Position numbers and translations under genes: made by a program
Origin: Georgenia satyanarayanai
Lineage (GTDB): Bacteria; Actinomycetota; Actinomycetes; Actinomycetales; Actinomycetaceae
Assembly: GCF_900116375.1 (NCBI RefSeq)
Contig: NZ_UETB01000006.1
Span: 1-64,000, forward strand
Direction of reading: 5' to 3'
DNA: 64,000 bases
In this document: piece after piece, positions 1 to 64,000 of the stretch
Layout of the letters: every line of letters begins with the position of its first letter
Position numbering within the stretch: the first letter of the stretch is position 1
The notes under the pieces: model-generated
Told to the model about the DNA's origin: nothing
Seen by the model: the letters and a program-made list of their open reading frames with translations, nothing else
Databases searched by the model: none

Positions 1-1
1 G

Positions 2-520
2 GTCGTCGCCCCCGACGTGTGGACCTACGGGCCCATCGAGACCTGGCCGATCCCGGGCACCCAGTCCGGCGCCCAGACCTCCGGCGTGGTCGACGTCATC
101 CAGGGCGCTGAGGGCGCCATCGGCTACATCGACGCCTCGCGCGTCGAGGACGGCATGGGCACCGTCGCCGTCGGCGTCGGTGAGGAGTACGTGCCCTTCT
201 CGCCGGAGGCCGCCGCCTCCGTCATCGACGCCTCCCCGGCCGCCGAGGGCGCGACCGACCTGCGCCTGACGATCGACCTGGCCCGGGACACGACCGAGTC
301 GGGCACCTACCCGATCGTCCTCGTCTCCTACTCGATCGCCTGCTCGACCTACGAGAACGAGGCGGACGCCGCCAACGTCAAGGCGTACTTCGAGTACGTC
401 GCCAGCCCCGAGGGGCAGGAGCGGGCCGCCCAGCCCGACGTCGCCGGCTCCGCGCCGATCTCCGACGACCTGCGCGAGCGGGTCACCGCCGCCCTCGAGC
501 AGATCACGGTTGCCGGCTGA
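2..520 (+). CDS. pstS: Phosphate ABC transporter substrate-binding protein PstS, C-terminal part (5' truncated)
   Basis: This is the C-terminal 172 codons of the extracellular phosphate-binding subunit of the Pst importer; the start lies outside the window. The visible part has the usual lobe features of PstS: the stretch EGAIGYIDASRV, the YPIVLVSYSI segment and a final helix with PEGQERA. It is directly followed by pstC, pstA and pstB in the standard order, which makes the assignment secure. The signal peptide and lipobox cannot be seen. PstS delivers phosphate to the PstC/PstA channel outside the membrane. Confidence 0.93.
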   Translation, partial: VVAPDVWTYGPIETWPIPGTQSGAQTSGVVDVIQGAEGAIGYIDASRVEDGMGTVAVGVGEEYVPFSPEAAASVIDASPAAEGATDLRLTIDLARDTTESGTYPIVLVSYSIACSTYENEADAANVKAYFEYVASPEGQERAAQPDVAGSAPISDDLRERVTAALEQITVAG

Positions 521-533
521 CCGGCTAACCTGA

Positions 534-567
534 CGGGCGGGCCGGTGCAGTGACGCCGGCCCGCCCG
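534..567 (+). promoter_or_regulatory. 12-bp GC hairpin between pstS and pstC
   Basis: CGGGCGGGCCGG at 534-545 and its exact reverse complement at 556-567 enclose a 10-nt loop. No T run follows, so it is more likely a processing, stabilising or partial termination element than a full terminator. Such a hairpin could keep pstS mRNA in excess of pstCAB, which is an inference. Confidence 0.6.
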
Positions 568-604
568 ACGCACGTCCGCACGCCGTCCGATTCTCGGAGG
601 ACAC

Positions 605-1588
605 GTGGCAACCGCCGCACCGCCCCAGACCCCGCCTGGCTCCCCCCCGGCCCTTCGCGCCGGGCGGACCCCCGGCAAGCTGGGCAACCGGCTCTTCGCC
701 GGCATCTCCACGGGCGCCGGCCTGGTGATTCTCGTCATCCTCGCCGCCGTCGCGATCTTCCTCTTCGTGCGCGCCTGGCCGGCCCTCGTCGCCTCCCGCG
801 ACGAGCTCGCCGAGGTCGGCTTCATGCAGGGCCGCAACCTGTGGGAGTACGTCGCGCCGCTCCTGTTCGGCACGGTCCTCTCCTCGGTCATCGCGCTCGT
901 CGTCGCGGTCCCGCTGAGCGTGGGGATCGCGCTGTTCATCTCCCACTACGCCCCCCGCCGCCTCGCGCAGGGACTGGGCTACCTCGTCGACCTCCTCGCC
1001 GCGATCCCCTCGGTCATCTTCGGCCTGTGGGGCATCCAGTGGCTGCAGCCGGTCATCGACCCGCTCTTCGCGTGGCTCTCGGAGCACCTGGGCTGGATCC
1101 CGCTGTTCGCGGACTACCAGGCGCCGGCCCGCAACATCCTCACCGCCGGGCTCGTCCTCGCCGTCATGATCCTGCCGATCATCACCGCGACGATCCGTGA
1201 GGTGTTCCTCCAGACCCCGCGGCTGCACGAGGAGGCCTCCCTCGCCCTGGGGGCCACCCGCTGGGAGATGGTCCGGCAGGCCGTGCTGCCCTTCGGGCGC
1301 TCGGGCATCATCTCCGCGGCCATGCTCGGCATGGGCCGCGCGCTGGGAGAGACGATGGCGGTGCTCATGGTGCTCTCGCCCGGCTTCCTCATCAACCTCA
1401 ACCTCCTGCAGCCCGGCCAGCACCAGTCGATCGCAGCGAACATCGCCAGCCAGTTCCCCGAGGCCTCCGGGACCGGCGTCGACGTCCTCATCGCCACCGG
1501 CCTCATCCTCTTCGTCCTCACCTTCGGCGTGAACCTCCTCGCGCGGTGGGTCATCGCGCGCCGCGCCGAGTTCTCGGGAGCCAACTGA
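605..1588 (+). CDS. pstC: Phosphate ABC transporter permease PstC
   Basis: PstC is one of the two membrane channel subunits of the high-affinity phosphate importer. The 327-residue product has a short cytoplasmic N terminus rich in Pro and Ala, a first membrane helix around residues 35-58, and five further hydrophobic segments. The EAA-type coupling loop (EASLALGATRWEMV) lies around residue 210 and contacts the PstB ATPase. The GTG start has a GGAGG ribosome binding site 4 nt upstream. The stop codon overlaps the pstA start as ATGA, so the two subunits are probably translationally coupled. Confidence 0.95.
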   Translation: MATAAPPQTPPGSPPALRAGRTPGKLGNRLFAGISTGAGLVILVILAAVAIFLFVRAWPALVASRDELAEVGFMQGRNLWEYVAPLLFGTVLSSVIALVVAVPLSVGIALFISHYAPRRLAQGLGYLVDLLAAIPSVIFGLWGIQWLQPVIDPLFAWLSEHLGWIPLFADYQAPARNILTAGLVLAVMILPIITATIREVFLQTPRLHEEASLALGATRWEMVRQAVLPFGRSGIISAAMLGMGRALGETMAVLMVLSPGFLINLNLLQPGQHQSIAANIASQFPEASGTGVDVLIATGLILFVLTFGVNLLARWVIARRAEFSGAN

Positions 1589-2631
1589 TGACGACGACGC
1601 CCGTCGCCCTGCACCAGACCCGCCGGCTGCCCGCGTGGGCGCCGTGGGCCGTCCTCGCGGTCTCCCTCGCCGTCGCCGCCGCGATCCTCGGGATCGGCGG
1701 CACCCCGACCGTCGCCGGCGTCGTCTTCCTCGGCGCGATCGTCCACGTCATCGCCGTCGTCGCGGTGTCCTGGCAGGTCGAGGGGACACGCTGGGCCAAG
1801 GACCGCCTCGCCACGACGCTCGTGACCCTCGCCTTCGTGCTCGCCATGGTCCCGCTCGTGTCCCTCATCTGGACGGTGGTGAGCGGCGGCGTCCGGGCGT
1901 TCAGCTGGGAGTTCCTCACCACCGACATGGTCGGGATCTTCGGGCAGATGACCGAGGGAGGCGCCTACCACGCGATCATCGGCACGCTGTACGTCACGGG
2001 CATCGCCGCCGTCATCTCCATCCCGCTCGGCATCTTCACCGCGATCTACCTCGTCGAGTACGGCGCCGGCCGCGTCAAGCGGGCCATCACGATCCTCGTC
2101 GACGTCATGACCGGCATCCCCTCGATCGTCGCCGGACTGTTCGCCTTCACGGTCTTCCTCGTGCTCTTCGGGCCGGCGTACAAGTCGGCCCTCATCGGCG
2201 GCATCGCCCTCGCCGTCCTCATGACGCCCGTCGTCGTGCGCTCGGTGGAGGAGATGCTCCGGCTCGTGCCCAACGAGCTGCGCGAGGCCTCCTACGCCCT
2301 CGGCGTGCCGAAGTGGCTGACCATCGTCAAGGTCGTCCTGCGCACCGCGATCGCCGGCATCACCACCGGCGTGATGATCTCCATCGCCCGCGTCATCGGT
2401 GAGACGGCCCCGCTGCTCATCACCGTCGGCATCACCAACGCCGTCAACTACGACGCCTTCGACGGCCGCATCGCCACCCTGCCCGTGTACGTCTTCCGCC
2501 AGTACGCACAGGGCGGCGCCAGTGAGTACCGTGCCTGGGCCGGGGCGCTCACCCTCATCATCATCGTCATGCTGCTCAACCTCGTCGCCCGCCTGGTGAG
2601 CAGGTACTTCTCGCCCAAGGGAGTCCGCTGA
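1588..2631 (+). CDS. pstA: Phosphate ABC transporter permease PstA
   Basis: PstA is the second channel subunit of the Pst importer. The product is 347 residues, somewhat longer than enterobacterial PstA because of two extra N-terminal membrane helices (about residues 18-65), a form common in actinobacteria. The permease core follows, with the coupling loop ELREASYALGVPKW near residue 230 and the GETAPLL motif typical of PstA. An upstream in-frame GTG at 1546 exists inside pstC, but the ATG overlapping the pstC stop is the natural start. Confidence 0.95.
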   Translation: MTTTPVALHQTRRLPAWAPWAVLAVSLAVAAAILGIGGTPTVAGVVFLGAIVHVIAVVAVSWQVEGTRWAKDRLATTLVTLAFVLAMVPLVSLIWTVVSGGVRAFSWEFLTTDMVGIFGQMTEGGAYHAIIGTLYVTGIAAVISIPLGIFTAIYLVEYGAGRVKRAITILVDVMTGIPSIVAGLFAFTVFLVLFGPAYKSALIGGIALAVLMTPVVVRSVEEMLRLVPNELREASYALGVPKWLTIVKVVLRTAIAGITTGVMISIARVIGETAPLLITVGITNAVNYDAFDGRIATLPVYVFRQYAQGGASEYRAWAGALTLIIIVMLLNLVARLVSRYFSPKGVR

Positions 2632-2682
2632 TGCGCGACCCGCACCGACGTCTCCTGCCCGCACGACCCTCAAGGACCACGC

Positions 2683-3462
2683 ATGTCTAAGCGCATCGAC
2701 GTCAAGGACCTCAACGTCTTCTACGGGGACTTCCTCGCCGTCCAGGACGTCAACATGGTCATCGAGCCCCGCGCCGTGACCGCGCTCATCGGCCCCTCCG
2801 GCTGTGGCAAGTCGACCTTCCTGCGGACCCTGAACCGCATGCACGAGGTCATCCCCGGTGCCCGCGTCGAGGGGCACGCGCTCATGGACGGCCAGGACCT
2901 CTACGGCGACGACGTCGACCCGGTGGAGGTCCGCCGGCAGGTGGGCATGGTCTTCCAGCGACCCAACCCCTTCCCGACGATGTCTATCGCCGACAACGTC
3001 CTCGCCGGGGTCAAGCTCAACAACAAGCGGATGAGCAAGAGCGACCAGGAGGCGCTGGTGGAGCGGGCGCTGCGTGGTGCCAACCTCTGGGAGGAGGTCA
3101 AGGACCGCCTCGACCGGCCGGGCTCCTCGATCTCCGGCGGCCAGCAGCAGCGCCTGTGCATCGCCCGCGCCATCGCGGTGCAGCCGCAGGTGCTCCTCAT
3201 GGACGAGCCCTGCTCGGCGCTCGACCCGATCTCCACGCTCGCGATCGAGGACCTCATCGCCGAGCTGAAGTCCGAGTACACGATCGTCATCGTCACCCAC
3301 AACATGCAGCAGGCCGCCCGCGTCTCGGACACGACCGGCTTCTTCAACATCGCCGGGACCGGCAAGCCCGGCCGCCTCATCGAGATGGACGCCACCGAGC
3401 AGATGTTCGCCGCCCCGAAGAACAAGGCGACCGAGGACTACATCTCCGGCCGCTTCGGCTGA
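2683..3462 (+). CDS. pstB: Phosphate ABC transporter ATP-binding protein PstB
   Basis: PstB hydrolyses ATP on the cytoplasmic face to drive phosphate import. At 259 residues it has normal length, with Walker [10 protein letters not shown] at about 37-45, the ABC signature SISGGQQQR near 149 and Walker [12 protein letters not shown] near 171. The [13 protein letters not shown] stretch is diagnostic for PstB among ABC ATPases. AAGGA about 6 nt before the ATG is the ribosome binding site. It lies 51 nt after pstA and ends the operon; no phoU-like gene follows inside the window. Confidence 0.97.
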
Positions 3463-3495
3463 GCAGTCCACCGGCTGCGACGTCCCGCGACGCGA

Positions 3496-3527
3496 ACGCC
3501 CCCGGGAGCCTCGGCTCCCGGGGGCGT
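3496..3527. terminator. Bidirectional terminator hairpin after pstB
   Basis: Two perfect 15-nt complementary arms (3496-3510 and 3513-3527) leave a 2-nt gap, so the real loop is larger. The hairpin sits between the converging pstB and the lipoprotein gene and can serve both. The T tract is poor, as is usual in high-GC actinomycetes. Confidence 0.85.
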
Positions 3528-3540
3528 CCTCGTGGCGGCG

Positions 3541-3972
3541 TCAGATCTTGGAGCCCTCGAGGGACTCGGTCAGCGGCTCGTCGGAGACGACGATGCACAG
3601 CGTGGTGCGGTCGTCGGCGTCGTTCCAGCTCTGCTCGGAGGGGTAGAGCATGGTGAAGGGCAGCGCGGACTCCTCGTAGGGCAGCCCGATGAACTCCTCG
3701 AACTCCGCGAGGCAGGTCTCCTGGGACTCCGCCTGGACGGTGTCCACGCCCGGGTAGTCGTCGCCGGAGAAGACGTGCTCACCGAAGATCTCGGCGTCGT
3801 GCTCCTCGGTGCACTCGACGGCAGCCGCCGAGCTGACCTCCTCGCCCTCCAGGTCACTCTGGTTGAGGCAGTCACCGACCTCGAGGTCGAGCACGGAGTC
3901 GGCCGTGCACCCGGCAGCTCCCACCAGCGCGAGGGTGGCGGCAACGGCGAGGACGGGACGGCGCAGGGACAT
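3541..3972 (-). CDS. Lipoprotein resembling the septum-formation family
   Basis: The 143-residue product starts with a positively charged, hydrophobic signal peptide ending in AAGC, with Cys22 as the likely lipidated residue (Ala rather than Leu at position -3). The mature part has VGDCLNQ and a CTEEHDAEIFG stretch, a pattern I associate with the actinobacterial septum-formation domain (PF13845 type); the cysteines probably pair as disulfides. It would sit on the outer face of the membrane. GGAGG lies 9 nt before the ATG. It converges on pstB and shares its terminator. The exact role is unknown. Confidence 0.75.
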   Translation of the reverse strand: MSLRRPVLAVAATLALVGAAGCTADSVLDLEVGDCLNQSDLEGEEVSSAAAVECTEEHDAEIFGEHVFSGDDYPGVDTVQAESQETCLAEFEEFIGLPYEESALPFTMLYPSEQSWNDADDRTTLCIVVSDEPLTESLEGSKI

Positions 3973-4213
3973 GGTGTTCTACCTCCGGGTGAACGAGACG
4001 AGGGGGGTGGCGGGACGGCCGGGGGCGGCCGAAGTCCCGGAACACCCTAGCGAACCCTGCGACCGGCCCAGCGACGGGCGGGAGGTGAGGCGACGCCGGG
4101 CCGCGAAGCGCCAGTCGGCGCGAAGGCCGCTCGTGGCGGCTTGTGTTGGAGCCCGGGGCATTCGCGACCCGACGTCTGCGTCCATCGTAGGGCAGGGAGC
4201 CCGGCGCGTCCTG

Positions 4214-4891
4214 TCAGTCGACGGTCGGGCGCAGGACGAAGCGGTACCCCACGTTGCGCACCGTCCCGATGAGCTGGTCGTGCTCCGCGCCGAGCTTGGC
4301 CCGCAGCCGCCGCACGTGGACGTCGACGGTCCGCGTGCCGCCGTAGTAGTCGTAGCCCCACACCTCGTCGAGGAGCTGCGCCCGCGTGAAGACCCGCCCC
4401 GGGTGCTGCGCCAGGTGCCGCAGCAGCTCGAACTCCTTGTAGGTGAGGTTGAGCGCCTGACCGCGCACCCGCGCCGAGTAGGCGGCGGTGTCGATGACGA
4501 GCTCGCCGGCCTCGAGGACGTCCCCCGCCGGCTCCGCTGCCGCGACCTGGCTGCCGAGGAGCCGCAGGCGTGCCTCCAGCTCCGCCGGCCCGGCCGTCGA
4601 GAGCACGATGTCGCTGCACCCCCATGCCGGGGTGACGGCGGCGAGCCCGCCCTCGGTGAGGACGAGCAGCAGCGGGATCTGCAGCCCGGTGCTGCGCGCG
4701 AGCTGGCACACCGACCGGGCCGCCGCGAGCTCCTGGCGGCCGTCGACGACGAGGACGTCGGCATCTGCTGGGTCGACGAGCGAGTCCGCGGCGAGCGGCA
4801 CCGCCGCGACCCGGTGGTCGAGCAGGGCGAGCGAGGGCAGCACGGAGGCCGCACCGGTCGGCTCACGTGTCAGGACGACAAGAGTGGCCAT
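4214..4891 (-). CDS. glnR: OmpR-family orphan response regulator GlnR (nitrogen control)
   Basis: GlnR is the global nitrogen regulator of actinomycetes and acts without a partner kinase. The 225-residue product has a degenerate receiver domain ([19 protein letters not shown], then the GlnR-like TEGGLAAV and [10 protein letters not shown]) and a C-terminal winged helix ([37 protein letters not shown], about residues 130-220). The start with GGAAGGGG upstream was chosen over an upstream in-frame ATG because the shorter protein aligns with GlnR. In M. tuberculosis glnR is also near a pst-type gene (phoT), so the position close to pst is conserved. A TAGTGT -10 candidate lies at 4915-4920. Confidence 0.85.
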
Positions 4892-5028
4892 CGCACCCCT
4901 TCCTGGTCGGGGACACACTAGTGGGAACCGGGGTGCCGCCGACGTCACTGCTCGATCTGCCAGACTCGGAGGGTGCCCGCCCACCCCGTCCTCCTGCAGC
5001 GACTCACCCCCGTCGGGGCCGGGTCGTG

Positions 5029-5751
5029 ATGGGCAGCTCGACCCGTGGGGTCGCCACCGCCGCCCTCGCCGCCGTCCTCGCGCTCAGCGGGATGTGGCAC
5101 TGGCCGCTCCTCGTCGTCGTCGGCCTCACCACCCTTCTCGTGGCCGCCGGGTGGCCCCGGCTCGCCGGTCTGCCGGTGACGACGGGGCCCGGCATCGTCA
5201 TCGCCGCCACGGGTGTGGCGGCGCTCGCCGTCGTCGCGGGCACCGGGTCCGTCGACGGTGTGGCCGTCGTGCTCGGGCTGGCGGTCGCGGGCAGCTTCCT
5301 CCAGGAGATGCTGCGGCGGGACGGTCGCCCGCGGCTCGTGGAGTCCGTGGCCGCCACGGTGACCGGCTGCGTCGTCGCCGGCTCCGCGGCGATGTGGCCG
5401 GCGCTCGGGGACGCCCGGCCGGCCGCCGCCGTCGTCGTCACCGCCGCGGCCGCGCTCGCCGCCGGGGCGGCCTGCACGGCCCTGCCGCTGGGCCCCCGGC
5501 TCGTCCCGGGGCTCGCCACCGTCGTCGCGGGCGGCGCCGGTCTGCTCGCCGGCGCGCTCCTGCCCGACGTCGGCCCGCTCGTGGGAGGGGCGAGCGGACT
5601 CGTCGCCGGGGTGCTCACCTCGGTCGTCCACCTCGTCCTCGGCCGCTTCCCGGCCTCCACCCGCCCGCTGCCCGCCCTCGCGGCCGCCGCGCTGCCCCCG
5701 ATGCTCGCCGGTGCGCCGACCTTCATGCTCGGCAGCCTGCTGCTCGCCTGA
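5029..5751 (+). CDS. Hypothetical polytopic membrane protein
   Basis: The 240-residue product is almost entirely hydrophobic, rich in Ala, Val, Leu and Gly, with seven or so predicted membrane segments and only short polar links (for example [15 protein letters not shown]). I recognise no catalytic motif or transporter family. It is divergent from glnR and lies 44 nt before the nitrobindin-like gene. The ATG at 5029 was preferred; a GTG one codon earlier is equally possible and the ribosome binding site is weak. Confidence 0.65.
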
Positions 5752-5783
5752 GGGCGCGGACGAGCCGCCCGCGGCCGACCGCG

Positions 5784-5789
5784 TAGCAT
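5784..5789 (+). promoter_or_regulatory. -10 hexamer TAGCAT, leaderless start of the nitrobindin-like gene
   Basis: TAGCAT ends 6 nt before the ATG at 5796. With transcription starting about 7 nt after a -10 box, the mRNA would begin at the start codon. No -35 box is evident. Confidence 0.55.
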
Positions 5790-5795
5790 CGGGGC

Positions 5796-6398
5796 ATGGC
5801 CACCTTCACTCTTCCCGAGGGCCTGGCCCCGGAGGTCTACCCGCTCGCCTGGCTCGTCGGATCCTGGCGCGGCTACGGCGTCATGGCCTACCCGGGTGTG
5901 CCAGAGCAGCCCCTCGTCCACGAGATGACCTTCGACCACGACGGCGGTCCCTACCTGCGCTGCACGAGCACGCTGTGGGCGGTGGACCCGGAGCACTCCT
6001 CGTCCGTCTCGCAGGAGATGCCCGGTGCCGTCGGCGCCGACCTGCTGGCCAAGGCCGAGGTGTGGGCCACCGAGACGGCCTACTGGCGGGCCACGCCGGC
6101 GGCGCAGGAGCCGGGCGACGGCGAGCAGGGCTCGGGCCAGCGCAGCACCGACATCGAGGTGCTCGTGGCGCAGCCCACCGGGCACGTCGTCGTCTACGTC
6201 GGCACCGTGCGCCCGGCCCGGATCGACATCGTCAGCGACGCCGTCGTGCGCACGGCCAGCGCCCCGGACGTCGCCGCGAGCAGCCGCATGTACGGGCTCG
6301 TCCAGGGTGAGCTGCTGTGGGTCGAGGAGCTCGCCGCCTTCGGTCACGAGCTGCAGTCCTACGCCTCCGGGCGGCTGAGCCGACAGGAGCAGGCATGA
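5796..6398 (+). CDS. Nitrobindin-like heme-binding beta-barrel protein (FABP/THAP4 family)
   Basis: This family forms a ten-stranded barrel that binds ferric heme and reacts with nitric oxide or peroxynitrite. The 200-residue product has the family motif GSWRGYG at residues 22-28 and a C-terminal His184 within AFGHELQSYASGRL, the position of the heme-ligating histidine. A Gly/Gln-rich insert (about residues 104-116) is unusual and probably a surface loop. The stop overlaps the next start as ATGA, so it is coupled to the YgfZ-type gene, an arrangement that I recall from other actinomycetes. Confidence 0.85.
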   Translation: MATFTLPEGLAPEVYPLAWLVGSWRGYGVMAYPGVPEQPLVHEMTFDHDGGPYLRCTSTLWAVDPEHSSSVSQEMPGAVGADLLAKAEVWATETAYWRATPAAQEPGDGEQGSGQRSTDIEVLVAQPTGHVVVYVGTVRPARIDIVSDAVVRTASAPDVAASSRMYGLVQGELLWVEELAAFGHELQSYASGRLSRQEQA

Positions 6399-7492
6399 CC
6401 AGCCCGCTGCTCTCCCGGCCCGGGGCCGTCGCCGGCGGCGGACCGGACGCCGGCGTCGCCCTCCACTACGGCCACCCCGCCCAGGAGCAGCGCGCCCTCG
6501 AGCGCGGCCTGGGCCTCGTCGACCTGTCCCAGCTCGGTGTCGTCACGGTCTCCGGCCCCGACAGGCTGAGCTGGCTCAACACGCTGAGCACACAGCTGCT
6601 CCTCGACCTCGCCCCGGGCCGGTCCGGTGAGCTGCTCCTCCTCGACCCCCACGGCCGCATCGAGCACGCCGCCGCCGTGGCCGACGACGGCGAGCGGGCC
6701 TGGCTCGTCACCGAGGGCGACCACGCGGCACCGCTCGTCGCGTTCCTCGAGCGGATGCGGTTCATGCTGCGCGTGGAGGTCACCGACGTCACCGAGCACA
6801 CCGCCGTCCTCGGCACGTGCGGTGACGGGTGGCAGGCCGTCGCGGCGGGCCCCGGGCACGTGCTCACCTGGCACGACCCGTGGCCGACGACGGCGCCCGG
6901 CGGCACCAGCTACGGACCGCCCGACGACGAGCACCCCGGCCGGCACCTGCGCCGCTCCCTCGGTCTGGTCGACCGCGCCCGCCTGGGCGACGTCGTCGAC
7001 GCCTCGGGGCTGCGGCTCGCCGGCACGTGGGCCTGGGAGGCGCTGCGGGTGGAGGCCTGGCGCCCCCGCCTCGGCCGGGAGGTCGACGAGCGCGCGATCC
7101 CGCACGAGCTCGACTGGCTGCGCACCGGCGTCCACCTCGACAAGGGCTGCTACCGCGGCCAGGAGACCGTCGCGCGCGTGTTCAACCTGGGACGGCCCCC
7201 GCGCCGCCTGGTCATGCTCCACCTCGACGGCTCGGACCACCTGACGCCGGAGCCCGGCGCCCGGGTGCTGCACGGGGACAGGGACGTCGGTCTCGTGACG
7301 AGCGTCGTGCGGCACGCCGAGCTCGGGCCCCTCGCTCTCGCGCTCGTCAAGCGCTCGCTGCCGGCCGACGCCGAGCTCGTCGTCGACGGCATCGCCGCGG
7401 CCCAGGAGGTCATCGTCCCGGTGACCGGTGAGGCCGCGGGGCGCCCGGCCGGGCGCCCGGGCCAGGAGCTGCGCCGGCGGCCGCGCGCCTGA
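6395..7492 (+). CDS. ygfZ: Folate-binding protein of the YgfZ/GcvT family
   Basis: YgfZ-type proteins bind tetrahydrofolate and help assemble or repair some Fe-S enzymes in the cytoplasm. The 365-residue product carries the diagnostic KGCYRGQE motif near residue 250 with its conserved cysteine, followed by the GcvT-like barrel. The C-terminal 20 residues are Arg- and Gly-rich and probably disordered. The ATG overlaps the stop of the nitrobindin-like gene, and the FUSC gene starts 4 nt after the stop, so the three genes look like one operon. Confidence 0.9.
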   Translation: MTSPLLSRPGAVAGGGPDAGVALHYGHPAQEQRALERGLGLVDLSQLGVVTVSGPDRLSWLNTLSTQLLLDLAPGRSGELLLLDPHGRIEHAAAVADDGERAWLVTEGDHAAPLVAFLERMRFMLRVEVTDVTEHTAVLGTCGDGWQAVAAGPGHVLTWHDPWPTTAPGGTSYGPPDDEHPGRHLRRSLGLVDRARLGDVVDASGLRLAGTWAWEALRVEAWRPRLGREVDERAIPHELDWLRTGVHLDKGCYRGQETVARVFNLGRPPRRLVMLHLDGSDHLTPEPGARVLHGDRDVGLVTSVVRHAELGPLALALVKRSLPADAELVVDGIAAAQEVIVPVTGEAAGRPAGRPGQELRRRPRA

Positions 7493-7496
7493 GCCC

Positions 7497-8612
7497 ATGA
7501 GCGGAGCCGAGGGACGCGAGGACCGCCTCGACCTGCGCCGACTGCTGGTCCTCGTGCGGCAGCGGCTGCGCGGCGGACGTCGCCGGGTGCGGGCCGCCGC
7601 CCTGCCCGTGGTCATCGCGGCGGTCGCCGCGGGCCTCTCGTGGGCGGTGGCGCACTACTGGCTCGGGCACGCCCAGCCGTTCTTCGCGCCCATCGCCGCC
7701 TGGGTGTGCCTGGGCTTCAGCGCGGACCGGGAGGTGCGGAAGGTCGCCGAGCTGGCGCTCGGGGTGGCGCTCGGCGTCGCGCTCGGGGAGCTCGTCGCCT
7801 ACGTCTTCAACACCGGCGTTCTCCAGATCATGCTCGTCATCGTCGTCGGCGCCCTGCTCGCGCGGTTCGTCGACCGTGGCCCGATGCTCACCATCCAGGC
7901 CGGCGTCCAGGGCATCGTCATCGTCGCGCTGCCGGTCGCCGCCATCGACGGGCCGACGGGCCGGTGGACCGACGCGCTCGTCGGCGGCTCCTTCGCCCTG
8001 CTCGTCGCGATCCTCACCCCGCAGGACGCCCGCCGCCGCGCGCGGCAGCTCGCCGCCGCCAGCCTCTCCGACCTCTCGCACCTGCTCGGCACCCTCGGCA
8101 AAGGGCTGCGGGCGGGGGACCCCGAGCTGATGCGTGACGCCCTGGCCCTGGGGCGCAGCACCCAGGGCACCCTCGACGACTGGGCCTCGGTCGTGCGCAA
8201 CGCCCTCCAGTCGGCGCGGATCTCCCCAGCGGCGCGCCGCTACCTCCCCGAGCTGGCCCGTCTCGAGCGGGCCAGCACCCTCGCCGACCGGGCCATGCGC
8301 AACGCGCGGGTCATCGCCCGCCGCGGCCTGGCCGCCGTCGAGCAGGGCGCTCAGGACGACCGGGTGAGCGAGGCCCTCGAGGGGCTCGCCGTCGGCGCCC
8401 TCCGCCTGGGTGAGGCGCTCGGCAGCGGTGGGAGCACCGCGGACGCCGCCCAGGTGCTCACCCTCGTCACCGGCGAGCTCGACCCGGACGACGTCGAGGA
8501 CCCGGGCTGGCACCTGCAGACGCTGGTGATCCTCATGCGCTCCCTCACCAGCGACCTCCTCCAGGCCTCGGGGCTGAGCGCTGCCGAGGCCAGCCACCTC
8601 CTCGCCCGCTAG
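7497..8612 (+). CDS. FUSC-family inner membrane protein
   Basis: The 371-residue product has a basic N terminus, six membrane segments between about residues 37 and 155 (including [14 protein letters not shown] and [18 protein letters not shown]), and a long soluble helical C-terminal half. The layout resembles half of an aromatic-acid exporter or fusaric-acid-resistance protein (FUSC domain). Substrate is unknown. It follows the ygfZ-like gene by 4 nt. Confidence 0.8.
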
Positions 8613-8636
8613 GGCTGCGGGCGAGGCTGGGTCTCG

Positions 8637-8642
8637 TAGACT
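8637..8642 (+). promoter_or_regulatory. -10 hexamer TAGACT, leaderless start of the DUF2516 gene
   Basis: TAGACT ends 6 nt before the GTG at 8649, the same geometry as at other genes of this window. No ribosome binding site is present. Confidence 0.55.
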
Positions 8643-8648
8643 CGCGCG

Positions 8649-8969
8649 GTGGGAATCATCGGCAGTCTGCAGTTCTACCTCTTCCTCGCCCTCGCCCTCG
8701 CGGCCTTCGCCGTCGAGGTGTGGGCGCTCGCGCACTGCCTGCGCCAGCCCGCCCAGGCCTTCGCCTACGCGGGCAAGCGGACGAAGAACTTCTGGCTGCT
8801 CGTGCTCGTGGTCAACGTCGCGCTCGGCTTCGTGGCGCTGCCGCCCTTCGGGCCGCTCTCGGGCAGCTTCCTCTCGATCATCCTCGTCATCCCCGCCGCG
8901 ATCTACCTCACCGACGTCAAGCCCGCGGTCAGCGGCTACGGCCGCGGACGGCGCGGCGGGGGCGGTTGA
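8649..8969 (+). CDS. DUF2516 family small membrane protein
   Basis: The 106-residue product has three hydrophobic helices and the ending [13 protein letters not shown] that I recognise from the actinobacterial DUF2516 family. The function is unknown. Its last 8 residues (RGRRGGGG) form a basic Gly-rich tail. The stop codon overlaps the dtd start as ATGA, so DUF2516 and dtd are probably co-translated. Confidence 0.85.
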
Positions 8970-9394
8970 TGAGGACGGTCCTGCAGCGGGTCGACGGCGC
9001 GTCGGTCCACGTCGACGGCGAGCAGGTCGGTGGCTTCACCGGGCCGGGCCTCGTCGCGCTCGTCGGCGTCACGCACGACGACGGACCGGAGCAGGTCGCG
9101 CGCACCGCCCGGAAGGTCGCCGAGCTGCGGATCCTGCGCGAGGAGCGCTCGGTGCTCGACGACGGCGCGCCCGTCCTCGTCGTCTCCCAGTTCACCCTCC
9201 ACGCCGACGTCCGCAAGGGCCGCCGTCCGTCATGGAACGCCGCCGCCCCGGCCGAGGTGGCCGAGCCGGTGGTCGACGCCGTCGTCGCCGCCCTGCGCGA
9301 GCGCGGGGTGCGCGTCGAGACCGGTCGCTTCGGCGCCGACATGCGTGTGTCCCTGGTCAACGACGGCCCGGTGACGATCGTCCTCGACGTCTGA
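8969..9394 (+). CDS. dtd: D-aminoacyl-tRNA deacylase
   Basis: Dtd removes D-amino acids (and glycine) wrongly attached to tRNA. The 141-residue product has the two conserved motifs that form the active site at the dimer interface: SQFTL near residue 74 and NDGPVT at about 131-136, the latter holding the cis-proline that excludes L-amino acids. Length is standard. It is coupled to the DUF2516 gene by an ATGA overlap and converges on the macrodomain gene, with only 8 nt between the two stop codons. Confidence 0.95.
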
Positions 9395-9402
9395 CCGTCG
9401 CG

Positions 9403-9915
9403 TCAGGGCGCCGAGAGGGCGTCGGCGAAGGCGGCGAGCACGTCATCGCCCAGCAGCACGAACCGCACCAGCTCGACGCCGCCGCTCCATCCGCGCACCG
9501 CGTCGACCGCCACGCGCGCGACCTCGGCGGCGTCCCAGCCGTAGACCCCGGCGCCCACCGCGGGGAAGGCCACCCTCCGCGCGCCGACGGCGTCGGCGAC
9601 GTCGAGGGCGCTGGTGAAGCAGGAGGCGAGCAGGGCCGGGTCGGTCTCCCCGCGGTGCCGGTTCGGCCCCACGGTGTGGATGACCCACGGGGCCGGCAGA
9701 TCGTAGCCGGCGGTCGGCACGGCCCGGCCGACCGGCAGGCCGTCGGGCAGCTCGGTGCGCCGCAGCTCCATGCACTCCTCGAGCAGCCGCGGCCCGGCGG
9801 CCCGGTGGATCGCGCCGTCGACCCCGCCCCCGCCCAGGAGGGAGGAGTTCGCGGCGTTGACGACGGCGTCGACGTCCTGGGTGGTGATGTCGCCCTGCAC
9901 GGCCTCGATACGCAT
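9403..9915 (-). CDS. Macrodomain protein, probable O-acetyl-ADP-ribose deacetylase
   Basis: The 170-residue single-domain protein follows the MacroD pattern: GDIT at 8-11, NAAN at 20-23, then [10 protein letters not shown] at 28-37 binding the diphosphate and distal ribose, and a VGAGVYGW loop near residue 120. Such enzymes hydrolyse O-acetyl-ADP-ribose and mono-ADP-ribose on proteins. Another in-frame ATG three codons upstream (9924) is a possible start. It is divergent from clpC. Confidence 0.9.
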
Positions 9916-10022
9916 GGCGACCATGGTGCCGCAGCGGGGCCCACAGGCGCGGGCGCCTGTGGAGGAGGACGATGGAGTCACGCCCCTGGCGAACACGGGC
10001 AGGTTCGCGCGAGGCCCGCCGT

Positions 10023-10028
10023 TAGCAT
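10023..10028 (+). promoter_or_regulatory. -10 hexamer TAGCAT upstream of clpC
   Basis: This hexamer would give a leader of about 50 nt ending in the AAGGAG ribosome binding site of clpC. No convincing -35 or ClgR operator was found. Confidence 0.4.
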
Positions 10029-10083
10029 CGATGAACGCTGCCCGGCTGGGAGCACCCGGCCACGCCGCCTCGAAGGAGCCCTG

Positions 10084-12660
10084 ATGTTCGAGAGATTTAC
10101 CGACCGAGCCCGTCGGGTGATCGTCCTTGCCCAGGAAGAGGCACGGATGCTCAACCACAACTACATCGGGACCGAGCACATCCTGCTCGGCCTCATCCAC
10201 GAGGGCGAGGGCGTCGCCGCCAAGGCGCTGGAGTCGCTCGACATCTCCCTCGAGGGCGTGCGGCAGCAGGTCACCGAGATCATCGGTGAGGGCCAGCAGG
10301 CCCCCGGCGGCCACATCCCCTTCACGCCGCGCGCGAAGAAGGTCCTGGAGCTCTCGCTGCGCGAGGCCCTCCAGCTGGGCCACAACTACATCGGTACCGA
10401 GCACATCCTCCTCGGCCTCATCCGCGAGGGTGAGGGTGTGGCGGCGCAGGTGCTCAACAAGCTGGGCGCCGACCTCAACCGCGTGCGCCAGCAGGTCATC
10501 CAGCTGCTGTCCGGCTACCAGGGCAAGGAGGCCGTCGCGGCCGGCGGCCCCGCCGAGGGCCAGCCCTCCGGCTCCGCCGTGCTCGACCAGTTCGGCCGCA
10601 ACCTCACCCAGGCCGCCCGCGAGGGCAAGCTCGACCCGGTCATCGGACGCGAGCAGCCCATCGAGCGGGTCATGCAGGTGCTCTCGCGCCGCACGAAGAA
10701 CAACCCCGTCCTCATCGGCGAGCCCGGTGTCGGCAAGACCGCCGTCGTCGAGGGCCTGGCCCAGGCGATCGTGCGCGGGGACGTGCCCGAGACCCTGCGC
10801 GACAAGCAGCTCTACACCCTGGACCTCGGCTCGCTCGTCGCCGGCTCCCGCTACCGCGGTGACTTCGAGGAGCGCCTGAAGAAGGTCCTCAAGGAGATCC
10901 GCACCCGCGGTGACATCGTCCTGTTCATCGACGAGATCCACACCCTCGTCGGTGCGGGTGCGGCCGAGGGCGCGATCGACGCCGCGAGCATCCTCAAGCC
11001 GATGCTCGCCCGCGGTGAGCTGCAGACCATCGGCGCCACGACGCTGGACGAGTACCGCAAGCACATCGAGAAGGACGCCGCCCTCGAGCGCCGCTTCCAG
11101 CCGATCCTCGTGGACGAGCCCTCCGTGGCCCACACCATCGAGATCCTCAAGGGTCTGCGTGACCGGTACGAGGCGCACCACCGCGTCTCCATCAACGACG
11201 AGGCGCTCATCGCCGCCGCGACGCTGGCCGACCGCTACGTGTCCGACCGCTTCCTCCCGGACAAGGCGATCGACCTCATCGACGAGGCGGGCGCGCGCCT
11301 GCGCATCCGCCGGATGACCGCCCCGCCGGAGCTCCGTGAGCTCGACGAGCAGATCTCCGAGGTCCGCCGCGAGAAGGAGTCGGCGATCGACGACCAGGAC
11401 TTCGAGAAGGCCGCCTCGCTGCGCGACGACGAGAAGCAGCTCTCCGCGCGCCGGGTCGACCGCGAGAAGGCCTGGAAGTCCGGTGACCTGGACACGGTCG
11501 CCGAGGTGGACGAGGACCTCATCGCCGAGGTGCTGGCGATGTCGACCGGCATCCCGGTCTTCAAGCTGACCGAGGCCGAGTCCTCCAAGCTGCTCCACAT
11601 GGAGGAGGAGCTCCACAAGCGGATCATCGGCCAGGAGGCCGCGATCACCGCGCTGTCCCAGGCGATCCGACGCACCCGCGCGGGCCTCAAGGACCCCAAG
11701 CGCCCCGGCGGCTCCTTCATCTTCGCCGGCCCCACCGGCGTCGGGAAGACCGAGCTGGCCAAGGCGCTCGCGGAGTTCCTCTTCGGCGACGAGGACGCGC
11801 TCATCCAGCTCGACATGAGCGAGTTCTCCGAGAAGCACACCGTCTCCCGGCTCTTCGGCTCGCCCCCCGGCTACGTGGGCTACGAGGAGGGTGGCCAGCT
11901 CACCGAGAAGGTGCGCCGCCGTCCGTTCTCCGTCGTCCTGTTCGACGAGGTGGAGAAGGCCCACGCGGACATCTTCAACTCGCTCCTGCAGATCCTCGAG
12001 GACGGCCGCCTCACCGACGCCCAGGGCCGGGTGGTGAACTTCAAGAACACCATCATCATCATGACGACGAACCTCGGGACCCGGGACATCGCCAAGGGCG
12101 TGCAGACGGGCTTCCAGGCGAGCGGCGAGCTGTCCAACGACTACGAGCGGATGAAGACGAAGGTCAACGAGGAGCTCAAGCAGCACTTCCGGCCCGAGTT
12201 CCTCAACCGCGTGGACGACACCATCGTCTTCCCGCAGCTCACGCAGGACCAGATCGTCCAGATCGTCGACCTCATGATCGCCCAGCTCGACGCGCGCATG
12301 CGCAACCAGGGCATGGCGATCCGCCTGACCGACGCGGCCAAGGTGCTGCTCGCCGAGCGGGGCTACGACCCCGTCCTGGGCGCCCGGCCGCTGCGCCGCG
12401 CGATCCAGCGGGAGATCGAGGACGTCCTGTCCGAGAAGATCCTCTACGGCCAGATCCACACCGGCCAGACCATCGAGGTCGACGCCGCGGGTGAGGGTGT
12501 GCTCGGGGAGTTCCTCTTCCGTGGGCTCGACGAGGGCGAGATCGCCACGCCCGAGCCGGTCGCCGTCGGCGGCACGACCACCGTGGAGCAGCGCCAGATG
12601 CCCACCGCCCCCCAGGGCGGCGGCGCTGGTGGCGGCGGACAGCTGCAGCCCGGAGCCTGA
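10084..12660 (+). CDS. clpC: AAA+ unfoldase ClpC, partner of the ClpP protease
   Basis: ClpC unfolds and feeds damaged or marked proteins to ClpP. The 858-residue product has two Clp_N repeats (residues 1-145, each containing [14 protein letters not shown]), a first AAA+ module with Walker A GEPGVGKT at 213-220, a UVR segment ([14 protein letters not shown]) near 440, and a second module with GPTGVGKT at about 549-556. The tail after residue 830 is Gly- and Gln-rich. AAGGAG lies 6-7 nt before the ATG. In many actinomycetes clpC follows lysS and lsr2; here it stands alone, about 38 kb away. Confidence 0.97.
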
Positions 12661-12670
12661 CGAACGGCGC

Positions 12671-12709
12671 CACGAGGCCCGGCAACCTGCGGGTTGCCGG
12701 GCCTTCGTG
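12671..12709 (+). terminator. Terminator after clpC
   Basis: Arms of 13 nt (12675-12687 and 12692-12704) are perfectly complementary around a 4-nt loop, and the outer CACG and CGTG can extend the stem with a one-base bulge. Confidence 0.8.
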
Positions 12710-12787
12710 CGTCCGTGAGCAGGCACTCGGCAGATTCCACCGCCGTAGGCCTCGCACTGTCGCCCCACTGGCGCTATGGTGGGAACT

Positions 12788-12813
12788 GCTTCGGCATCGG
12801 CCGGGGCTTTTTT
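12788..12813 (+). promoter_or_regulatory. Terminator-like hairpin with six Ts in the cold-shock gene leader
   Basis: GCTTCGGC (12788-12795) and GCCGGGGC (12800-12807) can form an 8-bp stem with two G-U pairs and an ATCG loop, followed at once by six Ts. The last T lies 14 nt before the csp start codon. This is the shape of an intrinsic terminator or attenuator inside a 5' leader. A possible -10 TATGGT lies at 12775-12780, close enough that the hairpin would begin near the 5' end of the RNA. Confidence 0.5.
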
Positions 12814-12827
12814 ATCGAGGAGTTTGC

Positions 12828-13031
12828 ATGGCTACTGGCACCGTGAAGTGGTTCAACGGCGAGAAGGGGTTCGGCTTCATTGCTCCCGACGGCGGGGGTG
12901 CGGATGTCTTCGTCCACTACTCCGCCATCGCCACGAGCGGCTACCGCTCGCTCGACGAGGACCAGAAGGTCGAGTTCGACACCACTCAGGGCCCCAAGGG
13001 CCCCCAGGCGGAGAATGTCCGCCCCCTCTGA
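12828..13031 (+). CDS. Cold-shock protein, CspA family
   Basis: This 67-residue single-strand nucleic-acid-binding protein has RNP1 KGFGFI at 13-18 and RNP2 VFVHY at 27-31 and the usual GTVKWFN start. It acts as an RNA chaperone. GAGGAG precedes the ATG by 6 nt. Family members can melt hairpins and act as antiterminators, which is relevant to the hairpin in its own leader. Confidence 0.97.
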
Positions 13032-13076
13032 CGTGAGGTGACCGCGCACCGTCATCACTGACTGCGCACCCCGCCG

Positions 13077-13107
13077 CAGCCCGCCACCGTCCGACGGTGG
13101 CGGGCTG
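13077..13107 (+). terminator. Terminator after the cold-shock gene
   Basis: Two 15-nt arms (13077-13091 and 13093-13107) are perfect reverse complements; the apex must open to form a loop. There is no T tract. Confidence 0.8.
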
Positions 13108-13225
13108 TGGTGCGTCCGGGGCCGTGTCGCAGGTCCCGCCCTCCCCGTGCGCCCTGCCCACGGCGCACCTACGGTGGGTGGTAGAGAGGCCGCCAACCGG
13201 TCTCCGCGACGGAAGGAGCTCCTCC

Positions 13226-13396
13226 ATGGGCACTGACGACAAGATCGCGAACTCGACGGAGAAGACCTCGGGCAAGATCAAGGAGGCCGTCGGCGACGCG
13301 ACCGACAACAGGGACCTCCAGGCCGAGGGTCAGAAGGACCAGAGCACGGGCAGCCTCAAGCAGGCCGCCGAGAACGTCAAGGACGCCTTCAAGTAG
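13226..13396 (+). CDS. CsbD-like stress protein
   Basis: The 56-residue hydrophilic protein matches the CsbD pattern: an N-terminal half with SGKIKEAVGDATDN and a second Lys/Gln-rich half ending AAENVKDAFK. Such proteins are abundant under general stress, but their biochemical role is unknown. The ATG has GGAAGGAG 7 nt upstream. A possible -10 TACGGT lies at 13170-13175. Confidence 0.85.
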   Translation: MGTDDKIANSTEKTSGKIKEAVGDATDNRDLQAEGQKDQSTGSLKQAAENVKDAFK

Positions 13397-13408
13397 AACC
13401 GGCTCCTG

Positions 13409-13440
13409 ACGCCCCGCGGGACACCGGTCCCGCGGGGCGT
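13409..13440 (+). terminator. Terminator after the CsbD-like gene
   Basis: A perfect 14-bp stem (13409-13422 with 13427-13440) has an ACCG loop and is followed by a modest T-containing stretch. Confidence 0.85.
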
Positions 13441-13495
13441 TCGTCTGTCCTGCCCGCGGCCGTGCAAGATCGGGGCGGCAGGGGACACAGGCAGG

Positions 13496-13996
13496 GTGGT
13501 GGCATCCGACGAGAGGGGCGCTGTGCGCGACGACGCGTGGTTCGAGGGGCTCTACCGTGACCACGCGACCGCCGTGTACCGCTACCTCGTGCGCCGCGCG
13601 CCGGCCGCGGACGCCGAGGACCTCACGGCCGACGTCCTCGCCACCGCCTGGCGCCGCCGCGAGGACGTCCCGGGCGAGGCCGTCCTGCCCTGGCTCTACC
13701 GCACGGCCGGCTACGTCCTCGCCAACCACCGCAGGAAGCTCCTCCCCGTCCCCGTGGACGAGCTTCCCGACGCACGTGACGACGACGGCGACCCCGCCCT
13801 GGCGGCGGTCGCCGACGACGACGTCCGTCTCGCGCTGGCGGCCCTGAGCGAGCGTGACCGGCAGATCCTCGTCCTCCACGCGTGGGAGGGGCTGGGCGGC
13901 GCCGAGCTGGCGCAGGTGCTCGGCATCTCCCGGGGCGGCGCCGACGCCGCCCTGTCCCGGGCCCGGGCCCGCCTGGCCGCGGCCTGGCCGGACTGA
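13496..13996 (+). CDS. RNA polymerase sigma factor, ECF-like
   Basis: The 166-residue product has a region 2 fold (FEGLYRDHATAVYRYLVRRA, then DAEDLTADVLATAWRRRED) and a region 4 helix-turn-helix (ALSERDRQILVLHAWEGL, AELAQVLGISRGGADAALSR). No region 3 is present, which fits extracytoplasmic-function sigma factors. The start is one of two adjacent GTG codons; a later GTG at 13523 is possible. The likely partner is the membrane-anchored protein at 14645, although a NUDIX gene on the other strand lies between them. Confidence 0.85.
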   Translation: MVASDERGAVRDDAWFEGLYRDHATAVYRYLVRRAPAADAEDLTADVLATAWRRREDVPGEAVLPWLYRTAGYVLANHRRKLLPVPVDELPDARDDDGDPALAAVADDDVRLALAALSERDRQILVLHAWEGLGGAELAQVLGISRGGADAALSRARARLAAAWPD

Positions 13997-14013
13997 CGCC
14001 GCCGTCGCCGGCG

Positions 14014-14562
14014 TCAGCCCAGCCGGGCCAGCGCGAGGGCGACGAGCTCGACCATGTCCGGCTGCGGGTCGGGCAGCTCGTCCACCGGCCACCAGGCGAC
14101 GTCGAGGGACTCGGCGGACACGGCGTGCGCGGCGCCGGCAGGTGCCGTCGCGACGAAGCGGACGTCCAGGTGCGTCACCCCGCCGCGCGGGTCGCAGAAC
14201 GGGACGGGGTGCGCGCTGAGCTGGACCGGCACCGGGTCGAGCACGAGAGTGTCGATGCCGGACTCCTCGCGCGCCTCGCGCAGCGCGGCGGCCGCGAGCG
14301 TGGGATCGCCGCGCTCGACGTGTCCTCCGAGCTGGAACCACCGCTGCGCCTTGCGGTGCAAGGTGAGCAGGACTTGGCGGCGGTCGGCCGAGACGACGAC
14401 GGTGCTCGCCGTCAGGTGGTCGGGGTAGCACTCGCGCAGCACGCCGAGCGGCTGCGCCCGCAGGTGGGCGACGTAGCGCTCACGCAGCTGCTCCTGGCGC
14501 GGCGTGGGCGCCTGCCACGGCTCGAGCACGGCGAGGGCGGAGGAGTGCAGGGCGCAGGGCAT
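14014..14562 (-). CDS. NUDIX hydrolase
   Basis: The 182-residue product has a NUDIX box around residues 79-102 (GGHVERGD, then LREAREESGI). The usual Glu after the first glycine segment is Asp here (GD instead of GE), while the catalytic REAREE part is intact. An N-terminal extension of about 40 residues precedes the domain. Substrate is unknown. The ATG was chosen; a GTG two codons earlier is equally open. It converges on the sigma gene, with 17 nt between stops. Confidence 0.85.
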   Translation of the reverse strand: MPCALHSSALAVLEPWQAPTPRQEQLRERYVAHLRAQPLGVLRECYPDHLTASTVVVSADRRQVLLTLHRKAQRWFQLGGHVERGDPTLAAAALREAREESGIDTLVLDPVPVQLSAHPVPFCDPRGGVTHLDVRFVATAPAGAAHAVSAESLDVAWWPVDELPDPQPDMVELVALALARLG

Positions 14563-14644
14563 GGGCACCAGCCTGCCACCGGCGGCGCAAGAACCGGGCG
14601 GCTCGCCACACAGGAGGGGTAGGAGCAACCCACCGGAGGTCACC

Positions 14645-15952
14645 ATGGACGAGGACGAGGCAGTCTCCCGGGTGCGCGGCGCCGACCCCGCCGCCGGAGC
14701 CGAGCCCGACGGCGGCCGGCTGGCCGCCCTCACCGCTGAGCGGCGCGGCGACGAGCTCGCGGCGCGACGCGCCCGTCCACGGTGGGCGGCGGTGGCCGCC
14801 GTCGCCGCCGGCGCGCTCGTCGTCGGCGGCGCCGGGTACGGGATCGGGCGGGCGACGGAGGGCCCGGCGGCGGACACGACGGCGACGGCTCCGGCCGGGC
14901 GCACGGCCGTCGGCGAGTCCACCGAGAGCATGTCCTCCGCCGACACGTCCTTCCCCGGCGGCCTCGGCGGGGAGCGGATGACCTTCACCGCCGAGGGCCT
15001 GAGCGATGCCGGCGGCACCGCGACGGCCTGGGCCTTCGACGGCGCCGGCACCTTCACCGAGGAGACCGCCGTCCGCGTCGCCGAGGTCCTCGGCGTCGAG
15101 GGCGAGCCCCGCCTGGAGGGCGGGTGGAACGTCGGACCGGTCGACGGCAGCGGACCCACGCTCAACGTCGGGCCGGACGCCGCCGTCACGGCCCACTACA
15201 ACGACCCCGCGCTCTACGAGGGCCTCGAGGACGTCCCACCCGCCGAGATGCCGACGGACGACGGCCCCGCCGAGGGCGGGGACGCCGCCGCGAGCGGGGA
15301 CGGGGACGCCGCGACGTCCGTCGTCGAGCCGCGCCCCGCGGTCGGTGCGCCCGGGCCGGGCGAGGAGCCGAGCGCCGTCGCACCGCAGGGGACGGCGCCG
15401 GACGGGCCGGCCGGGGTGCTGTACGAGACGCTCGCCGCGCTCGGGCTGGACCCCGAGGCGGCCGAGTACGTCGAGCAGGAGTCCTGGGCCGGGGCGACGA
15501 GCGTCGTCGCCCACCACGTCGTCGGCGGGATGCCGAGCGGCCACAGCTGGTACGCCGACGTCGTCGACGGTGAGGTCCTGTCCTTCTCCGGCCCGCTCGC
15601 GCCCGTCGTCGAGCTCGGCGAGTACGACGTCGTCAGCCCCGCGGAGGCCGTCGAGCGGCTCGCCGACCCGCGCTTCGGCGGCAGCGAGGTGTGGTCCGGG
15701 GACGTCTCGATCATGCCGGCGCCCGAGCCGGACGGGCGCAGCTGGGACGACCCGCCCCCTCCGCCGCCCGCGGCCGGGGCACCGCTCCCGTGGGCCGTCA
15801 CCGACGTGACGATCACGACGGCGGAGCCCGGCCTGATCGAGCACTGGACCGACGAGGGGGGCAGCCTCCTGCTGCCGGCCTACGAGCTGAGCGACGCCGA
15901 GGGACGCACCTGGCGGGTCCTGGCCGTGGCCGACCACGAGCTGGCGTCCTAG
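14645..15952 (+). CDS. Single-pass membrane protein, possible anti-sigma-type partner
   Basis: The 435-residue product has a cytoplasmic N terminus of about 46 residues with a charged helix, one membrane helix (residues 47-70), a low-complexity Asp/Gly/Pro linker and a long extracytoplasmic part with two segments of real complexity (about 95-180 and 255-435). I know no named domain. The layout resembles membrane-bound anti-sigma factors, and the ECF-like sigma gene lies just upstream, so a regulatory pairing is an inference. GGAGG is 6 nt before the ATG. Confidence 0.7.
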   Translation: MDEDEAVSRVRGADPAAGAEPDGGRLAALTAERRGDELAARRARPRWAAVAAVAAGALVVGGAGYGIGRATEGPAADTTATAPAGRTAVGESTESMSSADTSFPGGLGGERMTFTAEGLSDAGGTATAWAFDGAGTFTEETAVRVAEVLGVEGEPRLEGGWNVGPVDGSGPTLNVGPDAAVTAHYNDPALYEGLEDVPPAEMPTDDGPAEGGDAAASGDGDAATSVVEPRPAVGAPGPGEEPSAVAPQGTAPDGPAGVLYETLAALGLDPEAAEYVEQESWAGATSVVAHHVVGGMPSGHSWYADVVDGEVLSFSGPLAPVVELGEYDVVSPAEAVERLADPRFGGSEVWSGDVSIMPAPEPDGRSWDDPPPPPPAAGAPLPWAVTDVTITTAEPGLIEHWTDEGGSLLLPAYELSDAEGRTWRVLAVADHELAS

Positions 15953-15972
15953 GACGTCACGAAGGGCGTCGT

Positions 15973-15998
15973 CCCGGCCGGTTGGAGGGCCGGCCGGG
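15973..15998. terminator. Hairpin between convergent genes
   Basis: CCCGGCCGG (15973-15981) pairs with CCGGCCGGG (15990-15998) across an 8-nt loop. It can end both the membrane protein gene and the GNAT gene. Confidence 0.7.
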
Positions 15999-16008
15999 GC
16001 GGTGCCGG

Positions 16009-16302
16009 TCAGTCGGTGCGCTCGTCGACGAGGTCGGCGTACTCCGGGTGCTCGTCGATCCACGCGGCCATGAAGGAGCAGTCCGGCACCACCCTCAGGC
16101 CCTGGGCGCGGGCGGCCTCCACGGCGGCGCTCGCCAGCGCCGAGCCCACCCCCTGCCCCTCGGCGGACGGCTCGACGACCGTGTGCGTGAGGACGAGGAC
16201 GCCGGTGTCGCGCTCGTAGACGGCGACGCCGAGGAGGTCCTCGCCCGCCGTCGCCTCGTAGCGGTGCCGTGCGGGCACGTCCGTGACGGTGATCTCGGGC
16301 AT
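16009..16302 (-). CDS. Small GCN5-like N-acetyltransferase
   Basis: The 97-residue protein is a minimal acetyltransferase fold of the YjdJ type (PF14542-like). It shows the acetyl-CoA loop EGQGVGSALASAAVEAAR and the ending PDCSFMAAWIDEHPEYADLV, whose conserved Cys and HPEY are typical of this group. Its substrate is unknown. The ATG has only a weak GAGG-type site close upstream. Confidence 0.85.
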   Translation of the reverse strand: MPEITVTDVPARHRYEATAGEDLLGVAVYERDTGVLVLTHTVVEPSAEGQGVGSALASAAVEAARAQGLRVVPDCSFMAAWIDEHPEYADLVDERTD

Positions 16303-16427
16303 GCCTCAGGGTCGCAGGGGCCCGGTCCGGTCGCACGCGGGAACCCTCGGTGGATGGGGCCGGGCCTCGCTAGAGTGGACGTACGTCCGCGGTGCCGGGG
16401 AACCGCGGGGGACCACCGGAGGCGATG

Positions 16428-19136
<2,709 letters not shown>

Positions 19137-19210
19137 TGCGGACAGGACCGTTGCGGGTGCCGCCCGAGCCGGGGCACGCTGCGACAACGACACGAGAGGG
19201 GAAGGTCGAC

Positions 19211-19264
19211 ATGCGCCCTGTGCTGCGCACCCCGGACCGAGGCATCGAGGGAGGACGGCGATGA
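19211..19264 (+). CDS. Possible 17-codon upstream reading frame coupled to the next gene
   Basis: ATG at 19211 has a GGGGAAGG site 6 nt upstream and encodes [17 protein letters not shown]; its stop overlaps the next start as ATGA. The neighbouring gene also has its own GGGAGGA. Either this is a translated coupling peptide or a chance open stretch. Confidence 0.35.
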   Translation: MRPVLRTPDRGIEGGRR

Positions 19265-19971
19265 CCGGAGGCCCCCTCGACACGGACCTCGAGTGGGTCC
19301 GCAGCGGCTCGGACTACTTCGCCCGGCAGCTCGCGGGACTCGGCGAGGAGGACCTCGCCGGGGACAGCCTGCTCCCCGCCTGGACCCGCGGGGCCGTCGT
19401 CGCCCACGTCGCGTCCAACGCCGAGGCGCTGCGCCGGCTGTGCCACTGGGCCCGGACCGGGGAGGAGACGCCGATGTACCCGTCGGAGGAGGCCCGGGAC
19501 GCGGAGATCGCCCGCGGTGCCGCGCTGCCGCTCGGCGAGCTGCGTCGGCTCTACGCCGAGAGCCGCGACGCGCTCGACGGTGACTGGCGCGGCCTCCCGG
19601 CCGAGGCGTGGGAGGCCGAGGTCCGCACCCGGCAGGGGCGGCGCCTGCGTGCCCGGGAGACCGTGTGGATGCGCGCCCGCGAGGTGTGGATCCACGGCGT
19701 CGACCTCGCCGCCGGCGGCTCGTTCCGCGACGTCCCGCCCGCCGTCGTCGACCGGCTCACCACCGACGTGCTCGAGGGCTGGGAAGCCCGGGGTGAGGCG
19801 GTCGACATGGTCCTCCACCCCACCGACCGCGACCGGCCGACGAGCGTCGGCTCTCCCGGTCCCACGATCTCCGGGAGCGCGGCCGACCTCGCCCAGTGGC
19901 TCACCGGGCGGGGCGGCGCCGGGCTGAAGTCCTCGACGGGGGAGCTGCCCGCGCTGCCGCGCTGGCTGTGA
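19261..19971 (+). CDS. Maleylpyruvate isomerase family protein (mycothiol-dependent type)
   Basis: The 236-residue product has the DinB-like four-helix fold of mycothiol-dependent maleylpyruvate isomerases, with metal-ligand positions in [15 protein letters not shown] (His near residue 44) and [13 protein letters not shown] (His near 146). The C-terminal SCP-like part is present. No aromatic-degradation genes are nearby, so the actual substrate may differ. Mycothiol dependence is inferred from family. GGGAGGA precedes the ATG. Confidence 0.85.
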
Positions 19972-20032
19972 CGGCCAGCGAGCGGCTCGGTCGCCGCAAC
20001 CCGTGACGCGGGACGGCCCGACAGGGGAGAGT

Positions 20033-21574
20033 ATGACCATGCCCGAGCTCGTCACCCACGACGTTCGCGTCCACCCGAGCGCCGCGAACCTCCCGCGCGA
20101 GGAGCAGCTCGCCTGGAAGATCGCCGAGCTCGCCACCGATCCGGTCCCCGTCCCCGACGACGTCACCGAGATGATCGTCAACCGGGTCATCGACAACGCC
20201 GCGGTCGCGACGGCGTCGCTCACCCGGGCCCCCGTCGTCGCCGCCCGCGCGCAGGCGCTCGCCCACCCCTACCGGCCGGGCGCCACGGTCGTCGGCTGCC
20301 CCACCGAGGAGCGGGTGAGCCCCGAGTGGGCGGCGTGGGCCAACGGCGTGGCGGTCCGGGAGCTCGACTACCACGACACCTTCCTCGCGGCCGACTACTC
20401 CCACCCGGCCGACAACATCCCGCCCCTCCTCGCCGTCGCGCAGCACACGGCCGCGCGGCGCGGGCTCACCGGGGCCGACGTCGTCCGCGGCCTGGCCACC
20501 GCCTACGAGGTGCAGGTCGACCTCGTCCGCGCGATCAGCCTGCACCAGCACAAGATCGACCACGTCGCCCACCTCGGGCCGTCCGCCGCCGCCGGGCTCG
20601 GCACGCTCCTCGGCCTCGACGCCGAGACGATCTTCCACGCCGTCGGCCAGGCGCTGCACACGACGACGGCGACGCGGCAGTCCCGCAAGGGCGAGATCTC
20701 CACGTGGAAGGCGTACGCGCCCGCCTTCGCCGGCAAGGTGGCGGTCGAGGCGGTCGACCGCGCCATGCGCGGCCAGACCTCGCCCACCCCCGTCTACGAG
20801 GGGGAGGACGGCGTCATCGCCCGGCTGCTCGACGGCCCGGACGCCCACTACGCGGTGCCGCTGCCGGCCCCCGGAGCACCGAAGCGGGCGGTCCTGGACA
20901 CCTACACCAAGGAGCACTCCGCGGAGTACCAGTCCCAGGCGCTCATCGACCTCGCCCGCCGGCTCCACCGGGAGCGGCCCGAGCTGCGCGACCCGGCGAA
21001 CGTCGAGGCGATCGTCATCCACACCTCCCACCACACCCACCACGTCATCGGCTCCGGCGCGAACGACCCGCAGAAGTACGACCCGGCCGCGTCCCGCGAG
21101 ACCCTCGACCACTCGATCCCCTACATCTTCGCCGTCGCCCTCCAGGACGGGACGTGGCACCACGTCGAGTCCTACCGCCCCGAGCGGGTCGCCCGCCCGG
21201 ACACCGTGGAGCTGTGGCGCAGGGTGACCACGGCCGAGGACCCCGGGTGGACCCGTCGCTACCACTCGCCCGACCCGGCGGAGAAGGCCTTCGGCGGACG
21301 CGTCGAGATCCGCCTCGCCGACGGCACCCGGGTGGTCGAGGAGATCGCCGTCGCCGATGCCCACCCGCTCGGTGCGCGTCCCTTCGGCCGCGAGCAGTAC
21401 GTCGGGAAGTTCCGCACCCTGGCCGAGGGGGTGCTCGAGCCCGCCGAGGTCGAGCGCTTCCTCGACGTCGCGCAGCGGCTGCCCGGGCTCACCGCCGAGG
21501 AGCTCGGCGGGCTCACCGTCACCGCCCCGCCCGCGCTGCTCGCGTCCGTCACCGCACCCGAGGGGATCTTCTGA
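20033..21574 (+). CDS. prpD: 2-methylcitrate dehydratase
   Basis: PrpD dehydrates 2-methylcitrate in the methylcitrate cycle that degrades propionyl-CoA. The 513-residue product matches the family throughout, with the active-site-region stretches [19 protein letters not shown] and [13 protein letters not shown]. An AGGGGAG site precedes the ATG at 20033; a second ATG two codons later is possible. It is the first gene of prpD-prpB-prpC and overlaps prpB by ATGA. Confidence 0.95.
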
Positions 21575-22467
21575 TGCTCCACGCGACCACCCCGGCCCAC
21601 GAGAAGCGCGCCGCCCTGCGGCGGCGCCTCGCGGGGGAGGACCTCCTCGAGCTGCCCGGGGCCTTCAACCCGCTCTCGGCCCGGCTCATCGAGGAGCGCG
21701 GCTTCGACGGCGTCTACATCTCCGGCGCCGTCCTCTCCGCGGACCTCGGCCTGCCCGACATCGGGCTGACGACGCTGAGCGAGGTCGCCGCGCGCAGCGG
21801 CCAGATCGCCCGCGTCACCGAGCTGCCCGCACTCGTCGACGCCGACACCGGCTTCGGCGAGCCGATGAACGTCGCCCGCTCGGTCCAGGTGCTCGAGGAC
21901 GCCGGGGTAGCCGGTCTGCACATCGAGGACCAGGTCAACCCCAAGCGGTGCGGCCATCTCGACGGCAAGCAGGTGGTCGAGGAGGGGACGGCGCTGCGCC
22001 GCATCCGGGCCGCCGTCGACGCCCGCCGCGACCCCGGCCTGCTCGTCGTCGCGCGCACCGACGTCCGCGCCGTCGACGGCCTGGACGCCGCCGTCGACCG
22101 TGCCCGCGCGCTCGTCGACGCGGGGGCGGACGCCGTCTTCCCCGAGGCCATGGCCAGCCTCGAGGAGTTCGAGGCCGTCGCCTCCGCCGTCGGCGTCCCG
22201 GTCCTGGCCAACATGACCGAGTTCGGCAAGTCCGAGCTCTTCACCACCGCCCAGCTCGCCGCGGCGGGGGTGCGGATGGTCATCTACCCCGTCTCCCTGC
22301 TCCGCCTCGCCATGGGCGCGGCGGAGCGCGGGCTCGACACGCTGCGCCGCGACGGCTCGCTGCGCGAGGAGGTCCCCGCGATGCAGACCCGCGCCCGGCT
22401 CTACGAGCTGCTCGACTACTCCTCCTACACGCACTTCGACGCCGACGTCTACAACTTCCGACTCTGA
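21574..22467 (+). CDS. prpB: 2-methylisocitrate lyase
   Basis: PrpB cleaves 2-methylisocitrate to pyruvate and succinate. The 297-residue product has the catalytic signature KRCGH at about 123-127, preceded by LHIEDQVNP, and the ADTGFG metal site. Length is normal for PrpB and shorter than isocitrate lyase. The ATG overlaps the prpD stop and prpC follows after 20 nt. Confidence 0.96.
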   Translation: MLHATTPAHEKRAALRRRLAGEDLLELPGAFNPLSARLIEERGFDGVYISGAVLSADLGLPDIGLTTLSEVAARSGQIARVTELPALVDADTGFGEPMNVARSVQVLEDAGVAGLHIEDQVNPKRCGHLDGKQVVEEGTALRRIRAAVDARRDPGLLVVARTDVRAVDGLDAAVDRARALVDAGADAVFPEAMASLEEFEAVASAVGVPVLANMTEFGKSELFTTAQLAAAGVRMVIYPVSLLRLAMGAAERGLDTLRRDGSLREEVPAMQTRARLYELLDYSSYTHFDADVYNFRL

Positions 22468-22487
22468 ACGCCGCAAGGGAGCGAGCC

Positions 22488-23600
22488 ATGAGCGAAGAGA
22501 TCCGCAAGGGCCTGGTGGGCGTCGTCGCCGACACCACGGCCGTCTCGGAGGTCGACCCGGAGACCAGCTCGCTGCTCTACCGCGGCTACCCGGTCCCCGA
22601 GCTGGCCGAGCGCTGCACCTTCGAGGAGGTCGCCTACCTCCTGTGGCACGGCGAGCTGCCCGCACCGCTCGAGCGTGTCGCCTTCGAGGGGGAGGGACGC
22701 GCCCAGCGGGCACTGTCGGACCGGGTACGGGCCGCCGTCGACCTCGTCCCGACGGCGGCACACCCGATGGACGTCCTGCGCACCGCCGTCAGCGTCCTCG
22801 GGGCGAACGACCGGCGCGTGGGCGACCGCGCGGCGGACGCCGGCAAGGCCGTGGGCCTGCTCAGCCAGATCCCGGCCGTCATCGCCTACGACCAGCGTCG
22901 CCGGCGCGGCGAGGAGCTCGTCGCACCCCGCCCGGACCTCGGGTTCATCGAGAACTTCCTCCACATGACCTTCGGGGAGGTGCCCGACCCCGTCGTCGTC
23001 GACGCCTTCCGGGTCTCCCTCATCCTCTACGCCGAGCACTCCTTCAACGCCTCGACCTTCACCGCACGGGTCATCACCTCCACCGGCGCGGACCTGTACT
23101 CCGCCGTCGTCGGCGCGATCGGCGCGCTCAAGGGGCCGCTGCACGGCGGCGCCAACGAGGCGGTCATGGCGGTGCTCGAGGAGGTCGGCGAGGCGGGACG
23201 CGCGGAGGAGTGGGTGGACCGGGCGCTCGCGGAGAAGCGCAAGGTCATGGGCTTCGGTCACCGTGTCTACAAGCACGGCGACTCGCGGGTCCCGACGATG
23301 AAGGCGGCCCTGGACCGGCTCGTCGAGCGCACCGGCAACCAGGAGCTGCTCGCGCTCTACGACGCGATCGAGGCGGCGATGGTCGCCCGCACGGGCATCC
23401 GGCCCAACCTCGACTACCCCTCGGGGCCCGCCTACCACCTCATGGGCTTCGACACCGCGACGTTCACGCCGCTGTTCGTCGCGGCACGCGTGACCGGGTG
23501 GACGGCGCACATCATGGAGCAGGCCGCGGACAACGCGCTCATCCGGCCGCTGTCCGCCTACGTCGGGCCGACCGAGCGGCACCTGGGTCCCCGCACCTGA
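22488..23600 (+). CDS. prpC: 2-methylcitrate synthase / citrate synthase
   Basis: PrpC condenses propionyl-CoA with oxaloacetate. The 370-residue enzyme shows the catalytic triad regions: GPLHGGANE (His near 219), GFGHRVYK (His near 256) and LDYPSGPAY (Asp near 308). Its length fits the short Gram-positive citrate synthase type, and many of these accept acetyl-CoA as well. GGGAG is 6 nt upstream. No prpR-type regulator or acnD is in the cluster. Confidence 0.95.
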   Translation: MSEEIRKGLVGVVADTTAVSEVDPETSSLLYRGYPVPELAERCTFEEVAYLLWHGELPAPLERVAFEGEGRAQRALSDRVRAAVDLVPTAAHPMDVLRTAVSVLGANDRRVGDRAADAGKAVGLLSQIPAVIAYDQRRRRGEELVAPRPDLGFIENFLHMTFGEVPDPVVVDAFRVSLILYAEHSFNASTFTARVITSTGADLYSAVVGAIGALKGPLHGGANEAVMAVLEEVGEAGRAEEWVDRALAEKRKVMGFGHRVYKHGDSRVPTMKAALDRLVERTGNQELLALYDAIEAAMVARTGIRPNLDYPSGPAYHLMGFDTATFTPLFVAARVTGWTAHIMEQAADNALIRPLSAYVGPTERHLGPRT

Positions 23601-23645
23601 CGGACGGTGCGGCCCGTGCAGCGGTAGAGGTGGCAGGATCGGAGG

Positions 23646-26525
23646 GTGACCGACCTCGTGACCGACCAGCGCACCGACCTCGTCGCCTCCCTGCGCCGGG
23701 CCGTCGACGGCGACGTCCACGACGACACGCTCCACCGCGGTCTGTACTCCACCGACGCCTCGAACTACCGGGTGGTGCCCGACGTCGTCGTCATCCCCCG
23801 CGACGTCGACGACGCGCGCGCCGCCCTCGACACCGCGCGGCGGCTGGGCGCACCGGTCACCACGCGCGGCGGCGGGACGTCGATCGCCGGCAACTCCATC
23901 GGCCCCGGCGTCGTCATCGACTTCTCCCGCCACGTCAACCGCATCCTCGAGCTCGACCCCGAGGCTCGCACCGCGCGCGTGGAGCCGGGTGTCGTCATGT
24001 CCGACCTGCAGCGCGCCGCCAAGCCGCACGGGCTGCGCTTCGGGCCCGACCCCTCGACCCAGAACCGGGCCACCTTCGGCGGGATGATCGGCAACAACGC
24101 CTGCGGGCCGCACGCCGTCGCCTACGGCCGCACCGCGGACAACGTCTCCGGCCTCGACGTCGTCGACGGCACCGGCCGGTCCTTCACCGCGGGGCGCGGC
24201 AGCCTCGACGCCGTGCCCGGCCTGGACGGGCTCGTCCGGGCCAACCTGGCGACGATCCGCACCGAGCTGGGCCGCTTCAAGCGGCAGGTCTCCGGCTACA
24301 GCCTCGAGCACCTCCTGCCCGAGAACGGGGCGGACCTCGCCAAGATGCTCGTCGGCACCGAGGGCACGCTCGTCACCGTGCTCGGGGCCACCGTCGACCT
24401 CGTCCCCGTGCCCAGCGCGCCGGTGCTCGTCGCGCTCGGCTACCCGGACATGGCCTCCGCCGCGGACGCCGTGCCCGCGCTGCTCGCCCACGACCCGCTC
24501 GCCGTCGAGGGCATCGACGCCCGGCTCGTCGACGTCGTGCGCCGCCACCACGGGCCGCAGGCCGTCCCCGAGCTGCCGCGCGGCGCGGGCTGGCTCCTCG
24601 TCGAGGTCGGCGGGCAGGACGACGCCGACGCGCTCGACCGGGCGCGCCGCCTCGCCGCGGACGCCGGGACCGACGCCGTCGCCGTCGTGCCGGCCGGCCC
24701 GCAGGCCGAGGCGCTGTGGCGGATCCGCGCCGACGGCGCCGGGCTGGGCGGGCGCACGCCGTCCGGCGCGCAGGGCTGGCCCGGCTGGGAGGACGCCGCC
24801 GTCCCGCCGGAGAAGCTGGGCGCCTACCTGCGCGACTTCGAGGCGCTCATGGCCGACCACGGGGTCGACGGCCTCCTGTACGGCCACTTCGGCGACGGCT
24901 GCATGCACGTGCGCATCGACCTGCCGCTCGACACGCCCGACGGCATCAGGCCGTCCCGCGACTTCCTCGTCGCCTCCGCCGAGCTCGTCACCTCCTACGG
25001 CGGGTCGCTGTCCGGCGAGCACGGGGACGGCCGCGCCCGCAGCGAGCTGCTCCCGCTCATGTACAGCCCGGGGACGATCGACCTCTTCGGGCAGGTCAAG
25101 ACGCTCTTCGACCCGGCCGAGCAGCTCAATCCGGGCGTGCTCGTGCGCCCGCGCCCGCTCGACGCGGACCTGCGGCGTCCCCACGCCCGGCCGCTGCTGC
25201 CCGTGGCCGGTGGCTTCACCTTCCACGAGGACGGCGGGGACCTCACCACCGCGGCCCACCGCTGCACCGGCGTGGGCAAGTGCCGTGCCGACACCTCCGC
25301 GGCCGGCGGCTTCATGTGCCCGTCCTTCCGGGCGACGCACGAGGAGAAGGACGTGACCCGCGGCCGGGCGCGCATGCTCCAGGAGCTGGCCAACGGCACC
25401 CTCGTGGCCGACGTGCGCAGCCCCGCCCTGCACGAGTCCCTCGACCTGTGCCTGTCCTGCAAGGCCTGCTCGAGCGACTGCCCGGCCGGGGTCGACATGG
25501 CGCGGTACAAGTCCGAGGTGCTCCACCGCAGCTACCGGGGCCGGCTGCGGCCGGTCAACCACTACGCCCTCGGCTGGCTGCCGCGCTGGGCCGGGCTCGT
25601 CACCCGTGTGCCCGCCGTCGCGCGCCTCGTCAACGCCGTCCTCGGCGTGCGCCCCGTGGCGAGGCTGGTGATGCGGGCCGGTGGCATGGACACCAGGCGC
25701 CAGATGGTGTCGTTCGCGACGGAGCGCTTCTCCAGGTGGGCCACGAAGCACGACGTCACGTCCGGCGTCCAGACGTCGGCCGGGTGGGACCAGGCGGAGC
25801 GGCGGCGGGTGCTGCTGTGGGCGGACTCGTTCTCCGAGACGCTCGACGGTGCCGGTGCCCGTGCCATGGTGCGGGTGCTGCGCGACGCGGGGTACGAGGT
25901 GGTCGTGCCCGACGAGCAGGCGTGCTGCGGCCTCACCTGGATCTCCACCGGCCAGCTCGACGGCGCACGCCGCCAGCTCGAGCACACGATGTCGGTCCTC
26001 GCGCCCTTCGCCGCGAACGGCGTCCCGATCGTCGGTGTCGAGCCCTCGTGCACGGGCGTCCTGCGCGACGACCTCCTCGACCTCTTCCCCGAGGACCCTC
26101 GCGCGCGGATGATCGCCGAGAGCACCCACACCCTGGCCGAGCTCCTCACCGCCCCGGCGCCGCTCGGGCCGGGGGAGGAGTGGCAGCCGCCGTCGCTCGA
26201 GGGTGTCGAGGTCGTCGCGCAGCCGCACTGCCACCACCACTCCGTCATGGGCTGGGAGGCCGACGCCGCGATCCTCGCCAGGGCCGGCGCGCAGGTCACC
26301 CGGCTCGCCGGCTGCTGCGGGCTGGCCGGGAACTTCGGCATGGAGAAGGGCCACTACGACGTCTCCGTCCAGGTCGCGGAGAACGCGCTGCTCCCCGCGC
26401 TGCGGGAGGCCGGACCCGAGGCGGTCTACCTCGCCGACGGCTACTCCTGCCGGACGCAGGCCGCCCAGCTCGCCGGCCGCCAGGGCGTCCACCTCGCCCA
26501 GCTCCTCGCCGGCGAGCGCCGCTGA
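23646..26525 (+). CDS. FAD- and Fe-S-containing D-lactate (2-hydroxyacid) dehydrogenase
   Basis: This 959-residue protein joins three parts: an FAD-binding PCMH domain (about residues 33-250, with TTRGGGTSIAGNS), the GlcD-type C-terminal cap (FGDGCMHVR, SGEHGDGRARSE), and a Fe-S/CCG module. The latter has CLSCKACSSDCP near 601-612, a second cysteine group near 540-560, and two CCG motifs (ACCG near 758, GCCGLAG near 888). The layout is that of membrane-associated D-lactate dehydrogenases passing electrons to quinone. It may supply pyruvate to PPDK. A CAGGAT -10-like hexamer ends 6 nt before the GTG; a later GTG at 23658 is the alternative start. Confidence 0.85.
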   Translation: MTDLVTDQRTDLVASLRRAVDGDVHDDTLHRGLYSTDASNYRVVPDVVVIPRDVDDARAALDTARRLGAPVTTRGGGTSIAGNSIGPGVVIDFSRHVNRILELDPEARTARVEPGVVMSDLQRAAKPHGLRFGPDPSTQNRATFGGMIGNNACGPHAVAYGRTADNVSGLDVVDGTGRSFTAGRGSLDAVPGLDGLVRANLATIRTELGRFKRQVSGYSLEHLLPENGADLAKMLVGTEGTLVTVLGATVDLVPVPSAPVLVALGYPDMASAADAVPALLAHDPLAVEGIDARLVDVVRRHHGPQAVPELPRGAGWLLVEVGGQDDADALDRARRLAADAGTDAVAVVPAGPQAEALWRIRADGAGLGGRTPSGAQGWPGWEDAAVPPEKLGAYLRDFEALMADHGVDGLLYGHFGDGCMHVRIDLPLDTPDGIRPSRDFLVASAELVTSYGGSLSGEHGDGRARSELLPLMYSPGTIDLFGQVKTLFDPAEQLNPGVLVRPRPLDADLRRPHARPLLPVAGGFTFHEDGGDLTTAAHRCTGVGKCRADTSAAGGFMCPSFRATHEEKDVTRGRARMLQELANGTLVADVRSPALHESLDLCLSCKACSSDCPAGVDMARYKSEVLHRSYRGRLRPVNHYALGWLPRWAGLVTRVPAVARLVNAVLGVRPVARLVMRAGGMDTRRQMVSFATERFSRWATKHDVTSGVQTSAGWDQAERRRVLLWADSFSETLDGAGARAMVRVLRDAGYEVVVPDEQACCGLTWISTGQLDGARRQLEHTMSVLAPFAANGVPIVGVEPSCTGVLRDDLLDLFPEDPRARMIAESTHTLAELLTAPAPLGPGEEWQPPSLEGVEVVAQPHCHHHSVMGWEADAAILARAGAQVTRLAGCCGLAGNFGMEKGHYDVSVQVAENALLPALREAGPEAVYLADGYSCRTQAAQLAGRQGVHLAQLLAGERR

Positions 26526-26676
26526 CCCCCTGCGCTCCCGGCGGTCCGCGCGCTGTCGGTGGCACGGGCCGGGGAGGCGCTGAGAACCGTCCTTTCGAGG
26601 GGCCCCGCGAGCCCTTGAGAGGCGGGGGTGGCATGAGAAGATGACCCCGGTCCCCACGCGAGAGTTCAGGTCGAGT

Positions 26677-27786
26677 ATGCCGCTGTTCGAGTTCGAGGCC
26701 GGCCAGCTGATCCCGGCGCAGATCGGCCACGCCGTCACCGACCCCGTCGACCCCGCCGTGCTCGACGCCGTCCGGGCACAGGTCCTGGAGATGCTCCGGC
26801 TGCCCGTCTTCCCCGTCACCTGGCAGGACGACGACGGCGCCCCGCGCCTCACCGCGATGGACCCCGCCGGCCACGTCGTCAGCGTCGAGGTGCTCGAGCG
26901 GCTCGACGCCCGTGCCCTCGTCGCCGCCCTCGGACGGGCCGGTCACTCCGCCGAGCGCGGCTGGATCGACGTCGCCCGCAGCTACCCCACCGGCGTGGGT
27001 GCCTTCCGTCGGGACTGGAACGCCTTCCGCGAGTCGCAGCCGGTCGGGACGGTCGTCACCGCCCGGGTGCACGTCGTCGCCGCGCAGATCGACGACGACG
27101 CCCGGCAGGCCCTCGACGCGCTCGCCGGGGCAGGGGTCGTCGTCCACGAGCTCGCGGTCCGGGTGATGTCGAGCGGTCGGCTCTTCCTCGACGTCACCGA
27201 GGTCAGCGTGCCCGTCGCCCCGCTGCCGTGGCTGCTGCCCGGCCGCACGGTCGCCGCCCTCGAGGCGTCGTCCCCCGGACTGCCCGAGCCGCCTCCCGCC
27301 GAGGACGTGCCGGCACCCGCGAGGCCGGCGCACGGCCGTCGTGCCGCCGCTCCGGCGGCCGCGGACCCCGCACCCGCCGAGCCCGCACACGCGGCGCCCG
27401 AGGGCGCCGCGTCGGGCCAGCACGCCGAGCCCACGCCCGGGCCCGGGCAGCCGGCCGCCCCGGACGAGGACCTGCTCGGCATCGGCGAGATGCTCGGCGG
27501 GCCGGCCACCCTGGTGTGGACCCGTGACGGTGGCCGCGGCGAGGCGACGCTCCGGACCGACGGGTGGATCGTCGTCGAGGGCCGCTCCTTCGGGGCGCCC
27601 GAGGCCGCGGCCGGCGCCGTCGCCGGCGAGCCGGTCACCGCCGGCGCGTGGGACGCGTGGCGCTTCGGCGAGGAGGGGCCGAGCCTGCACGAGGCGCGCG
27701 AGGAGCTGCGCGCCCTCCGCGCGCGCGGGCGCCGCCGGGCGGGCTCGGGGCTCAGGCGTCGGCGTAGGCGCGCAGCCAGCGAGTGA
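26677..27786 (+). CDS. RAMA-domain protein of unknown function
   Basis: The 369-residue product has an N-terminal domain (residues 1-190, beginning MPLFEFEAGQLIPAQIG, with YPTGVGAFRRDWNAFRES) that I cannot name, a Pro/Ala/Glu linker (about 200-270), and a C-terminal segment matching the RAMA pattern: ATLRTDGWIVVEGRSF, then APEAAAGAVAG and GAWDAWRF. RAMA domains occur with DNA methylases and restriction enzymes and are thought to recognise modified DNA. No methylase is nearby. The tail is very Arg-rich, which fits nucleic-acid contact. Start could also be the ATG at 26641. The 3' end overlaps the convergent hydrolase by 35 nt. Confidence 0.65.
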   Translation: MPLFEFEAGQLIPAQIGHAVTDPVDPAVLDAVRAQVLEMLRLPVFPVTWQDDDGAPRLTAMDPAGHVVSVEVLERLDARALVAALGRAGHSAERGWIDVARSYPTGVGAFRRDWNAFRESQPVGTVVTARVHVVAAQIDDDARQALDALAGAGVVVHELAVRVMSSGRLFLDVTEVSVPVAPLPWLLPGRTVAALEASSPGLPEPPPAEDVPAPARPAHGRRAAAPAAADPAPAEPAHAAPEGAASGQHAEPTPGPGQPAAPDEDLLGIGEMLGGPATLVWTRDGGRGEATLRTDGWIVVEGRSFGAPEAAAGAVAGEPVTAGAWDAWRFGEEGPSLHEAREELRALRARGRRRAGSGLRRRRRRAASE

Positions 27787-28903
27787 GCTCCTCGTAGGCC
27801 CAGCCGCGGACCGCGGCGGGGGAGAGCAGGACGTCGTGGACGGCGTCGCGTACCCGCGCGACCGTGACGAGCGGCCCCAGCCCGAGCGCGCGGCGCGCGG
27901 TGAGCTCGGCGTCGATGACCGTGTCCGCGCCGCGCATCTGCTCCGACCACCTCGGCCCGAACAGTGACTTGTCCGAGACGAGGACGAGCACCGGGCAGGT
28001 GATGTCGAGGCCGGCCGCCACCTGACCGTGGCCGGCGAGGACGGCGGCCAGCCAGCCGGGACGGATCGGGGCGCTGGGGGTCGTGCGCCAGGCGGGCTCG
28101 AGCGGCCAGCCGGTGTGCGCGGGGTCGGTCAGCTGCTCCGGGCCGAGCTCGGGCAGGGTGTCCTCGCCGTCCGTCGCGTCCCCCGCCCGCCCGGCGAGGA
28201 TGCGGCTGTAGAAGCCGAGGTCCCTGAGGGGCAGGGCCGCCGTCGGCTGGTAGCGGGCGAGGGTCTCGATGACCGGGTGCCCCAGCGTGCGCAGGATCCA
28301 CGAGCCCTGCAGCTCCAGCCACGGGGCGTTGAGGACGAGGGCACGCAGCGCACCGGGATGGCGGTGGGCCCACAGCGCGGCGGTGAGGCCGCCGGTCGAG
28401 TGACCCATGAGGACGACGTCGCCGAGGTCGGGGTGGTCGGCGCGGATGAGAGCGCGCGCGGCGTGGATCTCCTCGTCGTAGGTCGACAGGGACTCGACGT
28501 ACCCGCGGAGCTGACCGGGGCGCAGGCTGCGTCCGTAGCGGCGCAGGTCGAGGGCGTAGAACGCGGCGCCCTCCGCGGCGCACCGGCGGGCGAGCTCGCG
28601 CTGGTGGAAGTAGTCGTTCCACCCGTGCAGGTGGAGCATGACGAAACGCGGCGGGGCGGCCGGTGGCCCGTCCGGGTCGTCCTCGGGCCGGTAGCGCACG
28701 ACGGTGGCGACGACGGGACCGTCCTCGTCCGGCAGCAGCTCGACGGTGCGGGCGGTGAAGCCGTCGCCGAGGACGTCCGGGCCCCAGCGGCCCACGGGCG
28801 CGACCGGCAGCTCACCGAGGGCGGCGTCGGGGTCGTAGCGGCCCTCCTCCTCGGGGGCGTCCTCGACGTCGGGGGTCGGGCGCAGGAAGGGGATGCTCGG
28901 CAC
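27752..28903 (-). CDS. Alpha/beta hydrolase, lysophospholipase-like
   Basis: The 383-residue product has the Hydrolase_4 fold: the oxyanion region LHLHGWNDY, the nucleophile motif GHSTGG and a catalytic-acid segment VLVLVSDKS, with a His in AVHDVLLS. There is no signal peptide, so it is cytoplasmic. The N-terminal 85 residues before the core are acidic and unusual. GTG was taken as the start because no ATG is available in frame nearby. It overlaps the 3' end of the RAMA gene tail-to-tail. Confidence 0.8.
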   Translation of the reverse strand: MPSIPFLRPTPDVEDAPEEEGRYDPDAALGELPVAPVGRWGPDVLGDGFTARTVELLPDEDGPVVATVVRYRPEDDPDGPPAAPPRFVMLHLHGWNDYFHQRELARRCAAEGAAFYALDLRRYGRSLRPGQLRGYVESLSTYDEEIHAARALIRADHPDLGDVVLMGHSTGGLTAALWAHRHPGALRALVLNAPWLELQGSWILRTLGHPVIETLARYQPTAALPLRDLGFYSRILAGRAGDATDGEDTLPELGPEQLTDPAHTGWPLEPAWRTTPSAPIRPGWLAAVLAGHGQVAAGLDITCPVLVLVSDKSLFGPRWSEQMRGADTVIDAELTARRALGLGPLVTVARVRDAVHDVLLSPAAVRGWAYEELTRWLRAYADA

Positions 28904-28941
28904 CCGCCCATGGTCGCCCGGACGGACGCGCGGCGCACGCG

Positions 28942-30153
28942 TCAGGACCGGGCGACCTGCTTGAGGAAGCCGCCGAGGTGCCGGGTGACCTGGTCGTGCT
29001 CGATGAGGAACCCGTCGTGGCCGTAGGGCGAGCGCAGGTAGCGGACCGGTCCGGAGCCGGGCACGCCGGCGGCGATGCGCTCCGACTCGTGCGGGAGGAA
29101 CAGGCGGTCGGACTCGACGGCGATGACGAGGACGTCCGCCGTCACCTCCGCCAGCGCGGCCTCGACCCCGCCGCGGTCGCGGCCGACGTCGTGGGTGAGC
29201 ATCGAGCGGGTGAGGGCGAGGTAGCTGTTGGCGTCGAAGCGCTGGGCGAGCTTGGTGCCGTGGTGGTCCAGGTAGGACTGGACCGCGAAGCGACCGCCGA
29301 GCAGCGGTTCCTCGGCGTGCTGAGGGAGACGCCCGAAGCGGCCCTCCAGCTCCTCGGCGCTGCGGTAGGTCGTGTGGGCGATGCGGCGGGCCAGCGCGAG
29401 GCCGGCGTGCGGACCCTGTCCGGGCGGGGCGTCGTAGTAGTCGCCGCCGCGGAAGTTCCCGTCGAGCTCGATCGCGGAGATCTGGGCGTGCGCCCACGCG
29501 ATCTGGTCCGCCGTCGTCTGCGCGCCTGAGGCGATGACCGCCGCCGAGCGGACCCGGGACGGGGCGGTGATGGCCCACTCGAGCACCCGGTGCCCGCCCA
29601 TGGAGGCGCCGACGACGTGCGCCCACTGCCCGATGCCCAGCCGGTCGCTCAGCTCGAGCTCGGCGGCCACCTGGTCGCGGACGGTGACGCTGGGGAAGCG
29701 GCTGCCCCACGGGGTGCCGTCCGGCGCGGGCGAGGACGGCCCGGTGGAGCCCTGGCAGCCGCCCAGGACGTTGACGGCGACGACGAACCAGCGGTCGGTG
29801 TCGATCGCCAGGCCCGGTCCCACGACGGCCGACCACCAGCCGGGGCTGGGGTGGGCCGGGCCGGCCGGACCGGCGACGTGCGCGTCCCCCGTGAGCGCGT
29901 GGCAGATGAGCACCGCGTTGTCGCGGGCCGGGGTGAGCTCGCCCCACGTCTCGTAGGCCAGCGTGACCGCGGGCAGCCGGCCACCGGCCTCGAGGTGGAG
30001 CGAGCCGATGTCGAGGAACTGCCGCTGCCCGGGCCCGTGCTCGGGACGCCAGGCCCCGGTGGCGGGGAGCGCCTCGGAGTCGAGGCGTGCCCGCACGCGG
30101 TGAGCGGTGGCCTGACCGCTCACCGCGTGCGGGCGGCGCTCCTCGGGGGACAC
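28942..30153 (-). CDS. metX: Homoserine O-acetyltransferase
   Basis: MetX acetylates homoserine, the first committed step towards methionine in the direct sulfhydrylation route. The 403-residue product has GGCQGSTGPSS, the nucleophile motif GASMGGHRVLEW and the C-terminal YGHDGFLIEHD carrying the catalytic His, all standard for the family. It starts with GTG only 4 nt after the metY stop, so metY and metX form one transcript in that order. Confidence 0.95.
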   Translation of the reverse strand: MSPEERRPHAVSGQATAHRVRARLDSEALPATGAWRPEHGPGQRQFLDIGSLHLEAGGRLPAVTLAYETWGELTPARDNAVLICHALTGDAHVAGPAGPAHPSPGWWSAVVGPGLAIDTDRWFVVAVNVLGGCQGSTGPSSPAPDGTPWGSRFPSVTVRDQVAAELELSDRLGIGQWAHVVGASMGGHRVLEWAITAPSRVRSAAVIASGAQTTADQIAWAHAQISAIELDGNFRGGDYYDAPPGQGPHAGLALARRIAHTTYRSAEELEGRFGRLPQHAEEPLLGGRFAVQSYLDHHGTKLAQRFDANSYLALTRSMLTHDVGRDRGGVEAALAEVTADVLVIAVESDRLFLPHESERIAAGVPGSGPVRYLRSPYGHDGFLIEHDQVTRHLGGFLKQVARS

Positions 30154-30157
30154 GGTC

Positions 30158-31483
30158 CTACTCGCCCCCGACCGCCGCGGCTGCCTGGGAGACCGCGGCC
30201 GCGGCGCGCAGACCCGTCTGCAGGTCGGCGAGGATGTCGTCGATGTGCTCGAGGCCGACCGCGAGGCGCACGAGGCCCGGGCTCACGCCGGCGGCGGCGA
30301 GGGCGGCCTCGTCGAGCTGGGAGTGGGTCGTGGACGCCGGGTGGATGACGAGGGAGCGGACGTCGCCGATGTTGGCGACGTTGGAGTGCAGCTCGAGGGC
30401 GTCGACGAAGGCGATGCCCGCCTCGTAGCCGCCCGCCAGCTCGAAGGTGAGCACGGCGCCGGCGCCCTTGGGGGCGTAGTGCCGGGCGCGCTCGTGCCAC
30501 GGGGAGGACGGCAGGCCCGCGTAGCCGACCTTGGTCACCTGGTCCTCCTGCTCGAGGAACTCGGCGACGCGCTGGGCGTTGGCCACGTGACGCTCCATGC
30601 GCAGCGAGAGCGTCTCGATGCCCTGGCCGATGAGGAAGGCGTTGAACGGGGAGACGGCCGCGCCGATGTCGCGCAGGAGCTGGACGCGCGCCTTGAGGAT
30701 GAAGGCGGGGGCTCCCAGGTCCTTGTAGACCAGACCGTTGTAGCTCGGGTCGGGGGTGTTGTAGTTCGGGTACTTCTCCGGGTCGGCGGACCAGTCGAAC
30801 CGCCCGCCGTCGACGATGGCGCCGGCGATCGAGGTGCCGTGGCCGCCGAGGTACTTGGTGGCCGAGTGGACGACGATGTCCGCGCCGTGCTCGAGCGGGC
30901 GGATGAGGTAGGGCGTGGCCACCGTGTTGTCCACGACGAGCGGCACGCCGTTCTCGTGGGCGATCCCCGAGACGGTCTCGATGTCGAGGACGTCCTGCTT
31001 GGGGTTGGGGATGGTCTCGGCGAAGAAGAGCTTGGTGTTCGGCTGGACCGCGTCGCGCCAGGCCTGGGGGTCGTCGGGGTCGGTGACGAACGTCGTCGTG
31101 ATCCCGTACTTGGGCAGCGTGTGACGCAGGAGGTTGTAGGTGCCGCCGTAGAGGCTGGGGCTGGCGACGACGTGGTCGCCGGCCTCGGCGATGTTGAGGA
31201 TCGCGAAGGTCTCCGCGGCCTGGCCGGAGGCGACGAGGAGCCCGCCCACGCCACCCTCGAGCGCCGCGATGCGGTCCTCGACCGCGCCCTGGGTCGGGTT
31301 GGTGATGCGGGTGTAGATCGGGCCGAGCTCGGCCAGCGCGAAGCGGTTGGCGGCCTGCTCGGCACTGTCGAAGACGTAGGAGGTGGTCTGGTAGATCGGC
31401 AGGGCGCGCGCACCGGTGGCGGGGTCGGGCTGCTGGCCCGCGTGGATCTGCTTGGTCTCGAAGGACCAGGTGGACTCGGTCAT
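30158..31483 (-). CDS. metY: O-acetylhomoserine aminocarboxypropyltransferase (sulfhydrylase)
   Basis: MetY converts O-acetylhomoserine and sulfide into homocysteine using PLP. The 441-residue product has the Cys/Met-metabolism PLP fold, with [10 protein letters not shown] holding the Schiff-base lysine and the region [13 protein letters not shown] typical of MetY. GGAG lies 8 nt before the ATG. A leader of roughly 150 nt precedes it, holding a tiny Met/Cys reading frame, and metX follows. Confidence 0.95.
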
Positions 31484-31612
31484 GTCAGTTCTCCAGGGTG
31501 TGGGGGAGCGGGGGCGAGCCGGCTCCCTGCCGTCACGCCGGTCCCGCGGAGGGGGCGGTGGCGCACGGGGGCCTGGCGCCGGGGGCGGCGGGCATGGCAA
31601 CGGTGCGCGGTG
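31484..31612 (-). promoter_or_regulatory. GC-rich metY leader RNA with possible hairpins
   Basis: Between the mini reading frame and metY the RNA can form GGGAGC with GCTCCC (31522-31527 and 31504-31509), just before the metY ribosome binding site, and GCGCAC with GTGCGC (31603-31608 and 31561-31566). Attenuation controlled by translation of the leader peptide is an inference. Confidence 0.4.
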
Positions 31613-31636
31613 TCACGTGCACATTCGTCGGCTCAT
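31613..31636 (-). CDS. Leader peptide of metY-metX, MSRRMCT
   Basis: Seven codons and a TGA stop lie exactly 7 nt after a TAGGCT -10 box, so the RNA probably begins at this ATG and the frame is read leaderless. It contains two Met codons and one Cys codon in front of a methionine-synthesis operon. Cysteine-sensing leader peptides are known in mycobacteria; this one is not a polycysteine type and I do not recognise it. Confidence 0.5.
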   Translation of the reverse strand: MSRRMCT

Positions 31637-31643
31637 GCTGGGG

Positions 31644-31672
31644 AGCCTAGGAAGGCCCGGAGCGGCTGAGAA
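31644..31672 (-). promoter_or_regulatory. Promoter of the metY leader
   Basis: TTCTCA (31667-31672) and TAGGCT (31644-31649) are spaced by 17 nt on the minus strand, a good match in geometry to a housekeeping promoter. Confidence 0.55.
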
Positions 31673-31756
31673 GGGGCGTCTCGCGCAGCGGACCCGGGAA
31701 CGCGGCCCGTCCAGCACGTGGACGGAGCTGGACACGGCGGCCCCACCCCTCCCCGC

Positions 31757-31834
31757 CGAGCGCTGAGTTGTTGGCGCCGCGTCCCGGCGAGCGCTGAGTT
31801 GTTGGCGCCGCGTCCCGGCGAGCGCTGAGTTGTT
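31757..31834. repeat. Tandem 31-bp repeats, left half of an inverted array
   Basis: The 16-nt core CGAGCGCTGAGTTGTT occurs at 31757, 31788 and 31819. The first two copies are complete 31-bp units including an identical spacer with GGCGCC; the third is partial and followed by ACGG. The core is the reverse complement of the cores in the right half. It contains the palindrome AGCGCT. No reading frame is conserved through it. Confidence 0.9.
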
Positions 31835-31925
31835 ACGGGGCGGGTGGAAGGTCAGGCGCGGAGGGCTTGTGTCGGAGAGTGCGTGCACAGTTCCTCAGCG
31901 CGTGAAGGGCGTGGGTTCCAGTACC

Positions 31926-32097
31926 GACTCAACGCTCGCGAGGAACAACTCAGCGCTCGCGAGGCTCTGGGATGCGAGGAACAACTCAGCGCTCGCGAGG
32001 CTCTGGGTGCGGTAACAACTCAGCGCTCGCGAGGCTCTGGGGCGGAGTAACAACTCAGCGCTCGCGAGGGTGGGGTGCGGTAACAGCTCAGCGCTCG
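31926..32097. repeat. Right half of the inverted repeat array
   Basis: The core AACAACTCAGCGCTCG occurs at 31944, 31980, 32014 and 32049, with one mismatch at 32082 and a degraded copy at 31926-31938. Most copies continue as CGAGG. Periods are 36, 34, 35 and 33 nt. The spacers are related to each other (CTCTGGG or GTGGGG with TGCGGT), so this is a diverging tandem repeat. Confidence 0.9.
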
Positions 32098-32166
32098 CGA
32101 GGGTGGGGTGCGGTGAGTGGGGCAGGAATGACATGGCTGTGACTCGTGGGACTGGTGTTACGGGTG

Positions 32167-32195
32167 TTCCGTTCTGAGGTTTGACGCGCTAGCGT
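32167..32195 (+). promoter_or_regulatory. Candidate promoter of the NlpC/P60 gene
   Basis: TTCCGT (32167-32172) and TAGCGT (32190-32195) are 17 nt apart. The -35 match is weak, but a GTG reading frame follows the -10 at leaderless distance. Confidence 0.4.
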
Positions 32196-32203
32196 GTCCG
32201 TCG

Positions 32204-32236
32204 GTGCCGCACCCGGCGCTGCGTGAGGCCGCCTGA
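32204..32236 (+). CDS. Possible leaderless 10-codon frame before the NlpC/P60 gene
   Basis: GTG at 32204 lies 8 nt after TAGCGT and opens a frame reading MPHPALREAA then TGA, which ends 21 nt before the main start. The GAGGAGG site of the main gene lies between the two. It may be a translated upstream frame or chance. Confidence 0.3.
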   Translation: MPHPALREAA

Positions 32237-32257
32237 GCGGGCGGCAGAGGAGGCACT

Positions 32258-33676
32258 GTGGGCTGGTTGGACCGTCGGCGACAGGCAGCGGTGTCCGTCG
32301 CCGTGCTCGCGCTCACCAGCGGTGTGCTCGTCAGCTCGGCCACGGCCGAGCCGCCCAGCGAGGAGGACATCGCCACCGCCCGCGAGGCCGAGGGGCGCAC
32401 TGCCTCGAGCATCGCCGAGCTCGAGGTCGAGCTCGCCACCCTGGCCACCCAGCTCGAGGACGCGACGGTGCGCGCCCAGCTGGCCAACGAGGACTACCTC
32501 GGCGCGCAGGAGGCCCTCGACGAGGCGACCGCCCGCGCCGACGAGGCCCGCGAGGCCGCCGAGACCGCGCAGGCGGAGGTCGAGCAGCAGCGCACCGAGA
32601 TCGGGCGCATCGCGATGTCCGCCTACCGTTCCGGACCCGGCGCCCTCGGGCCCATCGAGCCGCTCCTGTCGGCCGACAGCTTCGAGAACGCCATGCAGCG
32701 CGCGACCACCACCGAGCGTATGGGTACCCGCGCCGACGAGACGCTGCAGCGGTTCCAGGCGACCGAGCTCGTCGCCGCCACCTTCCAGCGCCGGGCCGAC
32801 GAGGCCGCTGCCGCGCAGCAGGACGCGACGGCGGCGCTCGCCGCGGCTGCCGAGGAGACCCGCGCCGCCGCCAGCGGAGCCGAGACCCAGCTCGCGCTGT
32901 CCGCCGACCGCCGCGAGGGGCTCATCGCCCAGCTCGCGGAGCAGCGCGGCACGACGGCCGAGCTCGAGCGGGAGCGCCAGGACGCCCAGGACGAGGAGCG
33001 CCGCCGCCGTGAGGCGCAGGTCGCCCGTGCCGCGGCGCTCGAGGCTGCGCGCGAGCAGGACACCGCGTCCCGCGCCAACGAGCGGCCCGCTTCTCCGGCC
33101 CAGCCCGCCCCCGCGCCGTCGCGGCCCGAGAGCGAGCCGTCCCGGCCCGCGCCCGAGCCCGCCCGGCCGGCACCCGAGCCCACCCGACCCGCGCCGGAGC
33201 CGACGCGGCCCGCGCCGGAGCCGACGCGCCCGGCCCCCGAGCCGACCACCCCCGCCCCGCCCAAGCCCGAACCGAAGCCCGAGCCGGCACCCCAGCCGCC
33301 ACCGTCGTCGTCGAGCGGGGCGCGTGCGGCCCTGGACTGGGCCCGCACGCAGCTGGGCAAGCCCTACGTGTGGGGCGCCGCCGGGCCGAACGGCTACGAC
33401 TGCTCGGGCCTGACCCAGACCGCCTTCGCCCGCGCCGGGATCTCCCTGCCGCGCACGACGAAGGCGCAGTACGCGGCCACGAGCCGTGTGCCGGTCGACC
33501 AGCTCCAGCCCGGCGACCTCATCTTCTACTCCAACAACAGTGCCGCCTCGGGGATCTACCACGTGGCGATCTACGCCGGTGGCGGGATGCGCCTGCACGC
33601 GCCGTCGCCGGGCAAGAACGTCGAGCTCGTCCCCATGTACTGGCCGAACGTCCTGCCCTACGGCGGGCGGGTCTGA
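32258..33676 (+). CDS. Secreted NlpC/P60 peptidoglycan hydrolase, RipA-like
   Basis: This enzyme cleaves peptide stems in the cell wall, probably during separation of daughter cells. The 472-residue product has a signal peptide (about 1-30), two long coiled-coil segments (about 32-110 and 165-275), a Pro-rich hinge with five RPAPEPT-type repeats and a C-terminal NlpC/P60 domain with catalytic Cys in YDCSG (near 382) and His in YHVAIY (near 435). The coiled coil is expected to keep the domain inactive until activated. GTG start with GGAGG upstream. It converges on ppa with 1 nt between stops. Confidence 0.92.
   Translation: MGWLDRRRQAAVSVAVLALTSGVLVSSATAEPPSEEDIATAREAEGRTASSIAELEVELATLATQLEDATVRAQLANEDYLGAQEALDEATARADEAREAAETAQAEVEQQRTEIGRIAMSAYRSGPGALGPIEPLLSADSFENAMQRATTTERMGTRADETLQRFQATELVAATFQRRADEAAAAQQDATAALAAAAEETRAAASGAETQLALSADRREGLIAQLAEQRGTTAELERERQDAQDEERRRREAQVARAAALEAAREQDTASRANERPASPAQPAPAPSRPESEPSRPAPEPARPAPEPTRPAPEPTRPAPEPTRPAPEPTTPAPPKPEPKPEPAPQPPPSSSSGARAALDWARTQLGKPYVWGAAGPNGYDCSGLTQTAFARAGISLPRTTKAQYAATSRVPVDQLQPGDLIFYSNNSAASGIYHVAIYAGGGMRLHAPSPGKNVELVPMYWPNVLPYGGRV
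33143..33247 (+). repeat. Five 21-bp repeats encoding RPAPEP(T/A)
   Basis: Five consecutive heptads make the Pro-rich linker of the NlpC/P60 protein. DNA identity among units 2-5 is high, so copy number may vary between strains. Confidence 0.85.
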
Positions 33677-33677
33677 G

Positions 33678-34205
33678 CTACTCGGCCTGACCCGGCCCGT
33701 GCGGGTCGGCGTGCTCGTAGTAGCCGGAGTCCTTGGCGCGCTGGAAGGAGCGGCGGATCTCCTCCTCCGCCTCCTCGCGGCCCACCCAGTGCGCGCCCTC
33801 GACGGACTTGCCGGGCTCGAGGTCCTTGTAGACCTCGAAGAAGTGCTGGATCTCCAGGCGGTGGAACTCGCTGACGTCCTCGATGTCCGTGCGCCACGAC
33901 GCGCGCTGGTCACCGGTGGGCACGCACAGCACCTTGTCGTCACCGCCGGCCTCGTCACGCATGCGGAACATGCCCAGCGCGCGGCAGCGGATGAGGCAGC
34001 CGGGGAAGGTGGGCTCCTCGAGGAGGACGAGCGCGTCCAGGGGGTCCCCGTCCTCGCCGAGGGTCATCTCGATGAAGCCGTAGTCGTCGGGGTAACGGGT
34101 GGAGGTGAAGAGCATCCGGTCCAGGCGGATCCGTCCGGTCTCGTGATCCACCTCGTACTTGTTGCGGTTCCCCTTGGGGATCTCGATCGTGACGTCGAAC
34201 TCCAC
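33678..34205 (-). CDS. ppa: Inorganic pyrophosphatase (family I)
   Basis: Ppa hydrolyses pyrophosphate released by biosynthesis, here also useful to the PPDK reaction. The 175-residue product has the family I signature DGDPLDAL and the usual start [14 protein letters not shown] at 34205 gives the conventional N terminus; an in-frame ATG at 34268 would add 21 disordered residues. A TAGTCT hexamer on the other strand belongs to the divergent dacB. ppa next to dacB is conserved in actinomycetes. Confidence 0.93.
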
Positions 34206-34333
34206 TGCCTGACCTCTTCTCCTGGGCGCCGGAGCCTCGCCGGGGTGCGGGACCGGGGGTGCGCTCATGTCGTTACCGGGCACTAGTCTGACCTACGAGT
34301 TCGCAGAACGCGGCCACGACGTGGCGCAGGAGG

Positions 34334-35719
34334 GTGGCGGCCGGCGTGGCGTCGAGCAGCAGGCGGCGGGTGACGGCCGCCGTCACCACCCTGCTCCTCC
34401 TCCTCGTGGGCGGCTACGGCGCGGCCGACGCCGCCGACCTCGTCCCCGGTGTCCTCACCACCCGGCCGCCGGTCCCCGAACCCGCTCCCTTCCCGGAGCC
34501 GACCGCCGCGCCGGCCGCGCCGCTCGTGCCGGGCCTCGACCCGCAGGCACAGGTGCCGTCGGCGCAGCGGCTCACCGAGCTCAGCGAGGCGCTCGTCGCC
34601 GACGAGCGCACCGGCGGGGACGTCGGCGTCGTCGTGGAGGACGCCCTCACCGGGGAGGTGCTCGTCGACGTCGGTGGTTCCCGGCCGCGTACCCCCGCCT
34701 CGTCCGTCAAGCTCCTCGGTGCCGTCGCGGCGCTCGACGCGCTCGGCCCCGGCCACGTCCTGCGCACGACGGCGGTGGCCGGGGAGGGCGGGCAGGTGGT
34801 GCTCGTCGGCGGCGGGGACATCCTCCTCACCGACGGCGAGGCCAACCCGCGCGACGTCGTGGGCCGCGCCTCGCTGCGCGACCTCGCTGCCCAGGCCGCA
34901 CCGGCGCTCGCCGGGCAGGAGGTGAGCGTGGCCGTGGACGACTCCCTGTTCACCGGCCCGCTCTACGCCCCCGGGTGGGGCGGTATCGACCTCGACTTCG
35001 TCATGCCGGTCCAGCCGCTGGCCGTGCGGGCCGGCGTCGACCCGAGCGGCGGGTACCGGGAGGACCCGGCCCTCGCGGCCGGCGCCGCCTTCGCGGACGC
35101 GCTGCGCGCCGAGGGCGTCGAGGTCCGCGGGGAGGTGGTCCGTGCCGTCGCCCCCGCGGACGGCCAGGAGCTGGGAGCGGTGGAGTCCGCGCCCCTGCGC
35201 GACGTCGTCGCCCACACCCTGGCGGTGTCGGAGAACTCGGTGGCGGAGGTGCTCTCCCGGCTCGTCGCCGTCGCCGACGGCGAGGAGGCCACCTTCGCGG
35301 GCGCCGCCCGCGCCGTCGTCGACCGGCTCGCCGGGCTCGGGATCGACACCGACGGCGTCACCCTCGCCGACACCTCCGGTCTCCTCGTGGAGAACCAGGT
35401 CCCGGCGCACGTCCTCGCGGACGTCCTCACCACCGCGATGGAGCGCCCCGAGCTGCGCGGCGCCGTCACGGGCGTGCCCGCCGCCGGCCTCGAGGGCACG
35501 CTGAGGTCACGGCCGATGGGCCCGGCGGCCGGGGTGCTGCGGGCCAAGACGGGCACGCTCACCACGGCCGTCAGCCTCACCGGTCTCGTCCAGGACGTCC
35601 GGGGCCGGCTGCTCGTCTTCGCCGTCGTGGCCGACGAGCTCGAGCTCGGCGGCGTGGGCCCGGCCCGCGCCGCCATCGACGAGTGGGCCGCCGAGGTCAC
35701 CACCTGCGCGTGCGGCTAG
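34334..35719 (+). CDS. dacB: D-alanyl-D-alanine carboxypeptidase, PBP4 (DacB) family
   Basis: The 461-residue exported enzyme trims or cuts cross-links in peptidoglycan. An N-terminal hydrophobic signal (about 14-32) and a Pro-rich linker precede the catalytic domain. The three serine-peptidase motifs are present: SSVK (near 122), SEN (near 299) and KTG (near 405). The start is uncertain: AGGAGG directly touches the GTG at 34334 and is 12 nt from the next in-frame GTG at 34346. The neighbours ppa and the zincin gene are as in M. tuberculosis. Confidence 0.9.
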   Translation: MAAGVASSSRRRVTAAVTTLLLLLVGGYGAADAADLVPGVLTTRPPVPEPAPFPEPTAAPAAPLVPGLDPQAQVPSAQRLTELSEALVADERTGGDVGVVVEDALTGEVLVDVGGSRPRTPASSVKLLGAVAALDALGPGHVLRTTAVAGEGGQVVLVGGGDILLTDGEANPRDVVGRASLRDLAAQAAPALAGQEVSVAVDDSLFTGPLYAPGWGGIDLDFVMPVQPLAVRAGVDPSGGYREDPALAAGAAFADALRAEGVEVRGEVVRAVAPADGQELGAVESAPLRDVVAHTLAVSENSVAEVLSRLVAVADGEEATFAGAARAVVDRLAGLGIDTDGVTLADTSGLLVENQVPAHVLADVLTTAMERPELRGAVTGVPAAGLEGTLRSRPMGPAAGVLRAKTGTLTTAVSLTGLVQDVRGRLLVFAVVADELELGGVGPARAAIDEWAAEVTTCACG

Positions 35720-35733
35720 CGTCTCCGCACTGC

Positions 35734-35793
35734 GCAGCTGGTGGCTCCGCCGACGCCGCAGCGCCCGGAGGCGTCGCCGGACCCACCAGCTGC
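35734..35793. repeat. Intergenic foldback element with GCAGCTGGTG ends
   Basis: Arms 35734-35757 and 35770-35793 are 24 nt long and match as inverted repeats at 22 of 24 positions, around a 12-nt loop. It follows dacB and may end its transcript, but there is no T tract. The outer sequence GCAGCTGGTG recurs in the element near 43.5 kb. Confidence 0.75.
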
Positions 35794-35835
35794 GACGATC
35801 GGGGACGGCGCTGCGCCGGCGACCGGTGCGCGGGA

Positions 35836-35841
35836 TAGCGT
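35836..35841 (+). promoter_or_regulatory. -10 hexamer TAGCGT, leaderless start of the zincin gene
   Basis: The hexamer ends 6 nt before the ATG at 35848. No ribosome binding site is seen. Confidence 0.55.
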
Positions 35842-35847
35842 GACCGC

Positions 35848-36909
35848 ATGAGCTCTCCCATCGACTGGCGGGCGGCCCGCCACCGTGCCGCCGTGCTGTC
35901 CCGGCCCGGACCTCGCGCCGGGCGCGCCGAGGCCCGTGGCCTGGTCACCGTGCTCCACACCTCTGCGCGGGAGGCGCCGGGCCACGTCGCCGACATCACC
36001 GGCCTGGACGACGCCGCCGCGCAGGCCGCCCGGCGCCCCGTCTACGTCGTGGACCGGGCGCGCTGGGCCGAGGCCAACATCGGGATGTTCCGCCATCTCG
36101 TGGGCGACCTGCTCCCGCCCACCACGCTGCCCGGTGCCGCGCGCCTCGGCGGCGAGGAGCTCGGCGTCATGCTCTCCTACCTGTCGACGAAGGTGCTGGG
36201 CCAGTTCGACCCCTTCACCAGCGCCGGTGGCAGCGAGGAGCCGGGCTACCTCCTCCTCGTCGCGCCGAACATCCTCCACGTCGAGCGCGAGCTCGACCTC
36301 GACGCCCTCGACTTCCGCCGCTGGGTCTGCCTCCACGAGCAGACCCACGCCGTCCAGTTCTCCGCCGCGCCCTGGCTCGCCGGCCACCTCGCCGAGCGGA
36401 TGACCGCGACCGTCTCCTCCATCGCCTCCCCCGAGGGTGGGGGCCAGCGCCTGGCGCGCACCCTGCGCTCCGTCGTCGAGGCCGTCACCACCCCGCGCGG
36501 TGAGACGCCGACGGCGCAGGCACTCGCCGGCCCGCTCGTGGACGCCGTCCTCACCGAGGAGGAGCGCGAGCGGCTCGCGGAGGTCGTCGCCGTCATGTCG
36601 CTGCTCGAGGGCCACGCCGACGTCGTCATGGACGCCGTCGGGCCCCGCGTGCTGCCCTCCGTGGCCCGCATCCGCACCCAGTTCGAGCGCCGCCGCGAGG
36701 GCACCGGGACCCTGGACGTCGTCGTGCGTCGACTCATGGGGATGGACGCGAAGATCGCCCAGTACCGCAACGGCGCCGACTTCGTCCGCGGGGTCGTCCA
36801 CCGGGTGGGCCACAACGGGCTCAACGCCGTGTGGGCGGCCGCGGAGAACCTGCCGACCCCCGCCGAGATCGCCGACCCGACCGCCTGGGTGCGCCGGGTC
36901 CACGGCTGA
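35848..36909 (+). CDS. Zinc-dependent metalloprotease-like protein (DUF2342/zincin family)
   Basis: The 353-residue product has the zinc motif HEQTH at about 163-167 and a downstream EGHADVVMD stretch that may give the third ligand. There is no signal peptide, so it is cytoplasmic. This family was named after an association with F420 biosynthesis, but its substrate is unknown. It sits between dacB and tilS as in M. tuberculosis (Rv3626c position), and tilS begins 3 nt after its stop. Confidence 0.85.
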   Translation: MSSPIDWRAARHRAAVLSRPGPRAGRAEARGLVTVLHTSAREAPGHVADITGLDDAAAQAARRPVYVVDRARWAEANIGMFRHLVGDLLPPTTLPGAARLGGEELGVMLSYLSTKVLGQFDPFTSAGGSEEPGYLLLVAPNILHVERELDLDALDFRRWVCLHEQTHAVQFSAAPWLAGHLAERMTATVSSIASPEGGGQRLARTLRSVVEAVTTPRGETPTAQALAGPLVDAVLTEEERERLAEVVAVMSLLEGHADVVMDAVGPRVLPSVARIRTQFERRREGTGTLDVVVRRLMGMDAKIAQYRNGADFVRGVVHRVGHNGLNAVWAAAENLPTPAEIADPTAWVRRVHG

Positions 36910-36912
36910 GCC

Positions 36913-37980
36913 GTGGCCGGGCCCGCCCCGGCGGTGGCCGCCGCCCGCACCGCCGTCCGGACGGCGCTCGCGGACCTGCCCGCGGGGTCCCTCGTGCTCG
37001 TCGCCTGCTCGGGCGGAGCCGACTCCCTCGCCCTGGCCGCAGCGACCGCCTTCGTCGCCCCGCGGGCGGGACTGCGGGCGGGCGCGGTCGTCGTCGACCA
37101 CCGGCTGCAGGGCGGCAGCGACGGGGTCGCCCGGGAGGCGGCGGACGCGTGCCGCGGGCTCGGGCTGGCACCGGTCCAGGTGCTCGGCGTCGACGTCGGC
37201 GGGTCCGGCGGCCCGGAGGCCGCCGCGCGCACGGCACGCTACGCGGCGCTCGACGACGCCGCGGCGACGAGCGGGGCGGCAGCGGTGCTGCTCGGGCACA
37301 CCCTCGACGACCAGGCCGAGACGGTGCTCCTCGGCCTGGGCCGAGGGTCCGGTGGCCGCTCGCTGGCCGGGATGGCCCCCGCCGCGGGACGGTGGCGCCG
37401 TCCCCTGCTCGGCCTGCGGCGGCGGGACACCGAGGCGGTCTGCACGGCCCTCGGGCTGCCCTGGGCCCAGGACCCGACGAACTCACCCGACGGCCCCTGG
37501 CGCCGCGCGGACGGTGGACCACTGCGCCGCTCCGCCGTCCGCCACCACGTCCTGCCCGCCCTGGAGGAGGCGCTCGGCCCGGGCGTCCCCGAGGCGCTGG
37601 CCCGCACCGCGCGTCGGCTGCGGGAGGACGAGGACTACCTCGCCACCGCCGCGGCCGAGCTCGGGACGCGCGCCGGCCTCGCGCCGTCGGCGGGGGAGGG
37701 GGGCGGGACCCGGACGGACGGGCCCGGGGAGGTGAGCCTCGACGTCGTCGTGCTCGAGGGGGCGCACCCCGCCCTGCGGGGACGGGTGCTCCACCGGGCC
37801 GCCACGGCCGCGGGGTGCCCGCCCGGCGCGCTCACCGCCACCCACGTCGCGGCGCTCGAGGCGCTGGTCACGGACTACCGTGGTCAGGGCCCGCTGTCGC
37901 TGCCCGGCGCTGTCACCGCCGGGCGTCGGTGTGGCAGGCTGACCTTCGGCCGCCGCGGCCAGCGCGGCGCAGGTGAGTGA
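36913..37980 (+). CDS. tilS: tRNA(Ile)-lysidine synthetase
   Basis: TilS converts the wobble cytidine of tRNA-Ile(CAU) to lysidine so that it reads AUA. The 355-residue product has the PP-loop SGGADS at about 33-38 and the family stretch [21 protein letters not shown]. The C-terminal domain is short, as is normal in actinomycetes. GTG start 3 nt after the zincin stop, and the end overlaps or abuts hpt. Confidence 0.93.
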
Positions 37981-37990
37981 GGGAGTGCGC

Positions 37991-38545
37991 GTGGACGCCA
38001 GCGACATGGGAGACGACCTCGAGAAGGTCCTGCTGTCCAAGGAGCAGATCGAGGCGCGCCTCGACGAGATGGCGGCCGAGATCGACGCCGACTACGCCGG
38101 CAAGGACCTCCTGCTCGTCGGGGTGCTGCGCGGGGCCGTCATGGTCATGGCCGACCTCTCCCGCCGCCTGCACACGAGCATCGAGATGGACTGGATGGCG
38201 GTCTCCTCCTACGGCTCGGGCACCAAGTCCTCCGGCGTGGTGCGCATCCTCAAGGACCTCGACACCGACCTCCACGGGCGCCACGTGCTCATCGTCGAGG
38301 ACATCATCGACTCCGGGCTCACGCTCTCCTGGCTCGTGTCGAACCTCCGCAGCCGCGGCCCGGCGTCGGTGGAGATCGCCACCCTGCTGCGCAAGCCGGA
38401 GGCGGCCAAGGTCGAGGTCGACGTCCGGTACGTGGGCTTCGACATCCCGCCGGAGTTCGTCATCGGCTACGGCCTCGACTTCGCCGAGAAGTACCGTCAC
38501 CTGCCCTTCGTCGGCACCCTCGCGCCCCACGTCTACAACGGCTGA
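37991..38545 (+). CDS. hpt: Hypoxanthine phosphoribosyltransferase
   Basis: Hpt salvages hypoxanthine and guanine using PRPP. The 184-residue product has the PRPP-binding motif VEDIIDSGLTL and the LRGAVMVMADL loop. GTG at 37991 was chosen because GGGAG lies 6 nt before it and the protein then begins MDASDMGDDLEK as in relatives; a GTG at 37973 overlapping tilS would add six residues. tilS-hpt-ftsH is a conserved bacterial order. Confidence 0.94.
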   Translation: MDASDMGDDLEKVLLSKEQIEARLDEMAAEIDADYAGKDLLLVGVLRGAVMVMADLSRRLHTSIEMDWMAVSSYGSGTKSSGVVRILKDLDTDLHGRHVLIVEDIIDSGLTLSWLVSNLRSRGPASVEIATLLRKPEAAKVEVDVRYVGFDIPPEFVIGYGLDFAEKYRHLPFVGTLAPHVYNG

Positions 38546-38559
38546 GCCTCCCGTGCGTG

Positions 38560-38583
38560 GCCGCCCGGCACGTCCCGGGCGGC
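38560..38583 (+). terminator. Hairpin between hpt and ftsH
   Basis: A 9-bp GC stem with a CACGTC loop follows hpt by 14 nt. It lacks a T tract and is only a candidate terminator. Confidence 0.5.
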
Positions 38584-38630
38584 GGTCCCGCCCTGGGCGA
38601 ACACGGACCCGCCTGCGCGGACCCTACGTG

Positions 38631-38636
38631 TAACGT
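38631..38636 (+). promoter_or_regulatory. -10 hexamer TAACGT upstream of ftsH
   Basis: TAACGT ends 6 nt before an ATG at 38643 that opens a mini reading frame overlapping the ftsH start. Confidence 0.5.
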
Positions 38637-38642
38637 CAAACG

Positions 38643-38690
38643 ATGATCGATCGACCAGGAGGGACCCGGCCGTCGCGCCGCCACCGATGA
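38643..38690 (+). CDS. Possible leaderless 15-codon frame coupled to ftsH
   Basis: The frame reads [15 protein letters not shown] and its TGA overlaps the ftsH ATG as ATGA. It begins at the distance from a -10 box expected for leaderless translation. The only good ribosome binding site of the region (AGGAGGG, 38657-38663) lies inside it and 24 nt from the ftsH start, so ftsH may depend on coupling to this frame. Confidence 0.45.
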
Positions 38691-40705
38691 ACGCCAAGAA
38701 GCTGCTGCGCGGCCCCATCGTGTGGGTCGTCCTCGTCCTCGTCCTCGCCTACCTCGGCGCCTCCATGCTCACCGGGGAGAGCCCCGAGGAGATCGACACC
38801 TCCGACGGCCTGGAGCTGCTCGCCGGGGAGACCGTCGAGCAGGCCGAGGTCACCGACACCACGCAGCGCGTCGAGCTCGTCCTCAGCGAGGACTTCGAGG
38901 ACAAGGGCGACCTCGTCGCCTTCTACTACGCCACCCCGCAGGGCGAGACCGTCATGGACGCGATCGCCGCGGCCGACCCGGCCGAGGGCTTCAACTCCGA
39001 GGTGCCCCGCCCCTCGTTCTGGTCCTCCGCGCTCAGCCTCCTGCTGCCGATGCTCATCCTCCTGGGCGTCTTCTGGTTCCTCCTGTCCCGCATGCAGGGT
39101 GGCGGCGGGATGATGAAGTTCGGCAAGTCCAAGGCCAAGATGGTGAGCAAGGAGAACCCCCAGGTCACCTTCGCCGACGTCGCCGGCGCGGAGGAGGCCG
39201 TCGAGGAGCTCCAGGAGATCCGCGAGTTCCTCGCCGACCCGACGAAGTTCCAGGCGGTGGGCGCGAAGATCCCCAAGGGTGTCCTCCTGTACGGCCCGCC
39301 CGGCACCGGCAAGACGCTCCTCGCCCGCGCCGTCGCCGGTGAGGCCGGGGTGCCCTTCTACTCGATCTCCGGCTCGGACTTCGTCGAGATGTTCGTCGGT
39401 GTCGGCGCCTCCCGGGTGCGCGACCTCTTCGAGCAGGCCAAGTCCAACGCCCCGGCCATCATCTTCGTCGACGAGATCGACGCCGTCGGCCGCCACCGCG
39501 GCGCCGGCATGGGCGGCGGGCACGACGAGCGCGAGCAGACGCTCAACCAGATGCTCGTCGAGATGGACGGCTTCGACGTCAACACCAACGTCATCCTCAT
39601 CGCCGCCACCAACCGCCCCGACATCCTGGACCCCGCCCTCCTGCGTCCGGGCCGCTTCGACCGCCAGATCACCGTCGAGGCCCCCGACCTCCAGGGCCGG
39701 ACCGCGATCCTGCGCGTCCACGCGCGCGGCAAGCCGATGGTCCCGGAGATCGACCTCGAGATGGTCGCCAAGCGCACCCCCGGCTTCACCGGTGCGGACC
39801 TGGCCAACGTCCTCAACGAGGCCGCTCTTCTCACCGCGCGCTCCGGCGCGGACCTCATCGACGACCGCGCGCTGGACGAGGCGATCGACCGTGTCATCGC
39901 CGGGCCGCAGAAGCGCACGCGGGTGATGAACGAGAAGGAGAAGAAGATCACCGCCTACCACGAGGGCGGTCACGCCCTGACGGCGGCGGTGCTCCGGTAC
40001 ACCGACCCGGTGACCAAGGTGACGATCCTTCCCCGCGGCCGTGCGCTCGGCTACACGATGGTCATGCCGAGCGAGGACAAGTACTCGACCACCCGCAACG
40101 AGCTGCTCGACCAGCTCGTCTACGCCATGGGCGGGCGCGTGGCCGAGGAGATCGTCTTCCACGACCCCACCACCGGTGCCTCCAACGACATCGAGAAGGC
40201 CTCCGGCCTGGCCCGCAAGATGGTCACCCAGTACGGGATGAGCGACCGGATCGGCGCGGTGAAGCTCGGCAGCGACACCGGTGAGCCCTTCCTCGGGCGC
40301 GACATGGGCCACCAGCGCGACTACTCCGAGGACATCGCCCGCATCGTCGACGAGGAGGTCCGCCGCCTCATCGACTCCGCGCACGACGAGGCGTGGGAGA
40401 TCCTCCACGAGTACCGCGACGTCCTGGACCACCTCGTCCTGGAGCTGCTCGAGCACGAGACGCTCAACGAGAAGGAGCTCGCCGCCGTCTTCGCGCCCAT
40501 CACCAAGCGCGACCCCCGGCCGGTGTGGCTCTCCTCCGTCAACCGGACCGTGTCCGACCGTCCCCCGGTCCGCACGCCCGCCGAGCAGCGCACCGGCGAG
40601 GACGGCATGCTGCCCCAGGACGAGGCGGCCGCGGCCGGCGAGGGCCCGGGGCTGGGCGAGGTCCCGTCGTCGGGACAGGTCGGCGGCCCGGCCGAGGGCG
40701 TGTGA
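38687..40705 (+). CDS. ftsH: ATP-dependent zinc metalloprotease FtsH
   Basis: FtsH degrades misfolded membrane and regulatory proteins at the membrane. The 672-residue product has two membrane helices (about 8-27 and 105-128), an AAA+ domain with Walker A GPPGTGKT at about 204-211 and Walker B IIFVDEID, the second region of homology, and a zinc motif HEGGH near 425-429. The C-terminal 60 residues are Pro/Gly-rich. The start fits the family, but its ribosome binding site is unusually far upstream. The stop overlaps folE by one base. Confidence 0.96.
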
Positions 40706-41307
40706 TGGGCGAGGAGCAGGCGGCCCCGGCCGAGCTGCGCCCCTACGACGCCGAGGGTGTCCGTGCGGCGGTGCGTGACCTGCTCGTCGCCGTCGGGGAG
40801 GACCCGGACCGCGAGGGCCTGCGCGACACCCCCGCCCGGGTGTCGCGCGCTCTCCAGGAGATCTTCGCGGGGATGCGCACCGACCCGGCCGAGATCCTCG
40901 CGACGACCTTCGACCTCGGCCACGAGGAGATGATCCTCGTGCGTGACATCGAGGTGTACTCCACCTGCGAGCACCACCTGCTGCCCTTCCACGGCGTCGC
41001 GCACGTGGGGTACATCCCCGGGCACCAGGGCCGGGTCACCGGGCTGAGCAAGATCGCCCGGCTCGTGGAGACCTTCGCGCGCCGGCCGCAGGTGCAGGAG
41101 CGCCTCACCTCGCAGATCGCCGACGCGCTCGTCACGCACCTGGACCCGCAGGGCGTCATCGTCGTCATCGAGTGCGAGCACCTGTGCATGTCGATGCGCG
41201 GGGTCCGCAAGCCCGGCGCCCGCACGATCACCTCGGCGGTCCGGGGCCAGATGCGCCAGGCCGCCACGCGCGCGGAGGCGATGAGCCTCATCGCGCCCCG
41301 CCGCTGA
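40705..41307 (+). CDS. folE: GTP cyclohydrolase I
   Basis: FolE makes dihydroneopterin triphosphate, the first step of folate synthesis. The 200-residue product has the zinc-binding [10 protein letters not shown] and [10 protein letters not shown] segments and the usual GLSKIARLV core. The ATG overlaps the ftsH stop, coupling the folate genes to ftsH as in other actinomycetes. Confidence 0.96.
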
Positions 41308-41321
41308 CCGTGGCCGCCCCC

Positions 41322-41327
41322 TATCCT
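41322..41327 (+). promoter_or_regulatory. -10 hexamer TATCCT before folP
   Basis: It ends 6 nt before the GTG at 41334, so folP may have its own leaderless promoter inside the folate operon. Confidence 0.5.
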
Positions 41328-41333
41328 GGGCCG

Positions 41334-42197
41334 GTGGGCAGCCTGGGAGCACGTGCCGCCGAGCTCGGCGGGGTCGGCCGGACGCTCGTCGTGGGCGTCG
41401 TCAACGTCACGCCCGACTCCTTCTCCGACGGCGGTCGCTGGGACCGCCCCGACGCCGCCCTCCGCCACGCCCGTGAGCTGCGTGCCCACGGCGCCGACGT
41501 GCTCGACGTCGGTGGGGAGTCCACGCGGCCCGGCTCGCAGCGCGTCCCGCCCGCCGTCGAGATCGACCGGGTGCTGCCGGTGGTGGCCGAGCTCGCCGCC
41601 GAGGGCGCCGTCGTCAGCGTCGACACGGTCCACGCGGAGACGGCCGAGGCCTGCCTGCGGGCGGGAGCAGCTGTCGTGAACGACGTCTCCGGGGGGCTCG
41701 CCGACCCCGAGATCCTCGCGGTGGCCGCGCGCCACGGCGCCGTCTACGTGCTCGGCCACTGGCGCGGGGACCCGGCGACGATGAACGAGCGCGCCGTCTA
41801 CGACGACGTCGTCACCGACGTGTGCGCCGAGCTCGCGGCGCGGGTGGACGTGGCGCTCGCCGCGGGGGTGGACCCGGGGACGCTCGTCCTCGACCCCGGG
41901 CTGGGCTTCGCGAAGGACGCGGCGCACAACTGGCAGCTCCTCGCCCACCTCGACCGGCTCCAGGCGCTCGGCCACCCGGTGCTCGTCGGCGCTTCCCGCA
42001 AGCGCTTCCTCGGCACCCTGCTCGCCGACGACGACGGCACCCCCGCGCCGCCCGCCGCCCGTGACGCGGCGACGGCGGCCGTCTCCGCGCTCGCCGCCGC
42101 GGCCGGGGCCTGGGGCGTGCGCGTCCACGAGGTGCCCGGCAACCGCGACGCGGTGCGGGTGGGCGAGGCGCTCGCGGCCGCGAGGGGGGCGTCATGA
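41334..42197 (+). CDS. folP: Dihydropteroate synthase
   Basis: FolP joins p-aminobenzoate to the pterin; it is the sulfonamide target. The 287-residue product has NVTPDSFSDGG, the SxxxxxS-type pterin and pABA sites around GESTRPGS, and GASRKRFLG near the end. GTG at 41334 fits the promoter geometry; an in-frame GTG at 41310 would add eight residues. It overlaps the next gene by 4 nt. Confidence 0.95.
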   Translation: MGSLGARAAELGGVGRTLVVGVVNVTPDSFSDGGRWDRPDAALRHARELRAHGADVLDVGGESTRPGSQRVPPAVEIDRVLPVVAELAAEGAVVSVDTVHAETAEACLRAGAAVVNDVSGGLADPEILAVAARHGAVYVLGHWRGDPATMNERAVYDDVVTDVCAELAARVDVALAAGVDPGTLVLDPGLGFAKDAAHNWQLLAHLDRLQALGHPVLVGASRKRFLGTLLADDDGTPAPPAARDAATAAVSALAAAAGAWGVRVHEVPGNRDAVRVGEALAAARGAS

Positions 42198-43063
42198 CCG
42201 ACCGGATCACGCTGACCGGGCTGCGTGCCCGCGGCCGGCACGGCGTGCTCGCGGCCGAGCGGGAGCTGGGCCAGGAGTTCAGCGCCGACGTCGTCCTCCA
42301 CCTCGACACCCGCGCGGCCGCCGAGGGCGACGACCTCTCCGCGACGGTCAACTACGCGGAGGTGGCACGCGAGGTCGTCGACGTCCTCGCCGGGCCGCCC
42401 GTCGACCTCGTCGAGACGGTGGCCGCGGCCATCGCCGAGCGGGTGCTCGCACACCCACGGGTGCTCGCCGTCGACGTCACCGTCCACAAGCCCCAGGCAC
42501 CGGTCCCCGTCCCCTTCGCCGACGTCACCGTCCACGTCCATCGCACGGCCGACGACGCCGACGGCGCGCGCGAGGTCGTCCTGGCCCTCGGCGGGAACCT
42601 CGGGGACGTGCGCGCCACGCTCGCGGCGGCCCTCACCCAGCTCGCGCACCACCCGCGCGTGACGGTCGCCGCGGTCTCCCCGCTGCTGCGCTCACCGGCC
42701 CTCACGCTGCCCGGTGCCGGCCCGCAGCCGGACTACCTCAACGCCGTCGCCGTCCTGCGCACGGACCTGCCGCCGCGTGAGCTGCTCGCGCTGTGCCAGG
42801 GCGTGGAGCTGGGGCACGGGCGGGTGCGCGGGGAGCGCTGGGGCGCCCGGCCGCTCGACCTCGACCTCGTCGCGGCCGGCGCGCTCACCTGGCAGGACGC
42901 CGACCTCACCCTGCCCCACCCGCGGGCCCACGAGCGCGCCTTCGTGCTCGCGCCGTGGGCGCGGGTGCAGCCGGACGCCGAGCTGCCCGGGCACGGGCCG
43001 GTCGCGGAGCTCGCGGCCGGCCTCGGACCCGTCGACTGGGTGGCCGAGGAGTGGTGGGGCTGA
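42194..43063 (+). CDS. folK: Fused dihydroneopterin aldolase and HPPK (FolB-FolK)
   Basis: One 289-residue chain carries both enzymes. FolB spans about residues 1-117 (GLRARGRHGVLAAERELGQ, then a conserved VNYAEVAREV and a VTVHKP ending). FolK spans about 128-270, with LALGGNLGD and the signature RWGARPLDLDLV. The two act in sequence in folate synthesis. In M. tuberculosis they are separate neighbouring genes. ATG overlaps the folP stop. Confidence 0.93.
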   Translation: MTDRITLTGLRARGRHGVLAAERELGQEFSADVVLHLDTRAAAEGDDLSATVNYAEVAREVVDVLAGPPVDLVETVAAAIAERVLAHPRVLAVDVTVHKPQAPVPVPFADVTVHVHRTADDADGAREVVLALGGNLGDVRATLAAALTQLAHHPRVTVAAVSPLLRSPALTLPGAGPQPDYLNAVAVLRTDLPPRELLALCQGVELGHGRVRGERWGARPLDLDLVAAGALTWQDADLTLPHPRAHERAFVLAPWARVQPDAELPGHGPVAELAAGLGPVDWVAEEWWG

Positions 43064-43518
43064 TGCGGGGCACGAGCTGGCAGACGATCGTCGCGACGGG
43101 CGTCGTCGTGGGCGCGGTCTCCTACCTCGGGCTCTCCGTCCTCGAGACGCGCGCCGGGACGGTGGTGCCGGTGGCGTCGCAGACGTGGCTGGTGCTCGCC
43201 GTCGTCGCCGTCGTCCTGCTCCTCCTGGGCCGCTCGGTGCGCCGCCTCGCAGAGGGGCGCACCACCGGCATGGACCACCTGCGCGCGGCCCGCGTCGCGA
43301 TGTTCGCCAAGGCGTGCTCGCTGTGCGGCGCCGCCTTCACCGGCTACTTCGCCGCCCAGGTGGCCGTCGCCTGGACGAACATCTCCGCCCCGGCGCTGCG
43401 CGACCACGCCGTGTGGTCCGGGGCCGCAGGCGTGGCGGCCCTGGCTCTCCTGACAGTGGCGTTGGTGGTCGAGCACTGGTGCCGCCTCCCCCCGGACGAC
43501 GACCCCGAACCCGCCTGA
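43063..43518 (+). CDS. DUF3180 family membrane protein
   Basis: The 151-residue product has four membrane helices and the basic loop RSVRRLAEGRTTGMDHLRAAR, with AMFAKACSLCGAAFTGYF following, typical of DUF3180. The function is unknown, but the place directly after folK is conserved (Rv3605c position). Its ATG overlaps the folB-folK stop as ATGA. Confidence 0.88.
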   Translation: MRGTSWQTIVATGVVVGAVSYLGLSVLETRAGTVVPVASQTWLVLAVVAVVLLLLGRSVRRLAEGRTTGMDHLRAARVAMFAKACSLCGAAFTGYFAAQVAVAWTNISAPALRDHAVWSGAAGVAALALLTVALVVEHWCRLPPDDDPEPA

Positions 43519-43529
43519 CCCCCGCCCGG

Positions 43530-43743
43530 ACGTCGCAGCTGGTGAGCTGACTGACGGTTGCGGGCGGCAGGGCGTCGCTCAACGCGCGGCACCCGCACCC
43601 CGCGGGACTCGAGAGCCTCGACGACGCGTCGCAGGGTCCGGAGCCGCTGTGGAGCACCGACGGGCGGCCGCACAGCTGACCACGTGGTCGGTCGACCGAC
43701 GCCCTGCCGCGCACAACCGTTCGTCGACCCGCACCTGCGACGT
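43530..43743. repeat. 214-bp foldback element with long imperfect inverted ends
   Basis: The left end (43530-43577) and right end (43697-43743) are inverted repeats with identical blocks ACGTCGCAG, CGGTTG and CGGCAGGGCGTCG, separated by 119 bp without a convincing gene. It fills almost all of the 292-bp gap after the DUF3180 gene. The element resembles a small non-autonomous mobile element, but no target duplication was identified. Confidence 0.7.
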
Positions 43744-43810
43744 TGGGGGTGGGTGAAGGGGGAGGGTGCGGTGTGGGAGGCTCTGCGTGCTGACCGACGA
43801 GAGGACCACG

Positions 43811-44326
43811 ATGAGTGACACACCTGGCTGGCAGGGGACGGCACGGAACCCGTTCGCGCCCGAGGGACTGAGCTTCACGCCCGTCTCCCGAGGCCTGACG
43901 AAGGTGCGGCTGATCTCCGCGGCCGTGTGGCTCGGTCTGCCGCTCGTCGTGCTCGTGGTCCTCGCCGTGCTCTTCCCCGGCTGGTGGTGGTCCGTCCCGA
44001 TCGGCGTGCTCGTCCTGCTCGTCGTGTGGCTCGGCTGGCTCATCCCGCGGCAGGTCGGCTCCATCGGTTACGCCGAGCGCGACGAGGACCTGCTCATCCG
44101 CAAGGGGATCCTCTTCCGCCAGCTCACGGTCGTGCCCTACGGCCGCATGCAGTACGTCGACGTCCAGGCCGGCCCGCTCGACCGGTGGGCGAAGGTCGCC
44201 AAGGTCCAGCTCCACACCGCGTCCGCGCAGACCGACGCCTCGATCCCCGGCCTGCCGCCGGAGGAGGCCTCGCGGCTGCGCGACCGGCTCAGCGAACGCG
44301 GCGAGTCGAGGCTGGCAGGGCTGTGA
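43811..44326 (+). CDS. Membrane protein with bacterial PH-like domain (YdbS-type)
   Basis: The 171-residue product has two membrane helices (about 37-78) and a bPH2/DUF304 domain with the repeated features LLIRKGILFRQLTVVPYGRMQYVDV. The stop overlaps the next start as GTGA, and the two PH proteins form a pair like YdbS/YdbT of Bacillus. Their cellular role is unclear. GAGG lies 6 nt before the ATG. Confidence 0.85.
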   Translation: MSDTPGWQGTARNPFAPEGLSFTPVSRGLTKVRLISAAVWLGLPLVVLVVLAVLFPGWWWSVPIGVLVLLVVWLGWLIPRQVGSIGYAERDEDLLIRKGILFRQLTVVPYGRMQYVDVQAGPLDRWAKVAKVQLHTASAQTDASIPGLPPEEASRLRDRLSERGESRLAGL

Positions 44327-46053
44327 GCACCGAGCAGCAGCCGGCCCCCGAGGAGCACGTCGACTGGCGGCGCGTCCACAAGGTCACGCCCGTCCTCAAC
44401 GCGTGGAAGGTCATCGTCGCGCTCTTCGCGGTGCTGATCTGGCAGAACACCCAGCTCCTCGCCGAGGTGTGGGAGGACCGCGACACCGTCAACTGGACCC
44501 TCGTCCTGCTCATCGGCGGCGGCGCCGTCCTCCTGCTCCTCCTCGTCCTCACGACCTACTCGGTGCTGTCGTGGCGGATGATGCGCTACGCCGTCGGGCG
44601 CGACGCCGTCTTCCTCCACAGCGGCATCCTCTTCCGCCAGCAGCGCCACGCGCGGCTCAACCGGATCCAGGCGGTGGACGTCGTCCAGCCGCTTCTCGCG
44701 CGCCTCTTCGGTCTGGCCCAGCTCAAGATCGAGACGGCGGGCGGGGGCGGCTCGTCCGTCGTCCTCGCCTTCCTCAAGGAGGAGGAGGCGCAGCGGCTGC
44801 GTCGGGAGGTGCTCGACCGGGTCGCCGACCGCGTCACGACGACGCCGGCACCTCCGGCGGGCGGTGAGCCCGCTGGTCCGGGCGCCGCTCCCGCCCCGGC
44901 ACCCGCACGGCCCGACGTCGAGCGGGAGCTGCTCACCGTCCCCACCGGCCGGCTCGTCGGCTCGCTCATGCTCTCGGGGTCGATGATCGCGCTCGTCCTC
45001 GTGCTCGCCTGCCTCCTCGTCGCGGCGATCATCGCCGAGAGCTTCGCACCGCTCGCCGGTGTGCTGCCCGGCGTCATCGGCTGGGGCACCTACCTGTGGG
45101 GCCGCTTCACCGGCGGCTTCAACTTCCGTGCCGCGATCTCCCCGGACGGGATCCGGCTGCGCTACGGCCTGCTCGAGCAGCGCACCCAGACGGTCCCGCC
45201 GGGCCGTATCCACACGGTGGGGCTCAAGCAGCCCCTCCTGTGGCGGCGGCGCGGCTGGTGGCGCGTGGAGGTCAACGTCGCCGGGTACGGGGGCCTGGAG
45301 AACCAGATGGAGGCGACGACGGGCAACGTCCTGCTGCCGGTCGGCTCCCGCGGGGACGCCCTCACCGCGCTGTGGCTCGTCCTGCCGGACCTTGGCGTGG
45401 CCGACCCGCAGGCCGTCATCGACGCCGCGCTCGAGGGGTCCGGTGAGGCCGCCGGATTCACCACGAGCCCCCGCAGCGCCCGCTGGCTCGACCCGATCTC
45501 CTGGCGCCGCAACGGCATCCAGCTGACCGAGAGCGCCGTGCTCATGCGCAGCGGCCGGCTCAGCAGGGCGCTCGCGATCGTCCCGCACGAGCGCACCCAG
45601 TCCCTCGCCCTCAGCCAGGGCCCGCTCGAGCGCCGCGCCGGGATCGCCAACGTCGTCGCGGCCACGGTCGGCGGGTCCGTCGCGACCACCGCGCACCACC
45701 TGGAGCAGCTGACGGCGCTCGCGCTCCTCGGCGAGGCCTCCGAGCGCTCCCGTGCTGCTCGGCACCGCGAGTCCCCCGAGGAGTGGATGCGCCGCGTCGG
45801 CCTGCTCGAGCCGGCCGGCCGGCCCGACGGCGGTGCGCCGGACGCGTCGGCACCTGGCCCGGGCGTGCCGGTCCAGGCGCCGCCGGCCGGTGCCCCCGTC
45901 CAGATGCCGCCGCCCGCCGGCGTCCCCACGCCGGCGCCGGGCCGTGCACCGGCACCGCTGCCGCCGCCCGCGGGCGCGCCGCTCGACCCTCGCCCCGCCG
46001 CACCTCCGCCGCCCGCCGGCACCCCCGTCGAGGGCCCACCTCACGCGCGCTGA
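44323..46053 (+). CDS. Large membrane protein with repeated PH-like domains (YdbT-type)
   Basis: The 576-residue product has two pairs of membrane helices (about residues 25-78 and 210-255) each followed by a bPH2 domain (GILFRQQRHARLNRIQAVDV; GLLEQRTQTVPPGRIHTVGL), and a third PH-like segment near 400 (MRSGRLSRALAIVPHERTQS). The C-terminal 90 residues are Pro/Ala/Gly-rich. It is coupled to the smaller PH protein by a GTGA overlap. Confidence 0.85.
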   Translation: MSTEQQPAPEEHVDWRRVHKVTPVLNAWKVIVALFAVLIWQNTQLLAEVWEDRDTVNWTLVLLIGGGAVLLLLLVLTTYSVLSWRMMRYAVGRDAVFLHSGILFRQQRHARLNRIQAVDVVQPLLARLFGLAQLKIETAGGGGSSVVLAFLKEEEAQRLRREVLDRVADRVTTTPAPPAGGEPAGPGAAPAPAPARPDVERELLTVPTGRLVGSLMLSGSMIALVLVLACLLVAAIIAESFAPLAGVLPGVIGWGTYLWGRFTGGFNFRAAISPDGIRLRYGLLEQRTQTVPPGRIHTVGLKQPLLWRRRGWWRVEVNVAGYGGLENQMEATTGNVLLPVGSRGDALTALWLVLPDLGVADPQAVIDAALEGSGEAAGFTTSPRSARWLDPISWRRNGIQLTESAVLMRSGRLSRALAIVPHERTQSLALSQGPLERRAGIANVVAATVGGSVATTAHHLEQLTALALLGEASERSRAARHRESPEEWMRRVGLLEPAGRPDGGAPDASAPGPGVPVQAPPAGAPVQMPPPAGVPTPAPGRAPAPLPPPAGAPLDPRPAAPPPPAGTPVEGPPHAR

Positions 46054-46098
46054 GCCGCCGGTGTCGGACGTCACCGCCGCGCCGTCGGCGGGCGGGGA

Positions 46099-46104
46099 GA
46101 TAAT
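46099..46104 (+). promoter_or_regulatory. -10 hexamer GATAAT before the DUF2520-panC gene
   Basis: GATAAT differs from the consensus by one base and ends 6 nt before the GTG at 46111. Confidence 0.6.
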
Positions 46105-46110
46105 GGCGCG

Positions 46111-47946
46111 GTGACCGCGAGCGTGCCTGGAGACGTCCCGCCGTCGTCCCGCCCCGGACGACTCGGCGTGGGCGTCGTCGGCGCCGGCCGCGTCGGCGCG
46201 GTGCTCGCCAGTGCCCTCCGGGCGGCCGGTCACACCGTCGTCGGCGCCAGCGCGGTGTCCCACGACAGCCGCGACAGGGTCGACGCCCTCCTGCCCGGCG
46301 TCCCGGTGCTCGAGGTCCCCGACGTCGTCGAGCGCGCCGAGCTCATCCTCCTCACCGTCCCGGACGACGCCCTCGCCGGCCTCGTCCAGGGCATCGCCGA
46401 CACCGGCGGCTGGCAGCCCGGCCAGATCGTCGTCCACACCGCCGGCCGCTACGGCACCGACGTCCTCGCGCCCGCGCAGCGCGCCGGAGCCATCCCCGTC
46501 GCCCTGCACCCGGCGATGACCTTCACCGGGACGAGCATCGACCTCGCCCGTCTCGTCGGCTGCCCCTTCGCGGTCACCGCTCCCGGCCCCGTGCTGCCGA
46601 TCGGTCAGGCGCTGGTCGTCGAGATCGGCGGTGAGCCCGTGGCGCTGCCCGAGGCGGCGCGCCCGCTCTACCACGCCGCTCTCGCGCACGGTGCCAACCA
46701 CCTCGTCACCCTCGTGACCCAGGCGATGCGCGTGCTCGGCCGCGCCGGCGTCGACGAGCCGGGGCTCTACCTCGGCCCGCTCCTCACCGCGGCCCTCGAC
46801 GGCACCCTGCGTGACGGTGAGCTCGCGCTCACCGGCCCCGTCCTCCGGGGGGACGCCGGCACCGTCGCCGAGCACGTCGCCACCCTGGTGGCCCTTGCTG
46901 CCGAGGATGCCGGCCTCAGCGACCTCCCGCCGGCCTACCGCACCCTGTCCCGGGTGACGACGCAGCGGGCCTGGTCCGCGGGCCGGCTCACCGACTCCGC
47001 CGCCCAGCTGCTGCTCGACGCCGTCGCCGAGACCCCGGCCCTCGAGGCCACCTCCCACCCCGCAGCCGGCGACGACGCAGCCGCGGAGCCCGCGCCGTCG
47101 CCCGTGCTCGTGCGCACCCGGGCGGACCTGCGCGAGGTGCTCGACCAGCAGCGCGGCACCCGCGCCGTCGTCATGACGATGGGGGCCCTGCACGAGGGGC
47201 ACCTCGACCTCGTGCGCGAGGCCCGCCGCCGCGCCGACCACGTCGTCGTGACGATCTTCGTCAACCCGCTCCAGTTCGCGCCGGGGGAGGACCTCGACGC
47301 CTACCCGCGGGACCTCGAGGCGGACCTCGCCATGCTCGCGAGCGTGGGCGCGGACGTCGTCTTCGCGCCTGGCCCGGACATGATGTACCCGGACGGTGAC
47401 CCCCGCGTGCGGGTGGACCCGGGCCCGCTCGCGTCCGTCCTGGAGGGCGCCACCCGGCCCACGCACTTCGGCGGTGTTCTCACCGTCGTCCTCAAGCTCC
47501 TCCACCTCACCCGGCCGCACGTGGCCCTCTTCGGCCAGAAGGACGCCCAGCAGCTCGCGCTCGTCCGGGCGATGGTGCGCGACCTGGACGTCGACGTCGA
47601 GGTGGTCGGCGTGCCGATCCGCCGCGAGCCGGACGGGCTGGCGATGAGCAGCCGCAACGCCTACCTCGGCGACGCCGACCGGTCCGCCGCCCTGGCCCTC
47701 TCCGCCGCCCTCGAGGCGGGCCGTGCGGCCGCCGGCGCCGGGGCGGAGCAGGTGCTGGCCGCCGCGCGGGAGCACCTCGCCGCCGAGCCCGGCGTGCGCC
47801 TCGACTACCTCGAGCTCGTCGACCCTGAGACGATGGAGCCCGTGTCCGCGGGCGCGAGCGGGCCCTGCCTGCTCGTCGTCGCCGCCTGGGTCGGGAGCAC
47901 CCGGCTCATCGACAACACGATTCTCGACCTCTGGAAGGACGAGTGA
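46111..47946 (+). CDS. panC: Fusion of a DUF2520 Rossmann protein with pantothenate synthetase
   Basis: The 611-residue chain joins two proteins that are adjacent genes in M. tuberculosis (Rv3603c and panC). The N-terminal part (about 18-305) is an NAD(P)-binding Rossmann fold with [10 protein letters not shown] and a helical DUF2520 half. After a 25-residue Ala/Pro linker, PanC begins (about 333), with [20 protein letters not shown] and the KMSKS-like MSSRNAYL. PanC condenses pantoate and beta-alanine. The N-terminal domain may be a pantoate-related reductase, which is an inference. The reading frame is continuous, with no sign of a frameshift. Confidence 0.9.
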
Positions 47947-48431
47947 CGATGCCAGCGCCCAGCTCGCTGCAGCGACCCATGCTCATCGGCAAGATCCACC
48001 GCGCCACCGTGACGGCGGCCGACCTCCACTACGTCGGGTCCATCACCGTGGACGCCGACCTCCTCGACGCGGCCGACCTGCTGCCCGGCCAGCAGGTCGA
48101 CGTCGTCGACATCACCAACGGCTCGCGGCTCACCACCTACGTCATCCCCGGCGAGCGCGGCGGGGGCGACATCCAGATCAACGGGGCGGCCGCCCACCAC
48201 GTCCACCCCGGCGACCTCGTCATCCTCATCGCCTACGGGATGCTCAGCGACGCCGACGCGCGCATCTACGAGCCGTCGGTCGTCTTCGTCGACGAGCACA
48301 ACCGCATCCTCGACGTCGGCCAGGAGCCGGCTCAGCTGCCCGACGCCGCCGACGACGTGCCCTACCCCGTCGAGCCCAGCGGCGTCCCCTTCGCCGACTA
48401 CCGCGCCGAGGCAGTCACCGGGCCACGCTGA
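47943..48431 (+). CDS. panD: Aspartate 1-decarboxylase
   Basis: PanD makes beta-alanine for PanC. The 162-residue proenzyme has the self-processing site Gly32-Ser33 in HYVGSITVD, which yields the pyruvoyl group, and the conserved [13 protein letters not shown] core. The C-terminal extension of about 30 residues is typical of actinomycetes. GTG overlaps the panC stop as GTGA; an ATG at 47949 is the alternative. Confidence 0.95.
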
Positions 48432-48432
48432 G

Positions 48433-49353
48433 GTGACCGGCGTCCTCGAGGGCTTCGCCGCGCTCGCGGCGCTCATCGCCCTCGGCGCCGTCCTCGCCCA
48501 CGTCGGCTTCCTCAGCTACGCCAGCCAGACGATGCTCGTCCGGCTGGCCTTCTGGGTGGCCAGCCCGGCGCTCCTGCTCACCGTCGTCGCCGACGCCGAC
48601 GTCCGCGCCGTCTTCTCGGCCAACCTCGTCGCCACCGGGGGCGCCGTCGCCGGTGCGCTGGTCCTCTACCTCGCGCTCTCCCGGGTGGTCGCCCGACGGC
48701 CGGCGCCGGAGACGGTCGTCGGCGCGCTGTGCTCGATGTACGTCAACGCCGGGAACCTCGGCCTGCCGGTCGCCGCGTACGTGCTCGGGGACGCCGCGCT
48801 CGTCGCCCCGGTCATCCTGCTCCAGCTCGTGCTGCTGCAGCCGCTCGCCCTCGCGGTCCTCGACCGCACGACGGTGGGCGGCGGGACGGGTGTGCGCACG
48901 CTCGCCCTGCGCACGGTCCGCAACCCGCTCATGCTCGGCGCGCTGCTCGGGCTGGTCCTCGCGCTCACCGGCCTGCAGCTGCCCAGTGTCGTCCGGGCGC
49001 CGGTGGACCTCCTCGGCGGGATGGCGGTGCCGGCGATGCTCCTCGCCTACGGCGTCTCCCTGCGCCTGGGGCCCAGGCCGGGGGCGGGCTCCCCGGCGCG
49101 CGAGCTCGTGCTCGTCGTCGGGCTCAAGCTCCTCGTCCAGCCCGCCCTCGCCTACCTCATCGGCCTGGCCGTGGGGCTGCAGGACACCGCCCTCTACGCC
49201 GTCGCCGTGCTCGCGGCGCTGCCCACCGCGCAGAACGTCTTCGTCCTCGCCAGCCGCTACGACCGCGGCGTCGTCCTCGCGCGGGACGCGATCTTCCTCT
49301 CGACGATCGGCTCGGTCCCGGTGATCCTCGCGATCACGGCCCTGCTCACCTGA
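48433..49353 (+). CDS. AEC-family transporter
   Basis: The 306-residue product has about ten membrane helices in two repeats, with the Asn-containing MYVNAGNLGLPVAAYV and ALPTAQNVFVLASRY segments typical of the auxin efflux carrier/AEC family. Substrates in bacteria include malonate and malate-type acids; here it is unknown. It begins 1 nt after panD. In many actinomycetes coaX occupies this position. Confidence 0.85.
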   Translation: MTGVLEGFAALAALIALGAVLAHVGFLSYASQTMLVRLAFWVASPALLLTVVADADVRAVFSANLVATGGAVAGALVLYLALSRVVARRPAPETVVGALCSMYVNAGNLGLPVAAYVLGDAALVAPVILLQLVLLQPLALAVLDRTTVGGGTGVRTLALRTVRNPLMLGALLGLVLALTGLQLPSVVRAPVDLLGGMAVPAMLLAYGVSLRLGPRPGAGSPARELVLVVGLKLLVQPALAYLIGLAVGLQDTALYAVAVLAALPTAQNVFVLASRYDRGVVLARDAIFLSTIGSVPVILAITALLT

Positions 49354-49368
49354 GCCCCCGGGGGCCCG

Positions 49369-50067
49369 TCACGGCCTGTGGGGGGTGGCGAGCGTCCTGA
49401 TGTACTGCTCGGCCTCGGCCACGCGCATCTTGCGGGCGCCGCGGCGCTCGAGCTCGGCGACCATGCCCGGCTCGATGCGGGCGAGGTTGAGGCCACGCCG
49501 CAGGAGCGTGAGCGGGGGCTTGCGGGCCTCGCCGAGGTCCCGCAGGAGCCGGAACCAGAAGGTCTGCAGGCGGGGGCGCCACAGGCACAGGGCGTCGGCG
49601 AGGATGTCCTCGTCGCGGCACTCGGCGATGAGCTCGGCGGCGAAGATCCCCTCGGCGAGCACGATCGGGCTGCTGCCGGCGTCGAACTGGGTGGTCGTCG
49701 TGCGCCGGTTGGTCGGGATGTCGTAGAGCGGCACCTCGGCGCGGCCGGTACGGGCGATCTCGAGGAGCGCGGCGAGCGCCTCCTCGCGGTCCCAGCTGCG
49801 CGGGTCGTCCCAGTCGACGATCCCGTACCGGCGGGGCAGCTCGGGGTGGTCGCCGTCCCGGTAGAAGTCGTCCAGCGAGACGACCGGCAGACCGAGCCGG
49901 CCCGTGAGGGAGGTCTTGCCCGAGCCGGACGGACCGGTGAGAAGCACCACCCGCACGGGGGTGCGCCGGGCACCCGGGGGGATGTCGAACAGTCCGGGCT
50001 GGCTGAGCTCGTCGGCGCCGGGACCGGCCTCTGCGTCGCCCGTCGCGCCGCTGCTCGTCGCGGTCAT
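49369..50067 (-). CDS. Uridine kinase-like P-loop protein
   Basis: The 232-residue product has a P-loop GPSGSGKT at 45-52, SLDDFYRDGD as the second conserved segment of the uridine kinase/PRK group, and YDIPTNRRT. The substrate is probably a nucleoside or sugar but cannot be fixed. GAGGGG precedes the ATG. It lies opposite to and between the pantothenate genes and lysS, and converges on the AEC gene over a 15-nt gap containing a GC palindrome. Confidence 0.8.
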   Translation of the reverse strand: MTATSSGATGDAEAGPGADELSQPGLFDIPPGARRTPVRVVLLTGPSGSGKTSLTGRLGLPVVSLDDFYRDGDHPELPRRYGIVDWDDPRSWDREEALAALLEIARTGRAEVPLYDIPTNRRTTTTQFDAGSSPIVLAEGIFAAELIAECRDEDILADALCLWRPRLQTFWFRLLRDLGEARKPPLTLLRRGLNLARIEPGMVAELERRGARKMRVAEAEQYIRTLATPHRP

Positions 50068-50148
50068 CGCCCATCCCCTCGTGCGCCGCCTCGGCCCGGC
50101 GCGTCCCGCACGAGGATAGCGCCGGCCCCGGCCCCGACGCGCCGCTGG

Positions 50149-50154
50149 ATAGGA
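50149..50154 (+). promoter_or_regulatory. -10 hexamer TAGGAT before lysS
   Basis: It ends 7 nt before the GTG at 50162. The run of six or seven Gs between them could act as a poor ribosome binding site, but the geometry is leaderless. Confidence 0.5.
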
Positions 50155-50161
50155 TCGGGGG

Positions 50162-51700
50162 GTGAGTGAGACGACCCCCACCGTGCCGGCACCCGAGGAC
50201 ATCGACCAGGACGTTCCCGAGCAGGTGCGTGTGCGCGCCGAGAAGCGCGCCCGGATGCTGGCCGCGGGCGTCGACCCCTACCCCGTCACGCTCCCGGTGA
50301 CGACGACGATCGCCGCCGTGCGCTCGGCGCACGCCGGCCTCGAGGCGGGGGAGGAGACCGACGACGTCGTCGGCGTCGCCGGGCGGGTCATGTACCTGCG
50401 CAACACGGGCAAGCTGTGCTTCGTCACGCTCCAGAGCGGGGACGGCACCCGGCTGCAGGCGATGCTCTCGCGCGCGGAGGTCGGGGAGGAGGCGCTGGCC
50501 TCCTTCAAGGCCGACGTCGACCTCGGTGACCACCTCTTCGTCCACGGCCGCGTCATCGCCTCCCGCCGCGGGGAGCTGAGCATCTTCGCCGACTCCTACC
50601 GGCTGGCCGCCAAGTCCCTGCGCCCGCTGCCCAAGACCTACGAGAGCGAGGACGGCGAGCAGGTCGCGCTCTCGGAGGAGGGGCGGGTGCGCCGCCGCCA
50701 CCTCGACCTCATCATGCGGCCGGCCGCGCGCGACATGGTCCGCACCCGCGCCGCCGTCGTGAGGTCGCTGCGCCGCAACCTCGACGAGCGCGACTTCCTC
50801 GAGATCGAGACGCCGATGCTGCAGGTGCAGCCCGGCGGCGCCACCGCGCGGCCCTTCGTCACCCACATGAACGCCTACGACGTCGACCTCTACCTCCGCA
50901 TCGCGCCCGAGCTCTTCCTCAAGCGGGCCGTCGTCGGTGGGATCGACCGCGTCTTCGAGATCAACCGGAACTTCCGCAACGAGGGGGCCGACTCCAGCCA
51001 CTCCCCGGAGTTCGCCATGCTCGAGGCGTACGAGGCCTACGGCTCCTACGACACGATGGCCGAGCTCACCCGCCACCTCGTCCAGCGGGCGGCGCTGGAC
51101 GCCTTCGGGACGACGGCGGTGCGCCTGGCGGACGGCAGCGAGTACGAGCTCGGGGGCGAGTGGGACGAGCTGTCCCTGTTCCCCTCGCTGAGCGCGGCCC
51201 TCGGCGAGGAGGTCACCCCGCGGACCTCGCTGGAGGAGCTGACCCGCCACGCCGAGCGGCTCGAGGTGCCCGTCGCCCCGCACCACACCCCCGGCAAGGT
51301 CGTCGAGGAGCTGTGGGAGCACCTCGTGGGCGACCACCTCCACGCCCCGACCTTCGTGCGGGACTACCCCGTGGACACCTCCCCGCTCACCCGCGAGCAC
51401 CGCTCGGTGCCGGGCGTCGTGGAGAAGTGGGACCTGTACGTGCGGGGCTTCGAGCTCGCCACTGCCTACTCCGAGCTCGTCGACCCCGTCGTCCAGCGCG
51501 AGCGCTTCGCCGCGCAGGCGCTGGTGGCCGCGGCGGGCGACCCGGAGGCGATGGTCCTGGACGAGGACTTCCTCCAGGCGATGGAGCAGGGCATGCCCCC
51601 GGCGGGTGGCATGGGGATGGGCATCGACCGTCTCCTCATGGCGCTGACCGGGCAGGGCATCCGCGAGACGATCACCTTCCCGCTCGTCAAGCGCCTCTGA
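50162..51700 (+). CDS. lysS: Lysyl-tRNA synthetase, class II
   Basis: LysS charges tRNA-Lys. The 512-residue product has the OB-fold anticodon domain (about 60-170), motif 2 in [16 protein letters not shown] and motif 3 in [13 protein letters not shown]. Length is normal. GTG start. Unlike in M. tuberculosis it is not followed by lsr2 and clpC but converges on a lipoprotein gene 9 nt away. Confidence 0.97.
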
Positions 51701-51709
51701 CGACTGCGC

Positions 51710-52540
51710 TCAAGCCGTCGCCGGCGCCCGGCGCCGGCGGCGGCGCAGCAGCACGCCCACGAGGGCGAGCGGCACTCCCAGGACGAGGATCCAGGGCAGC
51801 AGCGCACCCAGCACGACGAGCAGCCCGCCGGCGAGACCGACGAGGGCTCCCCAGCCGTCCTGCACGCCCCCGACGAAGCCACCGGTGGCCAGCTGGACGG
51901 GACCGTCCGCGTCGATGGTCACGTGCAGCGAGGCCATCGCCACCTGCTCGCTGAGGTGCGCGCGCTCCGCCTGCAGCGACTCGAGCTCGGCCTGCCGCTC
52001 GCTCAGCGCGTCCTCCGCCGCGAGCAGCGCCTCGCTGGAGTCGGCCTCGGCCATGAGGCCGAGGAGCCGCTCGGTGGAGGTCTGCAGCGCGGCGATGCGG
52101 GCGTCGAGGTCGCGGCCCCGGCGGGTGACGTCCTCGGAGCTGATCGACACGTCCCGGGTCTCACCGACCGCCTCCAGGCCGTCGAGCACGGCGGTGAGCT
52201 CGGCGGCCGGGACACGGACGGTGAGCCAGCCGGAGGCCTCGGCCTCGTCGGTGGCCGCGTTCTCGGCACGCTCCTCGACGTACCCGCCCACGGCCTCGAC
52301 GAGGCCGACGACGTCGTCCATCGCCGTCAGCGGGTCTGCGGCGACCAGCGAGAGGGAGCCCGTGGTGACGACCTCGCGCGGGCCCGTCGCGGCGTCGGCG
52401 ACCTCCGCCACGGCCATGTCGGCGGTGTCGGCCCCGCTCTGAGCGCCGCCGCCGTCGGACGAGTCGGACCCACCGCCCGAGCAGGCGACGAGGCCCAGCA
52501 GGACCACCAGGCCGAACACCGCTGTCCGCAGGAGTCTCAT
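51710..52540 (-). CDS. DUF4349 lipoprotein
   Basis: The 276-residue product has a lipoprotein signal with the lipobox LVAC (Cys20), a Gly/Ser/Asp-rich linker, a DUF4349 domain (PREVVTTGSLSL, VEAVGGYVEE, VRVPAAELTAVLDGLE) containing a coiled-coil segment, and one membrane helix near 240-262 followed by an Arg-rich tail. It would thus be anchored at both ends. Function is unknown. Confidence 0.85.
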   Translation of the reverse strand: MRLLRTAVFGLVVLLGLVACSGGGSDSSDGGGAQSGADTADMAVAEVADAATGPREVVTTGSLSLVAADPLTAMDDVVGLVEAVGGYVEERAENAATDEAEASGWLTVRVPAAELTAVLDGLEAVGETRDVSISSEDVTRRGRDLDARIAALQTSTERLLGLMAEADSSEALLAAEDALSERQAELESLQAERAHLSEQVAMASLHVTIDADGPVQLATGGFVGGVQDGWGALVGLAGGLLVVLGALLPWILVLGVPLALVGVLLRRRRRRAPATA

Positions 52541-52546
52541 GACCGG

Positions 52547-52552
52547 ACCGTA
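52547..52552 (-). promoter_or_regulatory. -10 hexamer TACGGT, leaderless start of the DUF4349 gene
   Basis: On the minus strand the hexamer ends 6 nt before the ATG at 52540. Confidence 0.55.
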
Positions 52553-52625
52553 GCCACTCGGGGCGCCGGGTGGGACCGGTGTGGCCGAACCGTGACCGGA
52601 CCGGGACCAGGGCGTGACGTGGCGG

Positions 52626-53639
52626 CTACTCGCGCCCGTCCGCCCACGACTCCCGCAGGCTGCGGGCCCGCGCCTCGTCGGCGGTGCGACGGGCCGCGGC
52701 GCGGTGGCTGGCGCGCTCGTCGCGCACGTCCACCTGGATGGTGCGGTCGGCCTCCACGCCGCTCACCAGCTGGCGGGCCCGTGCCAGCTCGCGGTCGAGC
52801 TCGGCCCCCAGCAGGAGGGAGATGTTGATGAGCCACAGCCACAGGACGAGAACGACGATGCCCGCCAGCGTCGCGCCGTAGGTCGTCTCGAAGTACCCGG
52901 CGAGCCGGAGGTAGAGCTGGAAGCCGAAGGAGGCGACGAGCGCGATGCCCAGGGCCAGGAGCGAGCCGGGGGAGACGAGCCGGAAGCGCTGGTACCGGAC
53001 GTTCGGCGTCGTGAAGTAGAGCAGGGAGATGACGACGAGCCCCGCCAGCAGCACGATCGGCCAGCGGGCCAGCTCCCACACGGTGACCGACGCCTCCACC
53101 TCCAGGGTCTGCCCGACGGCACGCGCGACCGGGCCGGACACGACGGCGAACAGGGTGACGAGCGTGGCGAAGACGACGAGGACGAGGGTGGTGAGCAGGT
53201 GCCAGCCGAGCAGCCGCAGGGCGGGGCGTCCCTCCTCGACACCGTAGATGCGGTTCATCGCCCGGCCGAAGGAGCCGACGTAGCCGGCCGCGATCCACAG
53301 CGAGGACGCGACGCCGAGCGCGAGCGTCCACCCGGCGGCCGGGTGCTCGAGCACGGAGCGGACGGGCTGGCTGATGACGTCGAGGGCGTCCTCGTCGGGG
53401 GCGAGCTGACCGACGATCTCGAGCATCGTGTCGGTGCTCGCCGGGCCCTGGCCCGCCAGGGCGAGCACCGAGGTGAGCATGATGACGAGCGGGGGGATCG
53501 CCAGGACGGAGAAGAGGGTGAGCGCCGCGGACCGGTCCAGGCACTCGTCGGCCATGAAGTCGCGCAGCGCCTTGCCCAGCATGAAGCGCCGCGACGGGCG
53601 GCGCCCGGGCCGCGGGGTGCCTGGTTGCTGCGAGGTCAT
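52626..53639 (-). CDS. YihY/BrkB family membrane protein
   Basis: The 337-residue product has six membrane helices and the family features DECLDRSAALTLFSVLAIPP near residue 32, GRAMNRIYGVEEGRP and YFTTPNVRYQRFRLVSPG. The function of the family is not settled; the old name RNase BN is wrong. AGGGGG precedes the ATG. The cytoplasmic C terminus is charged and Arg-rich. Confidence 0.88.
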   Translation of the reverse strand: MTSQQPGTPRPGRRPSRRFMLGKALRDFMADECLDRSAALTLFSVLAIPPLVIMLTSVLALAGQGPASTDTMLEIVGQLAPDEDALDVISQPVRSVLEHPAAGWTLALGVASSLWIAAGYVGSFGRAMNRIYGVEEGRPALRLLGWHLLTTLVLVVFATLVTLFAVVSGPVARAVGQTLEVEASVTVWELARWPIVLLAGLVVISLLYFTTPNVRYQRFRLVSPGSLLALGIALVASFGFQLYLRLAGYFETTYGATLAGIVVLVLWLWLINISLLLGAELDRELARARQLVSGVEADRTIQVDVRDERASHRAAARRTADEARARSLRESWADGRE

Positions 53640-53710
53640 CGTCCACCCCCTTGTGCCTACCGAAGCACGGCGGGCACCCGGCTGCGCGCCGGCACTGCTC
53701 AGCCGCCGCG

Positions 53711-54427
53711 CTACAGGTCTCGCAGGACGGCGTTGAACGGCTCGCCGGTCAGCTGGACCTCGTGCCCGGCGCCCTCGACCACCCGCAGCTGCGCGCCGTG
53801 GTCCCGGGCCAGGGCGAGGCAGACGGCGTGGAAGGGCTCGTCGTGGCGCCCGGAGACGACGACCGTGGGGAACGGTGCGGCGGCGAGGTGCGTGAGCGGC
53901 ACCTCCCCCTGCCACGGGTGACGGGCGTGCCGCAGCGCGGGCACCATCGTCTCGAGCCGGGCGAGCAGCTCGGCCGGGAGCTCCTCCTCCGGCGTGCCGA
54001 CGTGGCGGAGGAACTGCCCGAGGAACGCCCGGTCGTCCACGTCGCTGGACAGGAGCGTCTGCAGCGACTCGACCAGGCCGGCGACGGCGGGGTGGTCCGC
54101 GGCAGCCGCGAACAGGGGTGGCTCGGCCAGCACGAGGGACCGGACGGCGGTGGGCCGCAGGTGCGAGGCGACGAGCGCGACGAGGCCACCGTAGGAGTGG
54201 CCGACGAGGTGGGCGCCGTCGCCGAGGAGCCGTGCGACGTCCTCACCGTCGCTGAGGAAGTCCTCACCGGGGCCCGGTGAGGCGTAGGCCCGGCGGGTCG
54301 GCACGACGAGCTCGAAACCCTCGTCCGCGAGCGGCCGCTGCTCGAGCCACTCCTCGGGGCCGGTGGCCAGCGACCCGTGGACCAGCACGACCCGCTCGCC
54401 CTCGCCCCACACCGTCGGCGTCGACAT
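53711..54427 (-). CDS. Alpha/beta hydrolase
   Basis: The 238-residue cytoplasmic protein has the HGSLATG oxyanion region near 17-23, the nucleophile Ser78 in GHSYGG, an acid in VVSGRHDEPF and His in EGAGHEVQ. The substrate is unknown. The next gene downstream is BrkB, 71 nt away on the same strand. Confidence 0.85.
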   Translation of the reverse strand: MSTPTVWGEGERVVLVHGSLATGPEEWLEQRPLADEGFELVVPTRRAYASPGPGEDFLSDGEDVARLLGDGAHLVGHSYGGLVALVASHLRPTAVRSLVLAEPPLFAAAADHPAVAGLVESLQTLLSSDVDDRAFLGQFLRHVGTPEEELPAELLARLETMVPALRHARHPWQGEVPLTHLAAAPFPTVVVSGRHDEPFHAVCLALARDHGAQLRVVEGAGHEVQLTGEPFNAVLRDL

Positions 54428-54434
54428 GGGGCAC

Positions 54435-54440
54435 AGCGTA
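54435..54440 (-). promoter_or_regulatory. -10 hexamer TACGCT, leaderless start of the hydrolase gene
   Basis: It ends 7 nt before the ATG at 54427 on the minus strand; no ribosome binding site is seen. Confidence 0.55.
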
Positions 54441-54477
54441 GGGCAGCGGTGCGCGGGAGGGCCGGTCGGCCCGTCGG

Positions 54478-56148
54478 CTACCCGGGGCGCGGCCGGTGCG
54501 TCAGCGCGTCGACGAAGACGGTGCGGATGTCGGCGGGGTTGCGCGCGAGGTAGCTGCGGCCGCCGGTCTGGGCCGCGATGAGCCGCAGCACCTCCTCGTC
54601 GGCGCCGGCGCCCATGCCGACGGTGATGACGGGGATCGGACGGCTCGGGTCGATGCGCTCCTGCAGCTCGGCGAGCAGCTCGTCGAGAGAGATGCCGTCG
54701 TCGTCCTCGTTGACGCCGTCGGTGAGCAGGACGACCGAGTTGACGTACCCGGGCTCGTAGCTCTCCTGGACCTGCCGGTAGGCCGCGAGCACGGTGTCGT
54801 ACAGGCCGGTGTCGGCGCCCGGTCGGGCGTGCTCGGACAGCGTGGCGGCCGCTTCCAGGAGCGTGTCGCGGTGCGTGCCGGCCCCGCTCTCCGCGTGGAG
54901 CGGCTCGATCGGTGCGAGCTCGGTCCAGTCGGTGCCGCCGGGGTGGTCGGTGGAGAAGACCCACAGCCCCACCTGGGAGGTGAGCGGGAAGACGCTCATC
55001 GCGGTCTGCGCGGAGGCGCCCGCGAGGGCGATCCTCGTCTGGTCGCCGGCCGGCTGGAGCATCGAGCCGGAGACGTCGATGACGGCGAGCATGCGCATGT
55101 CGACGGCGACGGTGCGCCACAGCGTCACGACGGCGTCGGCGTCCGCGGTCCCCGGTGGGGGCAGGGTTCCGGCCGCCCCGGCGGGGACGCCGGGGAGGTC
55201 GGGGACGGCGTCGTCACCCGGGGCCCGGAAACCCGCCGCCCGCACGTCCGCCACGCCTGCCTCACCGGTGAGGGCCTCCTCGAGCGCGGCCAGCGCCTCC
55301 CGCATGCCCACCCCGTTGTCCGTGCCCGGCAGCGGCACCCACGAGTAGGTGAGGGAGGCGGTGCCCTCCGCCGGGACGAGCGCCTCCAGCGGTGTCGCGA
55401 CGGTGGCGGACCGCTGCTGCGTGACCTGCTGCTCGGTGGCGACGACGGCGCTGGCCCCCTCGACGTCCTCGCCCGCCCAGGTGACCAGCTCGTACGGGTC
55501 GGCGACGAGCCGGGACATCTGGATCATCGCGGCACCGAGCAGCCGGTCACCCTCGGGGGTGCCGGCCAGCGCCGTCTGGGCGGAGTGGAGCAGGAGCAGG
55601 CTCGCGCTCGACGTCATGGGGTCGGCGATGCGCGGGGCGAGGGGCCCGGAGAGGATCTCCTGCCACGGCTGCGGCCCGTCCACCCCCGCCGACTCCGCCA
55701 GCGTGGTGGGCACGGCGATGAGGGCCGGCGTCGTGGCGAGGGTCGCGCCCACGGTGAGCGCAGGGGCGCGGGGGTCCTGGTTGACCCGCTCGACCCAGAC
55801 GTCGGAGTCGGGGATCCACACCCGGGACAGGACGGTGCCGCCTCGGATCTGCTCCGCGGTGTCCGCCGACGGGCTCGTGGTGACGGAGTAGGTGGTGCAC
55901 GGGTCCCCGTCCTCCACGCGGTCCGCGGCCGCGACGACGACGGGGGCGAAGTCCGCGGTGGTGGTGACCGGGACGGTGAGCTGCTGGGCGCAGCCGCCAC
56001 CGGTCGGCGACGGCGCGCCGGTCGGGTCGGTGGCGCCGTCCTCGCGCAGGAGACCCCAGGCGAGCAGCCCGAGCACGACGACGACCACGAGCGCGCCGAG
56101 CACTCGTGCCCAGGTGCCCCCGCCACGCGTCGTCGCGTCACCGGCCAT
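54478..56148 (-). CDS. Membrane-anchored protein with solute-binding-like and VWA domains
   Basis: The 556-residue product has a short cytoplasmic N terminus, one membrane helix (about 14-34), an extracellular domain resembling a periplasmic binding protein (about 50-330, with WIPDSDVWVERVNQ and PWQEILSG) and a C-terminal von Willebrand A domain with the metal site DVSGSM near 360 and LLTDGVNEDD near 480. The combination suggests adhesion or surface sensing, which is inference. It is divergent from the acyl-CoA dehydrogenase gene. Confidence 0.85.
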   Translation of the reverse strand: MAGDATTRGGGTWARVLGALVVVVVLGLLAWGLLREDGATDPTGAPSPTGGGCAQQLTVPVTTTADFAPVVVAAADRVEDGDPCTTYSVTTSPSADTAEQIRGGTVLSRVWIPDSDVWVERVNQDPRAPALTVGATLATTPALIAVPTTLAESAGVDGPQPWQEILSGPLAPRIADPMTSSASLLLLHSAQTALAGTPEGDRLLGAAMIQMSRLVADPYELVTWAGEDVEGASAVVATEQQVTQQRSATVATPLEALVPAEGTASLTYSWVPLPGTDNGVGMREALAALEEALTGEAGVADVRAAGFRAPGDDAVPDLPGVPAGAAGTLPPPGTADADAVVTLWRTVAVDMRMLAVIDVSGSMLQPAGDQTRIALAGASAQTAMSVFPLTSQVGLWVFSTDHPGGTDWTELAPIEPLHAESGAGTHRDTLLEAAATLSEHARPGADTGLYDTVLAAYRQVQESYEPGYVNSVVLLTDGVNEDDDGISLDELLAELQERIDPSRPIPVITVGMGAGADEEVLRLIAAQTGGRSYLARNPADIRTVFVDALTHRPRPG

Positions 56149-56156
56149 GGTGCTAG

Positions 56157-56162
56157 AACGTA
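56157..56162 (-). promoter_or_regulatory. -10 hexamer TACGTT before the VWA gene
   Basis: It ends 8 nt before the ATG at 56148 on the minus strand, slightly further than in the other cases. Confidence 0.4.
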
Positions 56163-56204
56163 GCCCCTCGACGCGTCCACCGGAAGAGGTTCACCGGCTG
56201 ACCC

Positions 56205-56210
56205 TAGGCT
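56205..56210 (+). promoter_or_regulatory. -10 hexamer TAGGCT, leaderless start of the acyl-CoA dehydrogenase gene
   Basis: It ends 6 nt before the ATG at 56217. Confidence 0.6.
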
Positions 56211-56216
56211 CACGTC

Positions 56217-57368
56217 ATGACCACCGACCTGCTCCCCGATGCCCTCCTCGAGCGGATCCGCGGCCGCGCCGCCGGCTACGACCGCGAGAACGCCTTCTTC
56301 ACCGAGGACCTCGCCGAGCTCGTCGAGGCCGGCTACCTCACCGCGATGGTGCCCACCGAGATGGGCGGCGCCGGACTCAGCCTCGAGGAGATGACCCGCC
56401 AGCAGATGCGGCTGGCCGGCGCGGCGCCGGCCACGGCGCTCGCGGTCAACATGCACCACGTGTGGGTGGCCGTGGCACGCATCGTCCGGGCGCGCGGCGA
56501 CCACTCCTGCGACCTCGTCCTCGAGGAGGCGGCCGCCGGGGAGATCTTCGCCTTCGGGGTCTCCGAGGCCGGCAACGACCTCGTCCTGTTCGGCTCGGCG
56601 AGCGACGCCGTGCCCGACGGCGAGGGCGGCTACTCCTTCCACGGCACGAAGATCTTCACCTCCTTCTCGCCGGCGTGGACACGCCTGGGCACCTTCGGCA
56701 CGGACCGCACCGGCGGGGAGGACCGCAACGTGTGGGGCTTCGTCACCCGCGACGGCGGCGGCGTGGAGGTCCGCGAGGACTGGGACGCGATGGGGATGCG
56801 CGCCTCGCAGTCCTGCACGACCGTCCTCGCCGGCGCCCACGCCCCGGCCGAGCGCATCGTTCGCCGCCTCGAGCCCGGACCGACGACGGACCCGTTCGTC
56901 TTCGGGATCTTCGCCGCCTTCGAGATCCTCCTCGCGAGCGTCTACACCGGCATCGCGGAGCGGGCGCTCGACGTCGCCGTCGAGACCGTGCACAGGCGCC
57001 GCTCGATGGCCGCCGGAGGCGCCCCCTACGCCCACGACCCCGACATCCGCTTCCGGCTCGCCGACGCCGCGATCCAGCTCGACGGCATCTACCCCCAGAT
57101 CGCCCAGATCGCCCGAGACGTCGACGAGCAGGTGGACCGCGGCGCGCGTTGGCTGCCGCAGCTGTCCGCCGTCAAGACCCGCGCCACGGAGACCGCCAAG
57201 GACGTCGTCGAGAAGGCGGTGCGCGTCTCGGGCGGCTCGGCCTACTTCAGCCGCAGCGAGCTCTCCCGCCTCTACCGCGACGTCCTCGCCGGGATCTTCC
57301 ACCCGAGCGACGACGAGTCGGTCCACCGGGCGTGGGCGGGAGCGCTGCTGGGTCCCGTCCCGGACTGA
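56217..57368 (+). CDS. Acyl-CoA dehydrogenase family protein
   Basis: The 383-residue flavoprotein has the N-terminal helical domain, the middle beta domain (FGVSEAGNDL, SFHGTKIFTSFSP, AMGMRASQSCTT) and the C-terminal helical domain with VRVSGGSAYFSRSELSRLYRD. The usual catalytic Glu position could not be fixed by eye. The SQSCTT segment resembles the group that includes sulfur- and monooxygenase-type members, so the substrate is open. Confidence 0.85.
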   Translation: MTTDLLPDALLERIRGRAAGYDRENAFFTEDLAELVEAGYLTAMVPTEMGGAGLSLEEMTRQQMRLAGAAPATALAVNMHHVWVAVARIVRARGDHSCDLVLEEAAAGEIFAFGVSEAGNDLVLFGSASDAVPDGEGGYSFHGTKIFTSFSPAWTRLGTFGTDRTGGEDRNVWGFVTRDGGGVEVREDWDAMGMRASQSCTTVLAGAHAPAERIVRRLEPGPTTDPFVFGIFAAFEILLASVYTGIAERALDVAVETVHRRRSMAAGGAPYAHDPDIRFRLADAAIQLDGIYPQIAQIARDVDEQVDRGARWLPQLSAVKTRATETAKDVVEKAVRVSGGSAYFSRSELSRLYRDVLAGIFHPSDDESVHRAWAGALLGPVPD

Positions 57369-57722
57369 TCAGCGCGGGGTGTGCTGGTGGCTGACGAGCC
57401 GCCAGCCGCCGTCGCGCCGCACGTACACACTCGCGACGAGGGCGGAGTAGGCCGCTCCCGTGCGCTCCGCCTCGACGCCGTAGCTGACGACGGCGACGTC
57501 CTCGGTGGGACGGAGCACGTCCAGGTCCGTCAGGCGGTGCGAGTCCCAGGGTGCACCGCCCATCGTCTCGAGCACCTGCTCCCGCCCGGCGAGCAGCAGG
57601 CCGCCGGGGAAGAGCATGCGGACGTCGTCGTCGAGAACGTCGTCGTAGAAGGCGACGGCGCTCTCCGGACCGCTCGACAGGGCCTGCCAGCCGAGACGTT
57701 CGAGGTCCTCGGGACCGGTCAT
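57369..57722 (-). CDS. SnoaL/DUF4440-like small protein
   Basis: The 117-residue product has the NTF2-like cone fold pattern: AFYDDVLDDDVRMLFPGG, a central VAVVSYGVEAERTG and a final WRLVSHQHTP. Such proteins bind small ligands or act as enzymes; nothing more can be said. GGAAGGAG precedes the ATG. Its stop abuts that of the acyl-CoA dehydrogenase gene on the opposite strand. Confidence 0.8.
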   Translation of the reverse strand: MTGPEDLERLGWQALSSGPESAVAFYDDVLDDDVRMLFPGGLLLAGREQVLETMGGAPWDSHRLTDLDVLRPTEDVAVVSYGVEAERTGAAYSALVASVYVRRDGGWRLVSHQHTPR

Positions 57723-57785
57723 GCGGGGCTCCTTCCGTCCTGCAGCACGCTACCGGGACGAGCAGCCGACGTCAGCCCCGCCGCC

Positions 57786-57791
57786 TACAGT
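57786..57791 (+). promoter_or_regulatory. -10 hexamer TACAGT, leaderless start of the ankyrin gene
   Basis: It ends 7 nt before the ATG at 57799. Confidence 0.55.
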
Positions 57792-57798
57792 GGCGGGC

Positions 57799-58173
57799 AT
57801 GGAACTCTCCGACGAGCAGTCAGCGCGAGTCGTCGCGATGGCCATGGAGCTGGCGCGACAGGGCGGGACGGCAGAGGTGCTCGAGCTGGTCGACCACGGC
57901 CTGCCCGTCGACGTCCAGGACTCCGAGGGCAACACGATGCTCATGCTCGCCGCGTACCACGGGCGGGCGGGCACGGTCCGGGCGCTCGCCGAGCGCGGCG
58001 CCGACGTCGACCTGCGCAACGCGCGCGACCAGTCCCCGATCGCCGGTGCCCTGTTCAAGGGCGAGGAGGAGGTCGTCACGGCGCTCCGCGAGGCGGGCGC
58101 GGACCTCGACGCCGGCACCCCGAGCGCCCGCGCCGCCGCGGAGATGTTCGGGCGCTCGCACCTCCTGGGCTAG
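57799..58173 (+). CDS. Ankyrin-repeat protein next to catalase
   Basis: The 124-residue protein consists of about three ankyrin repeats (EGNTMLMLAAYHGRAGTVRAL, then RDQSPIAGALFKGEEEVVTAL), each with the helix-turn-helix pattern. It has no signal peptide. In Pseudomonas an ankyrin protein (AnkB) is needed for full catalase activity, and this gene converges on katA, so a link to catalase is plausible. Confidence 0.88.
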   Translation: MELSDEQSARVVAMAMELARQGGTAEVLELVDHGLPVDVQDSEGNTMLMLAAYHGRAGTVRALAERGADVDLRNARDQSPIAGALFKGEEEVVTALREAGADLDAGTPSARAAAEMFGRSHLLG

Positions 58174-58180
58174 GAACGTC

Positions 58181-58219
58181 GCGAGGCCCGGGCGACCGTG
58201 AAGGTCGCCCGGGCCTCGC
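58181..58219. terminator. Bidirectional terminator between the ankyrin gene and katA
   Basis: A perfect 17-bp stem (58181-58197 with 58203-58219) has a GTGAA loop. It lies between two convergent genes. Confidence 0.9.
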
Positions 58220-58243
58220 CGCTGTCCGTCAGCCCGGTGAGGG

Positions 58244-59761
58244 TCAGGACTGGGTCAGCGCCGGCTCGTTGTTCGGGTTCGCCTCGAGCGAGTCGAGCGT
58301 CCCTGCCGCGAGCGCCTCGATCGCGCGGCGCACGCCCTCACCGTAGGCCGGGTCGGCCAGGGTGCAGTTCTGGATGTGCCGCTCGACGGTGGCCTCGGAC
58401 GCGCCGTCGATGGCGCGGGCCGTGTTGGCGAACAGCCGCTGCTGCTCCTCGGGGCTCATGAGCCGGAAGAGGTTGCCGGGCTGCTCGTAGTAGTTGTGGT
58501 CCTCCTCGCGGTAGTCGAAGCGGTGCGCGGTGCTGCCGACCGCCTGCGTGGGCTCGGCGTAGGAGGGGTCGGCCTGGTAGCGCCCGTAGCTGTTGGGGGT
58601 GTAGCTCGGGGTGCTGCCGTGGTTGCCGTCCACCCGGCCCTGACCGTCGCGGTGGTAGGTGTTGACCACCCTCGCAGCGCGGGGGTAGTTCACCGGGATC
58701 TGGTGGTGGTTGACGCCCAGGCGGTAGCGGGCGGCGTCGCCGTAGGAGAACAGGCGGCCCTGGAGCATGCGGTCGGGGGAGTAGCCGATGCCGGGGACGA
58801 CGTTGCCCGGGGTGAAGGCGGCCTGCTCGACGTCCTGGAAGTAGTTCTCCGGGTTGCGGTTGAGCTCGAACTCGCCGACCTCGATGAGCGGGTAGTCCTT
58901 CTTCGACCAGACCTTGGTGAGGTCGAAGGGGTGGAAGCGGTAGCTCTGCGCGTCCGCCTCGGGCATGACCTGGATGGAGAAGGTCCACTTCGGGTGGTCG
59001 CCGCGCTCGATGGCCTCGTAGAGGTCGCGCTGGGCCGACTCACGGTCCTCGGCGACCAGCTTGGCAGCCTCGGCGTCGGTGAGGTTCTTGATGCCCTGCT
59101 GGGTGCGGAAGTGGAACTTCACCCAGAAGCGCTCGTTCTGCGCGTTGATGAAGGAGTAGGTGTGCGAGCCGAAGCCGTGCATGTGGCGGTAGCCGTCGGG
59201 GATCCCGCGGTCCGACATGACGATGGTGACCTGGTGCAGGGCCTCGGGGAGGTTGGTCCAGAAGTCCCAGTTGTTCTCCGCCGAGCGCATGTTGGTGCGC
59301 GGGTCGCGCTTGACGGCGCGGTTGAGGTCGGGGAAGTGGTGCGGGTCGCGCAGGAAGAACACCGGGGTGTTGTTCCCGACCATGTCCCAGTTGCCCTCCT
59401 CGGTGAAGAAGCGCAGGGAGAAGCCGCGGATGTCGCGCTCGGCGTCGGCCGCACCGCGCTCACCGGCCACGGTGGAGAAGCGGGCGAACATCTCGGTCTG
59501 CTTGCCGACCTCGGAGAACAGGGCGGCGCGCGTGTACTTGGTGATGTCCTGCGTGACGGTGAAGGTGCCCCAGGCGCCGGAGCCCTTGGCGTGCATGCGC
59601 CGCTCGGGGATGACCTCACGGTCGAAGTGCGCGAGCTTCTCGAGGAACCAGACGTCCTGGAGGAGCATCGGGCCACGGGGGCCGGCGGTCACGGCGTTGT
59701 CGTTGTCCCAGATGGGGGCGCCGGCGGCAGTGGTGAGCGGCGGGTTGTTGTCCGCGGACAT
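58244..59761 (-). CDS. katA: Monofunctional heme catalase
   Basis: KatA splits hydrogen peroxide to water and oxygen. The 505-residue enzyme belongs to the small-subunit type. The catalytic His57 lies in [14 protein letters not shown], the distal Asn in [14 protein letters not shown], and the heme-ligating Tyr near 340 in [20 protein letters not shown] precedes the ATG. The fur gene lies 47 nt upstream on the same strand, so katA is probably the second gene of a fur-katA operon. Confidence 0.97.
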
Positions 59762-59808
59762 TCATTCTCCTTGTGTGCGTGCGTCGGCACGGCGTGCCGA
59801 CTCGGGTC

Positions 59809-60228
59809 TCAGGACTGGGTGCGACAGGCGGGGCAGGTGCCCCAGTAGACGACCTCGGCGGCGTCGATCGAGAAGCCGTGGTCGTCGCTCGCCGTGAGGC
59901 AGGGAGCATGACCGACGGCGCAGGGCACGTCGCCGATGTCGCCGCACGTCCGGCACACCACGTGGTGGTGGTTGTCCTCACGGAAGAGCTCGAAGCGGCC
60001 GGGGGACCCGTCCGGCTCGATCCTCCGCAGCAGACGCACGTCCGTCAGGGCGTGCAGGACGTCGTAGACCGCCTGGGTGGACACCGTCCCGAGACGCTCC
60101 TTGACGAGACGACGGATCTCCTCCGCCGTCGCGTGGGGGTGCGCCTCGACCTCCGCCAGGACCGCGAGACGCGGAGCGGTGACCCGGAGGTCGGCGGCGC
60201 GCAGCAGCTCGGCGTGGTCGGTGGGCAT
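59809..60228 (-). CDS. Fur-family peroxide-type regulator upstream of katA
   Basis: The 139-residue repressor has the winged helix (LRVTAPRLAVLAEVEAHPHATAEEI, STQAVYDVLHALTDV), the His-rich metal loop FREDNHHHVVCRTCGD and a second CxxC (CPACR), giving a structural zinc site. Its place in front of a catalase gene matches FurA/CatR/PerR regulators, which release DNA when oxidised by peroxide. The start follows a leaderless promoter covered by a palindrome. Confidence 0.9.
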   Translation of the reverse strand: MPTDHAELLRAADLRVTAPRLAVLAEVEAHPHATAEEIRRLVKERLGTVSTQAVYDVLHALTDVRLLRRIEPDGSPGRFELFREDNHHHVVCRTCGDIGDVPCAVGHAPCLTASDDHGFSIDAAEVVYWGTCPACRTQS

Positions 60229-60234
60229 GGGGCA

Positions 60235-60264
60235 ACACTAGGGCAGCAAACTGGAACTGTTCAA
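60235..60264 (-). promoter_or_regulatory. Promoter of fur-katA
   Basis: TAGTGT (60235-60240) ends 6 nt before the ATG, and TTGAAC (60259-60264) lies 18 nt further upstream, a good -35 match. The transcript would be leaderless. Confidence 0.6.
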
Positions 60265-60265
60265 G
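60251..60265 (-). promoter_or_regulatory. Candidate Fur-type operator overlapping the -35 box
   Basis: CTGGAACTGTTCAAG is an inverted repeat of 7 nt (6 of 7 matching) around a central base. It covers the -35 region of the fur-katA promoter, so the encoded repressor could bind there. Confidence 0.55.
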
Positions 60266-60343
60266 TATTGGGGTCCGTCCGGACGGGGAGCCGTGGCGTG
60301 GCGCCTGACCCGGCGCGCGGGCGGGCCGTGCCATCATCGGGCG

Positions 60344-60895
60344 ATGAGCACGAGCGGCGCCTTCCCCGAGGGGACCGAGCGGCCCTCGGTCATCGTGCGG
60401 CCCGCTCTGCCGTCGGACGCCCGGCGCATCTACGAGCTCGTCGCCCCGTACGCGGAGGAGCGCATCCTCATCGCCAAGGAGCTCATCAGCTACTTCGAGG
60501 CGATCCAGGAGTTCCTCGTCGCCGAGCTGCCGGGCGAGGACGGCAGCTGGCAGGTGGTGGGCTGCGGCGCACTCCACGTGATGTGGGACGACATCGCCGA
60601 GGTCCGCACGCTCGCCGTCGACCCCGACCACCACCGGCGCGGCGTGGGCTGGCACGTGCTGAGCGCGCTCATCGAGCGGGCGCGGGTGCTGGGCCTGCGG
60701 CGCGTCTTCTGCCTCACCTTCGAGGTCGAGTTCTTCCAGCGGATGGGCTTCGAGGTCATCGAGGGCACCCCGGTGGGCACCGACGTCTACGCGCAGATGC
60801 TGCGGTCCCACGACGACGGCATCGCCGAGTTCCTCGACCTCGCCCGGGTCAAGCCCAACACCCTGGGCAACTCCCGCATGCTCCTCGAGCTCTAG
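60344..60895 (+). CDS. Amino-acid N-acetyltransferase (N-acetylglutamate synthase type)
   Basis: The 183-residue GNAT protein resembles the short ArgA-type acetyltransferases of actinomycetes (Rv2747-like). It has LPSDARRIYELVAPYAEERILI, the acetyl-CoA loop VDPDHHRRGVGWHVL and the specific ending VFCLTFEVEFFQRMGFEVI. It probably makes N-acetylglutamate, the first step in arginine synthesis, although no arg genes are nearby. The 3' end overlaps the next gene tail-to-tail by 4 nt. Confidence 0.85.
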   Translation: MSTSGAFPEGTERPSVIVRPALPSDARRIYELVAPYAEERILIAKELISYFEAIQEFLVAELPGEDGSWQVVGCGALHVMWDDIAEVRTLAVDPDHHRRGVGWHVLSALIERARVLGLRRVFCLTFEVEFFQRMGFEVIEGTPVGTDVYAQMLRSHDDGIAEFLDLARVKPNTLGNSRMLLEL

Positions 60896-61533
60896 TCCTC
60901 GAGGACGACGACGAGGTCTGCCCGGTCCCGCACCGCGCGGACGAGGGTGGCGTTGGGCTCGTCGGTGCCCTCCGTCCACGCCGCCGCCGAGGCCGGGTCC
61001 ATGCCGTGCCGTTCGTGGCGCGCCCGCAGCCGGCGGCGCCGCTCCTCGTCGGGCAGCTCCAGGTACCAGACGGCGTCGAGGCACGAGCGGGCGGCGGGCC
61101 ACGCGCCGTCGTCGAGCAGGAGGTAGTTCCCCTCGGTGACGACGAGACCGGCCTGCGGGGGGACGGCGACGGCCGCGGCCACCGGCTCGTCCAGGTCGCG
61201 GTCGAAGTCCGGGGCGTAGACGGTGCCCGCCTCGACGTCGCGCAGCCGGCGCAGCAGGTGGGCGTAGCCGGCGGCGTCGAAGGTGTCCGGTGCTCCCTTG
61301 CGGCCGCGACGGCCCAGCGCGCGGAGGACGGCGTTGCTCAGGTGGAACCCGTCCATCGGCACGAGCACCGCCCGGGGCGAGAGCGCGGCCACCAGGCCGG
61401 CGGCCAGCGTCGACTTCCCGGCTCCCGGCGGCCCGGCGAGCCCGAGGAGGCGCCGCGGGGCGCCGTCGCCGAGCACTGCGCGGGCCCGGTCGACGAGCTC
61501 GGGCAGCGAGGCGTGCAGCGTCGGCGGGGCCAC
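60892..61533 (-). CDS. Nucleoside/nucleotide kinase family P-loop protein
   Basis: The 213-residue product has a P-loop GPPGAGKST near 35-43, VPMDGFHLSN and the family stretch GAPDTFDAAGY, typical of the YfdH/pantothenate kinase-like group of uridine kinase relatives. The substrate is unknown. GTG start, 3 nt after the stop of the small membrane protein gene, so the two are co-transcribed. Confidence 0.82.
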   Translation of the reverse strand: MAPPTLHASLPELVDRARAVLGDGAPRRLLGLAGPPGAGKSTLAAGLVAALSPRAVLVPMDGFHLSNAVLRALGRRGRKGAPDTFDAAGYAHLLRRLRDVEAGTVYAPDFDRDLDEPVAAAVAVPPQAGLVVTEGNYLLLDDGAWPAARSCLDAVWYLELPDEERRRRLRARHERHGMDPASAAAWTEGTDEPNATLVRAVRDRADLVVVLED

Positions 61534-61536
61534 GGC

Positions 61537-61989
61537 TCAGTGCTCGCGGGGCAGGCGCCGGCGCAGGACGAGGACGACGACGGCGAGCTGGGCGGTCACC
61601 GCGCCCAGCGCGAGGAAGAGCACGGTGCGGGCGGGGTCGGCCAGCGCCCAGCCGACCGCCGCGCCCACGCTCCACACGAGGGTGGCCCGCACGACCCGGC
61701 GCAGCCGTGCCCGGGTCGCCCCGACGACGTCCGCGAGCGGGCGGCCGACGAGGGCCCCGCGCAGCCCGAGGGCGGCGACGGCAGCGCCCACGAGGGCGAG
61801 GAGCTGCCCGCCGCCGAGGATGGTGAGGGTCGGACCGGCGAGGAGCGGGTCGGAGCCGCTGAGCGCGAGGATCGCCGCGGCGACGACGGCCAGGCCGAGG
61901 CAGGCGGCACCGCAGCCGACGACGGCGTCACGCAGGGCACGGACGGTGCGTGCCAGCCGGACGTCCGGCGGGACCGAGAGGCTCTCCAC
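61537..61989 (-). CDS. Small membrane protein of unknown function
   Basis: The 150-residue product has four membrane helices (about 25-45, 52-75, 105-122, 125-143) and a basic loop ATRARLRRVVRA. I recognise no family. It starts with GTG at leaderless distance from TAGGGT and precedes the kinase gene by 3 nt. Confidence 0.7.
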   Translation of the reverse strand: MESLSVPPDVRLARTVRALRDAVVGCGAACLGLAVVAAAILALSGSDPLLAGPTLTILGGGQLLALVGAAVAALGLRGALVGRPLADVVGATRARLRRVVRATLVWSVGAAVGWALADPARTVLFLALGAVTAQLAVVVLVLRRRLPREH

Positions 61990-61995
61990 CCCGGC

Positions 61996-62001
61996 ACCCT
62001 A
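61996..62001 (-). promoter_or_regulatory. -10 hexamer TAGGGT, leaderless start of the small membrane protein gene
   Basis: On the minus strand it ends 6 nt before the GTG at 61989. Confidence 0.55.
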
Positions 62002-62122
62002 CGTCGCTCCCCGCGAGTCCCGAGAGTCGTGCCGGCCCGCCGGTCCCTCCGGTCGTGCGAGCCGCCGTCGGCGACGGCTGCGGGAACGCCCCGCCCGGCG
62101 CGCGGGGCACCGCGCACGCTCG

Positions 62123-62128
62123 TAGCCT
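62123..62128 (+). promoter_or_regulatory. -10 hexamer TAGCCT, leaderless start of the lipoprotein gene
   Basis: It ends 6 nt before the ATG at 62135. Confidence 0.55.
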
Positions 62129-62134
62129 CGTGGC

Positions 62135-62626
62135 ATGAGACGCCGCGCCTCCGCACTGTCAGCCGTGCTCCTCCTTGCCCTCGCCGCGGGCTGTGGCACC
62201 AACGACGAGGAGTCCCAGGAGAGGCCGACCGACGCCGAGGAGCGAGACGCCGAGCAGGTGGCCACGTGCGAGGCCTTCTACGAGGGGACCGGGACGCCGC
62301 TCGCCGAGCGCGCCGAGGCGGCTCGTGTGGCCCTCGACTCCGGCCAGGTGACCGACGCCGCGACGTACACCGAGATCAACGCGCTCGAGCAGCGGCTGCG
62401 GGAGCTCACCCGCGACGCGCACCCCGAGACGGTGCCCGTCCTCGCCGAGATCGCCGCCCCCTTCACGGCAGCCGTCGCCGCGGTCAACGAGGCGCGCGAG
62501 CAGGAGGTGCCGGAGGGTGAGGAGCCGGCCTTCCCCGACCTCACCACGATCGACGTCACGGAGGGGGCCGCGGCGCAGGAGACGTTCGCCGAGATGTGCT
62601 CCGACGCCGGGTACGAGGCCCCGTAG
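62135..62626 (+). CDS. Lipoprotein of unknown function
   Basis: The 163-residue product has a lipoprotein signal ending LAAGC (Cys20) and an acidic, mostly helical mature part with two further cysteines (ATCEAF and AEMCSDAGY) that may form a disulfide. No family is recognised. It converges on mutY, with a single base between the stop codons. Confidence 0.75.
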   Translation: MRRRASALSAVLLLALAAGCGTNDEESQERPTDAEERDAEQVATCEAFYEGTGTPLAERAEAARVALDSGQVTDAATYTEINALEQRLRELTRDAHPETVPVLAEIAAPFTAAVAAVNEAREQEVPEGEEPAFPDLTTIDVTEGAAAQETFAEMCSDAGYEAP

Positions 62627-62627
62627 C

Positions 62628-63515
62628 TCAGCCGGGCAGCGTCCAGCGACCGGGGGACGGTTCCGTCACCAGACCGTCCGCCAGGAGCGAGGCCAGGGCC
62701 CGGTCCGGCTGCGCGACGTCGGCCGCGCCCTCGCGCAGCGGGGCGAGCAGCTCCTCGGTACCCAGCGTGCGGCCGTCGGGCAGCTCCCGGAGCCGGGCCA
62801 TGACGCGGCCCCGCGCCTGCCGGTCCGTCCCGTGCCACGCCTGCCGGCGTCGTGCGTGGGTGGCCGGCGGGGCGCCGGCCCGCCGCCAGCGGCACCGCTC
62901 CACGAGCGGGCAGGCGGTGCACCGCGGGGCGCGCGCGGTGCACACGAGCGCCCCGAGCTCCATGACGCCCTCGTTCCAGCGCACGGAGGTGGCGGCGTCC
63001 GCGGGCAGCAGGTCCGCCGCCCCCACCCGCTCCCCGGCGGTGAGACCCGGTGGCGGCAGCGCCCGGCCCGCCACCACGCGGCCGAGGACGCGGCGCACGT
63101 TCGTGTCCAGGACGAGCGCGCGGCCGCCGTGGGCGAAGCTGACGACGGCGGCGGCCGTGTAGGCGCCGACACCCGGCAGGCTGAGCAGCTCCTCCTCCGT
63201 TCGCGGCACCGCCCCGTCGAAGCGCGCGACGAGCTGCTCGGCGCACTCGCGCAGTCGCAGCGCGCGGCGCGGGTAGCCCAGCCGGTCCCAGGCGCGCAGC
63301 ACGTCCGCCGGTGCGGCCGCGGCGAGGTCGGCGGGCTCGGGCCACCGCCCCATCCACGCCTCCCAGGCCGGAGCGACGCGTGCCACCGGGGTCTGCTGGG
63401 ACATCACCTCGCTGACGAGCACGCCCCACGGCGTCGTGCCGGGGCGTCGCCACGGGAGGTCGCGGGCGTGGGCGGTGTACCAGTCGGCCACCGTCGCGTG
63501 GAGGTCGGTGAGCAT
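62628..63515 (-). CDS. mutY: A/G-specific adenine glycosylase MutY
   Basis: MutY removes adenine mispaired with 8-oxoguanine. The 295-residue product has the catalytic Glu36 in SEVMSQQT, the helix-hairpin-helix LPGVGAYTA near 120, the catalytic Asp in VLDTNVRRV near 141 and a 4Fe-4S cluster in CTARAPRCTACPLVERC. The C-terminal MutT-like domain seen in E. coli is much reduced, as in many actinomycetes. Confidence 0.93.
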   Translation of the reverse strand: MLTDLHATVADWYTAHARDLPWRRPGTTPWGVLVSEVMSQQTPVARVAPAWEAWMGRWPEPADLAAAAPADVLRAWDRLGYPRRALRLRECAEQLVARFDGAVPRTEEELLSLPGVGAYTAAAVVSFAHGGRALVLDTNVRRVLGRVVAGRALPPPGLTAGERVGAADLLPADAATSVRWNEGVMELGALVCTARAPRCTACPLVERCRWRRAGAPPATHARRRQAWHGTDRQARGRVMARLRELPDGRTLGTEELLAPLREGAADVAQPDRALASLLADGLVTEPSPGRWTLPG

Positions 63516-63571
63516 CGCGACCAGTGTGCCCCGTCCCGGCGTGCCGTCCGCACCGCGCGCCCGGACGTGCC

Positions 63572-63577
63572 TACCGT
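63572..63577 (+). promoter_or_regulatory. -10 hexamer TACCGT, leaderless start of the last gene
   Basis: It ends 6 nt before the GTG at 63584. Confidence 0.5.
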
Positions 63578-63583
63578 CGGGGT

Positions 63584-64000
63584 GTGAGCTCGAGCCCGGA
63601 CCCGACGCGGCGGCCGGCACGGCCCTCGGCCGCCGTCTACCGGCGCCGCCGTGTCGTGGCGCTGCTCCTCCTGCTCCTCGTCGTGGCCGGCGTCGTGTGG
63701 GGCGTCACCACCCTGCTGGGCGGCCGCGACGCGGCGGCCGACGCCCCGCCCGAGCCCGCCGCCGCGGAGGAGGTCGCGACGCCGTCACCGCCGCCCTCGC
63801 CCGGGCACGTGGCGGTCTGCGCCGCCGAGGACGTCACGGCCGAGGTCGTGGTGGAGCCGGCCGGCACCGGTGTGAGCGTCGAGATGAGCATGCGGAACAC
63901 CGGCGAGGTGCCCTGCCTCGTCGACGTGGGGCCCGGCACGCTCGTGGCGGAGGTCGGCTCCGGGACGGACGCCGTGTGGTCCTCGGCGCACTGCGCGGGT
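63584..64000 (+). CDS. Membrane-anchored extracellular protein (3' truncated by the window)
   Basis: The first 139 codons are present. A basic N terminus is followed by one membrane helix (about 24-44), an Ala/Pro/Glu linker and the start of an extracellular beta domain (CAAEDVTAEVVVEP, MSMRNTGEVPC) that loosely resembles DUF4232-type domains, though this is uncertain. It begins with GTG and is divergent from mutY. Confidence 0.7.
   Translation, partial: MSSSPDPTRRPARPSAAVYRRRRVVALLLLLLVVAGVVWGVTTLLGGRDAAADAPPEPAAAEEVATPSPPPSPGHVAVCAAEDVTAEVVVEPAGTGVSVEMSMRNTGEVPCLVDVGPGTLVAEVGSGTDAVWSSAHCAG

Follow-up and report, generated by a model that had tools for sequence, protein, structure and literature searches.

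The window, the whole stretch of 64,000 nucleotides analysed here, carries on its minus strand the methionine biosynthesis genes metY and metX, preceded by a very short reading frame that has a promoter-like sequence immediately upstream (Table 1). Read along the minus strand, the -35-like hexamer is followed after 17 nt by the -10-like hexamer, which is followed after 7 nt by the ATG of the frame (31636); 129 nt separate the stop codon of the frame from the ATG of metY (31483). The promoter-like pair and the seven-codon frame ahead of metY, described in the initial annotation with a gap of about 130 nt, are thus confirmed in the sequence.

Table 1. Features of the metY-metX leader region, in window coordinates
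Feature	Position	Strand	Evidence
-35-like box TTCTCA	31667..31672	-	TTCTC(A/G) shared by L002-L004, L006 and L007 but not by L005; weak by itself
-10-like box TAGGCT, ending 7 nt before the ATG	31644..31649	-	TANNNT at 6-8 nt in 48/62 metY-derived leaders
Putative leaderless leader-peptide frame MSRRMCT-stop (ATG AGC CGA CGA ATG TGC ACG TGA)	31613..31636	-	Sequence; frame kept in relatives
Fixed CGA-AUG codon pair; segment A begins here	31622..31627	-	Arg codon is CGA in 75/75 R-M-x(1-3)-stop matches before metY
Segment B (GCGCAC), able to pair with either A or C	31603..31608	-	Sequence; hexamer counts in leaders
Segment C (GUGCGC), partner of B	31561..31566	-	Downstream in 76/93 leaders with GCGCAC, 11.8 expected
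SD-like GGAG of metY	31494-31491	-	Sequence
metY, bifunctional O-acetylhomoserine/O-acetylserine sulfhydrylase	30158..31483	-	NF005872, 785 bits (cut-off 703)
metX, homoserine O-acetyltransferase	28942..30153	-	NF047917, 516 bits (cut-off 475)

A generic sigma-70 scan gave no promoter at the leader, and the hexamers are far from the Escherichia coli consensus. A promoter at the frame is nevertheless supported by comparison, since in 48 of 62 distinct metY-derived leaders the ATG has a TANNNT box 6-8 nt upstream, an arrangement hardly ever seen at a metY start codon (1 of 151). Eight of the 14 leaders that have no such box lie behind a SAM-IV riboswitch (six confirmed with Rfam, two by sequence motif). 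From this layout we infer a transcription start at the frame and translation of the frame, and the leaderless arrangement is conserved among relatives. The window contains a single match to the core of the frame together with its downstream arm, and 100 shuffled versions contain none. No terminator-like site was found between positions 31440 and 31800. A search of the window against Rfam matched no RNA family, SAM-IV (RF00634) included, which agrees with the earlier remark that no SAM riboswitch motif is evident.

Conservation of the frame and of its CGA-AUG pair

A metY gene is present in 48 of 59 relatives and in 174 of the 198 genomes of the order. Upstream sequence was examined at 153 metY loci (L001-L153), and the metY start codon could be called at 152 of them; L027 has the frame but falls outside the 152 for want of a called start codon, L018 is among them despite having only 19 nt of upstream sequence, and L009 (run-on frame) and L013 (shifted frame) were excluded from the frame count. 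On this basis a short frame with R(CGA)-M close to its stop codon was found in 61 of 152 upstream regions and not in the other 91, a result that we count against the methionine-control interpretation developed below. When 61 metY regions lacking both the frame and a SAM-IV-like motif were searched for other leaderless frames, a single candidate was obtained (L077, MDRRAPR-stop).

Within the genus, the frame is kept in all six genomes (L001-L006) with the peptide MSRRMCT throughout, and the only changes are synonymous (AGC/AGT, CGA/CGT, ACG/ACC). It is found in many further genera of the order, and conservation in close relatives, on which the proposal had been made to depend beforehand, is therefore present. 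The peptides elsewhere include MFRRMCR, MTRRMCR, MSRRMCR, MTCRMCR, MQTRRMCR, MLSRRMCR, MFMRMPN and MTMRMSN, among others, with 58 distinct peptide strings among 120 distinct leaders. In all 47 metY regions that have a TANNNT-N6..8-ATG sequence before the motif, the distance from ATG to CGA is 9, 12 or 15 nt and never out of frame; no frame was imposed on this search, and many of the 47 genomes are related and do not represent independent events. The stop codon at the same place also varies (TGA in 50, TAG in 10 and TAA in one of the 61 distinct frames). On this comparative evidence, the leader frame is probably translated.

With any of the six arginine codons permitted, and a spacing of one to three codons to the stop, a search returned CGA as the arginine codon in 75 of 75 matches (61 distinct frames); in the metY genes CGA accounts for 26 of 1033 arginine codons (2.5%). 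Exactly two codons separate the methionine codon from the stop in 60 of the 61 distinct metY frames. No constraint is seen on the residue that precedes CGA (Arg, Cys, Lys, His, Met and others). Met is followed by Cys in 44 of 61 frames; the other 17 have Pro, Ser, Arg, Phe or His instead. On these counts, the fixed element is the codon pair CGA-AUG at a nearly constant distance from the stop, and Cys is not fixed. The initial annotation had called the frame a Met/Cys leader with two Met codons and a Cys codon and had suggested alignment of the RRMC stretch at codon level. The codon count is correct, and the Met after CGA holds up throughout as part of the conserved R-M; the Cys does not. A methionine sensor is accordingly likelier than a cysteine sensor, because Met is fixed and Cys variable. 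The window frame has only its start and one internal Met codon, after CGA, which is few compared with classical attenuators and is another point against methionine control. A likeness of RRMC to RRNC in the arrest peptide of plant CGS1 is probably fortuitous.

The arginine tRNAs found in the source genome have the anticodons ACG, TCT, CCG and CCT, and no tRNA with anticodon TCG is present among its 47 tRNA matches over the cut-off (one weaker match was left out). CGA would thus be left to the ACG tRNA, because no other arginine tRNA found in the genome can read it. The first base of this anticodon would be edited to inosine (ICG), an established modification. Translation of CGA may be slow, since among the tRNA genes found only this tRNA-Arg can read it. 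In the Salmonella his leader, CGA is described in the available part of the report as causing strong stalling and de-attenuation (PMC4046918).

Genes that follow the leader and related leaders

A scan of about 85,000 species, using a pattern composed of the core and the downstream arm and blind to genes and start codons, gave at least 119 sites in at least 118 stretches. Among the matches listed, 106 sites lie just before metY and one before metX, all of them leaderless (TANNNT 5-8 nt before ATG) and in frame, seven are leaderless sites at contig ends, and five have no leaderless frame (four with no metY or metX following, one at a contig end). The last five apparently represent chance and are unrelated. 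All 107 leaderless sites with a readable downstream gene, among the matches listed, therefore precede metY (106) or metX (1). Two metY leaders, in records labelled as a Proteobacteria MAG (L211) and as Sphaerisporangium cinnabarinum (L175), are almost the same as the leaders of L177 and Cellulosimicrobium L186, which suggests that the two records are mis-binned or mislabelled. A strict version of the core matched twice in 396 genomes of the phylum, both times outside the order and in contexts judged to reflect chance; this pattern misses true variants, the window's own among them, and its result does not amount to a survey of presence.

A covariance model built from 26 leaders, and trained on metY leaders, gave 34 matches with E<1e-7 in the 198 genomes of the order, of which, among the matches listed, 30 lie just before metY, as judged from the mapped metY positions, and four elsewhere. 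These four are leaderless frames (MTRRMRS, MTRRMCP, MTRRMCW and MTRRMRS) before separate metX copies in four genomes; metX was named there from the translated sequence and, at one locus (L270), also by a tblastn match to the metX of the window.

Other occurrences of the codon pair are less readily placed. In the source genome, CGAATG-N6-TGA occurs at five sites and CGAATG-N6-TAA/TAG at none. One of the five is the metY frame and three have no ATG behind a -10-like box; the fifth, L311 (C25:84652-84666), encodes MPSSFRMRS-stop with CGA-AUG and has TAAAGT 5 nt before its ATG, with no methionine gene recognised downstream. L311 could be a second leaderless frame of this genome but is probably chance, leaving the metY frame as the only clear case. 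In three genomes of family f19 (L287, L289 and L293), a frame ending in MCCRMC[RS]-stop with CGA-AUG precedes another kind of gene; for L293, where this was tested, the product has a Trans_reg_C winged-helix domain.

In other members of the order, metY is preceded by SAM-IV (RF00634), confirmed with Rfam in L012, L013, L014, L022, L073, L075, L082 and L101 and assigned by sequence motif only in L015 and L016; in L061 the motif was flagged and Rfam was negative. SAM-IV acts on the same gene and pathway, but it is an RNA aptamer for SAM and is absent from the window. Some loci combine the two elements: SAM-IV is followed by a CGA-AUG frame led by a GGAG-like Shine-Dalgarno sequence, and then by metY, in L014, L022, L073, L075, L082 and L101 (and, by motif, in L015 and L016). 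L013 has SAM-IV with the CGA-AUG motif out of frame.

The initial annotation had not recognised an MSRRMCT-type frame on metY from earlier descriptions. In the literature searched, which covered few subscription papers, no account of the metY/metX form was found, but its core is shared with metL of Streptomyces lividans TK24, from the sole paper found to contain it. The available text of that paper describes metL (SLIV_29928) as a leaderless leader peptide upstream of metNIQ that ends in CRRMCAF-stop, and reports that a typical Rho-independent terminator is missing (PMC8079986). A degenerate pattern search of 15 genomes gave seven metL-like leaders, picked by eye as beginning with CGA and resembling metL. 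The search was repeated without this bias, starting from the MetN protein and allowing all six arginine codons, in all 12 genomes of a Streptomyces-like genus, so called because Streptomyces-metH and Streptomyces-metK RNAs were found with Rfam in six of six genomes searched and the leaders match S. lividans metL. MetN was found in all 12, and in each a frame behind a TTTACT-like box and ending in R-M-x-x-x-stop lies upstream of metN, with CGA as the arginine codon in 12 of 12; the residue after Met is Cys in eight and Arg in four. The Streptomyces-metH (RF03076) and Streptomyces-metK (RF03063) RNAs were also considered as hidden versions of the leader and rejected, as both are present in the six genomes and the short CGAATG frame occurs at none of the 12 loci.

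The leaders of metL type and the window frame thus have in common a leaderless frame, R(CGA)-M near the stop and a methionine gene as target. They differ in length, the matching leaders having about 28-38 codons and the metY frames mostly 7-9, and in context, metL lying before the transport genes metNIQ with three codons from Met to stop and the window frame before metY-metX. Neither the CGA constraint nor a pairing switch of the kind described below is mentioned for metL in the available part of the report (PMC8079986). A 2005 survey of RNA regulation in actinobacteria, as far as its text was available, reports no conserved structure upstream of methionine operons (PMC1262725).

Predicted base pairing downstream of the frame

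Segment B, usually GCGCACGUUCG, lies just past the stop codon. It is complementary both to segment A (CGAAUGUG), which forms the end of the frame, and to segment C (CGUGCGC), the core of which lies 9 to 125 nt downstream of the start of B. Among 93 leaders with GCGCAC within 30 nt of the stop, GUGCGC is present in 76, where dinucleotide shuffles predict 11.8; the metY-derived subset gives 30 of 35, compared with 4.1 expected. Control hexamers of like composition occur in 16 to 37 leaders, with the exception of CGTGCG (75), which overlaps C. The metY-derived set (L001-L153) is free of selection for A and B, whereas loci L156-L273 were picked by a pattern containing A and most of B, which makes A:B statistics drawn from them circular.

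Each A:B pair is retained by 23-26 of the 26 leaders in the alignment, and none of the eight pairs shows a compensatory change. For B:C there are three clear two-sided changes (L007, L044 and L096); variant B segments find their own full complement in 4 of 17 cases, compared with 10% in swaps, and the longest B:C helix, taken leader by leader, reaches p<=0.05 in 4 of 48. Predicted duplex energies in many leaders are around -15 kcal/mol for A:B and around -16 kcal/mol for B:C. The A:B duplex of the window is predicted to be weak (-7.7 kcal/mol, compared with -14.0 in L005), which again counts against control by methionine through this pairing, and the total folding energy of the window leader is ordinary relative to shuffles (z -0.26); the unconstrained fold keeps B:C. 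In frames that lie behind SAM-IV or have no -10 box, A:B pairing is absent on average (mean z -0.01, n=14). Overall there is no support for a further hairpin, C:D (mean z -0.49; p<=0.05 in 6 of 76); in Demequina, inspection by eye shows that C could pair with a neighbouring GGGCGC. The ordinary folding energy, the missing A:B pairing in these frames and the unsupported C:D hairpin speak against a full attenuator, as do the scarcity of compensatory changes, the rarely significant B:C helices of single leaders and the failure to find a terminator-like site.

The initial annotation had placed the relevant folding near the metY ribosome-binding site. Sequestration of the Shine-Dalgarno sequence was rejected, as its mean predicted accessibility over 106 leaders shows no clear change (0.25 in the free leader and 0.29 with a stalled ribosome). 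In these predictions, the standout feature of the RNA is the pairing choice just after the frame rather than folding at the metY ribosome-binding site.

Possible mechanism and alternatives

The combination of a conserved leaderless frame with methionine genes leads us to propose that the leader peptide lets methionine supply control metY-metX through a ribosome-controlled, attenuator-like mechanism, to which we assign a probability of about 0.55. Transcription would start at or next to the ATG, and a 70S ribosome would load onto the 5' end of the RNA and reach CGA-AUG. If CGA is read slowly, the next step, entry of Met-tRNA at AUG, would hold the ribosome when charged Met-tRNA is short. While the ribosome waits, CGA would occupy the P site and the stretch from A to the stop codon would be masked; B (GCGCACG) could then pair with C (CGUGCGC), which would allow expression of the operon. 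When methionine is plentiful, the ribosome would finish two codons later and leave, A would retake B, C would be open and transcription would stop early. This early stop would most likely involve Rho acting in the C-rich untranslated leader, because no intrinsic terminator was found. The ligand and the direction of the response are inferred from the target genes, and the stall and the termination step are likewise putative.

Classical attenuators, such as the trp, his and leu leaders, consist of a short translated leader with codons for the pathway product and alternative RNA pairings. The window leader resembles them in having a short frame in the leader of a biosynthetic operon, with a product codon and possible alternative pairings. 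It differs in being leaderless, in placing one to a few Met codons next to a fixed rare arginine codon, and in having no intrinsic terminator that could be found. The metY/metX leader thus shares its core with metL and, with somewhat better than even odds, works like an amino-acid leader. What sets it apart is the gene it precedes, its size, its fixed CGA-AUG pair and the fact that no intrinsic terminator was found.

Several other explanations were weighed. The nascent chain itself might arrest the ribosome, with the R-M-x-x end at the stop codon, perhaps together with Met or SAM as co-effector, blocking termination and the parked ribosome setting the fate of the leader in the manner of TnaC. 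This would fit the nearly fixed distance from R-M to the stop (60 of 61 metY frames; three codons in 12 of 12 metN leaders) in frames of varying N-terminal length, and the retention of R-M in frames that have no A:B hairpin. However, reading at the level of amino acids leaves the constant CGA unexplained, the L009 frame continues for eight more codons, and peptides this short (5-9 residues) hardly reach into the exit tunnel, and we regard arrest of this kind as unlikely. Less likely still is a frame that senses no amino acid and serves chiefly to bring ribosomes to the 5' end of the leader or to shield that end. Such a frame would not keep CGA-AUG and the two-codon spacing, nor would it explain the tie to methionine genes seen at the readable leaderless sites among the matches listed, although no terminator was found and leaderless short frames are common in mycobacteria according to the available text of one study (PMC4633059).

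The same source describes Cys-rich leaderless upstream frames before sulfur genes in mycobacteria and proposes amino-acid-dependent attenuation for them (PMC4633059). The window frame has in common with these that it is short, leaderless and placed before sulfur genes, and a cysteine-responsive leader would be in keeping with the frequent Cys after Met in metY frames and metN leaders (44 of 61 and 8 of 12) and with the annotation of metY as able to use O-acetylserine. The mycobacterial frames, as far as described there, have clustered Cys codons, whereas here there is no run of them but a single Cys that is replaced in 17 of 61 metY frames and in 4 of 12 metN leaders, with Met fixed; the other targets, metX and metN, serve methionine biosynthesis and uptake. 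A response to cysteine is therefore improbable. Least credible is the idea that the functional element is a structured RNA, for instance a new riboswitch, and that the reading frame is an accident: the strong nucleotide conservation of A, B and C is what such an element would show, but the in-frame spacing (47 of 47), the synonymous variation, the alternative stop codons and the Shine-Dalgarno-led versions that have no hairpin all speak against it, as does the lack of an Rfam match at E<=1 in eight of ten leaders searched, those lacking SAM-IV.

Returning to methionine-controlled attenuation, a more specific version can be put forward tentatively, and we hold it to be rather less probable than the general one. 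Strained inosine-adenine pairing at CGA might slow acceptance of Met-tRNA such that one Met codon suffices, making CGA-AUG a methionine gauge. The same module might be common to metY and metX in Actinomycetales, to metN in Streptomyces and possibly to a winged-helix regulator in a different family within the order, and in some lineages be stacked behind SAM-IV, with charged Met-tRNA and SAM sensed in series. If methionine control is correct, this would be a widespread methionine leader of metY and metX that is undescribed as far as the literature searched shows. The pairing of a rare codon with a regulatory codon would offer a concrete case for asking whether a neighbour can make a single codon into a sensor, and the loci with a SAM riboswitch and a leader frame in series would be natural cases for telling SAM from charged Met-tRNA as signals. 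Frames this short are easily overlooked by gene callers.

Two further features lie upstream of the leader. GTCTC/GAGAC half-sites are present at 31678-31682 (minus strand) and at the same place in relatives, in some genomes as GTCTC-N7-GAGAC, and in many metY promoters they sit 45-60 nt upstream of the frame ATG; GTCTC or GAGAC occurs within 90 nt in 29 of 48 leaders, compared with 6 of 48 in a control stretch. They are possibly an operator over the metY promoter. Beyond them, from about 31760 to 32100, the intergenic DNA ahead of the metY promoter is filled with AACAACTCAGCGCTCGC-like repeats, which are present in many copies facing in opposite directions, on both strands.
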